A stretch of DNA of 64,000 nucleotides, taken from NCBI GenBank assembly GCA_035573675.1, contig DATMAB010000018.1, positions 1 to 64,000 on the forward strand. The letters run 5' to 3'. Below the pieces are notes generated by a model. The model saw only the letters and a program-made list of their open reading frames with translations, was not told the DNA's origin and made no database searches. Positions 1 to 64,000 of this stretch are shown piece after piece; position 1 is the stretch's first letter, and each line of letters starts with the position of its first letter. The translations under genes were made by a program, and so were the position numbers. This DNA comes from Terriglobales bacterium. Lineage in GTDB: Bacteria > Acidobacteriota > Terriglobia > Terriglobales > Acidobacteriaceae.

Positions 1-30
1 AATCGAGCGGCGAATCTCGGCCAACCCTAG

Positions 31-68
31 CGGCGAATCCCGCCGGGAGGAGCCGGCGGGATTCGCCG
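31..68. repeat. Perfect 16-bp inverted repeat (hairpin)
   Basis: CGGCGAATCCCGCCGG at 31-46 is repeated as its exact reverse complement at 53-68, with loop gaggag. There is no T-run after it, so it is not a classical terminator. The left arm begins with CGGCGAATC, which also occurs at about 8-16, suggesting a second degenerate copy. Confidence 0.75.
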
Positions 69-186
69 CCGAAGGCAAAGCGCTGCGAGAGGGAATGTCA
101 GATGTGCCGAATCGGCGTCCATCCGCGCGAATCCGCCCGGCGGAAGGCTTCACCACAAGGGACACGAAGGCAGCACGAAGGGTTCT

Positions 187-263
187 CAGTGGTCAGTGGT
201 CAGTGGGCAGTGGCCGGTGGTCGAATCAGAGTTCGCAGATCACAGTTCGCAGATCACCCGATC
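187..263. repeat. Heptanucleotide tandem array (11 units)
   Basis: Reading in steps of seven from 187 gives cagtggt, cagtggt, cagtggg, cagtggc, cggtggt, cgaatca, gagttcg, cagatca, cagttcg, cagatca, cccgatc. The period stays at 7 while the unit drifts from a cagtggt type to a cagatca/cagttcg type inside one array. Confidence 0.85.
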
Positions 264-350
264 AGGCGATTCATTCTCTCCCGGTTCTCATTGACCTTCC
301 TTCCCGCGTTGATTACACTCGCCTGTTCGCTGGGGATCGGTTTTTTCGGA

Positions 351-1532
351 ATGGCTGAAACACGACGCGTGGGTGTGGTGCTGTTCCAGCTGGGTGGGCC
401 GGACAGCCCGGAGGCGATTGAGCCGTTTCTGTTCAATCTCTTCTCGGATCCGGACATCATTGATTTTCCATTTGCCCGCCTGGGGCGGCGTCCGCTGGCC
501 AAGCTGATCTCCACTACCCGCGCCCGCAAGGTCTCCCACCACTACGCTGCCATCGGAGGCTGCTCGCCCATCCGCCGCAACACCGAGCGGCAGGCTTGCG
601 CTCTGGAAGCGGTTCTCAATGGCGAAGCGCCCGATTCTTTCGGAGGGGCACGAGTTTACTCGTGCCGACCGGGCCATTCCCATCACCCGGCTTTAGCGGC
701 TGAGGAACTGACTTTCAAGGTTGTAGTGGCCATGCGCTACTGGCATCCGTTCACGGCGGAGGCCATTGAGGAACTGGAGGCTTTCGGCTGCGACGAGATC
801 GTGCTCCTGCCGCTGTATCCGCAGTATTCCTCGACTACGACCGGCAGCAGTTTGAATGAGTGGGAGCGGCGGTGGAGTGAACGTTTCCCAGGGGCTAAAG
901 CCCTTTCTCAAAAGAGCCGCAACGGCGCGGCTCAAGCCGCGCCCTTTCAAAGCAATCAGGCAAGGAACGGCATTCCGGTGCATGTCGTCCGCGAGTTCTA
1001 CGCGTGCGGATCGTATCTGGACGCGGTGGCGGAAAAGATCGAAGCCACCCTGGCCCAGTTCCCTTCCCCGGAAGACGCGGAGATCGTGTTCAGCGCGCAC
1101 TCGGTTCCCATGAGCGTGATCGAGAAGGGCGACCCGTATCAGCGCCAGATAGAAGATACGGTCGAGCGGGTGATGGCGCTGGGCGGCTGGCGGAACCGTC
1201 ACCGGCTCTGCTACCAGAGCAAGGTGGGGGCCAGCCGGTGGCTGCAGCCCTCGCTGCGGGCCACGGTGCGGGAGCTGGCGGCGGCCGGCGTCGGGCAGGT
1301 GTGCGTGGTGCCGATCTCGTTCGTGAGCGACCACGTGGAAACGCTGGGCGAAATCGACCACGAGGCGCGCGAGCTGGCCGGGTCGCTGGGCATCCGCGAG
1401 TTCCGCATGACGCCGGGATTGAACGATTCCCCGCGCTTCATCGCCGCGCTGGCAGGACTGGTGAGGGAACAGATTCAAAATGAAAAATCAGAAATGCGAA
1501 ATGAAGAGACGAGGCTGGTGGCGGCAGACTGA
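351..1532 (+). CDS. hemH: Ferrochelatase with two in-frame repeat-derived insertions
   Basis: It inserts ferrous iron into a porphyrin, the last or near-last step of heme synthesis. The 393-aa product starts at the ATG at 351 (MAETRRVGVV), where family similarity begins. Visible landmarks are an IGGCSPI motif, MRYWHPFT, PLYPQYSSTTTGS, the AHSVP motif with the catalytic His near residue 250, and SDHVETLGEID with the conserved Glu near residue 330. Two segments, about residues 95-121 and 180-206, interrupt otherwise continuous family sequence and are encoded by GC-rich hairpin repeats like those in the spacers. Both keep the frame. The C-terminus is also a low-complexity tail (NEKSEMRNEE). The downstream bc complex and heme A/O synthases fit a heme/respiration neighbourhood. 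Confidence 0.93.
   Translation: MAETRRVGVVLFQLGGPDSPEAIEPFLFNLFSDPDIIDFPFARLGRRPLAKLISTTRARKVSHHYAAIGGCSPIRRNTERQACALEAVLNGEAPDSFGGARVYSCRPGHSHHPALAAEELTFKVVVAMRYWHPFTAEAIEELEAFGCDEIVLLPLYPQYSSTTTGSSLNEWERRWSERFPGAKALSQKSRNGAAQAAPFQSNQARNGIPVHVVREFYACGSYLDAVAEKIEATLAQFPSPEDAEIVFSAHSVPMSVIEKGDPYQRQIEDTVERVMALGGWRNRHRLCYQSKVGASRWLQPSLRATVRELAAAGVGQVCVVPISFVSDHVETLGEIDHEARELAGSLGIREFRMTPGLNDSPRFIAALAGLVREQIQNEKSEMRNEETRLVAAD
634..715. repeat. Hairpin repeat insertion inside hemH (first)
   Basis: It contains the perfect hairpin GGCACGAG-TTTA-CTCGTGCC (647-666), followed by a CCGGG/CCCGG pair. It encodes about 27 residues rich in G, S, H and A between NGEAPD and FKVVVAMRYWHPFT, where ferrochelatases normally have only a few residues. 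Boundaries are approximate. Confidence 0.7.
888..970. repeat. Hairpin repeat insertion inside hemH (second)
   Basis: It contains GGGCT-aa-AGCCC (892-903) and GGCGCGGCT-ca-AGCCGCGCC (924-943). The second hairpin is nearly the same as the intergenic hairpin at 46846-46867. It encodes about 27 residues (AKALSQKSRNGAAQAAPF and following) between the RRWSERFPG and PVHVVREFY segments. Confidence 0.7.
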
Positions 1533-1540
1533 AATCATTG

Positions 1541-1652
1541 GTGATCTGCGATGTGTGATTTGTGATCTGAAAACCAAAACCGAATGAACCGGCGACCTCG
1601 AGGGAGAGAGCGGGTTTGAGTTCGCAGATCATAGATCAGAGTTCGCAAATCT
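1541..1652. repeat. Heptamer arrays between hemH and the Rieske gene
   Basis: Units at 1541-1568 are gtgatct, gcgatgt, gtgattt, gtgatct. After a non-repeated stretch, 1625-1652 reads cagatca, tagatca, gagttcg, caaatct. The second block shares units with the array at 187-263. Confidence 0.65.
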
Positions 1653-1685
1653 GCAGGAAAGTTGATTTTTAGGAGAGCGTTGCGC

Positions 1686-2288
1686 ATGGCATCTCCTCCC
1701 AACACGGAAACCAAGACTCCGGCGACGAAGTATGTGGGGACGCCGGCGGTGGGCACGTCGCAGGCGGCGCCGGCGGCGGGCGTGGCGGCGGTGGGCCCGG
1801 AGAACACCGAGGTCAACCAGCGGCGGCGGCGCCTGGTGTGGAGCTGCGTGGCGGCGTTTCTGGGGGCGTGGTTCATCGCCTTCTTCCGTTTCTTCCTGCC
1901 GCGCACGCTGTTCGAGCCCTCGACCATCTTCCGCGTGGGGACGCCCGCCGATTACGGCCTGGGCGTGGACACCAAGTACCAGCAGGCGTATCGCATATGG
2001 GTGGTGAAGAACCCCGACCGGCTGTTCGTGATCTACGCGCGCTGCACCCATCTGGGGTGCACGCCGGACTGGAAGCCGAGCGAGAACAAGTTCAAGTGCC
2101 CGTGCCACGGCTCGGGCTACGACTACGAGGGCATCAATTTCGAAGGCCCGGCGCCGCGGCCCATGGACCGGGCGCACGTGGAGCTGGACGCCACCGGGCA
2201 GATCGTGGTCGACACCAGCCGGCTGTACCAGTGGCCCAAGGGACAGGCCAGCCACTTCAACGATCCGGGAGCGTACGTGCAGTTGTAA
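1686..2288 (+). CDS. Rieske [2Fe-2S] subunit of a cytochrome bc complex
   Basis: This is the iron-sulfur subunit that takes an electron from quinol at the Qo site and passes it to cytochrome c. The 200-aa product has a basic RRRR stretch and a hydrophobic segment (about residues 44-66) that anchors it with the cluster domain outside. Both cluster-binding boxes are present: CTHLGC (C120, H122) and CPCHGS (C138, H141), with the second Cys of each box for the disulfide. The start at 1686 is preceded by AGGAGA at 1671-1676 with good spacing, preferred over the ATG at 1662, which has no such site. It is the first gene of the bc cluster, 21 bp before cytochrome b. Confidence 0.95.
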   Translation: MASPPNTETKTPATKYVGTPAVGTSQAAPAAGVAAVGPENTEVNQRRRRLVWSCVAAFLGAWFIAFFRFFLPRTLFEPSTIFRVGTPADYGLGVDTKYQQAYRIWVVKNPDRLFVIYARCTHLGCTPDWKPSENKFKCPCHGSGYDYEGINFEGPAPRPMDRAHVELDATGQIVVDTSRLYQWPKGQASHFNDPGAYVQL

Positions 2289-2309
2289 CTGTAGCGGGCG
2301 AGGAGAACC

Positions 2310-3278
2310 ATGGCCCACGAAGAAGAACCCAGGACGGGCGAAAAAAAGACCGGCGGCGCAGCGACCACGGAGACCAAGGCCGCGAGCGGCAACGGTGACG
2401 GCCGCGTGAGCCTGCTGGGGCGGGTGAAGGAGGACGTCGGCTCGCTCAAGCAGGAGATGGTGGAGAAGATCAAGGAGCAGAAGGAAGGGCTGAAAGATCC
2501 CACCAAGACGCAGCTCTTCACCTCCATCTTCCGGCACAAGCACGACGACACGCCGCGCAACCGCGCGCTGGGCGTGCTGAGTAACGTCTTCCTGCACCTG
2601 CATCCGGCCAAGATCAACCGCGACGCGGTGCGTTACAGCTACACCTGGGGCATGGGCGGCATCACCTTCTACCTGTTCATCGTGCTGACCTTCACCGGCG
2701 TCCTCCTCATGTTCTATTACCATCCGACGAAGGTGCAGGCGTTCCGGGACATTCTGTATCTGGAACACGACGTGCCGTTCGGGAAGATCCTGCGGAACAT
2801 GCACCGGTGGGCGGCGCACCTGATGATCATCACGGTGTGGCTGCACATGTTCCGGGTGTTCCTGACGGGGAGCTACAAGCGGCCGCGGGAGTTCAACTGG
2901 GTGGTGGGAGTGATTCTGCTGGTGCTGACGCTGCTGCTGTCGTTCACCGGGTACCTGCTGCCCGACGACCAACTTGGGTTCTGGGCGGTGACGGTGGGGA
3001 CGAACATGGCGCGGGCCACGCCCGGGCTGGGACACGAAGGTCCGTTCGGGCCGGAGCTGCACATGACGCCGTACAACGACGTGCGCTTCGGATTGCTGGG
3101 CGGGTCGATCGTGGACGCGAATGCGCTGCTGCGGGCGTACATATGGCATTGCATCGGGATCCCGATCCTGGCGTCGGTGTTCATGATCGTGCACTTCTGG
3201 AGAGTGCGGAAGGACGGAGGGATCTCGGGACCGGCGCCCGTGATTCTGGAAAGCGAAGTGAAAGAGCCGCGAAGATGA
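2310..3278 (+). CDS. Cytochrome b, N-terminal (b6-like) subunit
   Basis: This is the diheme membrane subunit that carries electrons across the membrane in the Q cycle. The 322-aa product has a charged, probably coiled-coil N-terminal extension of about 95 residues not found in cytochrome b6. The four-helix core follows. The heme ligand pairs are H165/H179 in one helix and H280/H295 in another, so the spacing is 14 and 15. The 14/15 pattern is that of b6-type proteins; mitochondrial-type cytochrome b has 14/14. The C-terminus has the family sequence RKDGGISGPAP. An AGGAG site precedes the ATG. The C-terminal half of cytochrome b is a separate gene starting at 3413. Confidence 0.94.
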   Translation: MAHEEEPRTGEKKTGGAATTETKAASGNGDGRVSLLGRVKEDVGSLKQEMVEKIKEQKEGLKDPTKTQLFTSIFRHKHDDTPRNRALGVLSNVFLHLHPAKINRDAVRYSYTWGMGGITFYLFIVLTFTGVLLMFYYHPTKVQAFRDILYLEHDVPFGKILRNMHRWAAHLMIITVWLHMFRVFLTGSYKRPREFNWVVGVILLVLTLLLSFTGYLLPDDQLGFWAVTVGTNMARATPGLGHEGPFGPELHMTPYNDVRFGLLGGSIVDANALLRAYIWHCIGIPILASVFMIVHFWRVRKDGGISGPAPVILESEVKEPRR

Positions 3279-3283
3279 TGAAC

Positions 3284-3318
3284 CAGTGGTCAGTGGTCAG
3301 TGGTCAGTGGTCAGTAAC
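3284..3318. repeat. Heptamer array cagtggt x4-5
   Basis: Four exact copies of cagtggt followed by cagtaac lie directly against the 45-bp palindromic element at 3318. They sit between the two cytochrome b genes. Confidence 0.9.
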
Positions 3319-3362
3319 CCAGGTCTGCGCCGAAAAGCGTGGCGCAGACATGGGGCACCGAC
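3318..3362 (+). repeat. 45-bp palindromic element, copy 1
   Basis: The core is GTCTGCGCC - gaaaagcgt - GGCGCAGAC, flanked by CCCAG on the left and ATGGGGCACCG on the right. It is in the same orientation as all other copies in the window. Confidence 0.85.
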
Positions 3363-3364
3363 AG

Positions 3365-3406
3365 GAAATTGCTGAATTGACGAACTGCCGGATTGCGGAA
3401 TTGAGG
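3365..3406. repeat. Degenerate heptamer array (aattg type)
   Basis: Steps of seven give aaattgc, tgaattg, acgaact, gccggat, tgcggaa, ttgaggt. The unit is of the aattg type also seen before nuoG (52725-52816). The array ends six bases before the ATG of the next gene. Confidence 0.5.
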
Positions 3407-3412
3407 TAGGCG

Positions 3413-4342
3413 ATGGATTGGCATCAGTTGTGGGAGATCATGTCGGCACCGGACAACGTGCCGATCGTGGCCATGATCCCGCTGCTGGGTTTCTACATGT
3501 GGCTGGCGTGGAAGCAGGCGGCGGCGAACGACCGGCTGATCGCGGAGCTGGAGGCGAATCCGGCGCTGGCCAAGACGCATCACCGCAAGACGTGGCCGTT
3601 CGAGCCGGGATGGCAGAAGGAAGTGCACGTGTGGCCGTTCCTGCTGCGCATCGAGTTTTTGGCGGCGATCATCGTGACGGTGATCCTGATGGTGTGGTCG
3701 ATCACGCTGAACGCGCCGCTGGAGGAGCCGGCGAATCCCAACCTGACGATGAACCCGGCCAAAGCGCCGTGGTACTTCCTGGGGCTGCAGGAGATGCTGG
3801 TGTACTTCGACCCGTGGATCGCGGGGGTGGTGATGCCGACGCTGATCATCATCGGGCTGATGGCCATTCCCTACATCGACACCAACCCGGTGGGCAGCGG
3901 GTACTACACGTGGAAGCAGCGGCGGTTCGCGATCCTGACATTCTCATTCGGGTTCATCGTGCTGTGGGTGGCGTTCATCATCATCGGGACGTTCATCCGG
4001 GGGCCGGGCTGGATGTGGTTCTGGCCGGGACAGACGTGGGACCACAACAAGCTGGTGTTCGAGGTGAACCGTGACCTGCACGAGATCGTGGGCATCACGG
4101 CGCAGCCGTGGATCGGGCTGTTCGGGGCGGCGGTGACGGGAGCGTACTTCGTGGTGGCCGGCCTCGCGGTGCACACGCTGTTCAAGTGGAGCAACCCCAA
4201 GGATTACAAGCGCATGAGCTTTCTGCAGTACAACACCATGATGATCCTGATGCTGCTGATGCTCTCGCTGCCGGCCAAAATGCTGGCGCGGCTGCTGTTC
4301 CGAATCAAGTATGTGTGGGTGACGCCGTGGTTCAACATCTAG
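3413..4342 (+). CDS. Cytochrome b, C-terminal (subunit-IV-like) subunit
   Basis: The 309-aa membrane protein supplies the C-terminal half of cytochrome b, including the Qo-site loop. It has an N-terminal membrane segment (VPIVAMIPLLGFYMWLAW), a soluble stretch, then several helices. The Qo loop reads KAPWYFLGLQEMLVYFDPW. The canonical PEWY motif is therefore APWY (A118-Y121), lacking its Glu. Three C-terminal segments follow, including one beginning near WIGLFGAAVTGAYFVV. It lies downstream of the b6-like gene, from which a repeat-filled gap of 134 bp separates it. Confidence 0.9.
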   Translation: MDWHQLWEIMSAPDNVPIVAMIPLLGFYMWLAWKQAAANDRLIAELEANPALAKTHHRKTWPFEPGWQKEVHVWPFLLRIEFLAAIIVTVILMVWSITLNAPLEEPANPNLTMNPAKAPWYFLGLQEMLVYFDPWIAGVVMPTLIIIGLMAIPYIDTNPVGSGYYTWKQRRFAILTFSFGFIVLWVAFIIIGTFIRGPGWMWFWPGQTWDHNKLVFEVNRDLHEIVGITAQPWIGLFGAAVTGAYFVVAGLAVHTLFKWSNPKDYKRMSFLQYNTMMILMLLMLSLPAKMLARLLFRIKYVWVTPWFNI

Positions 4343-4345
4343 AAG

Positions 4346-4373
4346 CAGTGGTCAGTGGTCAGTGGCCAGTTTA
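4346..4373. repeat. Heptamer array cagtggt
   Basis: Units are cagtggt, cagtggt, cagtggc, cagttta, starting four bases after the stop codon of the cytochrome b C-terminal gene. Confidence 0.85.
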
Positions 4374-4409
4374 GGAAGGTGCGGAGAAGTGGATACGAGC
4401 GGCACGTTT

Positions 4410-4454
4410 CCCACGTCTGCGCCGGAGAGCGTGGCGCAGACATGGGGCACCGTC
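4410..4454 (+). repeat. 45-bp palindromic element, copy 2
   Basis: CCCACGTCTGCGCC - ggagagcgt - GGCGCAGACATGGGG then CACCGTC. The loop differs from copy 1 at two positions while the stem is unchanged. Confidence 0.85.
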
Positions 4455-4506
4455 GGCTAGTTCGTTGTGCCGTCCCTACGGGACTCGGGTGGGTTTTGAA
4501 CCCTTC

Positions 4507-4526
4507 CCCAGCACTTACGTGCTGGG
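4507..4526. repeat. Hairpin CCCAGCAC-ttac-GTGCTGGG
   Basis: A perfect 8-bp stem with a TTAC loop. It is flanked by two GTCCC/GGGAC hairpins at 4472-4484 and 4540-4552. Confidence 0.75.
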
Positions 4527-4662
4527 CTAACGAGTGGCCGTCCCTTCGGGACTGGGGCGGAGCCAGTGCCGGCGGCACGTCGTGCGCGACGGGCGAAGTC
4601 GGGGAGTCCTCCCACCCTGTCGCTCCAACATCGGGAGGACAAGGGTGGGTTGAGCCGAAAAC

Positions 4663-4697
4663 CAGTGGCTAGTGGTCAGTGGCTAGTGGCTAGTCCC
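4663..4697. repeat. Heptamer array cagtggc/tagtggt
   Basis: Units are cagtggc, tagtggt, cagtggc, tagtggc, tagtccc. Confidence 0.85.
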
Positions 4698-4753
4698 ACC
4701 TGTCGCTCGAACAGCGGGAGCGACAAGGGTGGGGCAACCGCAGTATGTTCTTC

Positions 4754-4800
4754 CCCACGTCTGCGCCGAACAGCGTGGCGCAGACATGGGGCACGGTCGG
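4754..4800 (+). repeat. 45-bp palindromic element, copy 3
   Basis: CCCACGTCTGCGCC - gaacagcgt - GGCGCAGACATGGGG then CACGGTCGG. Confidence 0.85.
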
Positions 4801-4925
4801 GAAATGACCGCCGGGAAATAAGGTTGCACGTGCCGGGTCGCGGGCGTCAGAGCGCAGATCGAGCGGCGTGGTGGCTGTAGGGGTCCCTCGCAGCGCTCGG
4901 GACGCAAAACCCAGGAGGAAACAGG

Positions 4926-7900
4926 GTGGCTGAACAGCAGAGGCCGGATCCAATCACCAGCAAGTCGTACGCGCTGCATTACCTGATCGCGTCGGTGCTG
5001 ATGATCGGGTCGCTGTTCTGGGCGCTGTGGGATGAAGCCTATGGGCAGCGTCCGTGGAAGCGCTTCCAGGACGAGTTCAAGGTCAGGTACACCGCGTTCC
5101 TGGGCCGGCTGCGCACGCAGTCGGAGGAATCGGAAGCGGCCATCCGGCAGGAGCCGGAGTACAAGAAGCTGGCCGAGTCGCTGGAGGCGGCGCAGCAGCA
5201 GGCCGCGCCACGGATCAAGGAGATCAACCAGGAGCTGGAAGCAATCGCTTCGAAGATCGCGGCGGTGCAGGCGGTGTTCACCGAGGCCAAGGCGTGGGTG
5301 GACGCCGAGACGTACCAGGTGGAGATCACCGCGAACCCGCAGTCGAAGGAGCGCAAGCGGCAGCGGGTGGAGGAGTGGAAGAAACAGAAGCAGCACCGGG
5401 TGGACGTCCCGGGCGAGGGCCGCCAGGTCTTCGATTACCAGCAACTGGAAGAGAAATACAACGAGCTGAAGGCGGAGCGCACGCGGCTGACGATGGAGCT
5501 GGCCGATGTGCTGAAGCCGGTGAACGAGATCCGCGACCAGGCCGCGGCCTACATGGGGGAGCGGCTGACGACGCTGACGCCGGAGCAGATCGACGGGCTG
5601 CGCAAGAAGTACGCGGAGTGGGAGCCCAATCTGAAAGACGTGCAGATCAACGTGGCGGAGACCAACGTGGTGGACCGCTGCGAGAGCTGCCACATGGGAG
5701 TGCGGCAGCCGGTGGCGCTGACGCTGGCCTCGATGACGGTGGGCAAGGAAGCGGACGCGTACGCACGAGCGTTCGTGGGGCATCCGCGGCGGGAGCTGCT
5801 GGACATCCACAATCCCGAGCGGTTCGGGTGCTCGCCGTGCCACGGAGGCAACGGGCGAGCGACCTCCAGCGTGACGAAGGGACACGGACGACACAAGTAC
5901 TGGCTGTGGCCGCTGTTCTACAAGGAGAACATGCAGGCGGGCTGCCAAACGTGCCATGCCGCCGACATGGTGCTGGCCAAGGGCTACGACCTGGCGGAAA
6001 CCATCAATGAGGGGAAGCGGCTGTTCCAGGTGCGAGGTTGCGTGGGCTGCCACCGCTATGAGGGCTACGATCCGGAACCGGAGCGGCTGATCGCGCTGAA
6101 CCAGCAGGTGCGGCTGCTGGAGGCGCAGAGGAAAGAGAACCTGCGCCAGGTGGCGCTGCTGCAGAAACAGGCGGATGAAGCCCCGGACAACGAAACGGCG
6201 GCGCGGCTGAACCAGCAGGCGCTGAACCTGCGGGTGGGCGTGAGCCAGATCGACGGGCGGCTGGAGCAGGTGGACCTGGAGATGCGCAGCCTGATGCGCG
6301 ATCAGAAGAAGGTCGGGCCGAACCTGAAAGACATCCGGGCGAAACTGCGGCGCGACTGGATCCCGGTGTGGCTGCACAAGCCGACCGATTTCCGCCCGAC
6401 CACAAAGATGCCGAACTTCCGGCTGAACGAGCAGCAGATCCGGTCGATCTCGGCGTACATCTGGCAATCGGCGCTGAAGGACACGGTGCCGTCACGCAAG
6501 ACGGGCGACCCGGCGAACGGCAAGGAACTGCTGGAGACGCGCGGGTGCCTGGGCTGCCACTCGATCGGCGAAGGGGCGCAAATGCAGGGCGGCGACTTCG
6601 CGGCCAATCTGAGCCGGATGGGAGAGAAGGCGAACTACGACTACATCGTGCGCTGGATCCTGGATCCGAAGCAGCGGCTGCGGCCGTACTGCCCGCTGGA
6701 GAAGAAGGACATCGGCCCCGAGGATTATGCCAAGAAGGGCCTGCCCTACGTGTTCGACGCGGAACACTCGAAGTGCCCGAACGACGGGCGCGAGCTGCAG
6801 GTGCAGCAGATGACGGTGATGCCCGACCTGCGGCTGACCGAGCAGGAGGCGGCGGATATCGCCACCTACCTGCTGACGCAGAAAAGGCAGGAGCCGACGG
6901 CGTACGCGGACGCATCCTGGATGGAAGATCCGAAGCTGAAGGACGAAGGAAAGCGATGGGTGCGGCACTTTGGGTGCGCGGGCTGCCACGAGATCGCAGG
7001 GCTCGAGGACGAGGGCAGGATCGGGACGGAGCTGACGGTGGAGGGCTCGAAGCCGATCGAGCGGCTGGACTTTGCACTGCTGACGCATCCGGCGAAAGAG
7101 GGCCTAGACCCGATCACCGGCAAGAAGGGCCGGCCGTGGTACGACCACAAGGGCTTCTTCGAGCACAAGCTGGCCAAACCGGACATCTACGACCTGGGGA
7201 AAATCCGCAGCGAGACGGAGAAGCTGCGCATGCCCGATCCGCACCTGACGGCGGAGCAGATCCGGGCGCTGGTGACCTTCCTGCTGGGCAGCCGGGAGAG
7301 CACGCACGAGCTGCCGCTGCCGGCGAGCTTCGTCTATAAGCCGGGCGACGCGCGACGCGACGTGCAGGAAGGCTGGTGGCTGGTGCGCAAGTACAACTGC
7401 ACGGGATGCCACCAGTTCCTGCCCAACCAGACGACGTCGTTCATGCAGATGGCGCGCTACCAGGATCCGGACTGGAAGGAGCAGATGCCCCCGCAACTGC
7501 TGACCCAGGGGGCGCGGGCGAATCCGGACTGGCTGCTGCACTTCCTGAAGAACCCGGCGCTGAGCACGAGCGATACGGCGAGGAATGGAGTGCGGCCGTA
7601 CCTGAAGGCGCGCATGCCGACGTTCCAGTTCTCCGACAACGAGCTGCGCAAACTGGTGCGGTTCTTCCAGGCACTGTCGCAGCAGCCCATGCCGTACATC
7701 CCGCAGCCGATGCAACCGTTGACGGCGCAGGAAACCGACATGGCGCGCAGCCTGTTCACCTCCACGGCGGCCCCCTGCCTGAAGTGCCATGCCACCGGAG
7801 ACCCGGCCCATGACCGCACCGCTACCGCTCCGAACTTCCTGCTGGCTAAAGAGCGGCTGAAGCCGGGATGGACGGAGCGGTGGCTGATCGATCCGCAGGC

Positions 7901-8150
7901 CATCAGCCCGGGAACGTCCATGCCGAGCGGGCTGTTCCGCAAGGAAGGCGAGCGCTGGGTGTTCAACGGGCCAGTACCGCCCTCGTTTGCGGGCTTCAGC
8001 GAGGACCACACCAAGCTGCTGGTGCGGTACATCTTCCAGTTGACGCCGGAAGAGCAGCGGCGGGCTGGCGCGCGGGGAATGGCGCAGACCGCGACGCCGG
8101 GAGCGGTAAGAGCGGGGAAAAAGACGGCGGCGGATCGAGGCGGCAAGTAA
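4926..8150 (+). CDS. Membrane-anchored octaheme cytochrome c of the bc cluster
   Basis: This very large (1074 aa) multiheme cytochrome c is probably the electron acceptor or heme-relay partner of the bc complex encoded just upstream. It starts with GTG at 4926 behind AGGAGG (4913-4918). One N-terminal membrane segment (about residues 16-36) precedes a long helical, coiled-coil-like stretch (about 45-215). Eight CxxCH sites follow, at about residues 252, 302, 340, 372, 541, 684, 825 and 951. A second helical segment lies between hemes 4 and 5 (about 390-460). Hemes 5-8 sit in repeated cytochrome c domains with 'MP' segments (TKMPNF, LRMPDP, ARMPTF, TSMPSG) that could supply axial Met. The anchor plus periplasmic hemes is inferred from this layout. 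I do not know a named family member of this exact architecture. Confidence 0.9.
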   Translation: MAEQQRPDPITSKSYALHYLIASVLMIGSLFWALWDEAYGQRPWKRFQDEFKVRYTAFLGRLRTQSEESEAAIRQEPEYKKLAESLEAAQQQAAPRIKEINQELEAIASKIAAVQAVFTEAKAWVDAETYQVEITANPQSKERKRQRVEEWKKQKQHRVDVPGEGRQVFDYQQLEEKYNELKAERTRLTMELADVLKPVNEIRDQAAAYMGERLTTLTPEQIDGLRKKYAEWEPNLKDVQINVAETNVVDRCESCHMGVRQPVALTLASMTVGKEADAYARAFVGHPRRELLDIHNPERFGCSPCHGGNGRATSSVTKGHGRHKYWLWPLFYKENMQAGCQTCHAADMVLAKGYDLAETINEGKRLFQVRGCVGCHRYEGYDPEPERLIALNQQVRLLEAQRKENLRQVALLQKQADEAPDNETAARLNQQALNLRVGVSQIDGRLEQVDLEMRSLMRDQKKVGPNLKDIRAKLRRDWIPVWLHKPTDFRPTTKMPNFRLNEQQIRSISAYIWQSALKDTVPSRKTGDPANGKELLETRGCLGCHSIGEGAQMQGGDFAANLSRMGEKANYDYIVRWILDPKQRLRPYCPLEKKDIGPEDYAKKGLPYVFDAEHSKCPNDGRELQVQQMTVMPDLRLTEQEAADIATYLLTQKRQEPTAYADASWMEDPKLKDEGKRWVRHFGCAGCHEIAGLEDEGRIGTELTVEGSKPIERLDFALLTHPAKEGLDPITGKKGRPWYDHKGFFEHKLAKPDIYDLGKIRSETEKLRMPDPHLTAEQIRALVTFLLGSRESTHELPLPASFVYKPGDARRDVQEGWWLVRKYNCTGCHQFLPNQTTSFMQMARYQDPDWKEQMPPQLLTQGARANPDWLLHFLKNPALSTSDTARNGVRPYLKARMPTFQFSDNELRKLVRFFQALSQQPMPYIPQPMQPLTAQETDMARSLFTSTAAPCLKCHATGDPAHDRTATAPNFLLAKERLKPGWTERWLIDPQAISPGTSMPSGLFRKEGERWVFNGPVPPSFAGFSEDHTKLLVRYIFQLTPEEQRRAGARGMAQTATPGAVRAGKKTAADRGGK

Positions 8151-8406
8151 GAGCCAAGTTTCACGTTTCGCGTTTCCCCCACGTCTCCGCCGAAAAGCGT
8201 GGCGTAGACGTGGGGCACCGTCGGGGGGGGCAACCCGAAGGGAGTAGTGGGCATAGGGGTCCCTCGTCGCGCTCTCTCATAGCGTTCGGGTCGCGCTCGG
8301 GAGGACAGTCTTCAGAACAAGATGACAGACCTCGAAACAGACGGCGCAAGGTAGAATAATTAGTTTGGTTGCAGCAAGAATCCCTCCCAGGAAAGGTTGA
8401 CGAATC
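8151..8406. other. Spacer with 45-bp element and ctcgggt-type repeats
   Basis: It holds a 45-bp element (8178-8223) and a GGGGTCCCTCG...GCGCTCGGGAGG element (about 8256-8314). A possible -10 box TAGAAT (8352-8357) lies upstream of the lipoprotein gene; no good -35 is visible. Confidence 0.6.
8178..8223 (+). repeat. 45-bp palindromic element, copy 4 (compensated variant)
   Basis: The left arm is CCCACGTCTCCGCC and the right arm GGCGTAGACGTGGGG. The base opposite the left CCCAC is now G instead of the usual mismatched A, so CCCACGTCT pairs fully with AGACGTGGG. Confidence 0.85.
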
Positions 8407-9201
8407 ATGAGCAGAACCAAGTGGTACGTGGCGGCGGCGGCGCTGGTAGTGATGGCGCTGGCGGTGGCCGGATGTCAGAAGGAACAGACCGCGACGCAGG
8501 AAGCGCAGATGGCAGCGCCGGCAGCGCCCAAGGCGACGCCGATCGATCCGGCCACGGTGGGCAGCGTGAGCGGTACGGTGAAGTTCGAGGGCACGCCGCC
8601 CAAGGCGGTCCGCATCGACATGAGCCAGGACCCGGCGTGCAAAGCGACAGCGACGGGACCAGCGACGTCGGAAGTGGTGGTGGCGGACAAAGGCAACCTG
8701 GCCAACGTGTTCGTGTACGTAAAAGAAGGGCTGGGCGACCGCACCTTCGACGTTCCCAAGGAAAAAGTGACCATCGACCAGCACGGGTGCCGCTACCATC
8801 CCCACGTAATGGGAGTGATGGCGGGGCAGACGGTGGAGATCCTGAACAGCGACGACACCACGCACAACATCCATCCGACGCCGGCGGCGGCGAGCGGCAA
8901 CCGCGAGTGGAACGAGTCACAAGCGCCCAAGGCCGCGCCGCTGGAGAAGACCTTCGCGCGGGAAGAGCTGATGCTGCCGGTGAAGTGCAATCAGCACCCG
9001 TGGATGAAGATGTACGTCAACGTGGTGAAGCACCCGTTCTTCGCGGTGAGCGGTGCGGACGGCACCTTCGAGATCAAGGGCCTGCCGCCGGGCGAGTACA
9101 CCATCGCCGCCGTGCATGAAAAGCTGGGGGAGCAGACGACCAAGGTGACAATCGGGCCGAAGGAGGCCAAGACGGCGGAGTTCAGTTTCAAGGGACAGTA
9201 A
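8407..9201 (+). CDS. Cupredoxin-like lipoprotein
   Basis: This is a probable periplasmic copper electron-transfer protein attached to the membrane. The 264-aa product has a lipoprotein signal with lipobox AVAGC (acylated Cys at residue 23) and an Ala/Thr-rich linker. The main domain carries an HNIH box (H153) and CNQHPWMKM (C194, H197, M202). This C-x2-H-x4-M spacing is that of type 1 copper proteins such as plastocyanin. The last about 50 residues (DGTFEIKGLPPGEYTI) look like a small carboxypeptidase-regulatory-like beta domain. A purine-rich AGGAAAGG lies about 9 bases before the ATG. Its position between the cytochrome c gene and the heme A/O synthases suggests a role in electron delivery to a heme-copper oxidase, but this is inference. 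Confidence 0.85.
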   Translation: MSRTKWYVAAAALVVMALAVAGCQKEQTATQEAQMAAPAAPKATPIDPATVGSVSGTVKFEGTPPKAVRIDMSQDPACKATATGPATSEVVVADKGNLANVFVYVKEGLGDRTFDVPKEKVTIDQHGCRYHPHVMGVMAGQTVEILNSDDTTHNIHPTPAAASGNREWNESQAPKAAPLEKTFAREELMLPVKCNQHPWMKMYVNVVKHPFFAVSGADGTFEIKGLPPGEYTIAAVHEKLGEQTTKVTIGPKEAKTAEFSFKGQ

Positions 9202-9204
9202 AAG

Positions 9205-9232
9205 CAGTGGTCAGTGGTCAGTGGCCAGAGAC
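9205..9232. repeat. Heptamer array cagtggt
   Basis: Units are cagtggt, cagtggt, cagtggc, cagagac, directly abutting the next 45-bp element. Confidence 0.85.
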
Positions 9233-9277
9233 CCCACGTCTGCGCCGAAAAGCGTGGCGCAGACATGGGGCACCATC
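9233..9277 (+). repeat. 45-bp palindromic element, copy 5
   Basis: CCCACGTCTGCGCC - gaaaagcgt - GGCGCAGACATGGGG then CACCATC. It is followed after one or two bases by copy 6 in tandem. Confidence 0.85.
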
Positions 9278-9278
9278 A

Positions 9279-9325
9279 CTCACGTCTTCGCCGAAAAGCG
9301 TGGCGTAGACGTGGGGCACGGTCGG
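9279..9325 (+). repeat. 45-bp palindromic element, copy 6 (tandem, compensated variant)
   Basis: CTCACGTCTTCGCC - gaaaagcgt - GGCGTAGACGTGGGG. A hairpin GGCACGACT-ga-AGTCGTGCC follows at about 9332-9351. The ctaA start codon is at 9364. Confidence 0.8.
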
Positions 9326-9363
9326 GCTGGCGGCACGACTGAAGTCGTGCCCTGATACGAAGC

Positions 9364-10317
9364 ATGAGGGCGGCGCACCACAACGCGTACCATGCGGGGC
9401 ATCATCGGTTCGCCGTGTTCACGGCCGGGGCGACGTTCGTGCTGCTGATCGCGGGGGCGCTGGTGACGTCGAATGACGCCGGCCTGGCGGTACCGGACTG
9501 GCCGACGTCGTTCGGGTCGCTGTACAAGATCCCGCCGATGGTGGGCGGAGTGAAATACGAGCACGGGCACCGCATGGTGGCGCAGTTTGTCGGGCTGCTG
9601 ACCATCGTCCTGGCGGTGTGGACGCAACGGGTGGAGCCGCGCGGGTGGATGCGCGGACTGGGCTGGGGAGCGCTGGCGCTGGTGATCGTGCAGGGCGTGC
9701 TGGGCGGAGTGACGGTGCTGTTCTTCCTGCCGCCGTGGGTTTCGACCGCACATGCCACGCTGGCACAGGCCTTTTTCTCGACGGTGGTGCTGATGGCGCT
9801 GTTCACCAGCCGGGGCTGGGTGGAGGAGGAATCGCGCATGGCGCTGGACGTGCGGCGACCAAGACTCGCGACACTGGCGGCGTGGTCGGCGGCGGCCATC
9901 GTGCTGCAACTGATCCTGGGCGCAGCTTTCCGACATTCCGGCATGAAGCTGCTGCCGCACCTGATCCTGGCGGTGGTGGTGACGGCGCTGATCCTGTGGA
10001 CGTCGGTGCGGGCGCTGATGGATTACGCCCATGCTCCGGAGATCTTCCGGCCGGCCCTGGTGCTGCTGGTGCTGCTGGTGGTGCAGCTGGGACTGGGATT
10101 CGGGGCCTACCTGACGCGGGTGGAGTGGAGCCAGGATGCGCCGCAGCCGCTGGCCAGCATGGTGGCGACCACGGTGGCACACGTGGCGGCAGGCGCGCTG
10201 CTGCTGGCGGCCTCGGTGGTGCTGGTGGCGCAGACGCGACGACACCTGGCGGATCCGGACGAAATCCGCCACGACCACCGGCACAAGACGCACACTCCCA
10301 AGGCGGTGCACGCGTGA
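9364..10317 (+). CDS. ctaA: Heme A synthase (CtaA/COX15 family)
   Basis: It oxidises the C8 methyl of heme O to a formyl group, giving heme A for aa3-type oxidases. The 317-aa membrane protein has about eight hydrophobic segments. Family landmarks are the N-terminal segment ending GALVTSNDAGLAVPDWP, KYEHGHRMVAQFVG with a heme-ligand-type His, the H of STAHATLAQAFF, and C-terminal HVAAGALLL. It is the first gene of a ctaA-ctaB pair; the stop codon overlaps the GTG start of ctaB by 4 bases, so translation is probably coupled. It begins 39 bp after a tandem pair of palindromic elements. Confidence 0.92.
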   Translation: MRAAHHNAYHAGHHRFAVFTAGATFVLLIAGALVTSNDAGLAVPDWPTSFGSLYKIPPMVGGVKYEHGHRMVAQFVGLLTIVLAVWTQRVEPRGWMRGLGWGALALVIVQGVLGGVTVLFFLPPWVSTAHATLAQAFFSTVVLMALFTSRGWVEEESRMALDVRRPRLATLAAWSAAAIVLQLILGAAFRHSGMKLLPHLILAVVVTALILWTSVRALMDYAHAPEIFRPALVLLVLLVVQLGLGFGAYLTRVEWSQDAPQPLASMVATTVAHVAAGALLLAASVVLVAQTRRHLADPDEIRHDHRHKTHTPKAVHA

Positions 10318-11246
10318 GCGCCGCGAGCCAGCCGCTGGGCCTGATGCGCGGCGCGGTGATGAGCGCAGCCGCCGACTACGGCGAACTGATGAAGCTGCGG
10401 GTCACGTCGCTGATCGTGATGACGGCGTGGTGCGGCTACTACCTGGGCGCGCTGAAAGCGGGCGTTTCCCCGTGGTCGTGGGCGACGCTCGAGGCGCTGG
10501 CGGGGATCGGGCTGGTGGCGGGCGGCACCGGAGCGCTCAACCAGGTGCTGGAGCGCGAGGGAGACCGGTTGATGCGGCGCACCGACCGGCGTCCGCTGCC
10601 CGCGGGACGGATGAGCGCGCGGCATGCGGCGGCGGTGGGACTGGCGGCGACGCTGGGAGGAACCGCCTACCTGGCGCTCGAAGCGAACCTGCTGACCGGG
10701 CTGTTGGCGCTGGCCACTTCGGCGACGTACCTGGGACTCTACACGCCGCTCAAGAGAGTTTCGCCGATCTGCACGTTCGTGGGCGCGTTCCCCGGCGCGA
10801 TGCCGCCACTGCTGGGCTGGGCGGCCGCGCGCGGCCGCGTGGAGTGGGAAGCGGTGGTGCTGTTCGGCATCGTGTTCCTGTGGCAGTTTCCACACTTCCA
10901 TTCCATCGCGTGGCTGTATCGCGAGGACTATGAGCGCGCCGGGATCCTGATGCGGCCGGTGGTGGACGGCGACGGGCGGGCCACGGCGCGCGAGATCCTG
11001 GTCTACTCGCTGGCGCTGGTGCCGGTGACCCTGGCGCCCAGCCTGCTGGGCATGGCCGGAAGCGTGTACGCGGCGGGCGCGCTGGCGCTGGGGGCCGCGT
11101 TCTTCGCCTTCGGAGTGCGGCTGGCAAAGGCCGGCGAGCCGCCTTCCTCGGCGCGCTCGAAAGCGCCGGCGCGGCAATTGCTGCAGGCTTCCGTGGCGTA
11201 CCTCCCGCTGCTGTTCGCGCTCATGATGCTGAACGCCGCCGGGTAA
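10314..11246 (+). CDS. ctaB: Heme O synthase (protoheme IX farnesyltransferase)
   Basis: It transfers a farnesyl group to protoheme, making heme O, the substrate of the preceding heme A synthase. The 310-aa product is a UbiA-superfamily membrane enzyme. The first Asp-rich prenyl-diphosphate site is NQVLEREGDRLMRRTDRR. YTPLKRVSPICTFVGAFPGA and WQFPHFHSIAWLYREDYE are typical of CyoE/CtaB. The start is the GTG at 10314, overlapping the ctaA stop (GTGA); an ATG at 10344 is an alternative. The ABC ATPase gene begins 3 bp after its stop. Confidence 0.93.
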   Translation: MSAASQPLGLMRGAVMSAAADYGELMKLRVTSLIVMTAWCGYYLGALKAGVSPWSWATLEALAGIGLVAGGTGALNQVLEREGDRLMRRTDRRPLPAGRMSARHAAAVGLAATLGGTAYLALEANLLTGLLALATSATYLGLYTPLKRVSPICTFVGAFPGAMPPLLGWAAARGRVEWEAVVLFGIVFLWQFPHFHSIAWLYREDYERAGILMRPVVDGDGRATAREILVYSLALVPVTLAPSLLGMAGSVYAAGALALGAAFFAFGVRLAKAGEPPSSARSKAPARQLLQASVAYLPLLFALMMLNAAG

Positions 11247-11248
11247 AC

Positions 11249-12235
11249 ATGTCTGCTGCACCGGCCCGAGAAGCTGCAGCGTCGTTCGCACCTGTGGTGA
11301 GCGCTCCAGTGATCCAAGTCGAGGGAATCCGCCACCGCTACGACGGGCGCACGGCGCTGGACGGCGTGACGTTCGAGGTGGGCGAGGCGGAAATCTTCGG
11401 GCTGCTGGGTCCGAACGGCAGCGGCAAGACCACGCTGTTCCGCATCCTTTCCACATTGATGTTGCCCGAGGCAGGACGGGCCGTGGTCCAGGGACGCGAC
11501 GCGGCAGCCGATGCGGGCGGAGTGCGGCGCGAAATCGGGGTGGTGTTCCAGGCGCGCAGCGTGGATGTGAAACTGACGGTCCGCGAGAACCTGCGGCATC
11601 AAGGGCATCTGTATGGGCTGCGCGGAGCGGCGCTGGACGCGCGCATCCGCGAGATGCTGGAGCGATTGGGGCTGGCGGCGCGTGCGGACGAGCGCCTGGA
11701 AAACCTTTCGGGCGGAACGCAGCGGCGGGTGGAACTGGCCAAGGGGCTGCTGCACCGGCCGTCGGTGCTGCTGATGGATGAGCCCTCGAGCGGGCTCGAT
11801 CCGGGAGCGCGGCGCGACCTGTGGCAGTATCTGGCGATGCTGCGGGAAAGCGAGCGCGTCACCATCGTCACCACGACCCACTTGATGGAAGAAGCGGAAC
11901 GCTGCGACCGGCTGGCCATCCTGAACGAAGGACGACTGGTTGCGCTGGGGACGCCGGTGGAACTGAAGAGCGCGATCGGCGGCGACGTGATCCTGCTGGA
12001 CGCGCGCGATCCGGAGCGCATCGCGGCCCGCCTGGCGGAGCGATTCCAGGTGCAGCCGACGGTGATCGATGGACGCGTGCGCCTGGAACGCGAGGGCGGA
12101 CACCGGTTCGTCAGCGAGGTGATGGAGGCGTTTCCGGGGGAGATCCGGGGGATCTCGGTGAGCGAGCCGACGCTGGAGGACGTGTTCATCGACCGCACGG
12201 GACACCGGTTCTGGAGCGAGGAGCAGGAGCCATGA
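11249..12235 (+). CDS. ABC transporter ATP-binding protein
   Basis: The 328-aa product is the ATPase of an ABC-2 type exporter of the drug-resistance/NatA-like group. It has Walker A GPNGSGKTT, a Q-loop in VVFQARSVD, the signature LSGGTQRRVELAKG, Walker B VLLMDEPSSGLDP and the switch His in TTTHLMEEAERC. A C-terminal extension of about 80 residues ends in EPTLEDVFIDRTG, typical of this group. The gene overlaps the permease gene by ATGA and follows ctaB closely, so it belongs to the same transcription unit. The substrate is unknown. Placement with heme A/O synthases and DUF420 suggests a role in oxidase assembly, by inference only. Confidence 0.92.
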   Translation: MSAAPAREAAASFAPVVSAPVIQVEGIRHRYDGRTALDGVTFEVGEAEIFGLLGPNGSGKTTLFRILSTLMLPEAGRAVVQGRDAAADAGGVRREIGVVFQARSVDVKLTVRENLRHQGHLYGLRGAALDARIREMLERLGLAARADERLENLSGGTQRRVELAKGLLHRPSVLLMDEPSSGLDPGARRDLWQYLAMLRESERVTIVTTTHLMEEAERCDRLAILNEGRLVALGTPVELKSAIGGDVILLDARDPERIAARLAERFQVQPTVIDGRVRLEREGGHRFVSEVMEAFPGEIRGISVSEPTLEDVFIDRTGHRFWSEEQEP

Positions 12236-13053
12236 CGGCGACCGCGGCACGGACCGAACCGCGGGGCGACGCGCTGATGCTGCCGGTGGCGTCGCTGTGG
12301 TGGCGGGAGATTGTGCGCTTTTACCGGCAGCCGAGCCGGGTGGTGGGAGTGATCGCGTCGCCGCTGGTGTTCTGGCTGGTGATCGGGTCGGGATTCGGAA
12401 CGAGCTTCCGCGGCGCGGGCGGGACCGATCCGCATTACCTCGAGTATTTCTACCCCGGGGCGCTGGTGATGATCGTGCTGTTCACGTCGATCTTCGCCAT
12501 GATGTCGGTGATCGAAGACCGGCGGGAGGGATTTCTGCTCTCAGTGCTGGTGGCGCCCATCCATCGCTCGGCCATCGTGCTGGCCAAAGTGCTGGGCGGC
12601 ACGACGCTGGCCGCCATCCAGGGACTGGCGTTCCTGATCTTTGCGCCGCTGGTGGGAGCGCGGCCGGGGCCGGTGGACTTGCTGGTGGTGGCGCTGGTGG
12701 TGTTCCTGATGTCGTTCGCGCTGACGGCGCTGGGATTCGCCGTGGCCTGGCGGCTGGATTCGACGCAGGGGTTCCACGCCATCGTGAACCTGTTCCTGAT
12801 CCCGCTGTGGCTGCTCTCGGGAGCGCTGTTCCCGATCCACGGGGCGTCGGGATGGATCCGGGTGCTGATGCAGGTGAATCCGCTGACGTACGGGGTGGAA
12901 TCGCTGCGGGCGGCGCTGTTCCCGGCCGCGGGAGCGACGTCGATCGGATTGCCGCTTACCGGAGCGCTGGCTGTGCAGGCGGCGTTCTGCGTGGTGATGT
13001 TCGCCATCGCGTATCGCGAGGCCAACCGGAGGAGCACGAAGCCGGCGGCATAG
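12232..13053 (+). CDS. ABC-2 type transporter permease
   Basis: The 273-aa product has an N-terminal cytoplasmic stretch (LWWREIVRFYRQPSRV) and about six membrane segments. It carries the family sequence EDRREGFLLSVLVAPIHRS and a GALFPI loop (LWLLSGALFPIHG) near the C-terminal part. The start ATG overlaps the ATPase stop. It forms the membrane half of the exporter with the preceding gene. Confidence 0.92.
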   Translation: MTATAARTEPRGDALMLPVASLWWREIVRFYRQPSRVVGVIASPLVFWLVIGSGFGTSFRGAGGTDPHYLEYFYPGALVMIVLFTSIFAMMSVIEDRREGFLLSVLVAPIHRSAIVLAKVLGGTTLAAIQGLAFLIFAPLVGARPGPVDLLVVALVVFLMSFALTALGFAVAWRLDSTQGFHAIVNLFLIPLWLLSGALFPIHGASGWIRVLMQVNPLTYGVESLRAALFPAAGATSIGLPLTGALAVQAAFCVVMFAIAYREANRRSTKPAA

Positions 13054-13058
13054 GAAGG

Positions 13059-13086
13059 CAGTGGCTAGTGGGCAGTGGTCAGTTTG
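13059..13086. repeat. Heptamer array cagtggc/tagtggg
   Basis: Units are cagtggc, tagtggg, cagtggt, cagtttg. Confidence 0.8.
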
Positions 13087-13103
13087 ATCCTAAAGTGCGC
13101 TAT

Positions 13104-13147
13104 CCGCACGTTAACGCCGAAGGGCGCGGCGCGAACGTGGGGCACCA
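13104..13147 (+). repeat. 45-bp palindromic element, copy 7 (strongly diverged, compensated)
   Basis: The left arm is CGCACGTTAACGCC and the right arm GGCGCGAACGTGGGG. CACGTT pairs with AACGTG. The bases differ from the usual CACGTCT/AGACATG on both arms, so pairing is kept. Confidence 0.7.
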
Positions 13148-13160
13148 AAGTACGTTCTCA

Positions 13161-13205
13161 CCCACGTCTGCGCCGAAAGACGTGGCGCAGACATGGGGCA
13201 CCGTC
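13161..13205 (+). repeat. 45-bp palindromic element, copy 8
   Basis: CCCACGTCTGCGCC - gaaagacgt - GGCGCAGACATGGGG then CACCGTC. It ends about six bases before the start codon of the DUF420 gene, so it occupies the place of the ribosome-binding site. Confidence 0.85.
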
Positions 13206-13210
13206 GAAAC

Positions 13211-13633
13211 ATGGACTACAGCGTCTTCCCGGTGATCAACGCCACGCTGAACGGCACCAGCGCGGTGCTGCTGGTCGCAGGACGCGAGATGATCCGGCGG
13301 AAGCGCGTAACCGCGCATCGGGCGTGCATGGTCGCGGCGGTGGCGTGCTCAACCCTGTTCCTCGGCTTCTACCTCTTTTATCACTATCACGTGGGGTCGG
13401 TGCGGTTTCAGGGACAGGGCTGGGTGCGCCCGGTGTACTTCACGATTTTGCTCTCCCACACCGTGCTGGCGGTGACGCTGGTGCCGATGGTCATCGTCAC
13501 CCTGGCGCGCGCGCTACGGGAACGCTTTGACAGACACAAAGCAATCGCGCGCTGGACGTATCCCGTGTGGCTGTACGTTTCCATCACCGGCGTGGTGATC
13601 TACGTGATGCTGTACCATCTGTTCCGGGCGTGA
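13211..13633 (+). CDS. DUF420 family membrane protein
   Basis: The 140-aa protein has four hydrophobic segments. Sequences FLGFYLFYHYHVGSVRFQGQ and HTVLAVTLVPMVIVTL, with several conserved His, match the DUF420/YozB family, commonly found with cytochrome oxidase assembly genes. No biochemical role is established. The ATG at 13211 is the first Met followed by family-like sequence; codons upstream come from the palindromic repeat. No Shine-Dalgarno sequence is visible because the repeat lies immediately upstream. Confidence 0.85.
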   Translation: MDYSVFPVINATLNGTSAVLLVAGREMIRRKRVTAHRACMVAAVACSTLFLGFYLFYHYHVGSVRFQGQGWVRPVYFTILLSHTVLAVTLVPMVIVTLARALRERFDRHKAIARWTYPVWLYVSITGVVIYVMLYHLFRA

Positions 13634-13635
13634 AT

Positions 13636-13902
13636 ATGGCACGCGTACGGCTGAAGATCGATATCGGCGGGACGGTGGGCGACGAGGCCTGGAGAGCGAT
13701 CCGGCATTTTGATCCGGTGCAGAGCGTGGCCTACGGCGAGGAGTTTGGGACGAGCGGGGAATGCCGGCATGCGCCGGGCACTCCGCATGCCAAGGGAGAG
13801 TGGCGCGGAGCGCTGATCCGGCTGCAGACGCCGCTCCTGGCGCAGTATGCCGTTTCCCATTATCTGGAGCAGAAGCGGGTGATGGATGCGGATGTCGAAT
13901 AA
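13636..13902 (+). CDS. Small protein of unknown function
   Basis: The 88-aa product begins MARVRLKIDIGGTVGDEAWR. I do not recognise it. It is soluble, has no signal peptide and contains one Cys (GECRHAPG). It starts two bases after the DUF420 stop, so it is probably co-transcribed. Codon use is GC-rich at third positions like its neighbours. It could be a chance reading frame. Confidence 0.45.
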   Translation: MARVRLKIDIGGTVGDEAWRAIRHFDPVQSVAYGEEFGTSGECRHAPGTPHAKGEWRGALIRLQTPLLAQYAVSHYLEQKRVMDADVE

Positions 13903-13934
13903 GAGCGATAAGCAATAAGCGATTAGCACTTAGC
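13900..13934. repeat. Heptamer array taagagc/gataagc
   Basis: Units are taagagc, gataagc, aataagc, gattagc, acttagc. The first unit supplies the stop codon of the preceding small gene. Confidence 0.75.
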
Positions 13935-14039
13935 GTGTGAACGATTCGGCTGCAACGGCAAGAAGCTGATACCAGCGACCTGACGCCTGAGACCTTGAAC
14001 CACGACTCCACTCCAGCTTCATCCCCGGCGCGCTCCGGC

Positions 14040-14846
14040 ATGTCTACGCGCACGCGGATCATTTTCTTCACCATCGCGTGGATCATCGTGCTGATGCCGT
14101 TTTTGTTCTGGCGGAGCACGTGGTTCGGGCGGCCGCTTTCGGAGAAGGACATCGGCGAGTATCTGCGCGATGAATCGAAGCCGCGCCACATCCAGCACGC
14201 GTTGGTGCAGGTAGGAGAGAGAATGGCGCGCGGGGACGCGGCGGCCCGCCAGTGGTATCCGGAACTGGTGCGGCTGGCGTCGCATCGGGTGGAAGAGATA
14301 CGCACGACCGACGCCTGGGTGATGGGACAGGATCCGTCGTATGCGGCGTTCCGCGAGCCCCTGCGCGGAATGCTGAATGACGCGTCGCCGCTGGTGCGGA
14401 GCAACGCGGCGCTGGCGCTGGTGCGCTTCGGCGACGATTCCGGAAGAGCACAGATTCTCGAGATGCTGCAGCCGGTCACGGTTACAGCACCGCGTGCTGG
14501 ACGGGTGGCGGATGTGGCGCAAACGGGGGATCCGATCCGCAATGGAACAATGCTGGCTCGGCTGGAAGGGGGTGAAGAGAGTGTGGAAGTGCGAGCGCCT
14601 ATCAGCGGCCGGATTCACTCGATCGCAGTAGCTGCGGGAGCTGAGGTGAAGGAAGGCGACGAGATCGGCGTAATCGATCCCGGCACGGAGCAAGTTTGGG
14701 AGGCGCTGCGGGCGCTTTACCTGATCGGTCAGGTGGAGGACATTGCGGCGATTCAGCCGTTCCAGCGTGAGACGCCGAACTATCCGCCGCGTATCGCTGA
14801 GCAGGCGCGGGCGACGGAAAAAGCGATACGGGAAAGGAACAGGTAG
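14040..14846 (+). CDS. Membrane-anchored HEAT-repeat / lipoyl-like domain protein
   Basis: The product from the ATG at 14040 is 268 aa; a TTG at 13995 would add 15 residues. One N-terminal membrane segment (IIFFTIAWIIVLMPFLFW) is followed by HEAT-like helical repeats (about residues 55-140; LNDASPLVRSNAALALVRFG). A beta-rich segment follows (about 145-220: VTAPRAGRVADVAQTGDPI, VRAPISGRIHSIAVAAG, VKEGDEIGVI) resembling a barrel-sandwich (biotinyl/lipoyl) hybrid motif. The lysine of a true lipoyl domain is not obvious, so it is more like the RND/HlyD adaptor fold. The function is unknown. The respiratory gene context suggests an assembly or export adaptor, which is speculative. Confidence 0.7.
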   Translation: MSTRTRIIFFTIAWIIVLMPFLFWRSTWFGRPLSEKDIGEYLRDESKPRHIQHALVQVGERMARGDAAARQWYPELVRLASHRVEEIRTTDAWVMGQDPSYAAFREPLRGMLNDASPLVRSNAALALVRFGDDSGRAQILEMLQPVTVTAPRAGRVADVAQTGDPIRNGTMLARLEGGEESVEVRAPISGRIHSIAVAAGAEVKEGDEIGVIDPGTEQVWEALRALYLIGQVEDIAAIQPFQRETPNYPPRIAEQARATEKAIRERNR

Positions 14847-14854
14847 GTGGCGGG

Positions 14855-14882
14855 CGGTTAGCAGGTAGCAGGTCGCAGGAAA
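14855..14882. repeat. Heptamer array gcaggta
   Basis: Units are gcggtta, gcaggta, gcaggtc, gcaggaa. Confidence 0.75.
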
Positions 14883-15195
14883 AGCGCAAGGTCCCTCGAC
14901 TCGCGCTCCCTTCCTTCCTCGTCCGCCACGGCGGACTCGGGAACGGTCGCGCTCGCTCGGGATCACAATCAGTAGGCGTTCGTAACGGCACGGCTGAAGC
15001 CGTGCCCCTACGAAGGATTCCGTTGCGTTCTGTTCGAGATCAGCAGCAGAAAATGCCCGGGCCGCGGGCGGCCGCGCCACGAAAATGAACCCCGAGGTCC
15101 TTCGCTCGGGTTTCCCGCGCTGGTGACGGCGCGCGGGTCCCTCCCTCGCTCAGGATGACGGCATCAAGACAGGGGGCCACGACAGAACCGGCTGC

Positions 15196-15201
15196 TATAA
15201 T
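15196..15201 (+). promoter_or_regulatory. TATAAT -10 box, possible leaderless start
   Basis: A consensus -10 hexamer sits 7 bases before the ATG at 15209, where transcription would be expected to begin. The ATG at 15200 overlaps the box. No convincing -35 is seen at the right distance. Confidence 0.5.
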
Positions 15202-15208
15202 GCGCTTG

Positions 15209-15589
15209 ATGGCGACCGCACAGGAAACCGTGAAAGCGCCCGGCATGGTGCCGGACGAGCTGAAACATGAGCCCCGCTCCAAGGGGCTGACCACGCCGCG
15301 CAAGAAGAAGCCCAGGGAACTGGCGGTAATCACTGAGTGCTGCACGGGCTGCGCCGGGTCGCCGGCCTGCGTGGAGTACTGCCCGGTGGAAGACTGCATG
15401 TTCTGGGTGCCGGACGAGGACCATCCGCCGTTCGGGCGCATCCAGGTGGATCCCATCCTGTGCATCGGGTGCAAGAAGTGCATCAGCAAGGGCCCGGACG
15501 GCGCCTTCCTGGACGGCTGCCCGTGGGACGCCATCGTCATGACGCCGACCGAAGAAGTGGAGAAAGTGGTGGGCGTGATGGCGATTTGA
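15209..15589 (+). CDS. Dicluster [4Fe-4S] ferredoxin-like protein
   Basis: The product is a small electron carrier of about 126 aa. Two Cys groups are visible: ECCTGCAGSPACVEYCP and LCIGCKKC...GCPWDAI. The spacing is not the plain CxxCxxCxxxCP of bacterial ferredoxins: the first group has an inserted GSPA segment and the second has a long gap before its last Cys. The N-terminal 45 residues are basic and Pro/Lys-rich. The ATG at 15209 is chosen because the box at 15196-15201 would place the transcript start there; longer starts from 15155 are open. It is not NuoI: it lacks that family's flanking sequence. Confidence 0.8.
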   Translation: MATAQETVKAPGMVPDELKHEPRSKGLTTPRKKKPRELAVITECCTGCAGSPACVEYCPVEDCMFWVPDEDHPPFGRIQVDPILCIGCKKCISKGPDGAFLDGCPWDAIVMTPTEEVEKVVGVMAI

Positions 15590-15593
15590 AAAG

Positions 15594-15628
15594 CAGCCAT
15601 CAGCAGTCAGCACTCAGCAATCAGCCAA
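15594..15628. repeat. Heptamer array cagcact
   Basis: Units are cagccat, cagcagt, cagcact, cagcaat, cagccaa, beginning five bases after the ferredoxin stop codon. Confidence 0.85.
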
Positions 15629-15800
15629 AGCATTCACCACGGAGACACTGAGGCACTGAGAAAAGCTCTGGATGCTCGATTTGGCTTGATCGCGGCGAAC
15701 AATCACAAGAGCGAAAAGCCTCACCACAAAGGGCACCTTTCGGCAGACTCAAGGCAGGCTTCGCCAGCACGAAGGAGTTGACTGGGCGTTGGAGACCGGC

Positions 15801-15842
15801 CTGAGCTGAGCACTGAGCACTGACTGCTGATGGCGGAGTGCT
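15801..15842. repeat. Heptamer array gagcact
   Basis: Units are ctgagct, gagcact, gagcact, gactgct, gatggcg, gagtgct. It abuts the 3' end of the next minus-strand gene. Confidence 0.8.
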
Positions 15843-16129
15843 TATTTCGCGGCAGGCATGAAGGGGGCGAGGGCCTGCTCGAATTCCTGCGGGGTGAGCT
15901 TTTCGCCTTCGTTCAGGCGCTTGAGCAGGGAGTCGATGAGGTCCTTGGCTTCGTCCTTGCGGTGATTGCGGATGAAGCCGTCGTAGAAGTGCTCGCCGGC
16001 GAGGGCTCGGTTGATCTCGAACTCCTTGTTGTGGTCGCCGAGCTCGGTGAAGTAGACCACGCGATACTTTCCCGTATAGGTCGATTCGCGGTAGACCTCG
16101 AACATCACCTTGTCGGATTCCATCAGCAT
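15842..16129 (-). CDS. Conserved-looking small protein of unknown function
   Basis: The 95-aa product starts MLMESDKVMFEVYRES; the Met two codons on (16123) is an alternative start. It is soluble, acidic/basic mixed and has no Cys. The sequence looks like a folded alpha/beta domain (YTGKYRVVYFTELGDHNKEF) with a helical C-terminal half (DLIDSLLKRLNEGEKLTPQEFE). I do not recognise a family. It lies downstream of the large activase gene on the same strand, separated by a palindromic element. Confidence 0.65.
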   Translation of the reverse strand: MLMESDKVMFEVYRESTYTGKYRVVYFTELGDHNKEFEINRALAGEHFYDGFIRNHRKDEAKDLIDSLLKRLNEGEKLTPQEFEQALAPFMPAAK

Positions 16130-16165
16130 AGGCAGTGATTCTAACCGACGAGCGGCTGGGGTGTC

Positions 16166-16260
16166 GTCCCTACGGGACTCGGGTTGGAACCGATTGTCCT
16201 CCCGGCGCTTACTTTCCCACGCCTGCGCCGAAAAGGGTGGCGCAGACATGGGGCACCGTC
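16166..16260. repeat. GTCCC/GGGAC hairpin and 45-bp element, copy 9
   Basis: The hairpin GTCCC-tac-GGGAC (16166-16178) is followed by the 45-bp element at 16216-16260: CCCACGCCTGCGCC - gaaaagggt - GGCGCAGACATGGGG. The same two components occur in the reverse order at 4410-4484. Confidence 0.8.
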
Positions 16261-16286
16261 GCGAAGCGCACGCTGACCAACGGGAA

Positions 16287-19200
16287 TCAATCCCCGCCGA
16301 TGCCGACCAGGTCGCGGGATTCGGTTTCGTTTGCGCCGGAGATCTGGTCCAGGTCGGAGGCGGGCGGGTGGTGGCCGTTGCCATTTCCCTCCCCGCTGCC
16401 CTTCCCGTTCCCATTGCCGGTGCCGTTGCCATGGTTGGCACTGGAGATCTGCACCAGCGGCACCGGGGCGTGCGCGCCGTGGCCGTTGCCATTGCCGCCG
16501 GCGTACTGCGCTTCCAGGAGCAGCTCGTGGCGGAGCTGGTCTTCGAACCGGCGAAGCTGCTCTTCGATGGAGCGCCTCTTCGAGTTTTCGCGGACCATGT
16601 CCTCGCGGTAGCGCTTCAGGAAGTAGCTGATGGTCTCCACGCGGATCTTGATGGAGCCGGTGGGCTTGTTCTCGTCGATGTCTTTGAACGAGAAGTAAGG
16701 CGTGCCGGAGTGCTCGACGATCTCCTCGATGACGGTGTAGATGGGGGCATCGTGACCGCACTTGAAGCTGGAGAGTTCGAGCGCCACCAGGTTGGGGTGA
16801 CGAGCAACGTACTTGGCCGCCCACACCTTGCGGTTGGTGTTCTCCGAGTAGGAGTTCTTCCAGGCGTCGGAGATATCCATGGGATGGGAGATGACGCCGG
16901 CCTTGACGTCGGCCTCGAACAAGCGCCACACGATATCGTCGTCGGTGGGCAGGGAGTCCTGGGAGAAGACCGGGTAGCCGAGCTTCTGGAACTCCTCCGT
17001 GATCTCGTGGTTGAGGCCCGGGTCGTGGTGATAGGGACGGCCGAGCAGCACGATGCCCAGGCGCTCTTCCTTCTCCAGGCGAGCCAGGATCTCCCGGGCC
17101 TGGTCTTTCATCGAGCCGAAGAATTTCTCCAGCGCTTTGAAGCCCTCCAGGCAGGCGCGGTAGTTCTCCTCTTCGGTGAGGCCGAGGATGTCTTTCCAGT
17201 CGTTGTACATCTGCCGGTGGGCCTGCTTGAGGTCGTGCAGGCAGATGAGCGTATCCACCCAGAGAACGCCCTTCTCCTTGAAGAGGTCGCTTTCCTTGGT
17301 GAACGCGGCCTTGACCGCGGCGGGCGTAGTGGTGACGGTGGGGCAGGCGCGGCTGGCGATGGTCTTCAGGAACGAAGGCAGCGAATCGATCATGGGGAAG
17401 AACACCACGTCGAGCTGCTTCTTGGGGTGGACGGAGTAGAGCAGGTTGTGGACGTGCGGGATGCCGACCTTGGAGGGGAAGCAGGGATCGATCGCGCCGC
17501 GCTTGGCCCCTTCCTTGTAAAGCTGCTCGCTGGTGTATTCGCTCCAGAGCAGGTTCTCGGCCTTCAAACCGAGTGACTCGAAGTAGGCGGTGAAAAACGG
17601 TCCGCAGGAGTACATGTTCAGGGCGCGGGGCATGCCGATCTTGAGGTCGGCGCGACGCTTCATGAGCTCGACGCGCCGCTTCTGGGCCCTGGTGAGGGCG
17701 AATTTCGGCAGCGGATCGGCGACCAGGGGCGGCTCGTAGCTGCGGAACGCCGTCTTGGCGGCGACTTCGACCAGGTTGGGGTTCTCCTTCTTGATGGCGT
17801 CGATGTTGCCCTTGATGACGCGCATCTCCTCGACGTTCTCGACCGTGCCCTTCTCGCAGGTGGCGATGATGAGTCGCTGAGCGCCGGGTGCGAGCGGCAC
17901 CTTGGTCTTGACCGGCGGCTTGTAGTTGGGGTTGGGCAGCGCGGTCTTGACGTCGATGAAGGTACGCAGGCACTTGTTCTTGCAGAAATAGCAGCGCGTG
18001 TCCTCGTTGCGGGTGGTGGTGTAGGAGATGGAGGCCACGCTCTCCAGACCGATGAACTCGGTCTGCTTGCCGTTCTCCCACAGGCGGACGGCCTCGAAGG
18101 CGCAGCCGATGGCGCCGGCCTCGCCGCAGTGCTGGTGCACGATGACTTCCGGCTGCACATCCTTGCCCTTGAAGCGCGACTCGATGAAGTCCACCTGCGC
18201 CTTGACCGCGGCCAAATTGTGCTGGGTGCCGCCCTGCAGGACGAACTTGCGCCCGATGGCGGAGAGATTGGGGATCTGCGAGACGTACAGCCAGATGTTC
18301 TTGGGCAGCACGTTGCACAGGCCAGCCATGATCTCTTCCGGCTTCCAGCCCTGGCGCTGGAAGTCCACGATGTCGCTCTGCATGAAGACGGCGCAGCCGT
18401 AGCCGAACTGGGGGAAGGACTTGGCGCCGAAGGCGATATCGGCGAACTGCTCCACCTTGAAGCCGAAGGTCTCGCAGGTGCCCTGCAGGAAGTAACCGTT
18501 GCCGGCCGAGCACTGGGTGTTGAGCTTGAAGTCTTTCACGCGGCCGTCTTTGAGGATGATGATCTTGATGTCCTGGCCGCCCACGTCGCAGATGACGTCG
18601 GCGTCGTGGTAGAAGTGCAGCGCGGCCTGGGTGTGCGCGACGGTCTCGACCAGGGCCACATCGGCGCCGATGGTGTCTTTCAAGATGTCCTTGGCGTAGC
18701 CGGTGGTGCCCACGCCCATCACCTTGAGCGTGGCGCCGCAATCGGTGACCTGCTGAGCAAGCTTGGCCAGGACTTCCTGGGTGTCCTCGATGGGATTGCC
18801 CTTGGAGAGCTGGTAGGTCTTGCACAGGACGTTGCGGTGCTTGTCCACCAGGACGGCCTTGGTGGAGGTGGAGCCGCCGTCGATGCCGATAAATCCCTCG
18901 ACGACCTGGCCGGGCGAAAAGGTGGCCGGGTGGAAGGGCTTCTTGGCGTAGCGCTGCCGGAAAGCGGCGAGTTCGGCTTCGTCCTTGGCCAGGCCGGAGC
19001 CGCCGCCTTTCTTCATCTTTTCCAGGTTGCGGCCCTCGGTGATGTACCACTCCAGCTTCTCGTAACCCTGGTAGAGGCCGACGCCGGGATCCTCCTGCTT
19101 GCCGAACTCGACCGCACCGATGCAGGCGAAGTACTGGGCGTTATCGGGCGTGCGGACCAGGTCTTTCGGATCGACGCCCTCGGGGAGCGGGTAGTTGCGC

Positions 19201-19982
19201 TCCTCCCAGATCTTCGGGATGTTGGCCTTCCAGCAGTCGCGCATGCCCTTGATGTAGCAGTTGGGGCCGCCGAGCAGAAGGACCACCGGCCGCAGGGTGT
19301 TGCCGCGAGTGAGCACGGAGAGATTCTGCTGCACGATGGATTCGAACAGAGAAGCCATCAGTTCGGCCGGCGGCACGCCCTGCTTCTGCAACCCATTGAT
19401 GTCGGTTTCGGCGAAGACGCCGCACTTGCCGGCGACAGGGTGAAGCTTCAGGCCCTCATAGCCCATCTGGCAGAGCTGCTCAGAGGGAATGCGCAACTTG
19501 GCGTTGATCTTATCGATGACGGCGCCGGTGCCGCCCGCGCACTTGTCGTTCATCGAGGGCAGCTTCTTCTTCTTTCCGGTCTCCGGGTCTTCCTTGAAGA
19601 TGATGATCTTGGCGTCCTGCCCGCCCAGCTCGATGACCGAGCCGCACTCGGGATAGAGCTTTTCGACGGCGAGGGAGACGGCGTTGACCTCCTGCACGAA
19701 CTTTGCGCCGATGTGCTTGGCGATGGCGCCGCCGCCCGAGCCGGTGATGAAAGCGCGGAAGTTCTCGCGCGGCGTGGCCGGGAAGTCGGCGGCGATGGCC
19801 TTCAGCATCTCCAGCGCCTTTTCCGGCTGCTTGGTCTCGTGGCGCTGGTAGTCCTGCCAGAGGATGTCGTCGGTTTCGCCGTCGACTACGACCACTTTGA
19901 CGGTAGTGGAGCCGACGTCAATCCCCATCCAGAGCAGGTTGTAGGCCTTCTGCGGATTCGCCTTTTCGGTCAGTCCGGGCAT
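16287..19982 (-). CDS. CoA-substrate-specific enzyme activase (tandem ASKHA domains)
   Basis: The 1231-aa protein belongs to the BadF/BadG/HgdC activator superfamily, which uses ATP to inject electrons into 2-hydroxyacyl-CoA dehydratases or aryl-CoA reductases. Two ATP-binding activator domains are visible: one near the N-terminus (MGIDVGSTTVKVVVVDG, ELGGQDAKIII, NDKCAGGTGA) and one from about residue 340 (FIGIDGGSTSTKAVLVD, CDVGGQDIKIIILKDG, QCSAGNGYFLQGTCETFG). The Cys of the KCAGGTGA and QCSAGNGY segments are candidate [4Fe-4S] ligands. A CKNKCLRTF motif and a long dehydratase-like region follow. The C-terminus is a Gly/Asn low-complexity tail (GNGNGHGAHAPVP). The start at 19982 has AGGAGA upstream. 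The partner gene lies 55 bp upstream on the same strand. The substrate is unknown. Confidence 0.88.
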   Translation of the reverse strand: MPGLTEKANPQKAYNLLWMGIDVGSTTVKVVVVDGETDDILWQDYQRHETKQPEKALEMLKAIAADFPATPRENFRAFITGSGGGAIAKHIGAKFVQEVNAVSLAVEKLYPECGSVIELGGQDAKIIIFKEDPETGKKKKLPSMNDKCAGGTGAVIDKINAKLRIPSEQLCQMGYEGLKLHPVAGKCGVFAETDINGLQKQGVPPAELMASLFESIVQQNLSVLTRGNTLRPVVLLLGGPNCYIKGMRDCWKANIPKIWEERNYPLPEGVDPKDLVRTPDNAQYFACIGAVEFGKQEDPGVGLYQGYEKLEWYITEGRNLEKMKKGGGSGLAKDEAELAAFRQRYAKKPFHPATFSPGQVVEGFIGIDGGSTSTKAVLVDKHRNVLCKTYQLSKGNPIEDTQEVLAKLAQQVTDCGATLKVMGVGTTGYAKDILKDTIGADVALVETVAHTQAALHFYHDADVICDVGGQDIKIIILKDGRVKDFKLNTQCSAGNGYFLQGTCETFGFKVEQFADIAFGAKSFPQFGYGCAVFMQSDIVDFQRQGWKPEEIMAGLCNVLPKNIWLYVSQIPNLSAIGRKFVLQGGTQHNLAAVKAQVDFIESRFKGKDVQPEVIVHQHCGEAGAIGCAFEAVRLWENGKQTEFIGLESVASISYTTTRNEDTRCYFCKNKCLRTFIDVKTALPNPNYKPPVKTKVPLAPGAQRLIIATCEKGTVENVEEMRVIKGNIDAIKKENPNLVEVAAKTAFRSYEPPLVADPLPKFALTRAQKRRVELMKRRADLKIGMPRALNMYSCGPFFTAYFESLGLKAENLLWSEYTSEQLYKEGAKRGAIDPCFPSKVGIPHVHNLLYSVHPKKQLDVVFFPMIDSLPSFLKTIASRACPTVTTTPAAVKAAFTKESDLFKEKGVLWVDTLICLHDLKQAHRQMYNDWKDILGLTEEENYRACLEGFKALEKFFGSMKDQAREILARLEKEERLGIVLLGRPYHHDPGLNHEITEEFQKLGYPVFSQDSLPTDDDIVWRLFEADVKAGVISHPMDISDAWKNSYSENTNRKVWAAKYVARHPNLVALELSSFKCGHDAPIYTVIEEIVEHSGTPYFSFKDIDENKPTGSIKIRVETISYFLKRYREDMVRENSKRRSIEEQLRRFEDQLRHELLLEAQYAGGNGNGHGAHAPVPLVQISSANHGNGTGNGNGKGSGEGNGNGHHPPASDLDQISGANETESRDLVGIGGD

Positions 19983-20009
19983 CGGTCTCCTGGAACGCTG
20001 GCAACAAAT

Positions 20010-20031
20010 GAGACGTTGCAAGCAACGTCTC
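20010..20031. repeat. Perfect hairpin GAGACGTTGC-aa-GCAACGTCTC
   Basis: A 10-bp perfect inverted repeat with a 2-nt loop sits in the 55-bp gap between the two activase-system genes. There is no T-run, so it could be an mRNA processing or stability hairpin rather than a terminator. Confidence 0.85.
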
Positions 20032-20037
20032 TACAAA

Positions 20038-21810
20038 TCAGTGACCTTCCACGTGGTAGGGCACCTTCGCGCCCATACGCTCGGCGACGTGGATGGCAAA
20101 GTTGGCGGAAGTGCCGACGACGCCCTTGTACTTGGGCACGCGGTACAGCGCGCGCTGCATCTCGGGATGCTGTTGGACGTAGGCGCGCAATTCTTCCAGC
20201 GTTTTGCCGACCTTCTCCAGCACGTCTTTCATCTCGAGCTTGGCTTTGGCCTTGGCCTCGCCCAGCGCCATCTGCACGCGGCTGTGCGCGTTGACTTCGC
20301 CCTCGCCGGAAGTCTCGATGGGCAGGTAGATCATGTCCTTGTAGTGCGCCACGACGGCGGACTGCGCGCCATCCGACTGGGTGGAAGGCATGCAGCCAAA
20401 CGGCTTGAGCGAGAGCACCATGTGCGCCAGCTCACGATTCGAGTAGTAAATGTTCTTGGCGACCTCGAGGTGACCTTCGCCGCCGGCGGCGCGCGAGTTG
20501 TAGTAAGGATGCGCGACGCGCTGCAGCTCGTACTGGCTCACGAGCTGATGGCCAATGCCGCCCAGGGCCTCGACGATCTTGGCGTACTCGCGGGTGAAGA
20601 TAGCTTCGGCGGCCTTGAGCTTGAGCAGCTTGTTGCGGAAGCGCCATTCGATCCGGGCGTGCTTGTCCACGCGCCAGGAGGGCGGCATGACCGCGCCCTC
20701 CTCCAGGCCGCGGCGGTCCTTGGTCTGCTGGACGGCCTGGTGGATGAGGTAGCTGATCCAGGTGCCGATGGCTTCCACCATCACCTGCGCGCCTTCGCGC
20801 TCCAGGAAGCGGAACATGTTGAAGTTGCCGTCGCCCTCGGTGGTCTGCGCCCAGAACTCGCCGGTGATCTTCACCGTGGGCTTGACGCGGAGGCGATCCA
20901 CGGCGATGGAGTTGAAGCGGTCGCGCACGTGGTGCAGGGCTTCGACGTAGTCGTCGCCGTAGAGCTGGTTGAGGAACTTGCCCAGATAGCCGACCGCGCC
21001 CTTCATGGGCAGCTTGTCGGCCAGAGCGCCCAGCTTGTCTTCGACCTTCCACGGGGCCTTCTTCTTCAGCACCTCGTGCATGTAGTCGATGACTTCGTCG
21101 AGGATGGCGTCGGTTTCGCCGGGGTTCAGCTCGTAGGGGCGGATCATGTAGGCGACTTCGTTGATGCAGTCGCCCATGTTCAGGCCGTTCAGGATGGCCA
21201 GGAAGAAATCCAGGTTCATCACCAGGCCGGCTTCGGCCTCGGACTGGTTGAGGCCGCCGGACTGCTGGAAGAGCATGACGCGGAAGCCGTCATAGCCGGC
21301 GTTGCGCAGGGCCAGGCGGTACTCGGATTCGTACATTCCGAAGCGGCAGGGGCCGCAGGCGCCGGCAGTGAGGAACAGGTAGTTGCCGATGATGTCTTCG
21401 CGCTTCTGGCCGGCTTCCTCCAGCGCCTGGAGATATTGCACCAGGTTGCCCACGGTGAAATAGGTCGGGTTGCACTGGCCGTTGTTGCCGTATTCCTTGC
21501 CAAGCTGGAAGGCGCGCACATTGGGTGTGGGCACCACTTCGCACTTGTAGCCCAGGCCTTCGAGCGCGCCGTGCACCAGCTTTTCATGCTTCCAGGTGAG
21601 GCCGCCGAACAGCAGCGTGGTGCGCGGCCGCTCCTCCTTGGTGAAAGGGCGCTCGATGGGCTTGTGGAAGTGATGTATCTGGCGGTGGACGATGCCGGCC
21701 TCGCGCTCGAGGCGGGCGCGCTCTTCGGCCACGCGCTGCCGGATCAGCTCTTCCGCGCTTTGGATCTGTACCAGTCCGCCGTTCACAGTCGGATGCGTCG
21801 AAGTGCTCAT
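20038..21810 (-). CDS. Dehydratase-like partner of the activase (DUF2229-related)
   Basis: The 590-aa protein is related to the 2-hydroxyglutaryl-CoA dehydratase-like component that in many bacteria is fused to, or encoded beside, the large activase. Typical segments are LTWKHEKLVHGALEGLG, GQCNPTYFTVGNLVQYL, TAGACGPCRFGMYESEYR (Cys candidates for an iron-sulfur cluster), FQQSGGLNQ and CMPSTQSDGAQSAVV. The start at 21810 (MSTSTHPTVNGG) follows an AGGTGAG sequence; a Met ten codons earlier is possible. It is the first gene of the pair and presumably the first translated. The CoA substrate and physiological role are unknown. Confidence 0.82.
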   Translation of the reverse strand: MSTSTHPTVNGGLVQIQSAEELIRQRVAEERARLEREAGIVHRQIHHFHKPIERPFTKEERPRTTLLFGGLTWKHEKLVHGALEGLGYKCEVVPTPNVRAFQLGKEYGNNGQCNPTYFTVGNLVQYLQALEEAGQKREDIIGNYLFLTAGACGPCRFGMYESEYRLALRNAGYDGFRVMLFQQSGGLNQSEAEAGLVMNLDFFLAILNGLNMGDCINEVAYMIRPYELNPGETDAILDEVIDYMHEVLKKKAPWKVEDKLGALADKLPMKGAVGYLGKFLNQLYGDDYVEALHHVRDRFNSIAVDRLRVKPTVKITGEFWAQTTEGDGNFNMFRFLEREGAQVMVEAIGTWISYLIHQAVQQTKDRRGLEEGAVMPPSWRVDKHARIEWRFRNKLLKLKAAEAIFTREYAKIVEALGGIGHQLVSQYELQRVAHPYYNSRAAGGEGHLEVAKNIYYSNRELAHMVLSLKPFGCMPSTQSDGAQSAVVAHYKDMIYLPIETSGEGEVNAHSRVQMALGEAKAKAKLEMKDVLEKVGKTLEELRAYVQQHPEMQRALYRVPKYKGVVGTSANFAIHVAERMGAKVPYHVEGH

Positions 21811-22030
21811 CTGCTCACCTTGTTCGCTTCCCCCGCTCACCAGGGGAGGTTGAAGGTTGCGAGTCGAGAGACCGTTCAGGCCTCAGCACGACAAAAAGAC
21901 ACAATACCCTGCAAGTATTCTGCCTGCCTGCAACGCGGGGCATGAATCGCTTTGTAGCGAACGGCACAATTCGGCGGTTAAAGGGTGTGTCCTTCCGGTG
22001 AGCGGGGAGAAAGGTAGACGTTTCAGTGGG

Positions 22031-22753
22031 TTACGGAGAAGTGGGGATGCGGCTGGAAGGGCCGGCGAGGGACGCGGCCGGCTTGTTGCCGCGGCGGAGC
22101 TTGCGGCGGATTTCGGGCCAGAATTCGCGCAGGACGTTGCCGGCGGCCGCCCAGGCGAGGCGCGCTCCGGCGCGGGAAAAGGTGCCGGCGGCGTCGCGAT
22201 CCTCCTCCGGGTAATAGGCGTTGGCGAGCGCCGAAGAAAACAGGCTGCCCAAGACTTGCGACGAATTGAAGGTCTCGTCGCCAGAATCGGTGCGAGTGAC
22301 AAAGGTCCGGCTGACCGAGTACTTGAGGCGGCTGCCCGCTGACCCTGAACCGGCGCGGAAGTAGCGCGGATCTTGATGGAGCAGCCCGGGAAAGGCAAAG
22401 CGGCCAAAGAAGTCGAACGAGAGATTGTTGGCCAGGGCGGCGCCGTAGCGGCGGCCGTATCCGTCAGCCCCCTGGCCGAAACCTTCGGGACGGTCGATGG
22501 CCTGGGAGAAGCCAGCCTGGAGGCCGGAGAGCAAAAAGACCGAGCCGCGTGTGGTCCGCAGCGTGGCCACGGTGAACTTCTGGCGCGGGGTGAGGGGCGC
22601 GAAGGGCGCGTCGCGATCCACCGTACCCTGGACCCGCGTAGCGGAAGGGGCGTCAGGCGGATCAGGGGGCTGCGATGGTGCTTGAGCGTGCACCGCGGGA
22701 ATTGCCACCTGGAGAGCAATCAGCAGAATCAAGGTCCGCGAGATTAAGCGCAT
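22031..22753 (-). CDS. Exported protein of unknown function
   Basis: The 240-aa product has a clear signal peptide (MRLISRTLILLIALQVAIPAV, cut near VHA-QA). A Pro-rich linker (SQPPDPPDAPSA) is followed by a mature domain containing LSGLQAGFSQ, GYGRRYGAALANN, LHQDPRYFR and NAYYPEED. Alternating hydrophobic stretches and many Gly/aromatic residues suggest an outer-membrane-associated protein. I do not recognise a named family. It stands alone on the minus strand, divergent from the amidohydrolase gene. Confidence 0.75.
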   Translation of the reverse strand: MRLISRTLILLIALQVAIPAVHAQAPSQPPDPPDAPSATRVQGTVDRDAPFAPLTPRQKFTVATLRTTRGSVFLLSGLQAGFSQAIDRPEGFGQGADGYGRRYGAALANNLSFDFFGRFAFPGLLHQDPRYFRAGSGSAGSRLKYSVSRTFVTRTDSGDETFNSSQVLGSLFSSALANAYYPEEDRDAAGTFSRAGARLAWAAAGNVLREFWPEIRRKLRRGNKPAASLAGPSSRIPTSP

Positions 22754-22816
22754 GAATGGCTCAGGAACGAAAGTATTGATTGTCGCATGAAATGCGCGCG
22801 GCGCCGGTCCTATCGA

Positions 22817-22843
22817 TTGTTCCTCACCTCGCCGCTGTACAAT
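22817..22843 (+). promoter_or_regulatory. Candidate promoter of the amidohydrolase gene
   Basis: TTGTTC (22817-22822) and TACAAT (22838-22843) are separated by 15 bp. The -10 is good and the spacing short. AGGAGG (22858-22863) and the ATG at 22868 follow. Confidence 0.45.
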
Positions 22844-22867
22844 GCCCAGTCCGAATCAGGAGGCTGG

Positions 22868-24157
22868 ATGAAAAAAGCTTTGTGTGTCGCCGGATTCCTG
22901 CTGTGCGTCCTCGCCGCGCAGGCGCAGGTGGTAGCAGTCAAGGCCGGCAAGTTGGTGGACGTAGAAGCCGGCAAGGTCCTGGAGAACCAGGTCATCCTGA
23001 TCCGTGGCGAGCGCATTGAGGCGGTGGGCGCCGGGCTGGCCATTCCCACCGACGCCAAGATCATTGACCTTTCACGAATGACGGTGTTGCCGGGGCTCAT
23101 CGACTGCCATACACACCTGGTGGATGTGGAGGACGTCGATCCGCTCAACGAGTTGAAGAAGACCTCGGCGCGCAAGGCCTTCGACTCGATCGGAAATGCC
23201 CGCAAGACGCTGGAGGCCGGGTTCACTACGGTGCGGGACGTGGGCACGTACCGCGCGCTGGTGGATGTGGAGCTGCGGGACGCGATTGAGCGCGGCGATG
23301 TCGTCGGGCCCCGCATGTTCGTGGCCGGGGCATACGTCACCATCACCGGCGGCGCGGGCGCGGTGACGGGTTTCGCCCCGGACATCACTCTGCCCTGGGA
23401 CCTGCGCTTCGGGATCGCCAACAGCCCGGACGAGGTCCGCCAGCGCATCCGGGAACTTGTGAGCCAGCGTGTGGACCACATCAAGGTGCTGGCCACGGGT
23501 GCGGTGCTCACCCACAACAGCAATCCGGGTGCGGAGGATTTCACTCCGGCGGAGCTCGAGGCCGCCGTGGATGAAGCGCGCAAGTTCGGCCTGAAGGTGG
23601 CAGCCCACGCGCATGGCGCCCAGGGCATCAAGAACGCGGTGCGGGCCGGTGTGGCCTCGATCGAACACGGGTCCTTGCTGGACGACGAAGGTATCGCCCT
23701 GATGAAAGAACACGGCACCTATCTGGTCGCGGACCACTACGACGGAGACTACATCGCGGAAGAAGCAGCGAAACGCGGCATGCCCAAGACGTTCCTGGAG
23801 AAGAGCGCGCAGCTCCAGGGGCTGGCGCTGGAGAACTTCCGGAAGGCCGTGCGCGCCGGGGTGAAGATCGCTTACGGCACCGACGCGGCCGTCTATCCGC
23901 ACGGCCGGAACGCGCGCGACTTCGCCTACTACGTCCGCTACGGCCTGACGCCGATGCAGGCCATCCAGGCGGCCACGGTGAATGCCGCCGACCTGATCGG
24001 GGTCACCGCGAATATCGGCTCCATCAAGGCGGGGAAGTATGCAGACCTCATCGCGGTGGCCGGCGATCCGCTGCAGGATGTCACCGCGCTCGAGCACGTG
24101 GCCTTTGTGATGAAGGGCGGGAAAGTGTACAAGGACGCGACCGGGGCGTCTCGTTAG
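22868..24157 (+). CDS. Secreted amidohydrolase (imidazolonepropionase-related)
   Basis: The 429-aa metal-dependent hydrolase is probably a dipeptidase or amidase acting outside the cytoplasm. It has a signal peptide (KKALCVAGFLLCVLAAQAQ) and a small beta N-terminal part. The TIM barrel carries DCHTHLVDVED (metal His pair), HIKVLATGAV (candidate carboxylated Lys), AHAHGAQGIKNAVRAGVASIEHG (metal His) and YGTDAAVYPHG (catalytic Asp). The C-terminal GKYADLIAVAGDPL is typical of amidohydrolase family 1. The start at 22868 has AGGAGG four bases upstream. It is monocistronic, followed by repeats. The substrate cannot be set from sequence. Confidence 0.9.
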   Translation: MKKALCVAGFLLCVLAAQAQVVAVKAGKLVDVEAGKVLENQVILIRGERIEAVGAGLAIPTDAKIIDLSRMTVLPGLIDCHTHLVDVEDVDPLNELKKTSARKAFDSIGNARKTLEAGFTTVRDVGTYRALVDVELRDAIERGDVVGPRMFVAGAYVTITGGAGAVTGFAPDITLPWDLRFGIANSPDEVRQRIRELVSQRVDHIKVLATGAVLTHNSNPGAEDFTPAELEAAVDEARKFGLKVAAHAHGAQGIKNAVRAGVASIEHGSLLDDEGIALMKEHGTYLVADHYDGDYIAEEAAKRGMPKTFLEKSAQLQGLALENFRKAVRAGVKIAYGTDAAVYPHGRNARDFAYYVRYGLTPMQAIQAATVNAADLIGVTANIGSIKAGKYADLIAVAGDPLQDVTALEHVAFVMKGGKVYKDATGASR

Positions 24158-24175
24158 GTACCCGAGGGCTGGCTA

Positions 24176-24276
24176 CCCATGTCTGCGCCAAACAGCACGG
24201 CGCAGACATGCGGCTCCCGCGCGGGTTCTGCGTTGTTTTCCACGTCCCTGCCAACGCAGGCGTGGACGTCGGGCAC
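24176..24276 (+). repeat. 45-bp palindromic element, copy 10, plus a degenerate half copy
   Basis: 24176-24218: CCCATGTCTGCGCC - aaacagcac - GGCGCAGACATGCGG. At about 24239-24276 a looser relative reads CCACGTCCCTGCC - aacgc - AGGCGTGGACGTCGGG. The first copy has shifted stem pairing: CATGTCTGCGCC pairs perfectly with GGCGCAGACATG (12 bp). Confidence 0.7.
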
Positions 24277-24410
24277 GAGCAACTTTCCAATAGATCTTGC
24301 GTGTCCCGGTTGCGGAACAAAACCAGCCCTGTCTGCTGGAAGTCCCGAAAGCCATGCTAGCGTTTCGCCCGTCCGGGATAGGCGGCTGCATTCCCGACAG
24401 GAGAGGCTCC

Positions 24411-25118
24411 ATGCAGGCGTACACCATCCAGAGCAACGACACGCTGGCGAAGATTGCCGCGCGCTTTTACAACGACGCCTCGCTCTACCGCAAGCTGGCG
24501 CTGTACAACGGCATCCAGAATCCCAACCGCATCCTTCCCGGACAACGAATCGAGATTCCCACCAGGAGCGAGCTGCTGGCGCCGAATTCGGGGGGAACGT
24601 CGGGCGCTGCCCTGCCCGCCGGGCCATCCGGACTCACGACGCCGCATGGCCTGAATGAGATTCTGGCAACGTTCGGCAACATCTACAACTACATTGCTGC
24701 CGACGGAACATTGAAAGCGGGCTGGGAGGCGAACTACATCGAGCGGGCGCTGCTTCCCTTCCCCATTCCGCTCTCGTGGGACCCGGCCAGCAAGGTCACA
24801 CGCATCCGCTGCCACAAGAAGCTGAAGGACGTCTTCCCCGCGGTGCTCGAAGAGATCGTGAACCAGGGTTTAAAGAGCGAGATCCTCACCTACGGAGGTT
24901 GCTACAACTACCGCGCCAAGCGCACCAGCAGCAAGCTTTCGACGCACTGCTGGGGCATCGCCATCGATCTGAATCCGCAAACCAACGCCCAGGGGACGGC
25001 GGGCAACATGCATTCCGGGGTGGTGGCGGCGTTCCAGAAGTTCGGCTTCAAGTGGGGCGGCGAATTCCAGGGCGCCAGCCGCGATCCCATGCACTTCCAG
25101 TTCTGTACGGGATATTAA
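24411..25118 (+). CDS. LysM / peptidase M15 (VanY-like) protein
   Basis: This is a cell-wall-active enzyme: LysM binds peptidoglycan and the M15 domain is a D-Ala-D-Ala carboxypeptidase-like zinc peptidase. The 235-aa product starts at MQAYTIQSNDTLAKIA with AGGAGAGG just upstream. LysM covers residues 1-48. A linker rich in Ser, Gly, Thr and Pro follows. The M15 zinc motif is THCWGIAIDLN (H, D) with DPMHFQF (second His) close to the C-terminus, and an Arg in YNYRAKRTSS. No signal peptide is visible, so an intracellular, phage-like or spanin-type use cannot be excluded. The tRNA remnant lies 8 bp downstream. Confidence 0.85.
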   Translation: MQAYTIQSNDTLAKIAARFYNDASLYRKLALYNGIQNPNRILPGQRIEIPTRSELLAPNSGGTSGAALPAGPSGLTTPHGLNEILATFGNIYNYIAADGTLKAGWEANYIERALLPFPIPLSWDPASKVTRIRCHKKLKDVFPAVLEEIVNQGLKSEILTYGGCYNYRAKRTSSKLSTHCWGIAIDLNPQTNAQGTAGNMHSGVVAAFQKFGFKWGGEFQGASRDPMHFQFCTGY

Positions 25119-25125
25119 ACAGGGA

Positions 25126-25183
25126 TGGTGCCCGGGGGCAGATTTGAACCGCCACGTCCCTTTCGGGACCCGGGATTTTAAGT
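25126..25183 (-). pseudogene. Truncated tRNA-Leu remnant (3' half)
   Basis: Read on the minus strand this stretch has an encoded CCA, the acceptor 3' strand CCCGGGC, a T-arm GGCGG-TTCAAAT-CTGCC, a variable arm GTCCC/GGGAC and the TTAAAAT anticodon loop region. It then breaks off; the 5' half (D-arm and 5' acceptor strand) is missing and replaced by a spacer-type repeat. It aligns with the intact tRNA-Leu at 25287-25344. Substitutions in the T-arm and variable arm remain paired, so it is a diverged copy rather than a recent exact duplication. Confidence 0.7.
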
Positions 25184-25286
25184 TGAGCCGCTTTGCGGGG
25201 CCCTTCGACTTCGCTCAGGGCAGGGTAAGAACTGAGCCGCGCGCCGAAATCCTGATTCCGCCGCGGCGGACGAAGGATCCTGGGGT

Positions 25287-25375
25287 TGGTGCCCGGGCCC
25301 GGATTTGAACCGGGACGCTCCTTTCGGAGCCCGGGATTTTAAGTCCCGTGCGTCTGCCAGTTTCGCCACCCGGGC
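25287..25375 (-). tRNA. tRNA-Leu (anticodon UAA)
   Basis: On the minus strand a 7-bp acceptor stem GCCCGGG/CCCGGGC, A discriminator and encoded CCA are present. The anticodon arm is CGGGA-CTTAAAA-TCCCG, giving anticodon TAA. A long variable arm (GCTCC-gaaa-GGAGC) is typical of a class II leucine tRNA. The T-arm is CCCGG-TTCAAAT-CCGGG. Length 89 nt including CCA. Confidence 0.95.
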
Positions 25376-25587
25376 ACACGCGCTAGCGAGTTGATTGTAC
25401 GTTAGTTAAATCACTGATCGCCGCTGTTGTTCCCTCAGGGGGCTAAAGCCCGGATTCCTGGCCTCCGAAGGGCACGATCGCTGCGCGAGTCGGGCTCGCT
25501 ATGGATTTGAAAACCAATGCACAGGTCCTTCGCTTCGCTCAGGATGACAACCTGAAAACTATTCCCATGAAGTTGTGGGACGCGACC

Positions 25588-25896
25588 CTAGTTGTCCTCG
25601 GTGGATTGGGTTTCGAGGAGGCTGCGTAAGCGCCGGCTGAAGCCGGCGGGCAGGGAGAAGGTGCGGTCGTCGCCGCTGAGCACGATGACGTTGCGGGTTC
25701 CGTCGAGCACCGCGGAGCAGTGCCGGCAGCCGGCGAAGTGGCGCTCGATCATGCCGCGCAGACCGGGATCGAGGTCGCTCTCGATGTAGTTGGAGATCTC
25801 GCGCAGCACCTCGCGACAACTGATCTCCACGACCGGAGCGGCAGACTGCCGCCCGGCCCTGGCTTTCGGTGCGGCTTGGCGTTTCGACTTGGCCAT
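25588..25896 (-). CDS. Zinc-finger anti-sigma-like protein (third paralog)
   Basis: The 102-aa protein has a basic, Ala-rich N-terminus and one anti-sigma zinc-finger domain: SCREVLREISNYIESDLDPG, then HFAGCRHC. This is the H-x3-C-x2-C pattern of ZAS/zf-HC2 domains that hold ECF sigma factors. The tail RNVIVLSGDDRTFSLPAGFS is shared almost word for word with the other two paralogs in this cluster. It has no membrane segment. It lies 10 bp downstream of the ZAS-MEDS gene and is probably the last gene of the sigma operon. Confidence 0.8.
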   Translation of the reverse strand: MAKSKRQAAPKARAGRQSAAPVVEISCREVLREISNYIESDLDPGLRGMIERHFAGCRHCSAVLDGTRNVIVLSGDDRTFSLPAGFSRRLRSLLETQSTEDN

Positions 25897-25905
25897 CGCT
25901 GAGAC

Positions 25906-26760
25906 CTACTGAATCCTCCCACCGGCAGCCTGGAGCAGCGACAGGTACCGATCGGTGGGGATGTGGTGCGGATTCTCTGCCAAGTGCTGGTCGTGGTAGG
26001 TGAGGGGATGGGTTTCAAATCCACCCTTGAGGAGGATGCGGCCGGGGAGCGCAGCCACCTCGTACATGCAGACGATGACGGCGGGAAGGCTCCGGGCGGC
26101 GACGGTCACGCGGGATTCAAATTCGAGGATGGCGTCGTCGGCTGGCCAGTTGGGGCGACCCCAGCCGATATTGCCCAGCAGACGGAGCAGAGGCGCGCCG
26201 GCAGCCAGGGCGCGGCGAAAAGCCGCCGCGATGTCCTCGAGCATGGCCTCGCCGGTAGGCTTCCCTTCGAGCACGAACAAGCGGCGTTCGTCGGCCAGGC
26301 GGGCCACGTCGAATCCGTGCCGGCTGAGGATGGCGAGCACTCGCTGGTTCGCCTGCTCATGGCCGAAGACGAAGGCGGCGTCGCGGCCACGCAGTCCGGC
26401 TTCCAGGAAGCCGACGGCCGCTTCGAAATCGCGCTCCGATTCCCAGAAGTAGCCGATGTGGTCGCCGGTGCGGGCGGTGGCCTCGCCCACGCCCAACGGC
26501 ACCAGCATGGCTGGGGGCTCGAGGGCGGCATCGAGGCGCTGGCGCAGGCGCTGGCTGAATCCTTCCGGGAGGGGAAAGGAGCGCGGATCGGAGACCAGGC
26601 GGCTGATATTGCGTACACCGGCCAGCACCGCCGCGCAACTGTGGCAGCGGCGAAGATGAGTGCGGATGGCAGTCCGCTGGCGTGGCGTTACCTCGCCGTC
26701 CAGATAATCGGAGATGCGGCGCTCGATCTCGCGGCAGGCTTTCGCCCGGGCTCTTACCAT
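25906..26760 (-). CDS. Anti-sigma zinc-finger fused to a MEDS sensory domain
   Basis: The 284-aa product combines two modules. Residues 1-80 form a zinc-finger anti-sigma domain (CREIERRISDYLDGEVTP, HLRRCHSCAAVLAGVRNI, then LPEGFSQRLRQRL). Residues about 90-275 match the MEDS/DcmR-type sensor domain (DHIGYFWESERDFEAAVGF, then FLEAGLRGRDAAFVFG, later GRPNWPADDAILEFESRV and PAVIVCMYE). MEDS domains are associated with sensing of small organic substrates in methylotrophs and methanogens and with anti-anti-sigma systems in actinobacteria. Its ATG overlaps the sigma factor stop (ATGGTAA), implying translational coupling. It is likely the cognate regulator of that sigma factor; the signal is unknown. 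Confidence 0.8.
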   Translation of the reverse strand: MVRARAKACREIERRISDYLDGEVTPRQRTAIRTHLRRCHSCAAVLAGVRNISRLVSDPRSFPLPEGFSQRLRQRLDAALEPPAMLVPLGVGEATARTGDHIGYFWESERDFEAAVGFLEAGLRGRDAAFVFGHEQANQRVLAILSRHGFDVARLADERRLFVLEGKPTGEAMLEDIAAAFRRALAAGAPLLRLLGNIGWGRPNWPADDAILEFESRVTVAARSLPAVIVCMYEVAALPGRILLKGGFETHPLTYHDQHLAENPHHIPTDRYLSLLQAAGGRIQ

Positions 26761-27434
26761 GGCCGCACCTTCTTGTACTTGGGGCTGCCGGAACTCCAGG
26801 AGCCGTCAATGCCCGGTGCGAGGGCGTCGCGCATTTGCAAGCGGGCGCGCAGCAGGCGGGTCTTGACCGAGGACTCGTTAATGCCCAGCAGGCGCGCCGT
26901 CTCTGCGATGCTGAGGTTCTGGACGTCGCGCAGGACGAACACTTCCCGGTACTTGGGCTTGAGCGAGGCCAGGGCACGGGCCAGCGCCTCCCGCAGCTCC
27001 TTGCGGTCGAGGGCCTCCGAGGGGATCTCGCGCCAGTCGGCGAAGTCGCGCGGGATGTAGTCGCCTTCCTCGTCAGGCCTGCCTTCATCGATGGACTCGT
27101 ACAGCCCCTTGCGGTCCTTACGGCGCCGCATGCGGGCTTCATTGATGGCGATCTGCACCAGCCAGGTGCTGAACTTGGATTCGGCCCGGAACTGCGGCAG
27201 GTGGGCCAGGGCCTTCAGGAAGGCTTCCTGCGCGGCCTCTTCGGCGTCGGCGTCGTTTTCCAGGACGGCGTAGGCCGCGTAGTAGACGCTGCGCTGGTAG
27301 GGCTCAATGAGCTCGTAAAAGAGGTGGCGTTCGCCCTGCTGGACGCGCCGGATGAGGGCGGCCTCGTCGCGCTGCGACCGGCCGGGTGACGGCCCTTCCC
27401 TGTTTTCGGCCTTGGCGGCCCCGCTGCGCGACAT
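26754..27434 (-). CDS. ECF-type RNA polymerase sigma factor
   Basis: This sigma-70 family, extracytoplasmic-function type factor is 226 aa from the ATG at 27434. Region 2 is visible (LIEPYQRSVYYAAYAVLEND, ADAEEAAQEAFLKALAHLPQ, FSTWLVQIAINEARMRRRK), as is region 4 (LASLKPKYREVFVLRDVQ, LSIAETARLLGINESSVKTR). An earlier in-frame ATG at 27521 overlaps the putative -10 box TATAAT, so it would lie upstream of the transcript; the later ATG is therefore preferred. The next gene starts inside its stop region. Surrounded by three anti-sigma-like paralogs, it is probably regulated by one or more of them. Confidence 0.92.
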   Translation of the reverse strand: MSRSGAAKAENREGPSPGRSQRDEAALIRRVQQGERHLFYELIEPYQRSVYYAAYAVLENDADAEEAAQEAFLKALAHLPQFRAESKFSTWLVQIAINEARMRRRKDRKGLYESIDEGRPDEEGDYIPRDFADWREIPSEALDRKELREALARALASLKPKYREVFVLRDVQNLSIAETARLLGINESSVKTRLLRARLQMRDALAPGIDGSWSSGSPKYKKVRPW

Positions 27435-27519
27435 GACTGGACTCGGCGTCTTCCCCGAATCCCGAGCCCTGGCCCCTGTACCGGCGGAGCGCAGGGTTGG
27501 AGCGGCGGAAGAGTAGCTC

Positions 27520-27547
27520 ATTATAGGGCCTCAGGCGGGGAGGGCAA
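27520..27547 (-). promoter_or_regulatory. Sigma-70-like promoter of the ECF sigma operon
   Basis: On the minus strand, TTGCCC (27542-27547) and TATAAT (27520-27525) are 16 bp apart. The predicted transcript start near 27512 gives an about 75-nt leader before the ATG at 27434. Confidence 0.6.
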
Positions 27548-27605
27548 AAAAGCGAACCAGCGAAGGGACGGCAGGAGCGACAGCTTGGCGCCTGAAGGAA
27601 GCCGC

Positions 27606-27857
27606 TCAGTGCCTGCGGAGGGCGGCGCGGAGTCGTTTTTCCAACCGCTGGCTGAAGCCGGCGGGCACGGTGAAGCTGCGGCCGTCGCAGGAAAGCTGGA
27701 TGACGTTGCGGGCGCCGTCGAGGATGGCGGTGCAGTGCGCGCAGGTGCGGAAATGCTCCGCCAGGACTTCGCGTTCGGCGGGGCTGACTTGGTTCTCGAT
27801 GTAGTCGGAGAGCAACTGCCAGACCTCGCGGCAGCGGATGCGGATTGGTTCAGACAA
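27606..27857 (-). CDS. Zinc-finger anti-sigma-like protein (first paralog)
   Basis: The 83-aa protein consists of one ZAS domain: RCREVWQLLSDYIENQVSPA, then HFRTCAHC (H-x3-C-x2-C), and the shared tail DGARNVIQLSCDGRSFTVP with AGFSQRLEKRLRAAL. It lacks a membrane segment. It lies upstream of the sigma promoter on the same strand, so it may be transcribed separately from the sigma operon. Confidence 0.8.
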   Translation of the reverse strand: MSEPIRIRCREVWQLLSDYIENQVSPAEREVLAEHFRTCAHCTAILDGARNVIQLSCDGRSFTVPAGFSQRLEKRLRAALRRH

Positions 27858-28195
27858 GCGTCACTCTTCCCTGCTCCCCGGTCGAAATCCGACGGGAGCC
27901 TTGCCCACACGGCCTGCCGGCGGATTCCCTGGCTAGGCCGCGGAATCGAGATGGCTGTGCTGGCCACGAGCAATCTCTTCCGAGCTGACCCGCTTACGAC
28001 AATGGATACAAATGATCTTCTTCTTCATGGCGTCCTCCACCCCTGTTTAGATGCGTCGGTCGTGGGTGGCACGGACCCGAGTGATGGGATTCCGGGAGGC
28101 AGTGGAAGTTACAACAAACCTTACCGAATTTGGATGTCGTTCCGGACCCAGGAGTTGGACGAAACGATTGCCGCGCCACCGCATCTCACCGGCGG
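27858..28195. other. 338-bp spacer with a possible 31-codon gene
   Basis: Apart from the small minus-strand open frame at 27933-28028 I see no feature. There is no repeat element of the kinds common elsewhere in the window. Confidence 0.5.
27933..28028 (-). CDS. Possible 31-aa CxxC micro-protein
   Basis: It reads MKKKIICIHCRKRVSSEEIA and ends HLDSAA. A GGAGG sequence lies five bases before the ATG. The CxxC pair, basic character and good ribosome-binding site suggest a real small zinc or redox peptide, but its length makes chance plausible. It is on the same strand as the first anti-sigma paralog, 75 bp upstream of it. Confidence 0.4.
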   Translation of the reverse strand: MKKKIICIHCRKRVSSEEIARGQHSHLDSAA

Positions 28196-29020
28196 ATGAC
28201 AAGAGCCCCGCAACCGGTTTCCGGGCCCGGCGAGGCACTGGCCCGGCACTGGCCCGAATATCTGATCGAGGCCGCTCTTCTCGGCCTGTTCATGGTGTCT
28301 GCGTGCGCGTTCACGGCGTTGCTCGAGCATCCCTTGTCCCCGGTGCGCCAAGCCATCGCGGATGGCGTTGTGCGGCGCGTCCTGACCGGGCTGGCGATGG
28401 GAGTGACCGCCATCGGGCTGATCTACTCGCCGCTGGGAAAGCGGTCCGGGGCACACATGAATCCTTCGTTCACGCTGACCTTCACGCGCCTGGGCAAGGT
28501 CGCGCCCTGGGACGCGTTTTTTTACATGGCGGCGCAATTCGCCGGGGGACTCGCGGGCGTGGGGCTCTCCTGGATGATGTTGCGCAATACACTCTCGCAC
28601 CCCAACGTGAACTTTGCGGTCACCGTGCCGGGGCCTTGGGGCTCGGGTACGGCGTTCCTGGGCGAAGCCGTGATCTCGTTCCTGCTGATGACCATGGTGC
28701 TTATCACGACGAATCATCCGCGGCTCTCGCACTACACCGGAGTCTTCGCCGGCATGCTGGTGGCGACCTACATCTCCGTGGAGGGGCCGCTTTCGGGCAT
28801 GAGCATGAACCCGGCGCGCACCCTGGGCTCGGCGCTGCCGGCGGCGGTGTTCAACAGCTTGTGGCTGTATTTCGTGGCTCCGCCCCTGGGCATGTTGCTG
28901 GCGGCAGAAGTGTACATCCGCTGGAAAGGCGCACGCGCTGTGCTGTGTGCCAAGTATCACCACCACAACACGGCACGATGCATCTTCCGCTGCCGCTTCG
29001 GTGAGATGGCAGGCGGGTAA
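28196..29020 (+). CDS. MIP family channel (aquaporin/glycerol facilitator-like)
   Basis: The 274-aa membrane channel has two half-repeats. The pore motifs are HMNPSFTL (NPS, first) and SMNPARTL (NPA, second). Six hydrophobic segments are visible, for example YLIEAALLGLFMVSACAF and GTAFLGEAVISFLLMTMVL. The start ATG at 28196 lies just before the first segment; an upstream in-frame start at 28130 would add repeat-free but unsupported residues. The C-terminal tail is His/Cys-rich (KYHHHNTARCIFRCRFG), unusual for the family and a possible metal-binding feature. NPS instead of NPA in the first loop makes selectivity uncertain. Confidence 0.87.
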   Translation: MTRAPQPVSGPGEALARHWPEYLIEAALLGLFMVSACAFTALLEHPLSPVRQAIADGVVRRVLTGLAMGVTAIGLIYSPLGKRSGAHMNPSFTLTFTRLGKVAPWDAFFYMAAQFAGGLAGVGLSWMMLRNTLSHPNVNFAVTVPGPWGSGTAFLGEAVISFLLMTMVLITTNHPRLSHYTGVFAGMLVATYISVEGPLSGMSMNPARTLGSALPAAVFNSLWLYFVAPPLGMLLAAEVYIRWKGARAVLCAKYHHHNTARCIFRCRFGEMAGG

Positions 29021-29247
29021 GGCACAACAACACAACGCTCAGCGTCCGGCCTTGCGGCAAAGCAAGCGTCGGGAGAGCTGCGTCTTCGCACTCGACCCGC
29101 GCGCGCGATGCGCTGCGTCAGAAACCGGATGCAAGAAATCTCGTCACCTCTTGCCTGGGCGTGCATCTCACCGCCCGAATCCAGCCGTGAGTTCGACATC
29201 CGGAACAGGGGTCGAAACGGCTGGATGACCTTCAAGGAGTCTTGAGA

Positions 29248-30096
29248 ATGCAAGCACGGAAGCTTGTCACAGCAGTGGTTGCGGCAGCGGTGGTGTTCGG
29301 CCTGTGGTACGCGTTCCGCCCCGAGCGCCTGTTCACCAACGTGACCGTGAATGAGCAGTTCCCTGAGGCGCAGGCGGCCGCGGCCTCCACCCAGCTCCGC
29401 ATGGGGCAGTTCCACGACGGCGCCCACCAGACGCGCGGCATGGCCACCATCCATCAACTCGCGGACGGGAAGCGGGTGCTGCGCCTGACCAACTTTGCCA
29501 CCTCGAACGGGCCTGACGTACATGTCTACCTGGCGGTGGCGTCCGAGGCGCTGGACAACGAAAGCGTCACGCGCGACGGCTTCGTCGACCTGGGCACCAT
29601 CAAGGGCAACATGGGCGACCAGAACTACGACCTGCCGGCCGAACTGGAACTGCAGAAGTACAACTCGGTGGTGATCTGGTGCAAGCGGTTCAGCGTGAAC
29701 TTCGGCGCAGCTCCGCTGGGGACCGGCGGCATGATGCCGGCGACGCCGCAGAAGCTGGTGGCCGCGGGCGAGTTCCACAAAGTCGCGCACGATGCCCAGG
29801 GCTACGCCATGGTGCACCAACTGGCGGACGGCCGCCGCATCCTGCGGTTCACCGAGTTCGAGACCTCGAACGGCCCCGAACTGCACGTGTATGCGGTGGC
29901 GGCTGCCGATGCCACCGACAGCGATTCGGTGAAGAAGGCGGGCTTCGTGGACCTGGGAGCGCTCAAAGGCAACAAGGGCGACCAGAACTACGAGCTGCCC
30001 AAAGACCTCGACCTCAGCAAGTACCAGTCGGTCGCGGTGTGGTGCAAGCGGTTCAGCGTGAACTTCGCTACAGCGCCGCTGACGCCGAAATCCTAA
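29248..30096 (+). CDS. Tandem DM13-domain membrane-anchored protein
   Basis: The 282-aa product starts at the ATG at 29248, eight bases after AGGAG. An N-terminal anchor (LVTAVVAAAVVFGLWYAF) is followed by two DM13 domains (about residues 47-155 and 165-280). Each has the pattern GMATIHQLADGKRVLRLTNF or GYAMVHQLADGRRILRFTEF, then TSNGPDVHVYL or TSNGPELHVYA, and ends IWCKRFSVNFG or VWCKRFSVNFA. DM13 domains are proposed redox or cytochrome-like adaptors in which the near-invariant Cys is central. The two domains are clearly an internal duplication. The next gene encodes a third, diverged DM13-like domain. Confidence 0.88.
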   Translation: MQARKLVTAVVAAAVVFGLWYAFRPERLFTNVTVNEQFPEAQAAAASTQLRMGQFHDGAHQTRGMATIHQLADGKRVLRLTNFATSNGPDVHVYLAVASEALDNESVTRDGFVDLGTIKGNMGDQNYDLPAELELQKYNSVVIWCKRFSVNFGAAPLGTGGMMPATPQKLVAAGEFHKVAHDAQGYAMVHQLADGRRILRFTEFETSNGPELHVYAVAAADATDSDSVKKAGFVDLGALKGNKGDQNYELPKDLDLSKYQSVAVWCKRFSVNFATAPLTPKS

Positions 30097-30134
30097 CCGT
30101 TCCACAAGACTAACGTTCGCAACCAAAAGGAGAG

Positions 30135-30623
30135 ATGGATCTGATGCACAACCGCAAGCAAATCGTAATCACGGCTCTCACCACGTTCGCCGTCATCCTG
30201 GCTTTGGGCGCTTCCAGCATCGCTCAGGACAAGATGATGAAGGACGACAAGATGATGGCCGCGCACCACAGCACAACTTTCAAGGGCAAGGCGGTCAACG
30301 GCGGCCACGTCATCCACAGCAAGGAGGGCAAGATCAACATACTGACGCTCTCCGACGACTTCGTCGCTCCGGGGAGTCCCGACCCGCACTGGCAGGTTGT
30401 GGACTCGAAGGGAACGGTGTATGACCTCGGCCGTCTGTTGGTGAAGGGCACCGGAGATGGCATGGGCGCCAATATGACGCCGGCCGACATGAAGCCCAGC
30501 GATAAGCTGAAGAAGCAGATCCGGCTGCCCGCTTATGTCAAGGACGTCGCCAAAGTGATCATCTACTGCGCCTGGGCGGAAGTGGACCTCGGCGAGGCGT
30601 CGTTTGAAAAGCCCGTGATGTAA
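30135..30623 (+). CDS. Secreted DM13-like protein
   Basis: The product is 162 aa, or 159 aa if the ATG at 30144 is used; that later ATG sits 11 bases from AGGAG, the earlier one only two. A signal peptide (QIVITALTTFAVILALGASS) is followed by a Met/Lys/His-rich linker (DKMMKDDKMMAAHHS) and one domain. That domain (ILTLSDDFVAPGSPDPHWQV, YDLGRLLVKG, IRLPAYVKDVAKVIIYCAWA) follows the order of DM13 elements, with a single Cys in the final strand. It is probably co-transcribed with the preceding tandem DM13 gene. Confidence 0.72.
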   Translation: MDLMHNRKQIVITALTTFAVILALGASSIAQDKMMKDDKMMAAHHSTTFKGKAVNGGHVIHSKEGKINILTLSDDFVAPGSPDPHWQVVDSKGTVYDLGRLLVKGTGDGMGANMTPADMKPSDKLKKQIRLPAYVKDVAKVIIYCAWAEVDLGEASFEKPVM

Positions 30624-30645
30624 CCAACTAGTAAGGAACCCGGAA

Positions 30646-30677
30646 CGGGCCGGGAGGCCAACCCTCCTCCCGGCCCG
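30646..30677. repeat. Perfect 12-bp hairpin between operon genes
   Basis: CGGGCCGGGAGG (30646-30657) pairs with CCTCCCGGCCCG (30666-30677) across an 8-nt loop. No U-run follows. It may be a rho-assisted terminator, a partial attenuator or an RNA-stabilising stem between the DM13 genes and the HbpS-cupin gene. Confidence 0.7.
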
Positions 30678-30702
30678 CGCCAGAAATCAATGAGCGTGTG
30701 AC

Positions 30703-31560
30703 ATGAAACGAATCTTCCTTGCACTGATAGCCGCGGCCCTGATGACCGCAGCCGCCTCCGCCCAGATCGCGGAAAAGAAATCTCTGACTCTGGAGGGCGC
30801 GCGCAAGGTGATCGCCGCCGCCAAAGCCGAGGCCCAGAAACTCAACGCACCCGGCGGCGTGATCGCCGTGGTGGATGACGGCGGCAATCTGATGGCGCTG
30901 GAGCGCCTGGACGGGACGTTCGCCGCCGGCGCCAACATCTCCATCGGCAAGGCCCGCACGGCCGTGCAGTTCAAGCGGCCGACGCGCTTTTTCGAGGAGC
31001 TGATCAACTCCAGCGGCAAGGGCCGCACGGTGATGGCGGCGCTCAACGACTTCACGCCGCTGATCGGCGGCGTGCCCGTCCTGGTGGACAACCAGGTGGT
31101 GGGCGGCGTGGGCGTGAGCGGCGCCGCCAGCGCGGCGCAGGATGAGGAGCTGGCCATCGCCGGCGCCAACGCGCTCTCCGGCACGATGGCGGCACCCGTC
31201 AGCTACTTCGACAAGGACCAGGTGTCGGCGGCGTTTGCCAAGGGCGCGGTGCTTTTCGACGGCCAGGGACGCAACTACATGGTGCACGCCAGCCGTCGCG
31301 AGAAGCCCGGCCAGGCGGAAATCCACAACCACGACACGGACATCATCTACGTGCTCGAGGGCACGGCCACGTTTGTGACCGGCGGCACGGTAGTCGATCC
31401 GAAGAATATCGCCCCGGACGAAATCCGCGGCGCCACCATCGAGAACGGCGAGACCCGCATGCTCAAGAAGGGCGACGTCATCATCGTTCCCAACAACACA
31501 CCCCACCTGTTCAAGGAAGTCTCGAATCCCTTCCTGTACTACGTGGTGAAGGTGCGGTAG
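30703..31560 (+). CDS. Secreted HbpS/GlcG-like domain fused to a cupin
   Basis: The 285-aa exported protein has a signal peptide (KRIFLALIAAALMTAAASA). Residues about 25-155 form a GlcG/HbpS (DUF336) heme-binding-like domain (LTLEGARKVIAAAKAEAQ, VIAVVDDGGNLMALERLDG, SIGKARTAVQFKRPT, GGVPVLVDNQVVGGVGVSG). Residues about 185-285 form a cupin barrel (EIHNHDTDIIYVLEGTATF for metal-binding His/Glu, then LKKGDVIIVPNNTPHLFKEV). The role is unknown; HbpS-type domains bind or degrade heme or sense redox stress. It heads a set of secreted proteins; the next gene encodes a single-domain relative 10 bp downstream. Confidence 0.85.
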   Translation: MKRIFLALIAAALMTAAASAQIAEKKSLTLEGARKVIAAAKAEAQKLNAPGGVIAVVDDGGNLMALERLDGTFAAGANISIGKARTAVQFKRPTRFFEELINSSGKGRTVMAALNDFTPLIGGVPVLVDNQVVGGVGVSGAASAAQDEELAIAGANALSGTMAAPVSYFDKDQVSAAFAKGAVLFDGQGRNYMVHASRREKPGQAEIHNHDTDIIYVLEGTATFVTGGTVVDPKNIAPDEIRGATIENGETRMLKKGDVIIVPNNTPHLFKEVSNPFLYYVVKVR

Positions 31561-31570
31561 ACGAGGAGAC

Positions 31571-32053
31571 ATGAACACTCTGCGCATGTTCGCTGCAACG
31601 GCCCTCATCGTGCTGGCGGCACTACCTGCCGGGGCAGAGCTGCCTCGGAAACAGGTCCTGACGCTGGAGGCGGCGAAGAAAATCGCCGCCGCGGCCGAGG
31701 CTGAAGCCCTGAAGCGGGGCGCCACCGTGGTGATCGCGGTGGTGGATGACGGCGGCTACCTCATCGTGCTCGAACGCCTGGATGACACTCAGGTGGCGAG
31801 TGTCGAGGTCGCTATGGGCAAGGCGCGCACGGCAGCCATCTTCCGCCGTCCCAGCAGAGTGTTCGAAGACCAGGTGAAGAACGGGCGTGTGGCCTCGCTC
31901 GCTCTGCCCGGCGCCACTCCGCTGCAGGGCGGTGTGCCCATCGTGGTGGATGGGAAAGTGATCGGCGCCATCGGGGTGAGCGGCAATACTCCGCAGGAAG
32001 ACGAGGACATCGCCAAGGTTGGCGTCGCGGCCACGGAGACAGCCATCCGGTGA
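31571..32053 (+). CDS. Secreted HbpS/GlcG-like protein
   Basis: The 160-aa product has a signal peptide (RMFAATALIVLAALPAGAE) and one GlcG/HbpS domain: LTLEAAKKIAAAAEAEALK, VIAVVDDGGYLIVLERLDD, MGKARTAAIFRRPSRVFE, GGVPIVVDGKVIGAIGVSG. It is a paralog of the first half of the preceding protein without the cupin. Its stop codon overlaps the GTG start of the gluconolactonase gene (GTGA), so the genes are translationally coupled. Confidence 0.88.
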   Translation: MNTLRMFAATALIVLAALPAGAELPRKQVLTLEAAKKIAAAAEAEALKRGATVVIAVVDDGGYLIVLERLDDTQVASVEVAMGKARTAAIFRRPSRVFEDQVKNGRVASLALPGATPLQGGVPIVVDGKVIGAIGVSGNTPQEDEDIAKVGVAATETAIR

Positions 32054-33678
32054 GCTACAAGAATGCAGCTCGCAGTCTGGCAATAGCGCTACTGGCGTGG
32101 GTCAGCGTGGCGCAGGTCCAGACCGTCGCCGATACTCCCGCAGGCAAGCCGCTCGCCACCATCGACCTCGCCACCAAAGAAGGCGCGGCACTGGTGAAGG
32201 GCACGTGGCGGTACAGCGATACGAAGATCGTCGAAGTCGATTTTCGCGGGCCCGGGCCGGACAACCAGCCCACCGGCGCGTCGGTGAAGACCTACGACTA
32301 CACGCCGCATGCGGGCGGAGCCGACTTCGACGATTCGGCGTGGCCGGCGATCGAGCCGGAAACGCTCAACGCGCGTCGTGGCTTCGGACGCCTCGGCTTC
32401 AACTGGTATCGCATCCGGCTGACCATCCCGGAGCATATCGGCAGCTTCGACCCCACCGGCTCGACGGTGGTGTTCGAGACCGCGCTCGATGACTACGCCG
32501 AAGTGTGGGTGGACGGCGAGCTTTCCCGCGCTCTTGGCCAGATGGGCGGCTCGGTGGTCTCAGGGTGGAATGCGCCCAACCGGCTCATCATCGGCCGCGA
32601 CGTGAAGCCCGGCCAGCAGATCCAACTCGCTGTGTTCGGCATTAACGGACCGCTTTCGAATCCGCCCACGAACTTCATCTGGATGCGGTACGCGAAACTG
32701 GAGTTCTACGAAGGTACGCGTGGGCCGCGGGCCGTCACGCCGGCGGAAGTAAATGTAGAAGTGCTGCGTCTCGATCCGGCGATGGACGCCATCGTCGGCC
32801 CTAACCCCAAGATCTTCAAGCTGGCCGAGGGGTTCAAATTCACTGAGGGTCCCATCTGGGTGCGCGACGGCGCTTACCTGCTGTTCAGCGACCCCAACAG
32901 CAACATCATTTACAAGTACACGAAGGACGGCGAACTCAGCGTCTTCCGCACACCGAGCGGCTACTCCGGGCCGGACATCGCGGAGTACGGCCAGCCTGGC
33001 TCGAACGGCCTGACCCTCGACCGCCAAGGCCGCCTTACCATCAACGAGCACGGCAACCACCGCGTATCGCGTCTGGAAAAGGACGGCGAGTTGACGGTCC
33101 TGGCAGACAACTACCAGGGCAAGCGGCTCAACAGCCCCAACGATCTGGTGTACAAGTCCGACGGCTCCCTGTACTTCACCGACCCGCCGTTCGGACTGCC
33201 GAAGTTCTATGATGACCCGCGGCGGCAGCTTCCCTTCGAGGGCGTGTTCCGCATCTCAAGCGATGGCAAGCTCTCGCTGCTCTCGACCGACCTGAAAGGG
33301 CCGAACGGCATCGCCTTCTCGCCCGACGAGAAGTATCTCTATGTGGGTAACTGGGACGAGAAGAAGAAAGTCGTCATGCGCTATGAAGTGAAACCTGACG
33401 GCACACTGGCGAACGGCCGCGTGTTCTTCGACATGACGGCAGCCAAGGGCGAGGATGCGTTGGACGGCATCAAGGTGGACCGGGCCGGCAATCTGTACGT
33501 TTCCGGGCCGGGCGGGCTCTGGGTATTCTCGGCCGAAGGCAAGCACCTCGGAACCATCGTTGCGCCCCGCCACGTGCACAACATGGCCTGGGGAGACGAA
33601 GACGGCAAGACGCTTTACCTGTGCGCGCGCAACACCCTGTACCGCATGCGGCTGAACATCGCCGGCGTGCGGCCGTAA
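32050..33678 (+). CDS. SMP-30/gluconolactonase with N-terminal beta-sandwich domain
   Basis: The 542-aa exported lactonase-like enzyme starts with GTG overlapping the previous stop. It has a signal-like N-terminus (ARSLAIALLAWVSVAQVQTV). Residues about 35-225 resemble a jelly-roll, carbohydrate-binding-like module (FDDSAWPAIEPETL, NWYRIRLTIPEHIG, ALDDYAEVWVDGEL). Residues about 250-540 form the six-bladed propeller of the SMP-30/gluconolactonase family (KFTEGPIWVRDGAYLLFSD, GLTLDRQGRLTINEHGNHRV, RLNSPNDLVYKSDGSLYFTD, GPNGIAFSPDEKYLYVGN, DGIKVDRAGNLYVSGPGG). E of FTEG, N of SPND and D of the later strands would bind the metal. It would hydrolyse sugar lactones made by the adjacent oxidoreductases. 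Confidence 0.9.
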   Translation: MSYKNAARSLAIALLAWVSVAQVQTVADTPAGKPLATIDLATKEGAALVKGTWRYSDTKIVEVDFRGPGPDNQPTGASVKTYDYTPHAGGADFDDSAWPAIEPETLNARRGFGRLGFNWYRIRLTIPEHIGSFDPTGSTVVFETALDDYAEVWVDGELSRALGQMGGSVVSGWNAPNRLIIGRDVKPGQQIQLAVFGINGPLSNPPTNFIWMRYAKLEFYEGTRGPRAVTPAEVNVEVLRLDPAMDAIVGPNPKIFKLAEGFKFTEGPIWVRDGAYLLFSDPNSNIIYKYTKDGELSVFRTPSGYSGPDIAEYGQPGSNGLTLDRQGRLTINEHGNHRVSRLEKDGELTVLADNYQGKRLNSPNDLVYKSDGSLYFTDPPFGLPKFYDDPRRQLPFEGVFRISSDGKLSLLSTDLKGPNGIAFSPDEKYLYVGNWDEKKKVVMRYEVKPDGTLANGRVFFDMTAAKGEDALDGIKVDRAGNLYVSGPGGLWVFSAEGKHLGTIVAPRHVHNMAWGDEDGKTLYLCARNTLYRMRLNIAGVRP

Positions 33679-33691
33679 CGGAGACCTGGTC

Positions 33692-35254
33692 ATGGAAAAG
33701 TACGACGTCATCATCATCGGGACGGGCGCGGGCGGCGGCACACTGGCCCACCGGCTCGCTCCCTCAGGTAAGAAGATCCTGTTGCTGGAGCGCGGCGACT
33801 ACGTGCCGCGCGAGAAGAAGAACTGGGATCCGCGCGCGGTCAACGTCGAGGGCTTCTACCAGACCAAGGAGAAGTGGCGCGACAAGGACGGCAAGGAACT
33901 CCACCCCCACACCAATTATTACGTGGGCGGGAACACCAAGTTCTATGGGGCGGCGCTGTTCCGCCTGCGCAAAGAGGACTTCGGCGAGATCAAACATCAC
34001 GGCGGCATTTCACCGGCGTGGCCCATCTCCTACGAGGAGCTGGAACCCTACTACCTTCAGGCCGAGCAGCTCTACCACGTGCACGGCCTGCGCGGGGAGG
34101 ATCCCACCGACCCGCCGGCCAGCGGCCCGTATCCGCATCCGCCGGTGAGCCACGAGTGGCGCATTCAGCAACTGCACGACGACTTCGCGCGCCACGGGTT
34201 GAAGCCGTTCCACGTGCCTATCGGCGTGATGCTGGACGAGAAGAACCCGCGCACCAGCAAATGCATCCGCTGCAACACCTGTGACGGATTCCCGTGCCTG
34301 GTCTTGGCCAAGTCCGACGCCCAAGTGTGCGCCGTCGATCCGGCGCTCGCGCATCCCAACGTCACGCTGCTGACCAACGCCAAGGCCGAGCGCCTGGAGA
34401 CGGACGCTTCGGGTCGCACGGTCACCAAGGTGATCGTGCAGCGTAACGGCAAGCGCGAGGAGTACGGCGCTGATGTCGTCGTGGTATCCTGCGGCGCCAT
34501 CAACTCGGCGGCATTGCTGCTGCGCTCCGCCAATGAGAAGCATCCGCGCGGCCTGGCTAACGGTTCCGACACGGTCGGCCGCCATTACATGGGTCATGTC
34601 AATTCCGTGCAGATGGCCATCTCCAAGTGTCCCAACCCCACGGTCTTCCAGAAGACGCTGGCCGTGAATGATTTCTACCTGGGATCGAAGGAGTGGGAAT
34701 ATCCCATGGGACACATCTCGTTCGTGGGCAAGCTGGATGGCGAAACGCTCAAGGCGGGCGCGCCACCGCTCACTCCCGGCTTCACGCTGGAGATGATGGC
34801 CAACCATTCGCTGGACTTCTGGCTGACGTCCGAAGACCTGCCCGACCCGAATAACCGCGTCACGCTCGACCGCGAGGGCAACATCGTCCTCAGCTACAAG
34901 CCCAACAACGAGGAAGGCCACAACCGTCTCATCGCCAAGCTCAAAGACCTGCTGAACCAGCAAACCAAGTGCCCCGAGCATGGACACCAGTGCCACGTCG
35001 GGTTGTTCGGGCGCAGCCTGTTCGTGGGACAGAGAATCCCGCTGGCGGGAGTGGCGCACCAGAATGGCACGGTCCGCTTCGGTAAAGATCCCAAGACTTC
35101 AGCGCTCGACGCGAACTGCAAGGCCCACGAAGTCGACAACCTCTACGTGGTGGACGCCAGCTTCTTCCCTTCGAGCGGGGCGGTGAATCCTGCGCTGACC
35201 ATCATGGCGAACGCCCTACGCGTGGGCGATCACCTGATGCAGCGGTTGAAGTAA
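33692..35254 (+). CDS. GMC family FAD-dependent oxidoreductase
   Basis: The 520-aa flavoprotein probably oxidises a sugar or alcohol. The N-terminal FAD-binding motif is IIIGTGAGGGTLAHRLAPSG with the Glu of LLLERG. The family C-terminal segment is SSGAVNPALTIMANALRVGD. A Cys-rich insert (KCIRCNTCDGFPCLV, residues about 190-205) resembles that of GMC subunits which pass electrons to a cytochrome. No signal peptide is visible. GGAGA lies nine bases before the ATG. It follows the gluconolactonase gene by 13 bp, so lactone formation and hydrolysis appear coupled. Confidence 0.9.
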   Translation: MEKYDVIIIGTGAGGGTLAHRLAPSGKKILLLERGDYVPREKKNWDPRAVNVEGFYQTKEKWRDKDGKELHPHTNYYVGGNTKFYGAALFRLRKEDFGEIKHHGGISPAWPISYEELEPYYLQAEQLYHVHGLRGEDPTDPPASGPYPHPPVSHEWRIQQLHDDFARHGLKPFHVPIGVMLDEKNPRTSKCIRCNTCDGFPCLVLAKSDAQVCAVDPALAHPNVTLLTNAKAERLETDASGRTVTKVIVQRNGKREEYGADVVVVSCGAINSAALLLRSANEKHPRGLANGSDTVGRHYMGHVNSVQMAISKCPNPTVFQKTLAVNDFYLGSKEWEYPMGHISFVGKLDGETLKAGAPPLTPGFTLEMMANHSLDFWLTSEDLPDPNNRVTLDREGNIVLSYKPNNEEGHNRLIAKLKDLLNQQTKCPEHGHQCHVGLFGRSLFVGQRIPLAGVAHQNGTVRFGKDPKTSALDANCKAHEVDNLYVVDASFFPSSGAVNPALTIMANALRVGDHLMQRLK

Positions 35255-35282
35255 CGCATAGCGCGGCTGCGGGTCTGGACTG

Positions 35283-36311
35283 ATGAACATGGAGAGAGCA
35301 CGGCGACCGAAGCATCGTCCAGCCCTGGGGCTGGCGCTACTGCTCCTCGCGCTCCCGCTCAACGCTCAGCAACCCCTGGTAGTGGCCGTGGATTCGGTCA
35401 ATATGACCGTTTCCGACATGGACCGCACCGTGGACTTCTATGCCAAGGTCCTGACCTTCGAGAAGGTCTCCGACGTCGAGGTTACGGGCGACGACTACGA
35501 GCACCTCCAGGGCGTGTTCGGCCTGCGCATGCGCGTGGTCCGCATGCGCCTGGGTGATGAATTCATCGAGCTGACCGAGTACCTTGCGCCCAAGGGGCGG
35601 CCGATTCCGGTAGATTCGCGCTCCAACGACCGCTGGTTTCAGCACGTGGCCATCATCGTGGGCGACATGGAGGCCGCCTATCGTCGCCTGCGGGAATTCA
35701 AGGTGGAGCATGCTTCCACCGGGCCGCAACGCCTTCCGGACTGGAATCCGAACGCCGGGGGCATTAAGGCCTTCTATTTCAAGGACCCCGACGGCCACCC
35801 GCTGGAAATCCTCGAGTTCCCGGCCGGCAAGGGTGACCCCAAATGGCATAGGCCATCCGACCGGTTGTTCCTGGGCATCGACCACACCGCTATCGTCGTC
35901 GGGGATACCGATGAAACCTTGGAGCTTTACCGGACTCTTATGGGCATGAGGGTGGTGGGGGAGAGCGAGAACTACGGTCCCGAGCAGGAGCGCCTGAACA
36001 ACGTCTTCGGGGCGCGCCTGAAAATCACCGCACTGCGCGCCGCCTCGGGTTTCGGCATCGAACTACTGGAGTACCTGTCTCCACGCGATGGCCGTGCCTT
36101 CCCGGCCGACGAAAAGGCCAACGACCTGGTACACCGGCAGACGCGGCTGGTCACGCTCGACGCAGAAGCCGCCGCACGCCGATTGCGCAGCGCCCGCGCG
36201 GCGTTCGTTTCCAGCAGCGTGATCGCACTGCCGAAGGCGGAGACGGGATACCGCAAGGCGTTTCTGGTACGCGACCCGGACGGGCACGTCCTTGAGGTCG
36301 CTGAAAAATGA
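35283..36311 (+). CDS. Exported tandem VOC (glyoxalase/bleomycin-resistance) protein
   Basis: The 342-aa product has a basic N-terminus and signal-like segment ([18 protein letters not shown]). Two VOC domains follow: [20 protein letters not shown] to [19 protein letters not shown] (about 35-180), and [20 protein letters not shown] to [16 protein letters not shown] (about 198-342). Each has the beta-alpha-beta-beta-beta pattern and metal-ligand-type His/Glu positions. The reaction is unknown. The stop codon overlaps the ATG of the glucosidase gene (ATGA). Confidence 0.85.
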
Positions 36312-39079
36312 ACGCTGGATCCACCCCGAGAGAGAGCCCTGGGATGAATCGCCCGCTTACCGCCGAAGAGCAACGCCTGGAGGAAAACCGCGAGCGCAAG
36401 ATGTACTGGAGCCGCTGGGGTCCCTACCTTTCCGAGCGCGCCTGGGGCACCGTCCGGGAAGACTACAGCGCTTACGGCACGGCCTGGGAGTTTTTTCCGC
36501 ATGACCACGCTCGTTCCCGCGTGTATCGCTGGAACGAGGACGGATTGGCCGGCATCTGCGACCGGCATCAGCAGATCTGCTTCGCTCTGGCGCTGTGGAA
36601 CGAACGCGATCCCATTCTGAAAGAGCGCATGTTCGGGCTTACCGGCAACGAAGGAAATCACGGCGAGGACGTGAAGGAACTCTATTTCTATCTCGACTCC
36701 ACACCTACGCACTCGTACATGAAGGCGCTGTACAAGTACCCGCAGGCTGAGTTCCCCTATGCCAATCTCGTGGAAGAGAACCGGCGCCGCGACCGTTCGC
36801 AGCCGGAATACGAGCTGCTGGACACGGGCGTCTTTCGCGAGAATCGCTACTTCGACGTCTTCACGGAATATGCCAAGGGCGGGCCAGACGATATCCTGAT
36901 CCGCATTACGGTCGCTAATCGCGGCCCTGAAGCAGCGAAGATCCATGTGCTGCCGACGATCTGGTTCCGTAACACCTGGTCGTGGGGCACAGGCGAGCCG
37001 CGTCCGCAACTCAGGCGGGATGCCAAGCGCGCGCCCGCCGCGGTCATCGAGCTGAACCACTCCAAGTACGGCGAGTGGCGCTTGTATTGTGAAGGCACTC
37101 CCGAACTGCTCTTCACGGAGAACGAGACCAACAACGAGCGCCTGTTCGGCACGCCCAACGCCACGCCCTACGTGAAGGACGGCATCAACGACTGCGTCGT
37201 TCACGGCGCCAAAGACAAAGTCAATCCGGCGCAACTGGGAACGAAGGCCGCCGCCCATTACATCCTGGGAGTCGGCGCCGGCAAGGAAGTCAGCATCTGC
37301 CTGCGGCTGACTGACCAGGTCTTGCCGCCCGGCGCCAGCGCTTTCGGCAGTCCGTTCGACCGCACTTTCGCCGACCGCAAGCGCGAAGCCGACGAGTTCT
37401 ACTCGACGGTGATTCCTCAGGACATCTCCGAGGACGCGCAAGCAGTGGCCCGCCAGGCCTTCGCGGGCATGCTGTGGTCCAAGCAGTTCTATCACTACGT
37501 GATCAAGCAGTGGCTGGAGGGCGACCCGGGCCAGCCGTCACCACCGTCGGAGCGCAAGAACGGCCGCAACCACGAGTGGATGCACCTGTACAACGCCGAC
37601 GTCATCTCCATGCCGGACAAGTGGGAGTACCCCTGGTACGCGGCCTGGGACCTGGCTTTCCATTGCATCCCGCTGGCGCTGGTGGACCCCGACTTCGCGA
37701 AGGACCAGCTCATTCTCATGCTGCGGGAATGGTACATGCACCCCAACGGACAGATCCCGGCGTACGAGTGGGCCTTTGGCGATGTGAATCCACCCGTGCA
37801 CGCCTGGGCGGCATGGCGGGTGTACAAGATCGAAAAGAAGCGCCGCGGCCAAGGCGACCTTCAGTTTTTGGAGCGTGTGTTCCACAAGCTGCTGCTGAAC
37901 TTCACCTGGTGGGTGAATCGCAAGGACGCGGAGGGCATGAACATCTTCCAGGGCGGCTTCCTCGGCCTGGACAACATCGGCGTGTTCGACCGCAGCGCGC
38001 CTCTGCCAACCGGCGGGCACCTGGAGCAGTCCGACGGCACGTCCTGGATGGCGATGTATACCCTCAACCTGCTGGCCATTGCCAAGGAACTTGCCTTGCA
38101 TGATCCCGCCTACGAGGACGTGGCCAGCAAGTTCTGGGAGCACTTCATCAACATCGCTTACGCCATGAACCATCTGGGCCACAACGGCATGGGCTTGTGG
38201 GATGAGGAGGACGGTTTCTACTACGATGCTCTGCATTTTCCGGACGGCCGCCTCGAACCCATGAAGATCCGCTCCATGGTGGGCCTGATTCCGCTGTTTG
38301 CCGTGGACACGCTGGAGCCCGAAACCCTGAAGCATTTGCCCGGCTTCGCCCGCCGGCTGGAATGGTTCATTGACAACCGCCACGACCTGACGGCGAACGT
38401 GGCCTGCATGCGCACGCCCGGACGTGGTGAGCGCCGCCTGCTTTCCATCGTGGATCGCGAAAAGCTGCGCCGTGTGCTGCGCATCATGCTCGACGAGAAC
38501 GAATTCCTCTCGCCCTACGGCATTCGCGCCGTCTCCCGCCGGCACCTGCGTGAGCCCTACGTGCTGCGGTTGAACAATCACGAATACCGCGTGGATTACG
38601 AGCCCGCCGAGTCCTCTACCGGCCTGTTCGGCGGCAACTCCAACTGGCGCGGGCCTATCTGGCTCCCGGTGAACTTCCTGCTCATCGAGTCGCTGCAGAA
38701 GTTCCACCACTACCTGGGCGACGACTACAAGGTCGAGTGTCCCACGGGGTCCGGCCGCACGATGACCCTGTGGGAGGTGTCGATGGAACTCTCGCGGCGC
38801 CTCACCCGCATCTTCCTGCGCGACGGAGAAGGCCTCCGGCCTGTGCACCAGCACTGGGGCGACCTGCAGCAGGATCCCAACTGGGGCGACCATATCCTCT
38901 TCTACGAGTATTTCCACGGCGACAACGGCTCGGGCGTGGGCGCCAACCACCAGACCGGCTGGACCGGCGTGGTCGCCAAGCTGATCCAGCAGAGCGCTGA
39001 GCGCGAACCCAAACAGCAAGCCCGCCCGCGGCAGCGAGTCGTCAAGACAGAGCTTGAAGGAACTAAGGTCGGGCGCTGA
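36308..39079 (+). CDS. GH63-like glucosidase (MGH1-type glycoside hydrolase)
   Basis: The 923-aa cytosolic protein has an (alpha/alpha)6-barrel of the GH63/MGH1 type, expected to release glucose from alpha-glucosides. Family sequences are [100 protein letters not shown] and [20 protein letters not shown] of AAWDLAF is a candidate general acid and the E/D of the later loops the base. The ATG at 36308 overlaps the preceding stop; a second ATG at 36344 ([10 protein letters not shown]) is where similarity begins. It is followed by glucose dehydrogenase, consistent with feeding released glucose to oxidation. Confidence 0.87.
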
Positions 39080-39128
39080 ACTTTTTCGTCCCATCGGAAT
39101 CTCAAGTGGGAACGGCTGAGGAGAAATC

Positions 39129-40295
39129 ATGAAGGGCATTGCAGAAACCGAAGCATCGGCCACGGACGTCGACACCAGCCGGGCTACGATGAAGGCCATC
39201 GCCGTCATCCCCGGCCAGGCGGGCAGCATCCACCTGCGGGAAGTCCCGAAGCCGCGCCTGGAAGAAATTTCTGGAGGACGCGGCGTTTTGGTGAAAGTGC
39301 TGCGCGTGGGCGTGGACGGTACCGACAAGGAAATCAACGCCGCTGAATACGGCGCTCCCCCGCCGGGCGATGACTACCTTATTCTCGGCCACGAAAGCTT
39401 CGGCCGCGTGGAAGCTGTCGCTCCCGGAGTGGTCGAGTTCCAGCCCGGTGACTACGTGGTGGCCTCTGTACGGCGTCCCGGGTCGAGTCTCTACGACAAG
39501 ATCGGCTTGCAGGACATGACCACGGACGATACCTACTTCGAGCGTGGTATCAACCTGCGCCACGGCTACCTGGCCGAGTACTACGCCGATTCCGCCGAGT
39601 TTCTGGTCAAAGTGCCCGGCGGGCTCAAGGAAGTGGGGGTGCTCCTGGAGCCTTCAAGCGTCGCCGAGAAGGCCATCAATCAGGCGTGGGAAATCCAGCG
39701 ACGCCTGCGGGTGTGGCGCCCCAAGCGTGCTGCCGTGCTGGGCACGGGGACCCTCGGTCTGCTGGCTTCGCTCTTCCTGCGTCTGCGCGGCCTCGAGGTC
39801 GTGGCCCTGGGCCGCACCGAGTCCCCGTACCTTAACTCGAATCTTCTGGAAGAGATCGGCGTACGTTATGTGAGCACCAAGCAGACCAGCCTGAAGCAGG
39901 CTGCGGAGCAGTTCGGCCCCTTCGATTACGTCCTCGAAGGCACGGGCAATTCTGGCCTGGTGTTTGAGGCTATGGAAGCGCTGGGCAAGAACGGGGTGCT
40001 GGCCATGGTGAGCATCACCGGCGGCGACAAGATGCTCCAGGTTCCCGCCGACCGCATCAACCAGGGCTTTGTGCTGGGGAACAAGGTGGCGTTTGGCAGC
40101 GTCAACGCCAGCCGCGAGGACTTCGAGCGTGCTGTCCAGGACCTGGGACAGGCGCAACTGGCGTATCCTGGCTGGCTCGCCAAGCTGCTCACCCACCCCA
40201 TCCGGGGTCTGGAAAACTACCAGCAGCTCATGCAGACGCTGACGGAGGCCAAGGGGGCCATCAAGGTGTTCTGTGAAGTGGCGCCCCTCGGATAA
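39129..40295 (+). CDS. Glucose 1-dehydrogenase-type medium-chain dehydrogenase
   Basis: The 388-aa NAD(P)-dependent enzyme of the zinc-alcohol-dehydrogenase superfamily is closest to the archaeal-type glucose/galactose dehydrogenases. Similarity starts at MKAIAVIPGQAGSIHL (residue 21); the first 20 residues form an acidic leader. Landmarks are RVGVDGTDKEINAAEYGAPP (where the classical catalytic Cys is replaced by Asp, as in that subfamily), LGHESFGRVEAV, and the Rossmann motif AVLGTGTLGLLASLF. The structural-zinc Cys cluster is absent. It would convert glucose to gluconolactone, matching the gluconolactonase encoded upstream. AGGAG precedes the ATG. Confidence 0.85.
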   Translation: MKGIAETEASATDVDTSRATMKAIAVIPGQAGSIHLREVPKPRLEEISGGRGVLVKVLRVGVDGTDKEINAAEYGAPPPGDDYLILGHESFGRVEAVAPGVVEFQPGDYVVASVRRPGSSLYDKIGLQDMTTDDTYFERGINLRHGYLAEYYADSAEFLVKVPGGLKEVGVLLEPSSVAEKAINQAWEIQRRLRVWRPKRAAVLGTGTLGLLASLFLRLRGLEVVALGRTESPYLNSNLLEEIGVRYVSTKQTSLKQAAEQFGPFDYVLEGTGNSGLVFEAMEALGKNGVLAMVSITGGDKMLQVPADRINQGFVLGNKVAFGSVNASREDFERAVQDLGQAQLAYPGWLAKLLTHPIRGLENYQQLMQTLTEAKGAIKVFCEVAPLG

Positions 40296-40304
40296 AGAAA
40301 AGCC

Positions 40305-40871
40305 ATGGAAGAACGACCGCTGTACATCCCGGTCATCCTGGGCACCACACGCAAGGGGCGCATGAGCGCGCACGTCGCGCGATTCGTCCACGGCGAACTG
40401 CTCAAGCGCAAGGGCGTGACTTCGGAGGTAATCGATATCGCCGAGCTGCCCCTGCCAGTGGACGACGCTGGTGAAGCCATCAAAGACGCCGGCTTCTCGG
40501 AGAAGATGAACCGCGCCGACGGCCTGGTAATCGTCTCCCCCGAGTACAACCACAGCTTTCCCGGGCTGCTCAAGCACGTGCTCGATTCCTGCCTGAAGGA
40601 ATACATCCACAAACCTGCTGGCATCGCGGGCGTTTCTGCCGGACCGTTCGGCGGGGCACGCGGCATCCAGAGTTTTTTGCCCGTTCTGCGTGAGCTAGGC
40701 TTGGTTGCCATCTTCTGGGACCTGAACTTCGGCACCGTCGCGAAGACGTTCGACGAGACCGGCAAGCTGCTCGACGAGGCCTACTACCGCCGCGCCGACA
40801 AGTTCCTGGGCGAGCTCATCTGGATGGCCAAGACGCTCCGCCACGGGCGCGAGAACATCGCTCTTGAGTAG
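40305..40871 (+). CDS. NADPH-dependent FMN reductase family protein
   Basis: The 188-aa flavodoxin-like protein has a phosphate-binding loop GTTRKGRMSAHVARF and the core segment GLVIVSPEYNHSFPGLLKHV with the SPEYNHS motif of this family. It would reduce FMN or quinones with NAD(P)H. It is located 9 bp after the glucose dehydrogenase gene and probably shares its transcript. Confidence 0.9.
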   Translation: MEERPLYIPVILGTTRKGRMSAHVARFVHGELLKRKGVTSEVIDIAELPLPVDDAGEAIKDAGFSEKMNRADGLVIVSPEYNHSFPGLLKHVLDSCLKEYIHKPAGIAGVSAGPFGGARGIQSFLPVLRELGLVAIFWDLNFGTVAKTFDETGKLLDEAYYRRADKFLGELIWMAKTLRHGRENIALE

Positions 40872-40880
40872 GAGAACGCT

Positions 40881-41063
40881 ATGGCCGCCAAGTCCAAGAT
40901 GATCTGCCCGGAATGCAACATGGAGATGAATCACCACGCCGAAAAGCTGGTCTATCCCTCGACTCCGCAAGAGATGAAGAGGATGGACCCCGCCCTCGGA
41001 GGCTTGATCGAGGAGACGCATACCTGCCCCGGCTGCGGCAAGGCCGAGGCGCGTTTGGCCTAG
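40881..41063 (+). CDS. Small zinc-ribbon protein
   Basis: The 60-aa product has two Cys pairs, CPEC (near residue 9) and CPGC (near residue 50), plus an MNHHAEK segment. It is expected to be a zinc ribbon. The function is unknown. It has GGAGA upstream and is in tight array with neighbours. Confidence 0.8.
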   Translation: MAAKSKMICPECNMEMNHHAEKLVYPSTPQEMKRMDPALGGLIEETHTCPGCGKAEARLA

Positions 41064-41072
41064 GAGAGAGTG

Positions 41073-41231
41073 ATGACGGTCAGAGAACTCACCCAGGAAC
41101 AACTTGCACAGCTCCTGCGCGAGGCGGAAAAAGCGCATGGCGCTTATGAGCGCACCCTGGGGCATCGCGACGACGACTGGCCCACCTGGTATGCGGGCTT
41201 CATGCTGCGCAAGCTGCAGGAACAGCGATGA
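41073..41231 (+). CDS. Conserved-looking 52-aa protein
   Basis: It reads MTVRELTQEQLAQLLREAEK, then AHGAYERTLGHRDDDWPTWY, ending MLRKLQEQR. GGAGAGAG lies just before the ATG. The last codon overlaps the start of the debranching-enzyme gene (ATGA). The pattern 'AHGxYExxxGHRDxDWPxWYAxF' is one I recall as a recurrent short helical module in bacterial small proteins, but I cannot name the family. The function is unknown. Confidence 0.75.
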   Translation: MTVRELTQEQLAQLLREAEKAHGAYERTLGHRDDDWPTWYAGFMLRKLQEQR

Positions 41232-43267
41232 TCCGCTTCGGTCCGGAAACCTGCGGCGACCTCGGCCAGGCGCTCAAGCGCGAATGGCTGGAAACGAATG
41301 GCCTGGGCGGTTTCTCTTGCTCGACCATCGTTGGGCTCAATACGCGCCGCTACCACGGCCTGCTGACTGCCGCCACCCATCCACCGGTTGGCCGCATAGT
41401 GCTGCTTTCCAAGTTGGAAGAAACGCTGGTCCTCGACGGGCAACGCTTCGATCTTTCCGCCAATCAGTACCCGGGCGTGGTCCACCCCCAGGGATTTCGC
41501 TACCTGAGGCAGTTCCGGCTCGACCCTTTCCCCGTCTTTACGTACGAGATCGATGGTATCGAAATCGAGAAAGCGGTCTTCATGGTCCATGGCGAGAACA
41601 CCGTGGTGATTGAATATGCCGTGCGTTCGAAACGCCCGCTCGCAGGCGTGGGGCTCGAGGTCCGGCCGCTGATCGCCTTCCGCGACTACCACAGCACCAC
41701 GCACGCCAACGAGGCCCTGAACCGCAGCGTGGAAGCGCAGCCGGGACTGGCGGCCATACGGCCGTACGAAGGTATCCCGACGCTCTACATCGCCCACGAT
41801 GCCGCGGAGCTCGATCCCTCCGGCGACTGGTTCTACAACTTTGAATACGCCGTGGAACGCGAACGAGGGCTGGATTTCCAGGAAGACCTCTTCAGCCCGA
41901 TGCGGCTGCGGTTCGACCTCGGTGGCCGCGCAGGCGCCAAGGTGATCGCCTCCACGGAGCCGCGCACCGCCGGCGATGCAGGCATCTACCGCCAGCGCGA
42001 GATCGTTCGCCGCAACGCGGTTCTCTCCCGGGCTCCGGCCGATGACGAACTGGTCCGCCAACTCGTAGCCGCTGCGGATCAGTACATTGTCGGCCGTGGC
42101 GAGGGTAGCACGATCATCGCCGGTTATCCGTGGTTCAGCGACTGGGGACGGGACACCATGATTGCGCTGCCGGGCCTGACCCTCATGACCGGGCGCACCG
42201 ACGTGGCCCGCGGCATCCTGGTGGAGTTCGCCCGCCACGTGGATCAGGGCATGCTGCCCAACCGTTTTCCCGATGCCGGCGAAACACCCGAGTACAACAC
42301 TGTGGATGCTACCCTGTGGTTTTTCGAGGCGATTCGCGCGTATCTGGCCTATTCGGGGGACGCCGCCCTCGTCCGCGAACAGCTCTACCCTGTGCTCGCG
42401 GACATCATCGAATGGCACGTCCGCGGCACACGCTATGGCATCCGCATGGATGAAGATGGTCTACTTGCCTCCGGCGTTCCCGGCGTACAGCTCACGTGGA
42501 TGGACGCCAAGATTGGCGACTGGGTAGTCACACTACGGCACGGCAAGCCGGTCGAAATCCAGGCTTTGTGGTACAACGCGCTGCGCGTCATGGAAGAGTT
42601 TGCCCGCCAGTTCAACGACCCGGAAACTGCCCGACGTTACGGCGGCATGGCGGCGAAGGCGAATGATAGCTTTAACCGTCTTTTCTGGAATGAATCCGCC
42701 GGATGCCTCTACGATGTTGTGAACGGGAACCAGCGCGACGCGTCCATCCGTCCCAACCAGGTGCTTGCTGCAAGCCTTCCCTACTCGATGCTGCCACGCG
42801 ACAAGGCACGGCAGATGCTCGAGGTGGTGGAACGGGAACTGCTCACTCCCGTGGGGCTGCGCAGCTTGTCACCGAAGGATCCGCAGTATCGCCCGCGCTA
42901 TGAAGGCGACCCGTTCAGCCGCGACTCCGCATATCACCAGGGGACGGTTTGGCCCTGGCTGATGGGTCCATTCCTCACGGCGTACACCAAGACCAACGGC
43001 GGCACTGCAAAGTCCCGCAAGCAGGCCATGGCCTGGCTCCAAGGCTTCCGGCAGAACCTGGAAGGGGGCGGACTCGGTCAGGTACCGGAAATCTTCGACG
43101 CCGAACCGCCCCACCGGCCCCGCGGCTGTTTCGCCCAGGCCTGGAGCGTGGCTGAACTGCTGCGCGCTTTAGTGGAGGATGTGCTCGCCCTCGAACCGAA
43201 GAAGCCCGCGCGGCGCAGGGCTCCGGGGGACGTGGCAACTCGACGCCGGATTGCCGGTCAGAGATAG
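41228..43267 (+). CDS. Glycogen-debranching-type amylo-alpha-1,6-glucosidase
   Basis: The 679-aa product has an N-terminal domain (REWLETNGLGGFSCSTIVGL, NTRRYHGLLTAATHPP) and a C-terminal (alpha/alpha)6 domain (YPWFSDWGRDTMIALPGLTL, NRFPDAGETPEYNTVDATLW, RPNQVLAASLPYSML, YHQGTVWPWLMGPFLTAY). These are hallmarks of the GDE/AGL family that removes alpha-1,6 branches in glycogen. The candidate general acid is D of WGRDTM; the E near the C-terminus (QVPEIFDAEPPHRPRG) is the base. Last gene of the sugar operon. Confidence 0.92.
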   Translation: MIRFGPETCGDLGQALKREWLETNGLGGFSCSTIVGLNTRRYHGLLTAATHPPVGRIVLLSKLEETLVLDGQRFDLSANQYPGVVHPQGFRYLRQFRLDPFPVFTYEIDGIEIEKAVFMVHGENTVVIEYAVRSKRPLAGVGLEVRPLIAFRDYHSTTHANEALNRSVEAQPGLAAIRPYEGIPTLYIAHDAAELDPSGDWFYNFEYAVERERGLDFQEDLFSPMRLRFDLGGRAGAKVIASTEPRTAGDAGIYRQREIVRRNAVLSRAPADDELVRQLVAAADQYIVGRGEGSTIIAGYPWFSDWGRDTMIALPGLTLMTGRTDVARGILVEFARHVDQGMLPNRFPDAGETPEYNTVDATLWFFEAIRAYLAYSGDAALVREQLYPVLADIIEWHVRGTRYGIRMDEDGLLASGVPGVQLTWMDAKIGDWVVTLRHGKPVEIQALWYNALRVMEEFARQFNDPETARRYGGMAAKANDSFNRLFWNESAGCLYDVVNGNQRDASIRPNQVLAASLPYSMLPRDKARQMLEVVERELLTPVGLRSLSPKDPQYRPRYEGDPFSRDSAYHQGTVWPWLMGPFLTAYTKTNGGTAKSRKQAMAWLQGFRQNLEGGGLGQVPEIFDAEPPHRPRGCFAQAWSVAELLRALVEDVLALEPKKPARRRAPGDVATRRRIAGQR

Positions 43268-43515
43268 GTCAGCTACCGGAAGCGTGTTCACACCGTTTCA
43301 CGTAAGTATTGCTAAATCAATGGGTTACATTTATCTGTTGAACTTCCGGCGAAAAGCGCGTATACTGGCAGTTTCCCAGGACTCAAGAAGAGGCTCCTTC
43401 CGGTTCGGGAAGAATCTGCAATCGTGGATGAATCGCGATTCAGCGAATGACAATCCAATCAGGTAGCAATTCTGGCAAGTTCAAATCACTGATACGAGGC
43501 AGGTAAGCAACTTCA
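43268..43515. other. AT-richer leader region with a strong promoter
   Basis: About 100 bp after the debranching gene the base composition drops in GC and a near-consensus promoter appears. The remaining sequence to 43515 would be an about 143-nt untranslated leader. I see no recognised riboswitch in it. Confidence 0.5.
43338..43366 (+). promoter_or_regulatory. Sigma-70 promoter upstream of the 75-aa gene
   Basis: TTGAAC (43338-43343) and TATACT (43361-43366) are exactly 17 bp apart. Transcription would start near 43373. Confidence 0.75.
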
Positions 43516-43743
43516 ATGGCAAAGCGTCGCGGAAATCCCAACTGGGGCAAGCCGGAGCCGATCGGCCCGGTGATTCCCACGGTGACTGAGTTTGAGCAGG
43601 TCGTCAAGGAATTCAAGCTCGAGCCGGAGCAATACCTCCGCTCCACCCGCCTGCGTGAGTGGGCGCGCAAGAACAAGAACTCCAAGTTCATCCCCGAGAC
43701 GCTGCTGCAGGCGTGGGGATTCGAGATCGAGTCCACCCTGTAA
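43516..43743 (+). CDS. Small basic protein of unknown function
   Basis: The 75-aa product begins MAKRRGNPNWGKPEPIGPVI and contains TEFEQVVKEFKLEPEQYLRS and ending WGFEIESTL. The N-terminus (RRGNPNWGKP) is a basic, Gly/Pro-rich arm and the rest is helical. It resembles small nucleic-acid-binding proteins, but I cannot assign a family. It has its own near-consensus promoter, a long leader and a strong terminator, so it is likely a highly expressed monocistronic gene. Confidence 0.75.
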   Translation: MAKRRGNPNWGKPEPIGPVIPTVTEFEQVVKEFKLEPEQYLRSTRLREWARKNKNSKFIPETLLQAWGFEIESTL

Positions 43744-43766
43744 GCGTTTCCGGCAAGGTTTCGCCC

Positions 43767-43792
43767 AAGGCCATCCTTCGGGATGGCCTTTT
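43767..43792 (+). terminator. Intrinsic terminator with UUCG tetraloop
   Basis: AAGGCCATCC (43767-43776), loop TTCG (43777-43780), GGATGGCCTT (43781-43790), then TT. A perfect 10-bp stem with a stable tetraloop, 24 bases after the stop codon. Confidence 0.85.
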
Positions 43793-43908
43793 ACATTCGG
43801 GCCGGGGTGAAGCCTTGTTGTGGGTTTGACGTTCTTCTTCCCGCATGCGATAGTAAGCGGCTCGATTCGTTCCGCAATCCCAAAAACTGGAGACCCTCCA
43901 GGCACAGC

Positions 43909-44523
43909 ATGGTCCGCATCATTCCCCGTGAGACAAAGTTCTTCGACATGTTCGCCGACATGTCCGGCAACCTCACCGAGGGCGCCCGCTTGCTCACCGA
44001 ACTTTTGGCCGACTTCCGGGACGTGGAGGGCCGTGTCCAAGCCCTCAAGGGGATCGAGCACCGCGGCGACGAGATGACGCACTCCATCCTGGTCAAGCTG
44101 AACCAGACTTTCATCACTCCCTTCGACCGCGAGGACATTCACCGGCTGGCCAGCAGCCTGGATGACGTCCTGGACCTGATCTACGCCGCCGGCGAACGCA
44201 TTCTGATGTACAAGATCACGCAGGCGCCGCCCGAAGCCGGCGAGCTGGCGCGCATCATCGTTTTGCAGAGCGAGCAGATCTCCAAGGCTGTGGTCATGCT
44301 GGAGAAGCACAACCACGTGCTGGACCACTGCGTGGAAATCAACCGCCTGGAAAATGAGGCGGACCGGCTGGCGCGGGCCGGCATCGGCAGGCTGTTCGAT
44401 GAGGAACGGGACCCCATCCGACTGATCAAGATCAAGGAACTCTACGAAGTCCTCGAAACCGCCACCGACCGGGCCGAAGACGTGGCCAATGTGCTGGAAA
44501 GCGTGGTGCTGAAGAGCGCCTGA
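43909..44523 (+). CDS. DUF47/PhoU-like Pit accessory protein
   Basis: The 204-aa helical protein starts MVRIIPRETKFFDMFADMSG. Family features are KGIEHRGDEMTHSILVKLNQ, FITPFDREDIHRLASSLDDV and VLETATDRAEDVANVLESVV. PhoU/DUF47 proteins regulate or assist low-affinity PiT phosphate transporters, and the PiT gene follows 40 bp downstream. The ATG at 43909 is chosen because upstream in-frame codons run back through the terminator at 43767-43792. Confidence 0.9.
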   Translation: MVRIIPRETKFFDMFADMSGNLTEGARLLTELLADFRDVEGRVQALKGIEHRGDEMTHSILVKLNQTFITPFDREDIHRLASSLDDVLDLIYAAGERILMYKITQAPPEAGELARIIVLQSEQISKAVVMLEKHNHVLDHCVEINRLENEADRLARAGIGRLFDEERDPIRLIKIKELYEVLETATDRAEDVANVLESVVLKSA

Positions 44524-44563
44524 TGGTCCACGGTTCTTACCCCACTTCGGCGAGGACCTGACC

Positions 44564-45589
44564 GTGGACAGCACGCTGCTCCTCACCGTGGCGACGGTTC
44601 TGGTCGCTCTTGGCTTTGACTTCATCAACGGCTTTCACGACGCCGCCAACAGTATTGCCACCGTGGTGTCCACCCGCGTCCTCTCGCCACGCGTCGCCGT
44701 TCTGTGGGCCGCATTCTTCAACTTCGCCGCCGCGTTTTTTCTCGGCACCGCCGTAGCCAAGACCATCGGCAAGGGGATGATCCGCCTGGACGAGGTCACT
44801 GGGTTCGTAGTACTCGCCGGGTTGATCGGGGCTATCGTCTGGGACTTGGTCACGTGGTGGTGGGGCCTGCCGACCTCTTCGTCGCACGCCCTTATCGGAG
44901 GCTATGCCGGTGCAGCCATCGCCCGCGGCGGCATTGACGTGATCCTGATCGAGGGCTGGTACAAGACGGTCCTGTTCATCTTCCTGGCGCCGCTCATTGG
45001 ACTGAGCGTTGGCCTCCTACTCATGGTGGCCACCTACTGGTTGCTGCGCCACCGCTCGCCGCAGCAGGTGGACGGCTGGTTCCGCCGCCTGCAGCTTCTC
45101 TCCGCCGCCGCCTACAGCCTGGGACACGGCGGCAACGACGCGCAGAAGACCATGGGCATCATCGCCGGCGCCCTGTTCACCGGCGGCTACATGAGCCAGG
45201 CCGACGTGGCGGCCGACTGGGGCGCGCTGCACTGGCCCATCATCCTCTCTGCGCACTTCGCCATCGCCCTAGGGACGTACTTCGGCGGGTGGCGCATCGT
45301 GCGCACCATGGGCCAGCGCATCACCAAGCTCAAGCCGGTGGGCGGATTCTGCGCAGAGACCGCTGGCGCTGTCACCCTGTTCGGTACCGCTCTGGCCGGC
45401 ATCCCGGTCTCGACCACGCACACCATCACCGGCGCCATTGTGGGAGTCGGCGCGGTGCACCGCGTCTCGTCGGTGCGATGGGGCGTAGCAGGACGCATCA
45501 TCTGGGCGTGGATCTTCACCATCCCCGCCTCCGCGGCCGTGGCTGCCGGAGTGTTCGCCGCAATCCGATTCTTCCATCCGGGCGCCTAG
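44564..45589 (+). CDS. pit: PiT family inorganic phosphate transporter
   Basis: The 341-aa membrane protein imports phosphate, probably with a proton or metal-phosphate. It starts with GTG. The two inverted-repeat signatures are FDFINGFHDAANSIATVVST and LGHGGNDAQKTMGIIAGALF. PTSSSHALIGGY and PVSTTHTITGAIVGVG are the two STTH-type boxes of the family. About ten hydrophobic segments are visible. It forms a pair with the DUF47 gene. Confidence 0.94.
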   Translation: MDSTLLLTVATVLVALGFDFINGFHDAANSIATVVSTRVLSPRVAVLWAAFFNFAAAFFLGTAVAKTIGKGMIRLDEVTGFVVLAGLIGAIVWDLVTWWWGLPTSSSHALIGGYAGAAIARGGIDVILIEGWYKTVLFIFLAPLIGLSVGLLLMVATYWLLRHRSPQQVDGWFRRLQLLSAAAYSLGHGGNDAQKTMGIIAGALFTGGYMSQADVAADWGALHWPIILSAHFAIALGTYFGGWRIVRTMGQRITKLKPVGGFCAETAGAVTLFGTALAGIPVSTTHTITGAIVGVGAVHRVSSVRWGVAGRIIWAWIFTIPASAAVAAGVFAAIRFFHPGA

Positions 45590-45646
45590 CGGAATCGCCC
45601 GCGGACCGCCCAACGGCCTGTTTGTTAGAATGACAACGGTACACGG

Positions 45647-46822
45647 ATGACAAGCCCACCCTTCAGCGACGTTGAGAGCTGTATCGAAGAAATCCGCAAC
45701 GGCCGCATGGTCGTAGTCGTGGACGACGAGGACCGCGAGAACGAAGGCGACCTCACCCTGGCCGCAGAAAGGGTCACCGCTGGAGCCATCAACTTCATGG
45801 CCAAGTACGGGCGGGGGCTGGTCTGCCTGGCCCTCACTGAAGAGCGCCTCGACCACCTGCGGATCGGTCCCATGACGGCGGAAAACACCGCCACCTATGG
45901 CACGGCTTTTTGTGAAGCCATCGACGCGCGCACCGGCATCACCACCGGCATCTCCGCTTATGACCGGGCGCGCACCATTCGCGTGGCCATCGATCCCGCC
46001 ACTCGCCCCGCAGACCTGGCTCGGCCCGGCCACGTGTTCCCGCTGCGGGCACGCAAGGGTGGCGTGCTGGTGCGTGCCGGCCAGACCGAGGCCTCCGTGG
46101 ATCTGGCGCGCCTAGCGGGGCTGGTGCCCGCCGGCATCATCTGCGAGATCATGAAGGAAGACGGCACCATGGCGCGGGTGCCGGACCTTATCGAATTCTG
46201 CCGCGAGCACAACCTGAAGATGATGACTGTGGCCGACCTCATTCGCTACCGGCTGCGGCATGAGCGCTTCGTGCGCCGCATCGGCGAGGCCCTGCTGCCC
46301 ACCCGCTTCGGCGACTTTCGCATGATCGCCTATGAGAGCGAGATCGACCGTGAGTCGCACGTCGCCCTGATCCGCGGCGAGGTGGAAAAGGCCGGCGACG
46401 ACCCGGTGCTGGTGCGCATGCATTCCCACTGCCTGGTGGGCGACGTCTTCGGCGCCACCTGGTGCGATTGCCAGGCCGTCATCGAGCGTTCCATGGAGAT
46501 GATTGCCGCCGAAGGCCGAGGCGCCCTCATCTATCTGCATCAGACCTCCAAGGGCTTTTCCGTTGAGCGCGTGGCCGATCGTCCCGCGCTTGCCTTCCAT
46601 CGCGAAGTCCGACAGCCCGAATTGCCGGACCACCAGCGCAAGACCCAACGCGAGGTAGGTATAGGAGCCCAGATCCTTTCTGACCTGGGCATTCATTCCT
46701 TGCGCCTGCTCACCAATCACCCCCGCAAGCTCGTGGCCCTGGAGGGATTTGGCATGCGGGTCGTGGAGCAGGTGCCCGTACCCGTGCCTGGGCGGTCGCA
46801 AGTCGTGCCGGGCACGGACTAG
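45647..46822 (+). CDS. ribBA: RibBA-type riboflavin enzyme with degenerate GTP cyclohydrolase II half
   Basis: The N-terminal 200 residues are a complete 3,4-dihydroxy-2-butanone-4-phosphate synthase: VVVDDEDRENEGDLTLAAE, RPGHVFPLRARKGG and CEIMKEDGTMARVPDL. The C-terminal half has the GTP cyclohydrolase II zinc Cys (HCLVGDVFGATWCDCQ) and the tail GAQILSDLGIHSLRLLTNHP. However, the usual YLRQEGRGIGL is YLHQTSKGFSV, and the usual ADLRDYGIGAQ is KTQREVGIGAQ, which loses the Asp. This half may therefore be inactive, as in RibBX-type proteins. A TAGAAT -10-like box lies at 45626-45631, 16 bases before the ATG. No FMN riboswitch is apparent. Confidence 0.9.
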   Translation: MTSPPFSDVESCIEEIRNGRMVVVVDDEDRENEGDLTLAAERVTAGAINFMAKYGRGLVCLALTEERLDHLRIGPMTAENTATYGTAFCEAIDARTGITTGISAYDRARTIRVAIDPATRPADLARPGHVFPLRARKGGVLVRAGQTEASVDLARLAGLVPAGIICEIMKEDGTMARVPDLIEFCREHNLKMMTVADLIRYRLRHERFVRRIGEALLPTRFGDFRMIAYESEIDRESHVALIRGEVEKAGDDPVLVRMHSHCLVGDVFGATWCDCQAVIERSMEMIAAEGRGALIYLHQTSKGFSVERVADRPALAFHREVRQPELPDHQRKTQREVGIGAQILSDLGIHSLRLLTNHPRKLVALEGFGMRVVEQVPVPVPGRSQVVPGTD

Positions 46823-46845
46823 ATGGCGCTGGGGCAAGAAAAACA

Positions 46846-46867
46846 GGGCGCGGCTAAGGCCGCGCCC
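46846..46867. repeat. Hairpin GGGCGCGGC-taag-GCCGCGCCC
   Basis: A perfect 9-bp stem 24 bases after the ribBA stop. Its sequence is close to the hairpin inserted in hemH at 924-943. It could act as a bidirectional stop for the converging genes. Confidence 0.75.
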
Positions 46868-46890
46868 TTCAGCTCTGGGGGAGAAACCTT

Positions 46891-47217
46891 TCAGTTTGGC
46901 TTGCGCGGCAACACACTCTCATCGCGCAGAACAAAGTGCGCGGAACATTGACTGGAGCCGCACAGGACCGGGATCAGCCCGGCCACCTGCCGCCGTGTGA
47001 TCAGTCCCAGCGTGCCGCACGAGGGGCAGGCCAGCACCGCCCAGTAGGGATCCTCGTTCTCGCCTACTTCCCCAGCGTTCTCCAGCACGAACACGGTGCC
47101 GGGCTCCATCTGCTCGGGAATCCACTCGGTGAGGACGCTCAGTTCGGCAACCATGGGAACGCACGTCCCAAGGGCCTTTGTTGCCTTGCCGTGCGATAGC
47201 TTGGGATCTGCCTTCAT
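46891..47217 (-). CDS. Zinc-binding protein of unknown function
   Basis: The 108-aa product has a CPSC pair (LACPSCGTLGLITRRQVAGL) and a later CGSSQC pair, together a likely zinc site. The C-terminus is HFVLRDESVLPRKPN. I do not recognise a family. Its start overlaps the MerR gene stop by four bases, so the two are co-translated. Confidence 0.7.
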   Translation of the reverse strand: MKADPKLSHGKATKALGTCVPMVAELSVLTEWIPEQMEPGTVFVLENAGEVGENEDPYWAVLACPSCGTLGLITRRQVAGLIPVLCGSSQCSAHFVLRDESVLPRKPN

Positions 47218-47687
47218 GACGCCAGCCTCCGCGATCGCGCCCTCCGCATTCCCGCCGCCCGCACCGGACGCTTGCGTCCGCGCACGTCACTGCGCAGGCG
47301 GCGCACGGTGTCGGTCAGGCAGACGGCGAAAATGGGCTGGCGCGCACTCTTGAGGATGTCCACCACCCGGTGCGCCGAATCCTCCACGTAGACGCGGCGC
47401 CCGTCGGTCAGCAGGTGACAGTCGGACCGGACCGAGACCGCGTCCACCAGACTGCGGCCGAACTCCCGCTGCAACATGCGCACTACCTTGCGCACCCGCT
47501 GCAGGCTGAAGCCCTTGTCGCGCAGCTCAGCGATCACAGCCACGGCAGCCAGGTCGTCCATCGAGTACAACCGGCGGCGCCCGTCACGCGCCGGCGCCAC
47601 GATTCCCTGCTCGTCCCACCACTGTAACTGGCGCAGCGTGATGCCGGTGAGTGCCTCCACTTGCTTCGACGTGTATCCCTGGTTCAT
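47214..47687 (-). CDS. MerR family transcriptional regulator
   Basis: The 157-aa product starts MNQGYTSKQVEALTGITLRQ. The winged HTH is TLRQLQWWDEQGIVAPARDG and RRRLYSMDDLAAVAVIAELR, with the dimer helix FSLQRVRKVVRMLQREFG. The C-terminal effector part (about residues 80-157) has two Cys (RSDCHLL, FAVCLTD) and a very basic tail (RGRKRPVRAAGMRRARSRRL). The ligand is unknown. The ATG at 47687 is preferred over a TTG nine bases earlier; neither has a clear ribosome-binding site. Confidence 0.85.
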   Translation of the reverse strand: MNQGYTSKQVEALTGITLRQLQWWDEQGIVAPARDGRRRLYSMDDLAAVAVIAELRDKGFSLQRVRKVVRMLQREFGRSLVDAVSVRSDCHLLTDGRRVYVEDSAHRVVDILKSARQPIFAVCLTDTVRRLRSDVRGRKRPVRAAGMRRARSRRLAS

Positions 47688-47735
47688 TCGCGACAACTTT
47701 TGTTTGAAACGCGCAACTGCCGAATTGTTTCGAAC

Positions 47736-47763
47736 ATTCTAGGCCCAGAATGTCGCCTGTCAA
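47736..47763 (-). promoter_or_regulatory. Promoter of the merR-like gene
   Basis: On the minus strand, consensus -35 TTGACA (47758-47763) and -10 TAGAAT (47736-47741) are 16 bp apart. The predicted transcript start near 47729 gives a leader of about 42 nt. Confidence 0.7.
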
Positions 47764-47859
47764 GCGGAATCGCGGCCTGCGGTATCGCCGTGACTAACAG
47801 CGTGGGAAAGATTGCCCGGAGCGGTTGTGCAGGGAGGCCGCGGATCGGCGTTTGCGGGC

Positions 47860-48063
47860 CTATCCGCCGCCGACGAAGTGCACGATCTCCAGCCGGTCGC
47901 CGTCGGCCAGCGGCGTGGCCCCCCACTGGTCGCGCGGCACAATCTCACGATTCAACTCCACCGCCACGCGGTCCGCCTTGAGGCCGAGGTGCTCCACCAG
48001 GCCGGCCACGGTGGGCGATGGCAGGGATGCCACGCGCTCCTCGCCATTGATGTGCAGTTTCAT
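47860..48063 (-). CDS. thiS: ThiS family sulfur carrier protein
   Basis: The 67-aa ubiquitin-like carrier starts [20 protein letters not shown] and ends [14 protein letters not shown]. The terminal Gly-Gly is where sulfur is attached as a thiocarboxylate for thiazole synthesis. It stands without thiG or other thiamine genes in the window. The extra terminal Gly is unusual; most ThiS end in GG. Confidence 0.88.
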
Positions 48064-48111
48064 CGGCTCAACTGGGATTGTACTCAGAGCGGCGAGGTTG
48101 ATGGACCAAGA

Positions 48112-48690
48112 CTATCGTTTGACCCGGAACTTCCGCGTTGCGGACTTACCTTCCCAGACGGCACGCACCAGCACTCCCGAATCCTTGCCGGCATCGGGTG
48201 TCATGGGAACATTGAGTTCAGCGCTTCCCGAGCTGTCGGTTGTTCCCTGTGCCACGACTGGAGCTTGCGCATCCAGTGACAATTTGGCGGCCACGCGCGC
48301 CCCTGACACGGGAGCGCCGTCATCGGTGACCAACAGCTTCATGCGCAGGGTGCCGTTGGCCTCCGGCGCACTCGCATCCACCCATCGCATGGCCAGGCCG
48401 CTGCCATCGACATCCTGGATGTCGCGCTCCTGCGCGACCACCAGCGCCGCCTTGCCTTCCTTGATGGCCTCCAGCACCAGACGATGCTGCGACTTGAGCA
48501 TCTCGTGCATCTGCTCTTCGGAAAAATCCGGCCGGAGGGCATGACCGGCATAGGACGCGGCGCGCTTCCCGATGCACTGCCCCTTGACGAAGACCTGAGT
48601 CTGCAGCAGGAGTTCGACCTGGCGGGCTTCGCTCTGGACGTGATAGACGGTATCGCCGTGCTTGACGTCGGTGTTGAACCCGAAGATCAT
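48112..48690 (-). CDS. Protein of unknown function with Ig-like C-terminal part
   Basis: The 192-aa product starts MIFGFNTDVKHGDTVYHVQS. The first half is mostly helical with VFVKGQCIGKRAASYAGHAL and EEQMHEMLKSQHRLVLEAIK. The second half (LVTDDGAPVSGARVAAKLSL, VVAQGTTDSSGSAELNVPMT) resembles a carboxypeptidase-regulatory/Ig-like beta domain. It has no signal peptide. A longer start at 48843 would cross its own promoter, supporting 48690. I cannot name a family. Confidence 0.7.
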   Translation of the reverse strand: MIFGFNTDVKHGDTVYHVQSEARQVELLLQTQVFVKGQCIGKRAASYAGHALRPDFSEEQMHEMLKSQHRLVLEAIKEGKAALVVAQERDIQDVDGSGLAMRWVDASAPEANGTLRMKLLVTDDGAPVSGARVAAKLSLDAQAPVVAQGTTDSSGSAELNVPMTPDAGKDSGVLVRAVWEGKSATRKFRVKR

Positions 48691-48754
48691 TGCGCACCCG
48701 CCTTTCGGCCGCCGGCGCACGCTTTTGCAGCGAGCCGCACTGATCCGCGCAAGC

Positions 48755-48783
48755 TTGACACTCCGAAATGCGAACTCTATAGT
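48755..48783 (+). promoter_or_regulatory. Consensus promoter of the nuo operon
   Basis: TTGACA (48755-48760) and TATAGT (48778-48783) are exactly 17 bp apart. Transcription would start near 48790, about 43 nt before the nuoA ATG. Confidence 0.85.
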
Positions 48784-48813
48784 CGAATGTTTAGCGGTTT
48801 GAGAACGGCGCGC

Positions 48814-48843
48814 ATTATATACACGCTCTCCCATGCCGGACAA
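48814..48843 (-). promoter_or_regulatory. Divergent promoter overlapping the nuoA start
   Basis: On the minus strand, TTGTCC (48838-48843, inside the start of nuoA) and TATAAT (48814-48819) are 18 bp apart. It would drive the minus-strand gene at 48112-48690. The two promoters cross, so the transcripts overlap and could interfere. Confidence 0.6.
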
Positions 48844-49222
48844 CTACTTCGCCCGCTACCTGCCGCTACTGCTGCATCTGCTGGTCGCCGCGGCTCTGGC
48901 GGCCGGGATGGTGCTGCTTTCCCACCTCATCGGCTGGCGCCGGCCCAGTAAGGTCAAGTCCCAGGCCTACGAGTGCGGCATGGACCCGGTAGGCGATGCC
49001 CGCAGTCGCTTCTCGGTGAAGTTTTATCTTGTCGCCATGCTGTTCATCCTGTTCGACGTCGAGGTTATCTTCCTCTTCCCCTGGGCGGTCATCGCCCGCG
49101 AGCTGGGATTGTTCGGTTTCGCGGAGATGCTGGTGTACATCGGCATTGTGCTCGCCGGATTCTTCTATATATGGAAGAAGGGAGTCCTGGACTGGTCCGG
49201 CGCCCGCGGGAGCGATTTCTGA
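48833..49222 (+). CDS. nuoA: NADH-quinone oxidoreductase subunit A
   Basis: The 129-aa membrane subunit has three hydrophobic segments. The conserved loop is [20 protein letters not shown] and the second-third segment sequence is [20 protein letters not shown]-like (here [19 protein letters not shown]). It is the first gene of the operon. The next gene is nuoC, one base after its stop; nuoB, normally between them, is absent. Confidence 0.95.
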
Positions 49223-49223
49223 C

Positions 49224-49721
49224 ATGGCCATCGCACCGGCCATCACGCACCTTGAGCAGCTTCGCGCCGAAGCTCCCATCGCCCAGTTGCTCGCCTGGCG
49301 CCCCGACGCCGTGACCGGCGCGAAACTTGATCGCAGCGAGCTGACCATCGAGCTCCGCGCTCCCACTATCCGCGAAGCTTGTTTGCTGCTGCGTGACGAT
49401 GCCAGCCTTCGCTTCAACTTTCTCTCTGACCTGACCTGCGTGGACTGGTATCCCCGCGAGCCGCGCTTCGACGTGGTCTATCACCTGCTCTCCATCCCGC
49501 GCCGCGCCCGGGTACGCCTGAAGGTACGCCTGGCGGAGGACGATGCCTGCGTCGAGTCCGTCACTTCGGTGTGGCCCTCGGCCAACTTCTTCGAGCGCGA
49601 GGTGTTCGACCTGTTCGGCGTCCGCTTCCTGGGGCATCCCGACCTGCGCCGCATCATGATGCCGGAAGACTGGCAGGGACACCCGCTGCGCAAGGATTAT
49701 CCCGTCGAGGGGTACCGTTAG
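49224..49721 (+). CDS. nuoC: NADH-quinone oxidoreductase subunit C
   Basis: The 165-aa peripheral-arm subunit has [20 protein letters not shown] and the signature [37 protein letters not shown]. It contacts NuoD and, in a complete enzyme, NuoB and NuoI. It starts at ATG 49224. Confidence 0.95.
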
Positions 49722-49723
49722 CC

Positions 49724-50920
49724 GTGGCGACTGCCCCCACGCTCACTCCGGGACACGAGGGCACGCTGGTCCTCAACATGGGGCCGCAGCACCCTTCGAC
49801 GCACGGCGTCCTGCGGCTGGTGCTGGAGATCGAGGGCGAAAACGTCGTCCGCATGATGCCCGACATCGGCTACCTGCACACCGGCATCGAGAAGACCGCC
49901 GAAGCCAAGTTCTACCAGCAGGTGGTGGTGCTCACCGACCGCATCGACTACCTCTGCCCGCTGACCAACAACCTGTGCTACGTGCTGGCGGTCGAGAAGC
50001 TGCTCGGCCTGGAGCCTCCGCCGCGCGCGCAATGGATGCGCGTGATGCTCAACGAACTCTCGCGCATCGCCTCCCACCTCGTCTGGTTGGGCACACACGC
50101 GCTCGATATCGGCGCCATGACCGTGTTCCTCTACTGCTTCCGTGAGCGCGAAGACATCCTGCGCCTGTTCGAGATGGTCAGCGGCCAGCGCATGATGACC
50201 TCCTACTTCCGCATCGGTGGGCTGGCCCTGGAACCGCCCCTTGGCTTCTTCGAACGCGTGCGCCGCTTCGCTGACCTTTTTCCCTCGCGCGTGGATGAAT
50301 ACGAAGCCCTGCTCACCGGCAATCGCATCTGGATCGAAAGGACCCGGGGCGTTGCGCATCTCTCCGCCGAGGATGCGGTCGCGCTGGGCGTGACCGGCCC
50401 TTCCCTGCGCGCCAGCGGCGTGGATATCGACCTGCGCCGCGACATGCCCTATTCCGCTTACGACCGCTTCCAGTTCAAAGTGCCGGTGTCGCAGGAGGGC
50501 GACGTCTATGCCCGCTATCTGGTCCGTGTGCAGGAGTTGCGCGAATCCATCGGCATCGTGCGCCAGGCCTTGGACGGCATGCCGGAAGGCCCGGTCAAAG
50601 CCGATGCTCCCAAGGTCGTCCTGCCCGATCGCGAAAAGATGAAGACGCAGATGGAGGCGCTCATCTACCACTTCAAGATCGTAACCGAAGGCTTCGCCGT
50701 GCCGGCGGGCGAGGTGTACCAGGCGATCGAGTCGCCGCGCGGCGAGATGGGCTACTACGTCGTGTCCGACGGCACCGCCAAGCCCCACCGCGTCCACATG
50801 CGCTCGCCATCCTACGCCAACCTGCAGGCGTTGCCCAGGATGTGCGAGGGTAAACTGATCGCGGATGTGGTCGCCGCCATCGGGAGCATCGATATCGTGC
50901 TGGGAGAGATCGATCGATGA
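49724..50920 (+). CDS. nuoD: NADH-quinone oxidoreductase subunit D
   Basis: The 398-aa 49-kDa-type subunit forms part of the quinone pocket. It starts with GTG two bases after the nuoC stop. Signatures are MGPQHPSTHGVLRLVLEIEG, IGYLHTGIEKTAEAKFYQQ and MPDIGY. The C-terminus ends VVAAIGSIDIVLGEIDR, the family's IGSLDxVLGExDR. Overlaps nuoE by ATGA. Confidence 0.96.
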   Translation: MATAPTLTPGHEGTLVLNMGPQHPSTHGVLRLVLEIEGENVVRMMPDIGYLHTGIEKTAEAKFYQQVVVLTDRIDYLCPLTNNLCYVLAVEKLLGLEPPPRAQWMRVMLNELSRIASHLVWLGTHALDIGAMTVFLYCFREREDILRLFEMVSGQRMMTSYFRIGGLALEPPLGFFERVRRFADLFPSRVDEYEALLTGNRIWIERTRGVAHLSAEDAVALGVTGPSLRASGVDIDLRRDMPYSAYDRFQFKVPVSQEGDVYARYLVRVQELRESIGIVRQALDGMPEGPVKADAPKVVLPDREKMKTQMEALIYHFKIVTEGFAVPAGEVYQAIESPRGEMGYYVVSDGTAKPHRVHMRSPSYANLQALPRMCEGKLIADVVAAIGSIDIVLGEIDR

Positions 50921-51402
50921 TCCCCGTTTCAGAGCAGCTCGACAGGTTCTTCGACGAGAAAATGCGGGAGTACCCGACGCGCCGCTCCTTCCTTGTCCCC
51001 ATGTTGTTGTACACACAAGACGAACTGGGTTACGTGACCGACGAAGCTGTCACGTACCTGGCCAACAAGACCGGCCTGACGGAGCTCGAGATCCGCAACG
51101 TCATCAGCTACTACAGCATGCTTACCACCAAGCCGCGCGGCAGGTACAACCTGCAGGTCTGCACCAATATCTCCTGCATGCTGCGCGGAGCCGAAGGCAT
51201 CTTCGAGCACTGCAAGAGCCGGCTCGGTATCGGCCACAAGCAGACGACACCGGACGGACTCTTTTCGCTCGAAGAAGTGGAATGCATCGGCGCCTGCAGT
51301 TGGGCGCCTGCCATGCAGGTGAACTACGACTTTCACGAGAATCTCACGACGGAGAAGGTCGATAAAGTTCTCGAGGATTGCCGCAAGGAGGGAGCGCAAT
51401 AG
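50917..51402 (+). CDS. nuoE: NADH-quinone oxidoreductase subunit E
   Basis: The 161-aa thioredoxin-like [2Fe-2S] subunit (N1a) of the NADH-input module has cluster Cys in QVCTNISCMLRG and EVECIGACSWAPAMQVN. It starts at ATG 50917 overlapping the nuoD stop, and nuoF follows directly. Confidence 0.95.
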   Translation: MIPVSEQLDRFFDEKMREYPTRRSFLVPMLLYTQDELGYVTDEAVTYLANKTGLTELEIRNVISYYSMLTTKPRGRYNLQVCTNISCMLRGAEGIFEHCKSRLGIGHKQTTPDGLFSLEEVECIGACSWAPAMQVNYDFHENLTTEKVDKVLEDCRKEGAQ

Positions 51403-52722
51403 GTGGCGGACCTGGTTGGACATGCCGACGAAGTCAAGGTCGTGAGCAAGCGCTTCGGCCAGGGCGCGGCCGCGCTCGACCGCTACCTGGAGCTGGATGG
51501 CTACAAGGCCGTACAGAAGGCCCTCTCCATGACGCCGGACGCCATCATCGGCGAGGTCAAAGACTCCAACCTGCGAGGCCGCGGCGGCGCCGGTTTTCCT
51601 GCGGGGCTGAAGTGGTCCTTCGTCCCCAAAGAGTCTCCCAAGCCCAAATACGTGCTGTGCAACGGTGATGAAAGCGAGCCCGGCACCTGCAAGGACCGCC
51701 TGATCCTGGAGCATGATCCGCACGCGGTGATTGAAGGCGTGATCATTGCCGGCCTGGCCGTCGGCGCCAAGGTTGGCTACATCTACATTCGCGGTGAGTA
51801 TCGCTATCTGGTCGACATCCTGCGCAGGGCTCTGGCCGAGGCGCGGGCCCGCGGCTTTATCGGCACGAACATCTTCGGCAGCGGCCGGGACTTCCAAGTG
51901 TACTGGCACACCGGCGCCGGCGCGTACGAAGTGGGCGAAGAGTCCGCGCTCATGGAATCGCTTGAAGGCAAGCGCGGCATCCCGCGCATACGGCCTCCCT
52001 TCCCGGCTGTGGTGGGACTCTGGGGCGGTCCTACGGTCATCAACAATGTGGAGACGCTGGCCTCAGTACCACATATCATTCTGGGCGGAGGCAAGTGGTA
52101 CGCCGACCTGGGCACGCCCAAGAACGGTGGCACTCGACTCTTCTGCCTCAGCGGCCATGTCAACCGGCCGGGCGTCTACGAACTGCCGCTCGGCTACAAC
52201 CTGAAGAAGATGATTCACGAGGTCGCGGGCGGTGTCCCCAACGGCCGAAGGGTCAAGGCCGTGGTGCCGGGCGGTTCGTCGACGCCCATCCTTACCGCCG
52301 AGGAAATCGACGTGGCCATGGACTTCGACTCATTGGCCAAGATCGGCACCTTCCTGGGTTCCGGCGGCGTGGTGGTGGTCGACGACGCCACCTGCATGGT
52401 CAAGTTCGCGCAGCGCATCATCGGTTTCTATCAGCACGAAAGCTGCGGCTGGTGCATCCCGTGCCGCGAGGGCACGGACTGGCTCAAGAAAACCTTCACC
52501 CGCTTCCACGCCGGCGGGGGCTTGCGCAAGGACATCGACAACATCCAGTACCTGGCCGAGAACATGCTGGGCCGCACGTTCTGCCCGCTCGGCGATGCTG
52601 CCGCCATGCCTATCATCTCCATCGTCAAGAAGTTTCGGAAGGAATTTGAAGAGCATCTTGAAGGGCGACCGTGCCCATATGGGGAAGGAGTCGTAGAGCA
52701 GTTACCGGTCATGAGCCATTGA
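51403..52722 (+). CDS. nuoF: NADH-quinone oxidoreductase subunit F
   Basis: The 439-aa FMN- and NADH-binding subunit starts with GTG immediately after the nuoE stop. It has the NADH/FMN motifs LRGRGGAGFPAGLKWSFVPK and YVLCNGDESEPGTCKDRLIL, and the N3 [4Fe-4S] motif ESCGWCIPCREGT with the distal Cys in TFCPLGDAAA. It completes the E-F-G NADH dehydrogenase module. Confidence 0.96.
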   Translation: MADLVGHADEVKVVSKRFGQGAAALDRYLELDGYKAVQKALSMTPDAIIGEVKDSNLRGRGGAGFPAGLKWSFVPKESPKPKYVLCNGDESEPGTCKDRLILEHDPHAVIEGVIIAGLAVGAKVGYIYIRGEYRYLVDILRRALAEARARGFIGTNIFGSGRDFQVYWHTGAGAYEVGEESALMESLEGKRGIPRIRPPFPAVVGLWGGPTVINNVETLASVPHIILGGGKWYADLGTPKNGGTRLFCLSGHVNRPGVYELPLGYNLKKMIHEVAGGVPNGRRVKAVVPGGSSTPILTAEEIDVAMDFDSLAKIGTFLGSGGVVVVDDATCMVKFAQRIIGFYQHESCGWCIPCREGTDWLKKTFTRFHAGGGLRKDIDNIQYLAENMLGRTFCPLGDAAAMPIISIVKKFRKEFEEHLEGRPCPYGEGVVEQLPVMSH

Positions 52723-52724
52723 GA

Positions 52725-52816
52725 CATTTCGTAATTGCGTAATTTGGTAATTGGAAAACCCGCCGGTCGTCGCCGTCAATTTCCCAATTACCAGATTTCC
52801 CAATTACCCAATCAGA
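52725..52816. repeat. Heptamer arrays (aattacc type) forming an inverted pair
   Basis: 52725-52752 reads catttcg, taattgc, gtaattt, ggtaatt. From 52777 it reads caatttc, ccaatta, ccagatt, tcccaat, tacccaa. The two halves are roughly reverse complements of each other (ggtaattgg against ccaattacc) around a 25-bp centre, so the leader of nuoG can fold into a large hairpin ending at its start codon. Confidence 0.75.
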
Positions 52817-55183
52817 ATGCCTGACGTCACTCTCACGGTCGACGGCCACAAGCTCACCGCCCCGGCGGGGACGCTGCTCATCGAGGCCTGTAAGAAGGTA
52901 GGCATCGAGGTGCCCTCCTTCTGCTACTACCCCGGCCTTTCGCTGCAGGCCGCGTGTCGCATGTGCCTGGTCGAGATTGAGAAGATGCCCAAGCTGCAGA
53001 CCGCCTGCACCGTGGTGGTCACTGAAGGCATGGTCGTCACAACCGACAGCGAGAAGGTGCATCAGGCGCGCAAGTCGATGCTCGAGCTGCTGCTCGGCAA
53101 CCATCCGCTTGACTGTCCGGTCTGCGACGCCGGTGGCGAATGCGAGCTGCAGGACATGACCTTCAAGTACGGCGCTGCCGAATCGCGCTACATGGAGGCC
53201 AAGCTCCACAAGGAAGAGCAGCAGTGGTCGCCGGTGGTGTTTTTTGACCGCCCGCGCTGCATTCTCTGCTACCGCTGTGTGCGCGTATGCGGTGAGGGCA
53301 TGGACGTGTGGGCGCTGGGCGTGCAGAATCGTGGCGTCCATTCCGTCATCGCTCCCAACCAAGGCGACCACTTGGAGTGCGAAGAATGCGGCATGTGCAT
53401 CGACATCTGCCCCGTCGGCGCACTCACCTCCGGCGCCTACCGCTACAAGACCCGCCCCTGGGAGATGCAGCACGTCGGAACCATCTGCACTCATTGCGGC
53501 GACGGCTGCAAGACCACGCTCGGCGTGCGCCGCGCTTCCACCGGACTCGAGATCGTGCGCGGCGACAACCGCGACAAGAGCGGCATCAACGGCGACTTCC
53601 TCTGCATCAAGGGCCGCTACGCCTTCGACTTCGTGCAGCACGACGACCGACTCCGCCAGCCCCTGGTCCGCAAGGACGGCCACCTGAAACCCGTTTCCTG
53701 GGATGAGGCTCTCGATACCGCTGCCCGACGCCTGCGTGAAATCCGGGACTCCGACGGCGGCGCCGCCATCGGCGTAATCGGCTCCACGCGCACCACCAAC
53801 GAGGAGAACTACCTGCTGCAAAAGTTCGCCCGCCTGGTGCTGGGCACCAACCACATCGACCATCACCGCACGGCGGACTTCCCGGCGTTCGCGGCAGCCC
53901 TGGCTGGCCGTTCCGGCGCAAGCGCCTCCATGCGCGACGTCCTGCACGCGGCTGCCATCCTGCTCATCGGCGGCGACCCCACGGAGCAGCACCCTCTGCT
54001 CGCCTGGAACATTCGCACCAATGTGCGCCTGCATCGCGGCCGGCTGCACGTGGTGAATGCCGCGGAAATCAAGCTGCGCCGCCAGGCGGCAAGCTTCACG
54101 GTGATTCCTCCCGGCTCCGAAGGCCGCTTCGCAGCATTCCTTTCCGGCGATGACTCCGCAGCCGACTCGCTGCTCGCCACCTCCACCACGCGCGACGACC
54201 TGCACTCCCTGCGCAACAAGCTGCGCGCCGAATCTGGACTGGTCATCATCTTTGGTGCAGAGATTCGCGGCGACGCCATCGCTTCCCTGGTTCGCTTCGG
54301 CGCTTCCATTCCCGGCGCCAAGTTCGTCTGTTTGGCGGACTACGCCAACTCCCGCGGCGCTGCCGACCTCGGCCTTTATCCCGATCTGCTCCCCGGCTAC
54401 GCCCCGGTCTCGACACCGGGCCGCTTTGCCGACGAATGGGGCGCTGCCCTGCCGCCCGCTTCCGGTCTTGCCATCCCGGAGATGGCGGAAGCCGCGGGCG
54501 CGGGCACACTGAAAGCGCTCTACGTGGTCGGCGCGAACCCCGTCGCTCGCTTTCAGATCGATCCCTTCGTGCTGCGCAACACCTTTACCGTCGTGCAGGA
54601 GATGTTTCTCACGGAGACGGCGCTGCTCGCCGACGTTGTCCTTCCCGCGGCCTGCGCCTATGAGAAATCGGGAACGTTCACGAACACCTGCGGCGACTTG
54701 CAGGCGCTCAGCAAGGCAGGCGATTTCGCCGGCGCCAAGCCCGACTTTGAGCTCATCGTACGTCTGGCGGACCGCATGGGATTCGACGTTCGCCGTCTCG
54801 TACCTGTGGCGCCTGGCGAAGGGATGCGTGCCGACATGGGACAGTCCCGCGGAGCTCAATCCGGCGAAGCCGACCGCCACGGCGTCTGGCTGCGCGCACA
54901 CGGCCTCGAGCCCAGGCTCAGCCCGCTCGATCCCGCTGCGATCCTCGACGAGATCCAGCGCCTCGTCCCCGGCTACGCCTTCTCGCGCGCTAACCTGCTC
55001 GCCGGCAACGATATACATCTTGATTCCGCCGAGCGCGGCGCCGCAGGCCTGAGCCGGTCCGGCCTTATCGTGCCCGCGGCCGACTCGCTGTTTACCTCGG
55101 GCACGCTGGGCCGCTATTCGCGCACGCTGAACTCCGTGATCGAGAACCCGCGCCGCGCAGCGCGAGAGGAGGCCGCCGACTGA
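52817..55183 (+). CDS. nuoG: NADH-quinone oxidoreductase subunit G
   Basis: The 788-aa iron-sulfur subunit starts at ATG 52817 (MPDVTLTVDGHKLTA). Cluster motifs are FCYYPGLSLQAACRMCLVEI ([2Fe-2S]), HPLDCPVCDAGGECELQDM, CILCYRCVRVCGEG and CEECGMCIDICPVGAL, then THCGDGCKTTLGVRR at the start of the molybdopterin-oxidoreductase-like domain. It is the only nuo gene preceded by a long repeat-bearing gap (94 bp). Confidence 0.95.
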   Translation: MPDVTLTVDGHKLTAPAGTLLIEACKKVGIEVPSFCYYPGLSLQAACRMCLVEIEKMPKLQTACTVVVTEGMVVTTDSEKVHQARKSMLELLLGNHPLDCPVCDAGGECELQDMTFKYGAAESRYMEAKLHKEEQQWSPVVFFDRPRCILCYRCVRVCGEGMDVWALGVQNRGVHSVIAPNQGDHLECEECGMCIDICPVGALTSGAYRYKTRPWEMQHVGTICTHCGDGCKTTLGVRRASTGLEIVRGDNRDKSGINGDFLCIKGRYAFDFVQHDDRLRQPLVRKDGHLKPVSWDEALDTAARRLREIRDSDGGAAIGVIGSTRTTNEENYLLQKFARLVLGTNHIDHHRTADFPAFAAALAGRSGASASMRDVLHAAAILLIGGDPTEQHPLLAWNIRTNVRLHRGRLHVVNAAEIKLRRQAASFTVIPPGSEGRFAAFLSGDDSAADSLLATSTTRDDLHSLRNKLRAESGLVIIFGAEIRGDAIASLVRFGASIPGAKFVCLADYANSRGAADLGLYPDLLPGYAPVSTPGRFADEWGAALPPASGLAIPEMAEAAGAGTLKALYVVGANPVARFQIDPFVLRNTFTVVQEMFLTETALLADVVLPAACAYEKSGTFTNTCGDLQALSKAGDFAGAKPDFELIVRLADRMGFDVRRLVPVAPGEGMRADMGQSRGAQSGEADRHGVWLRAHGLEPRLSPLDPAAILDEIQRLVPGYAFSRANLLAGNDIHLDSAERGAAGLSRSGLIVPAADSLFTSGTLGRYSRTLNSVIENPRRAAREEAAD

Positions 55184-55212
55184 ACCCGGCCGGCCGTATC
55201 CATTAAGGACGC

Positions 55213-56253
55213 ATGGACTGGAAGACCTACATCGCGCTCAGCCTGGGCAAGACAGTGATCTTCTTCGTGATCCTATTGACGGCGGTTGCCTATACCGTCC
55301 TGCTGGAGCGCAAGCTGGTGGCCCGCATCCAGAACCGCTGGGGACCCACGCGCGTCGGTCCTTTCGGCCTGCTGCAGCCGCTGGCCGACGGCTTGAAGTT
55401 CATCTTCAAGGAAGACCTGATCCCCGCGAACGTTTATAAGCCGCTGTACGTGCTTGCGCCCATGCTCTCGCTCACGGTGGCACTGATGGCGATTGCGGTG
55501 ATTCCGGTCGGCGAACGCGTTCGACTTCCCCGCCTCGGCATCGAGACGCCGCTCCAGATCACTGACGTCAACATCGGCCTGCTTTTCTTGCTGGGCGTGA
55601 CCTCGGTCGGCGTCTACGGCGTGGCGCTCGCCGGCTGGTCGTCCAACTCCAAGTATTCGCTGCTCGGCTCGCTGCGCGCCAGCGCCCAGATGATCAGCTA
55701 CGAGCTCTCGCTCGGCCTGTCCCTGGTCGGCGTGCTCATTCTCTCCGGTACGCTCAGCTTGCGCGAGATCGTGGACGCGCAGGCGGGCACGTGGTTCGGC
55801 TTCCTCCCCCGCTGGAACATTTTTCCCCAGGCGCTCGGCTTCTTCATCTATCTGACCGCGGCCTTCGCCGAAACCAACCGTATCCCGTTTGACCTTCCGG
55901 AGAGCGAGACCGAACTCGTGGCCGGCTATCACACCGAGTACAGCGCCATGAAGTTCGCCATGTTTTTCATGGCCGAGTACATCAACATGTTCACCGTAAG
56001 CTGCGTGGCCACCCTGCTGTTCTTCGGCGGATGGCACGGCCCGGTTTTCGGACCGCCGGCATTGCAGGCGGTCTTGCCGTTGCTGTGGTTCGTCGTCAAG
56101 GTGTTTTTCTTCATCTTCCTGTACATCTGGATCCGCGGAACGCTGCCGCGTTTCCGCTACGACCAGTTGATGGCCTTCGGCTGGAAGGTTCTGTTGCCCT
56201 TGGCATTGTTCAACGTGATGGCCACCGGCCTCATCGTGGCGTGGAGAGGCTGA
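55213..56253 (+). CDS. nuoH: NADH-quinone oxidoreductase subunit H
   Basis: The 346-aa membrane subunit links the peripheral arm to the membrane arm. Signatures are [20 protein letters not shown] with [14 protein letters not shown], and [20 protein letters not shown] with [11 protein letters not shown]-type loop sequence. About eight membrane segments. nuoJ begins one base after its stop; nuoI, normally between H and J, is absent. Confidence 0.96.
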
Positions 56254-56254
56254 G

Positions 56255-56749
56255 ATGCTGCATCAGGCGCTGTTCCTCATCTTCGCCCTCATCGCCGTAG
56301 CGGGTGCAATCAACCTCCTGGCGCAGCGCCATCCCATCAACAGCGCTCTGTCGCTCATCGTGGTGATGGTCTCGCTTTCTGTGCTCTATCTCATGCTGGG
56401 CGCAGAGTTCGTTGCCGCCGTCCAGGTCATCGTCTACGCCGGCGCCATCATGGTGTTGTTCGTCTTCACCATCATGCTGCTGAACGCCGGCGAGGAGGAG
56501 CGCACCGACGGCAGCCGCGTGGCGGCGCGCTTCGGCTATCCCGCCGCCGCACTCTTTGTCGTCCTGCTGGCCTGGGTCGTTACTCGCCACGGGCACTCCT
56601 TGCCCGTCCGTCTGGGCGAGTTCCTGGGCTCCACGCAGGATGTCGCCCGCCTGCTCTTCCGCGATTTCCTGCTGCCCTTTGAGGTGACCTCAGTGCTGAT
56701 CCTGGTGGCCATCATGGGCGCGGTCGTGCTGGCCCGGAGGGAGCCGTAA
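56255..56749 (+). CDS. nuoJ: NADH-quinone oxidoreductase subunit J
   Basis: The 164-aa membrane subunit has five hydrophobic segments, with [20 protein letters not shown] and the family sequence [20 protein letters not shown]. It overlaps nuoK by one base (TAATG). Confidence 0.95.
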
Positions 56750-57051
56750 TGGTCCCCATCTCCTGGTACCTGGTGCTGAGCGCCATCCTGTTCGGGCTGG
56801 GAGCTGCCGGCTTCCTGCTCAAACGCAACATCATCACCCTGTTCATGTCCATTGAGCTGATGCTCAACGCCGTCAACCTTTCCTTCGTGGCGTTTGCCAC
56901 GCAGTGGAAGGCGTTGAGCGGGCACGTGTTCGTCTTCTTTGTGATGGTGGTGGCGGCAGCGGAAGCGGCCGTAGGCCTGGCCATCATCATCGCGGTCTTC
57001 CGCACCCGCCAAACGCTCAATGCCGATCGGGTGAACCTGCTGAAGCTATGA
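56749..57051 (+). CDS. nuoK: NADH-quinone oxidoreductase subunit K
   Basis: The 100-aa MrpC-like subunit has three membrane segments. The conserved acidic residue lies in [19 protein letters not shown], with [18 protein letters not shown] near the end. It overlaps nuoL by ATGA. Confidence 0.95.
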
Positions 57052-59009
57052 ACCTCTGGCTCATCCCGTTGCTGCCGCTCGCCGGCGCTCTGATCAACGG
57101 CTTGTTCGGCCGCCGCTTCTCCGGCCGCACCGTCACTGCTGTGGCCCTGGCGGCCTCGGGCGCTTCGTTCGCATGGTCGCTGCGCGTTGCGGGGGCGTTC
57201 AACCAGCTTCGGCCCGAGCAAATTCCCTATACGGAAACCCTCGCCGCCTGGCTGCAGGCCGGCGCCTTCCGCGCCAACTTCGCCTTCTACCTCGACCAGC
57301 TCTCGCTCGTTATGATCCTGGTGGTGACGGGCGTGGGCTTCCTCATCCACGTCTATTCCGTCGGATACATGGCGGGTGACGGCGGCTATTACCGCTTCTT
57401 CAGCTATCTGAACCTCTTCCTGTTCTTCATGCTTACGCTGGTGCTGGCAGACAACTATCTGTTCATGTTCGTCGGCTGGGAAGGCGTCGGCCTGGCGTCG
57501 TATCTGCTGATCGGTTTCTGGTTCCAGAAGGATTCAGCCGCCTCCGCGGGGAAGAAGGCGTTCATCGTCAACCGCATCGGCGACTTCGGATTCCTGCTGG
57601 GCATGTTCCTCATGGTGAAGACCTTTGGCTCACTCCAGTTCAACGAGGTCTTTCCCGCCGCCGCCCGTTTGGGCATCGAGACAGCCCCCGGCGTGCTTAC
57701 CGCCATTGCGCTGCTCTTGATGATGGGCGCTTGCGGCAAGTCGGCGCAGTTACCGCTTTACGTCTGGCTGCCGGACGCGATGGAAGGTCCTACGCCGGTC
57801 TCTGCGCTCATCCACGCCGCCACCATGGTCACCGCGGGCGTCTACATGGTGGCGCGTTCCAACGCCATCTTCAGCCGCTCGCCGGAAGCTCTGATGGTGG
57901 TGGCCATCGTCGGCTGCCTCACCGCACTCTTCGCCGCCACTATCGGCATGGCCCAGTTCGACATCAAACGTGTCCTGGCTTATTCCACTATCTCGCAACT
58001 CGGCTACATGTTCCTGGCTTGTGGCGTCGCAGCTTATTCCGCCGCCATCTTCCACTTGATGACCCACGCCTTTTTCAAGGCGCTGCTGTTCCTCGGGGCC
58101 GGAAGCGTCATCCACGCTCTTTCCGGCGAGCAGGACATGCGCCGGATGGGCGGCCTGCGCAGGCACGTTCCCTGGACCTTCGCCGTGATGACCGTGGCCA
58201 CGCTCGCCATCGCCGGCGCGCCTTTCCTCAGCGGTTTCTTCTCCAAGGACGAGATCCTGTGGCGCGCCTACTCCAGCCCCTTCGGCAGTCCCATCCTCTG
58301 GGGCGTCGCGTTCTTCACCGCCGGCCTGACCTCTTTTTATATGTTCCGCCTGTGGTTCATGACCTTCTTCGGAGAGCTGCGCGCCACGCCGTCATCGCAC
58401 GGTCATGATTCGCAGGTTGAACATGGCCACGGCATTCACGAGAGCCCCTGGGTCATGCTGGCCCCGCTCGTGGTGCTGGCGGTGCTCTCCGTGATCGGCG
58501 GATACGTCGGCGTGCCGCATGCGCTCGGCGGTCATAGCTATTTCGAGAAGTTCCTGGAACCGGTATTTTCAGCCGGCTTGCCTGAGATGCCCGGAGGGCA
58601 CGGGGACGAAGTCACGCTCGAGCGCGGCTTGACGTTGCTCTCCGTGCTGGCCGGCGCCATCGGCTTCTTCCTCGCCTGGCTTCTCTACTGGAAAAGTCCC
58701 GGACTCCCGGGGCGAATCACGGCTTCTGTGGCCGCGCTCTATCGCGCCGTGGCTGGCAAGTACTATGTGGACGAAGGCTACGACGCCATGTTCGTTCGCC
58801 CCGTCGTGGAGGGCTCGACCAACGTCCTGTGGCGCGGCATCGATGTCGCCCTCATCGACGACTCCGTCAACGCCCTCGCCTCCGGAGCGCGCAGCGTTTC
58901 CGGAGCCTTTCGCCGCATGCAGTCCGGCAACCTGCGCTCCTACGCCGGATGGGTCGTGGGCGGCGCCGCGCTCATCCTCGTCTACATGGTCTGGTTGGGG
59001 GTGCGATGA
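57048..59009 (+). CDS. nuoL: NADH-quinone oxidoreductase subunit L
   Basis: The 653-aa antiporter-like proton-pumping subunit has the central signature [20 protein letters not shown] with [38 protein letters not shown] and a final amphipathic segment. A His-rich loop ([18 protein letters not shown]) lies between late helices. It is followed by an antisense toxin-antitoxin pair instead of nuoM. Confidence 0.95.
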
Positions 59010-59035
59010 GATACCTGCGGATCAGCGAGTACGCT

Positions 59036-59482
59036 CTACGGGACATCCCGGGGATGCCTTGCGTTCACAAACGGGATTCGGCTGAAGTCTTGGACGTTTT
59101 CCGTAATGATCTCACGCACACCGGCGTCCCGCATGGTCACCGCCAGAAACAAGTCGTACCACGTGGGACCGCTGATTCCGAGGGCGGAACCTTCGCGGAT
59201 GGCACGGATCACGGTCCCCCGATTCGGGTAGATCTTTGCCAGACGCCTGGACCGATACAACAGGTCACCGATGCGCACAAGCTCGGAAGGAGGCAACGGC
59301 GGCGAGACGAATTTGGCGCGGCTCACCACCGCCGCGAACTCCACCAGGTTCTGTGGAGCGATGCAGTAGAGTCTCCGCTCACGCAGGCCGCGAGCCAACA
59401 ACTCGGCCGCAATGGAATGCAACGGAGAGTGCCGGTACGCGGCATGAATCAGCACGTTGGAATCCAGCAGCGCCCGCATCAT
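59036..59482 (-). CDS. PIN-domain toxin (VapC-like)
   Basis: The 148-aa PIN-domain ribonuclease toxin has the first acidic residue in RALLDSNVLIHAAYR, an E in PQNLVEFAAVVSR and the D of TWYDLFLAVTMRDAG, with ENVQDFSRIPFV near the end. These are the usual PIN active-site positions. It lies antisense to the nuo operon, between nuoL and nuoM, and 9 bp downstream of its antitoxin gene. Its stop is 27 bases from the nuoL stop. Confidence 0.88.
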   Translation of the reverse strand: MMRALLDSNVLIHAAYRHSPLHSIAAELLARGLRERRLYCIAPQNLVEFAAVVSRAKFVSPPLPPSELVRIGDLLYRSRRLAKIYPNRGTVIRAIREGSALGISGPTWYDLFLAVTMRDAGVREIITENVQDFSRIPFVNARHPRDVP

Positions 59483-59491
59483 CGGCCCCGG

Positions 59492-59758
59492 CTATTCGTA
59501 GATGTCTTCGCGGCGGATTGGCCCCAGCACGGTGCCGTCAATCGCACCCAGCGGGTCGGCTGCTACCTTGCGCTTGCGACGCTCCCAGGGCTTCACTTCC
59601 TTGGTGAGCGCCTTGCGTTTCTCGTACTCCGCTTCGCCATAGACGCGCGACGGTTTTCCGTCTCGAATCACCAGCACCAGGCGGCCGCGCCCGATTGCGG
59701 CCGCGCGCTCCATGATCCGGTGAGCTACGCCGCGAGGCATGTGCTTCACTTCCTTCAT
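59492..59758 (-). CDS. Antitoxin of the PIN-domain toxin
   Basis: The 88-aa product starts MKEVKHMPRGVAHRIMERAA. AGGAG lies five to nine bases before the ATG. An N-terminal beta/alpha DNA-binding part (RLVLVIRDGKPSRVYGEAEY) is followed by a basic stretch (RKALTKEVKPWERRKRKV) and an acidic, toxin-binding-like C-terminus (GAIDGTVLGPIRREDIYE). This order fits Phd/YefM- or VapB-type antitoxins; the exact family is not certain. First gene of the pair. Confidence 0.75.
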   Translation of the reverse strand: MKEVKHMPRGVAHRIMERAAAIGRGRLVLVIRDGKPSRVYGEAEYEKRKALTKEVKPWERRKRKVAADPLGAIDGTVLGPIRREDIYE

Positions 59759-59774
59759 ACAATCTCCTTCCGGC

Positions 59775-59815
59775 ATATGAAATATAATTCTTCATATATC
59801 GTTATGCGATGTCAA
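59775..59815 (-). promoter_or_regulatory. Toxin-antitoxin promoter and operator
   Basis: On the minus strand, TTGACA (59810-59815) and AAGAAT (59787-59792) are 17 bp apart. An inverted repeat ATATGAA (59775-59781) / TTCATAT (59791-59797) overlaps the -10, as expected for antitoxin autorepression. The area is AT-rich against a GC-rich background. Confidence 0.65.
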
Positions 59816-59865
59816 CAATATTATTTTCCAGGGCCATTCGCGGCGAGCCGCCGGACTAGCTGACG

Positions 59866-61374
59866 ATGAACTTCGACGCCCACATTTTGACGCTCGTCAC
59901 GTTCGCCCCGCTCGCGGGCGCGCTGCTCCTTGCCCTGCTGCCGCGCCGCGACGAACTGCTTCGCCGGGCTTCCCTGCTCATCTCCCTGGTGACTTTTGTG
60001 CTCTCGCTCCATCTGCCGGCCAGCTTCGACGCCGCGCGTAAGGGCTTCCAGTTCGAAGTCGACCTCCCCTGGATCCCGAGCCCCAACATCCATTACCACC
60101 TCGGTGTGGATGGTATCTCGGTCTGGCTGGTTGTCCTCACCACGTTTCTCACGCCTCTGTGCGTGCTGGTCTCCTGGAAGTCGGTCTACGAGCGAGTGAA
60201 AGAGTTTTTCGTGCTGTTGCTCGTGCTCGAGACCGCCATGATCGGCGTCTTCCTGGCGCTCGACCTCTTCCTCTTTTATTTCTTCTGGGAAGCCGTCCTC
60301 ATTCCCATGGCGCTGCTCATCGGCATGTACGGCCACGAGCGCCGGGTCTACGCCGCCGTGAAGTTTTTCCTGTACACCGCCGTGGCCTCGGTCTTCATGC
60401 TGGCTGCCATCATCTGGCTCTACGCGCAGACCGGCAGCTTCGACTACGCCACCATCCAGCAGGCCATCCACCGCGAGCAGATTCCCAACATCTGGACCGC
60501 GGCCGAGTGGCTTTTCCTCGGGTTCTTTGTAGCCTTCGCCGTGAAAGTCCCGCTCTTCCCTGTCCACACCTGGCTGCCGGACGCGCACGTGGAAGCGCCC
60601 ACTGCCGGCTCCGTTCTGCTGGCCGGCGTCCTGCTCAAGATGGGCACCTACGGCCTGCTGCGCTTTAACGTCGGCCTGTTCCCGGCGCAGTCACGCGAGC
60701 ACGCCGGTTGGATCGCCGCCCTGGCCATCATCGGCATCATTTACGGCGCGCTGGTCGCCATGGTGCAGCCCAACCTGAAAAAGCTGGTGGCCTACTCCTC
60801 GGTCAGCCACCTTGGCTTTGTGGTGCTCGGCATCTTCAGCTTCACCCAGGTGGGCGCCGACGGTGCCGTCTACCAGATGCTCAACCACGGCGTCTCGACC
60901 GGCGCTCTCTTCATGCTGGTGGGCATGCTCTACGAGCGCCGCCATACCTTCGAGATCCGGGAGTTCGGCGGCCTGGCCACGCCCATGCCCGCCTACGCCA
61001 TGCTCTTCCTGGTAATCACTCTGTCTTCCATCGGGTTGCCGCTGCTCAACGGATTCATCGGCGAGTTCCTGGTGCTGCTCGGCGCTTTCCAGGCTGAGAC
61101 CGCTTGGGGCGTGTTCGCCGCCACCGGAGTCATCTGGAGCGCCTGCTACATGCTCTGGATGTATCAGCGTGTCTTCTATGGTCAGGTCACCTCGGAGGTG
61201 AACCGCTCCCTTTCGGACCTCGACCTGCGTGAGCGCTTCTCTCTCTGGCCCCTGGCACTGGTGGCACTGGTCATGGGCGTCGCTCCGCTCTACTGGATGC
61301 GCGCCATCGATCCTGCCGTCCAGGCCGTGCTCGCTCCCCTGATGCCCGCGTTGTTGCAGGTGCTGACGCCATGA
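59866..61374 (+). CDS. nuoM: NADH-quinone oxidoreductase subunit M
   Basis: The 502-aa antiporter-like subunit has VPLFPVHTWLPDAHVEAPTA, GSVLLAGVLLKMGTYGLLRF, LFLFYFFWEAVLIPMALLIG and KKLVAYSSVSHLGFVVLG. It starts at ATG 59866, after the toxin-antitoxin module; no separate promoter is obvious, so it depends on read-through from nuoL or on a promoter inside the module. Overlaps nuoN by ATGA. Confidence 0.95.
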   Translation: MNFDAHILTLVTFAPLAGALLLALLPRRDELLRRASLLISLVTFVLSLHLPASFDAARKGFQFEVDLPWIPSPNIHYHLGVDGISVWLVVLTTFLTPLCVLVSWKSVYERVKEFFVLLLVLETAMIGVFLALDLFLFYFFWEAVLIPMALLIGMYGHERRVYAAVKFFLYTAVASVFMLAAIIWLYAQTGSFDYATIQQAIHREQIPNIWTAAEWLFLGFFVAFAVKVPLFPVHTWLPDAHVEAPTAGSVLLAGVLLKMGTYGLLRFNVGLFPAQSREHAGWIAALAIIGIIYGALVAMVQPNLKKLVAYSSVSHLGFVVLGIFSFTQVGADGAVYQMLNHGVSTGALFMLVGMLYERRHTFEIREFGGLATPMPAYAMLFLVITLSSIGLPLLNGFIGEFLVLLGAFQAETAWGVFAATGVIWSACYMLWMYQRVFYGQVTSEVNRSLSDLDLRERFSLWPLALVALVMGVAPLYWMRAIDPAVQAVLAPLMPALLQVLTP

Positions 61375-62855
61375 TGCCGACCGCCGCCTTCGCCCTGTTC
61401 GAGAGCCCTGCCTTCTCGTTGGGCGCGTCGGACTACATCGCCATCCTGCCGGAACTGGCTCTGACTGTCTTTGGCGTCGCCGTGATGATGGCCGAGCCAC
61501 TGCTGCCCGCCGGGCGCAGCCGCCGCCCCTTGGGCTTGCTGGCGCTGGTCGGCGCATTGCTCTCTCTGGTCGGCAGCGTCTACCAGTCGGCTTCGCCCGG
61601 GCCTGGCTTCTTCGGCATGGTCGAGGTGGATGCCTTCAGCGTGTTCTTCCACTTCCTCATTGCCGGCATCGCGACGCTCGTCATCCTCTCTTCGCTCGAT
61701 TACCTCGAGACTGAGCAGATTCGCGCGGGCGAATTTTACGGGCTGGTGCTGCTGGGGGCCGTGGGCATGCAGTTGATGTCCTCGGCCATGGAACTGGTGC
61801 TCATTTTCATCGCGCTGGAGATTTCCTCCATCTCCACCTACATTCTGGCCGGCTTCCGGCGCCGCGTCGCCTCCAGCGCCGAGTCCTCGCTCAAGTATTT
61901 CCTGCTCGGCTCCTTCGCCACCGCCTTCTTCCTCTATGGCGTGGCGCTGATGTTCGGCGCTACCGGCTCCACCTACATCCCGGCCATCGCGGCTTCGCTG
62001 AAGGTCGAGCACGTGCCCACGCTTGCCTACGTTGCCGTGGCGCTCATGTTCGTGGGATTGGGATTCAAAGTCGCGTCGGCGCCCTTCCACATCTGGACGC
62101 CCGACGTCTACGAAGGCGCGCCCGCGCCGGTCGTGGCCTTCATGTCCACCGCGCCCAAGGCCGCGGCCTTCGCGGTGCTGGCTCGCATCCTGCTCACGAC
62201 CGGTGCCCCGGGCTGGTTCTGGCTCATCTGGCTCTCCGCCGCCCTCACCATGACCATCGGCAACCTGGGCGCGCTGGTGCAGAACAACGTGAAGCGACTG
62301 CTCGGCTACTCCTCCATCGCTCACGCCGGCTATCTGCTGGTGGCGTTCGGCGCCGCCCCTGACCTCGGCGTCCGCGCCGTGCTCTTCTATACCGCCGCCT
62401 ATGCCTTCATGAACGTAGGCGCCTTCGCCGTGGTCAGCCACCTGGCTGGCGCCGGCGAGCGCTACGTCTCCGTCGACGACTATGCCGGACTCGGCCGGCG
62501 CTCGCCCGTTCTGGCTGCCGCCCTCACCCTATTCCTGCTCTCGCTCATCGGCATCCCGGCTACCGGGGGCTTCTTCGCCAAGTTCTACGTCTTCGCCGCC
62601 GCCCTCAAGGCGAATCTGGTGTGGCTCACCGTCATCGGCCTGGTGAACAGCGCCATCGCGGCCTACTACTACCTGCGGTTGATCGTGGTGATGTACATGC
62701 GCGACCCGCGCGAAGAAATGCCCGCTCTGACCATCCCGGCGCCGCTGGCCGCCGTCCTCACCCTCACGGCCGCCGCGACGCTCTACCTCGGCATCCTGCC
62801 CGGCCGCGTTCTGGACTTCGCCGCCCGTTCCGCCGCCGACATCCTGCGCTTCTGA
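61371..62855 (+). CDS. nuoN: NADH-quinone oxidoreductase subunit N
   Basis: The 494-aa antiporter-like subunit has APFHIWTPDVYEGAPAPVVA, FMSTAPKAAAFAVLARILL, KRLLGYSSIAHAGYLLVAFG and GIPATGGFFAKFYVFAAALK. Last gene of the nuo operon. Confidence 0.95.
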   Translation: MMPTAAFALFESPAFSLGASDYIAILPELALTVFGVAVMMAEPLLPAGRSRRPLGLLALVGALLSLVGSVYQSASPGPGFFGMVEVDAFSVFFHFLIAGIATLVILSSLDYLETEQIRAGEFYGLVLLGAVGMQLMSSAMELVLIFIALEISSISTYILAGFRRRVASSAESSLKYFLLGSFATAFFLYGVALMFGATGSTYIPAIAASLKVEHVPTLAYVAVALMFVGLGFKVASAPFHIWTPDVYEGAPAPVVAFMSTAPKAAAFAVLARILLTTGAPGWFWLIWLSAALTMTIGNLGALVQNNVKRLLGYSSIAHAGYLLVAFGAAPDLGVRAVLFYTAAYAFMNVGAFAVVSHLAGAGERYVSVDDYAGLGRRSPVLAAALTLFLLSLIGIPATGGFFAKFYVFAAALKANLVWLTVIGLVNSAIAAYYYLRLIVVMYMRDPREEMPALTIPAPLAAVLTLTAAATLYLGILPGRVLDFAARSAADILRF

Positions 62856-62872
62856 TTTTCGTTTTTGGGGTT

Positions 62873-62935
62873 TTGGCTGTTGGCTTATCGCTTATTGCTT
62901 GTCGCTTATCGCTAATGGCTGAGTGCTGAGCGGCG
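62873..62935. repeat. Heptamer array (ttggctt/atcgctt, 9 units)
   Basis: Units are ttggctg, ttggctt, atcgctt, attgctt, gtcgctt, atcgcta, atggctg, agtgctg, agcggcg. Positions 4-6 of the unit (GCT) are almost constant while the first three vary. It lies between the convergent nuoN and ABC permease genes. Confidence 0.9.
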
Positions 62936-62948
62936 CTCCTTCAGCGAG

Positions 62949-63659
62949 CTATTCCACCGCCACGGCAATATCCCTTCTCTCAAACACCCACGACGCCGCC
63001 ACCCAGAACACGACCGTCTGCACCACCGCAACGCCGAGTCCGCCCCACCCCGGGTTCCACGCTGGATCATAGGAGAAGCGCATCGCCGCCGCGCTCAGCG
63101 AATACACCGGGATGGCGTTGGCCCAGCCTGCTCCCAACAGGCGCTCCAGGGCCGCGGGCGCCGCGATCAGCAATGCCGTGGCCGCCGTCGCAGGCAGCGG
63201 GTCAAGGAAGGTGGCAAAGAACAGTGCGATCGCCGCCGCCACCGCGCACGTCATCACCAGCACGCTGGTCAGCAGGACGAATTGCCAGGCGGGAAAGTCC
63301 ATCTTGCGGGTGATCCACAGCGCACTCAGCCCGATGGAAACGCAGTACGCCGCGCAGCACAGCAGCACGCCCAGGAGCATCCCCGCCAAGTATTGCCGGC
63401 GTTCGATCGCTTTCGAGAGCACGGCCAGGATCCGCCGGGAGCGCCGTTCATTGTGCACGCTGAATGCGGCCACGAACGTGGCGAAGGCTACCGCATACAA
63501 CGCTTCTTGTCCGAGTAGGAAGACGAAGTCGTTCTGGATCAGTTCCTCTTCACCCCAGGTGAAGGCCAGCGCCACCACGCCCGACCACAACACCAGGAAC
63601 AGCATCGGCCAGCGCTGCTCGCGCACCAGGTTTCCCGCAATGAGGAAGATAGGCACCAC
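62949..63659 (-). CDS. ABC-2 type exporter permease
   Basis: The 236-aa membrane protein has about six hydrophobic segments and an N-terminal LIAGNLVREQRWPMLFLVLW sequence. FATFVAAFSVHNERRSRRIL (a coupling-loop-like segment) and ALLIAAPAALERLLGAGWAN are visible. It resembles CcmB/ABC-2 permeases. The ATPase gene lies upstream on the same strand, separated by a heptamer array. Confidence 0.85.
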   Translation of the reverse strand: MVPIFLIAGNLVREQRWPMLFLVLWSGVVALAFTWGEEELIQNDFVFLLGQEALYAVAFATFVAAFSVHNERRSRRILAVLSKAIERRQYLAGMLLGVLLCCAAYCVSIGLSALWITRKMDFPAWQFVLLTSVLVMTCAVAAAIALFFATFLDPLPATAATALLIAAPAALERLLGAGWANAIPVYSLSAAAMRFSYDPAWNPGWGGLGVAVVQTVVFWVAASWVFERRDIAVAVE

Positions 63660-63660
63660 A

Positions 63661-63744
63661 GGTCTCAGGTCTCAGGTCTCAGGTCTCAGGTCTCAGGTTC
63701 AAGGTCATAGGTTCTTGGTTCTTAGTTCGTAGTTCAAAGTTCCT
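63661..63744. repeat. Heptamer array (12 units)
   Basis: Units are ggtctca x5, ggttcaa, ggtcata, ggttctt x2, agttcgt, agttcaa, agttcct. It shows a gradual change of unit along an unbroken 7-bp period. It sits just upstream of the permease start on the minus strand, and so includes or displaces its ribosome-binding region. Confidence 0.95.
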
Positions 63745-63753
63745 ACTTGCCCT

Positions 63754-64000
63754 TCACTCTTCTCTCGTCAGTTCGACGAATATCTCCTCCAGCGTCTTCC
63801 GCACCGGATTCACGCTCACCACTTCGCCGCCCGCCGCCCACACTCGCTCGATCGCTTTCCGCTGCTCCTCTGCCGGGACGGAAAACGTCACCAGCCCGTC
63901 TCCTGCGGCCGTGCCACTGAACGCGACGACATCGATGCCTCGGGCCACGACCTCGCTCTCCGCGCGCGCTTCCAGCAGCTCGCGCACCGTGCCCGTCCTC
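63754..64000 (-). CDS. ABC exporter ATP-binding protein, C-terminal part (cut by window end)
   Basis: Only the last about 82 codons are present. The end VNPVRKTLEEIFVELTREE is typical of the C-terminus of ABC-2 exporter ATPases. The N-terminal ATPase motifs lie beyond position 64000. It precedes the permease gene on the minus strand, forming an exporter pair. Confidence 0.75.
   Translation of the reverse strand, partial: RTGTVRELLEARAESEVVARGIDVVAFSGTAAGDGLVTFSVPAEEQRKAIERVWAAGGEVVSVNPVRKTLEEIFVELTREE

Follow-up and report, generated by a model that had tools for sequence, protein, structure and literature searches.

Two in-frame insertions in an acidobacterial ferrochelatase gene are very probably solo copies of the terminal repeat of a TIRtron

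How does a gene for a housekeeping enzyme come to carry two palindromic DNA segments within its coding sequence, what is their source, and how has the enzyme fared? These questions are raised by hemH, located at positions 351–1532 (+) of the 64,000-nucleotide stretch of DNA analyzed here (hereafter the window), which is the start of a contig (G000:C18:1-64000) in the 3.16-Mb, 28-contig genome of a Terriglobales bacterium. We refer to this source genome as G000, to a genome of the same genus as G001, and to other genomes of the family by other G numbers. The gene has 393 codons and a stop codon. Its product is identified as a ferrochelatase by family matches (PF00762, 349.7 bits; TIGR00109, 307 bits), by motifs and predicted fold, and by orthologs in relatives.

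Two hairpin segments originally predicted to lie within hemH at 634–715 and 888–970 are real, and the repeat units that they contain are slightly narrower. Insertion 1 (638–705, −) is a two-hairpin repeat antisense to hemH with tail type CCCCTCCGAAA, and insertion 2 (886–952, +) is a two-hairpin repeat in sense orientation with tail type CCCTTTCAAAG. Compared with the ortholog in G001, the inserts correspond to gaps whose lengths, 78 and 84 nt, are divisible by three, and therefore add 26 and 28 residues, in agreement with the earlier estimate of ∼27 each. As was also claimed, the reading frame is open and the motifs YPQYS (156), SAHS (248), and DHVETL (327) are retained. The 180 nt between the copies (706–885, +) are native hemH sequence, which the alignments with G001 and with orthologs from relatives reveal to be conserved for the most part. 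At both insert sites the flanks have diverged from those of G001, and this obscures the exact target and any target duplication. The carboxy-terminal tail of the protein, QNEKSEMRNEE (1474–1511), looks like read-through of an AT-richer stretch, and the tail of the G001 protein is similar.

DNA searches of the source genome recovered five other matches to insert 1 and 24 other matches to insert 2 at E ≤ 1e-3. The hemH copies were included in our covariance model (R1), and their scores with this model are thus partly a matter of construction, so the DNA searches serve as the independent evidence for family membership. Several places in the source genome are matched by insert 1 on one strand and by insert 2 on the other (e.g., C10:74808-74881 and C26:190197-190264), which means that the inserts represent one family in opposite orientations. 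The repeat unit spans ∼68 nt and consists of CCTCAG, a stem–loop (GGGC/TAAA/GCCC), ∼22 nt of linking sequence, an 8-bp stem–loop, and a tail, for which the aligned copies exhibit three main kinds (CTTTCAAAG, CTGATACGA, and CCTCCGAAA). The alignment has 15 rows, comprising 13 of 14 selected copies (C17:107232 was left out) and the two hemH copies. In seven of these rows the first stem has C–G as its outer pair, and in another seven it has G–C. Four pairs of the second stem vary on both sides, in an alignment where 13 rows were chosen for a perfect second stem and pairing there is consequently partly built in.

With the covariance model, 115 places in the source genome were found at E ≤ 1 and at least 60 copies at E ≤ 1e-8. 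Copies occur in 33 of the 37 family genomes, the source genome included, and number from 0 to 112 per genome (99 in G032); these counts are minimum values, as scoring was limited to 138 candidates per genome. Six matches in the source genome (C24:7850, C17:107047, C15:151327, C27:128784, C26:27354, and C7:87432) start with CCTCGGGATGACAATTCA-like sequence in place of the first hairpin. In the three units displayed in full, the second hairpin and a CTTTCAAGA tail follow such a start, and matches of this type perhaps represent a composite repeat.

The original prediction placed spacer hairpins at 9332, 14993, and 46846 in the same class as the hemH segments. This kinship holds for the first two, found at 9278–9360 (+; 27.8 bits, E 2.6e-6) and 14955–15015 (+; 37.6 bits, E 2.8e-9), each composed mainly of the second hairpin and tail. 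The third (46847–46866, +; 17.4 bits, E 0.0037) resembles the second hairpin only and is a doubtful member. A further copy that had escaped notice (25433–25470, +; 24.1 bits, E 3.3e-5) has the first hairpin and tail without the second hairpin. The window also carries 10 copies of a different 45-nt hairpin repeat (CCCACGTCTGCGCC...GGCGCAGACATGGGGCACC) between 3318 and 24220, as well as an Acido-Lenti-1 RNA at 4507–4553 (+; 49.6 bits).

To compare the insert sites among homologs, we aligned 83 hemH sequences: the query, the best 80 of 167 loci from a genome scan that may omit records very near the source genome, and the genes from G001 and G019. The hemH of the window is closest to sequences from records titled Korobacter, Acidobacteriales, Sulfotelmatobacter, and Terriglobia, which places it among the Acidobacteria. 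At site 1, all 82 other sequences have 12–13 amino acids where the G000 protein has 39, and insert 1 is absent from every one of them. At site 2, 81 of the 82 have 8–14 amino acids and nothing long, compared with 37 in G000 and 23 in G019. The same-genus G001 gene lacks both inserts. None of the 82 homologs carries the segments as conserved sequence, which is the pattern that the original prediction had named as contrary to its claim. Given a dispersed palindromic family and 82 other genes without its copies at either site, the proposal that repeats moved into hemH and were tolerated is borne out. Both inserts were gained after G000 and G001 split, or else were lost in G001, and their wider absence favors gain.

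The exception at site 2 is an unrelated dispersed repeat (L003 1645-1715) located in the same loop as insert 2. This segment has eight further matches in G019 at E ≤ 0.1, five of them at E ≤ 1e-3, and zero matches in G000 or G001. Since it is repeated in G019 and absent from the other two genomes, unrelated repeats seem to have entered this loop in two lineages.

Judged by its sequence context, the repeat forms the ends of a ∼590-bp TIRtron (TIR-associated tyrosine transposase element). Inverted copies bracket a HuH/Y1 transposase gene in G033, G013, and G000, with an overall length of 584–590 bp. In the element of the source genome (G000:C15:337787-338371) the transposase frame is open, PF01797 matches above its cut-off (25.3 versus 23 bits at G000:C15:337939-338154), and the ORF encodes the HuH motif MPDHFH and a Y..NP motif. 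When the best transposase matches from 20 genomes were inspected, 19 had the inverted repeat on both sides within ∼170 nt. Repeat scores are weak (21–30 bits) on one or both sides in four of the loci (L317, L319, L320, and L327), and at L331 just one side carries a copy. The features that characterize a TIRtron, namely a HuH/Y1 gene, inverted repeats near both of its ends, and dispersed copies, are all present. Two other Y1 transposase genes on contig C7 (L081) were considered as the cognate source and rejected, as they look to be of a different type and have other hairpins around them. These two genes (L081 1400-3324) are near-identical and lie near hairpins such as CCCAGCACTTACGTGCTGGG, and between them is an internally deleted TIRtron copy.

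The abundance of the repeat tracks the presence of this transposase. With a cognate transposase defined by a cut-off of our own choosing (E ≤ 1e-28), the median copy number is 28 in the 22 genomes that have one and 2 in the 15 that do not (p = 6e-4, uncorrected for kinship). Among the 30 genomes that are at least 90% complete, the medians are 39 (19 genomes) versus 6 (11 genomes; p = 0.005, likewise uncorrected). Two results count against the TIRtron as the source of the inserts. Three copy-rich genomes lack a cognate transposase at the chosen cut-off (G035 with 88 copies, G006 with 55, and G034 with 27), and no transposase element with a tail like that of insert 1 turned up in the source genome.

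Repeat copies are also found within other genes. A third in-gene copy in the source genome lies in a gene for a lipase maturation factor (LMF1), between the PF06762 and PF25179 domains. The G001 ortholog retains the first hairpin but not the second, and therefore this insertion is older and has seemingly been trimmed in G001. In relatives, copies are located in kdsD (G002), the gyrA carboxy-terminal domain (G031), anmK (G004), thiL (G033), an aminotransferase gene (G013), and an ABC ATPase gene (G027). For all six, the best alignment to the sequence of a solved structure is broken or gapped where the copy lies. There are 38 residues versus 4 for kdsD, 146 versus 5 for gyrA, 69 versus 26 for thiL, 62 versus 13 for the aminotransferase, and 52 versus 18 for the ABC ATPase, with a gap of 21 residues for anmK. 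The G031 gyrA domain (L280 1735-3201, −) has five tandem LKGTG-type units (e.g., DALKGTGFSPSAT), the last of which is inside the repeat copy. The in-gene copies use both repeat orientations and several frames. A palindromic repeat in frame within a conserved gene, which is the trait of RPE-type elements, is thus observed in hemH and in seven other genes.

In the source genome, 73 copies were classified and 46 spanning ORFs obtained, 20 of which were scanned with Pfam (hemH was scanned separately). Six of the 20 had a family, and one subset yielded none in 10. Only three of 60 copies are shown to lie within genes even though coding sequence, crudely estimated, makes up ∼89% of the window, so most in-gene insertions were probably lost; the three are the cases shown and not a full count, as in-gene copies in ORFs that have no Pfam family could be missed. 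The survey of relatives covered 94 copies in 62 loci, or 86 copies once one duplicate locus and seven weak rows are removed. It gave 24 spanning ORFs, of which 10 were scanned (the antisense ORF of L251, ranked eighth, was skipped) and nine had a Pfam family. The six in-gene cases among 86 copies are not a rate, because the copies were taken from the best-scoring matches. Several candidates were set aside. In the dprA, cytochrome c, FAD oxidoreductase, and cation efflux ORFs of the source genome, the copy is upstream of the first Pfam domain and may be in a leader. A DNA glycosylase ORF (L124) possibly holds an in-gene copy and was left uncounted, as its match to 1pu6 stops at 191 with a −1.9-bit piece at 237. 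Among relatives, the copy precedes the first domain in dnaJ and luxR-type ORFs and follows the domain in an M14 peptidase ORF.

The simplest explanation for these observations, and one that we consider very likely, is that each hemH segment is a solo copy of the ∼68-nt repeat found at the ends of the TIRtron. The copies probably arrived in two separate events and are most likely tolerated as passengers. The data beneath this explanation are family membership, the empty sites, the inverted repeats around the transposase, the open frame, and the position of the inserts in loops of a predicted model (below). It is a point against this explanation that hemH begins 351 bases from the contig end and that the inserts are read from the assembly alone. 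Enzymes of the IS200/IS605 and RAYT groups are described as acting on single-stranded hairpins. By analogy, the TIRtron transposase might move or copy the terminal repeat alone to new sites, with single-stranded hairpins as its substrate. Most copies would then survive between genes, whereas a copy within a gene would survive if it adds a number of nucleotides divisible by three, if its frame is open, and if its position is in a surface loop, as may have happened twice in hemH. Two separate events are probable because the inserts belong to two tail subfamilies.

The two copies could instead have been made together, as an inverted (−,+) pair placed around the 180-nt hemH segment in the manner of TIRtron ends or REPINs. 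Template switching, or a transposition intermediate that captures hemH sequence, are examples of how this might occur. Such an origin would agree with the preponderance of (−,+) over (+,−) among inverted neighbors. Of 21 pairs of copies within 600 nt of each other in relatives, 10 are (−,+) and one is (+,−), and of nine neighboring pairs in the source genome, four are (−,+), including hemH, and one is (+,−). However, neighbors in the same orientation are frequent as well (10 of the 21 and four of the nine), the sequence between the hemH copies is ordinary hemH, and their 3′ tails differ, whereas other inverted pairs, in a hand-picked set, mostly have the same tail type. We therefore regard a single event as unlikely.

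The consequence for the enzyme bears on another possibility, which is that hemH is decaying. The source genome encodes a second ferrochelatase (TIGR00109, 193 bits), whose gene is flanked by hemE and a gene for protoporphyrinogen oxidase; if this second enzyme does the work, the insertions might mark relaxed selection. The limited distribution of the window's hemH would be in keeping with this notion: among 36 other family genomes, 12 have a close ortholog, 23 have distant matches only, and one, which is 76% complete, has none. The sequence beside the inserts (25 codons) is also divergent. Against decay stand the open frame, the intact motifs, and a dN/dS value for the hemH core relative to G001 (0.109) that is like those of the neighboring Rieske (0.122) and cytochrome b (0.109) genes, although this value averages both branches and so cannot demonstrate constraint after the insertions. 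An obvious pseudogene is excluded by these same features, and decay of the gene is improbable. Given the second ferrochelatase gene and a close ortholog in only 12 of 36 genomes, however, the description of hemH as an essential gene in the original prediction cannot be retained.

A structure model, which had been suggested as a check, was generated with AlphaFold2 from 42 sequences. Its mean pLDDT is 88.3, with core values mostly above 90, and the fold most similar to it is that of human ferrochelatase (4f4d; TM 0.78/0.85). Confidence is low in the inserts, with pLDDT below 50 at residues 103–113 and 189–194. Insert 1 is between a helix (74–89) and a strand (120–129) and has no predicted secondary structure, and insert 2 is between a helix (164–178) and a strand (208–212), with short low-confidence helical turns at 180–185 and 187–189. 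The model thus predicts that both inserts are low-confidence loops of an intact fold, a prediction that informs on structure and not on enzyme activity.

These predicted loops, and the hairpins that encode them, might have been recruited for a function such as translational regulation by mRNA hairpins or a new binding loop of ferrochelatase. It is true that the second-hairpin stems are fully paired in both copies, and that two separate inserts in one gene are unusual. Nevertheless, recruitment seems very unlikely to us, since the inserts are present in none of the relatives aligned, they have no stable predicted structure, and the LMF1 copy common to G000 and G001 is partly eroded in G001. The inserts are most likely passengers without function. 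Finally, native lineage-specific loops that are GC-rich and palindromic by chance might be envisaged from the in-frame lengths and the variable site-2 loop, but this reading is ruled out for practical purposes by the dispersed matches of both segments in G000 and relatives and by 82 other hemH genes without either one.

If solo copies of a TIRtron terminal repeat do account for the hemH segments, then the repeat may be well suited to survival within genes because it is partly coding itself. The transposase frame continues into the downstream repeat at every one of the 19 loci where such a repeat is present. The stop codon is inside the repeat in 13 loci, beyond it in six (including L319, where only a partial repeat match is present), and before it in none. 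The downstream repeat is in frame 0 of the transposase in 13 of the 19, and PQ.LKP is encoded in most. Moreover, 35 of 60 copies in the source genome have no stop codon anywhere in the transposase-like forward frame, compared with 7 to 27 copies for the five other frames. This pattern fits a repeat that doubles as coding sequence. Frame entry into the repeat a few bases past the conserved part of the transposase could also occur without selection.

A bolder version of this idea is that the terminal repeat is mobile DNA shaped to be coding. Selection would keep the frame readable because the repeat encodes the carboxy-terminal end of its own transposase, and copies would consequently survive well in genes and act as a continuing source of new loops. 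Copies would add a peptide of the form PQ.LKP ... G.AEA.P to housekeeping enzymes across the family, or else peptides read in other frames or from the opposite strand, and the unit could later expand in tandem, as in the G031 gyrA. The two hemH inserts would then be one instance of an ongoing supply of loops. We offer this proposal only tentatively, as more doubtful than not. Even so, the way in which the transposase frame extends into the repeat points to a testable reason for repeat survival within genes, and cases in the family that have insert-free relatives would permit loop growth to be traced stepwise. The hemH gene of a soil acidobacterium, together with the enzymes of its relatives, illustrates how selfish repeats can lengthen proteins.

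Several known systems resemble the one described here. TIRtrons have been reported previously, and a survey (PMC3733652) includes three TIRYT genes in Koribacter and an Acidobacteria transposase group. As described there for Koribacter versatilis ORF1552, a Y1/HuH transposase gene lies between inverted repeats, some of which are double palindromic and have copies elsewhere, as in our genomes. A class 3 of TnpA_Y1 from Acidobacteria and Planctomycetes, with atypical structures and many copies, comes from the same phylum (PMC6006769). Its signature (NHVH, YV..EQ) is not found in three transposases from our genomes, which have DHFH or DHVH with YIHLNP, YIEQNP, or YVHQNP. Like REPINs and BIMEs with their RAYTs, the present repeats form inverted palindrome pairs tied to a single-domain HuH transposase. 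In contrast to those systems, full-length solo copies are common here, and the inverted pair closely brackets the transposase gene as in an insertion sequence.

Palindromic repeats in frame within genes are likewise known. In the survey, GTAG and CGTC repeats occur in frame in many genes, some of which are hit twice, and most intragenic palindromic inserts encode 20 to 30 residues (PMC3733652). In-frame REPs are also described inside subclass 2.4 tnpA genes (PMC6006769). The GTAG REPs within genes, for example those of O. terrae, resemble our repeats in being in frame, in entering some genes twice, and in their link to a tyrosine transposase (PMC3733652). They differ in having a GTAG-type foot and one hairpin per unit, whereas here two different hairpins are joined by ∼22 nt. 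A GT[AG]G foot is absent from our aligned copies, whose consensus begins with CCTCAG and ends with CTTTCAAA, CTGATACGA, or CCTCCGAAA.

Within the literature searched, parts of which were available only as excerpts, we found no report of TIRtron repeats inside Acidobacteria genes and no paper on a ferrochelatase with palindromic insertions. So far as these sources extend, in-frame palindromic repeats and TIRtrons in Acidobacteria were known already, and TIRtron repeats inside Acidobacteria genes are new. The in-gene copies in the survey text at hand are of GTAG and CGTC repeats rather than TIRs (PMC3733652), whereas here copies of a TIR are in genes. With empty sites in a genus mate, hemH provides a clean case in which mobile palindromes have been incorporated into the gene for an enzyme. 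The similarity to Rickettsia RPEs noted in the original prediction holds as a way of working, in that short palindromic repeats are carried in frame by protein genes; the RPEs, which we set beside our repeats by description, are analogs. According to the survey, the CGTC repeats, including counterparts of the R. conorii RPE-4 and RPE-6, have no associated transposase genes (PMC3733652), whereas for the repeats in hemH the probable mobilizing enzyme, the transposase of the TIRtron, can be named.
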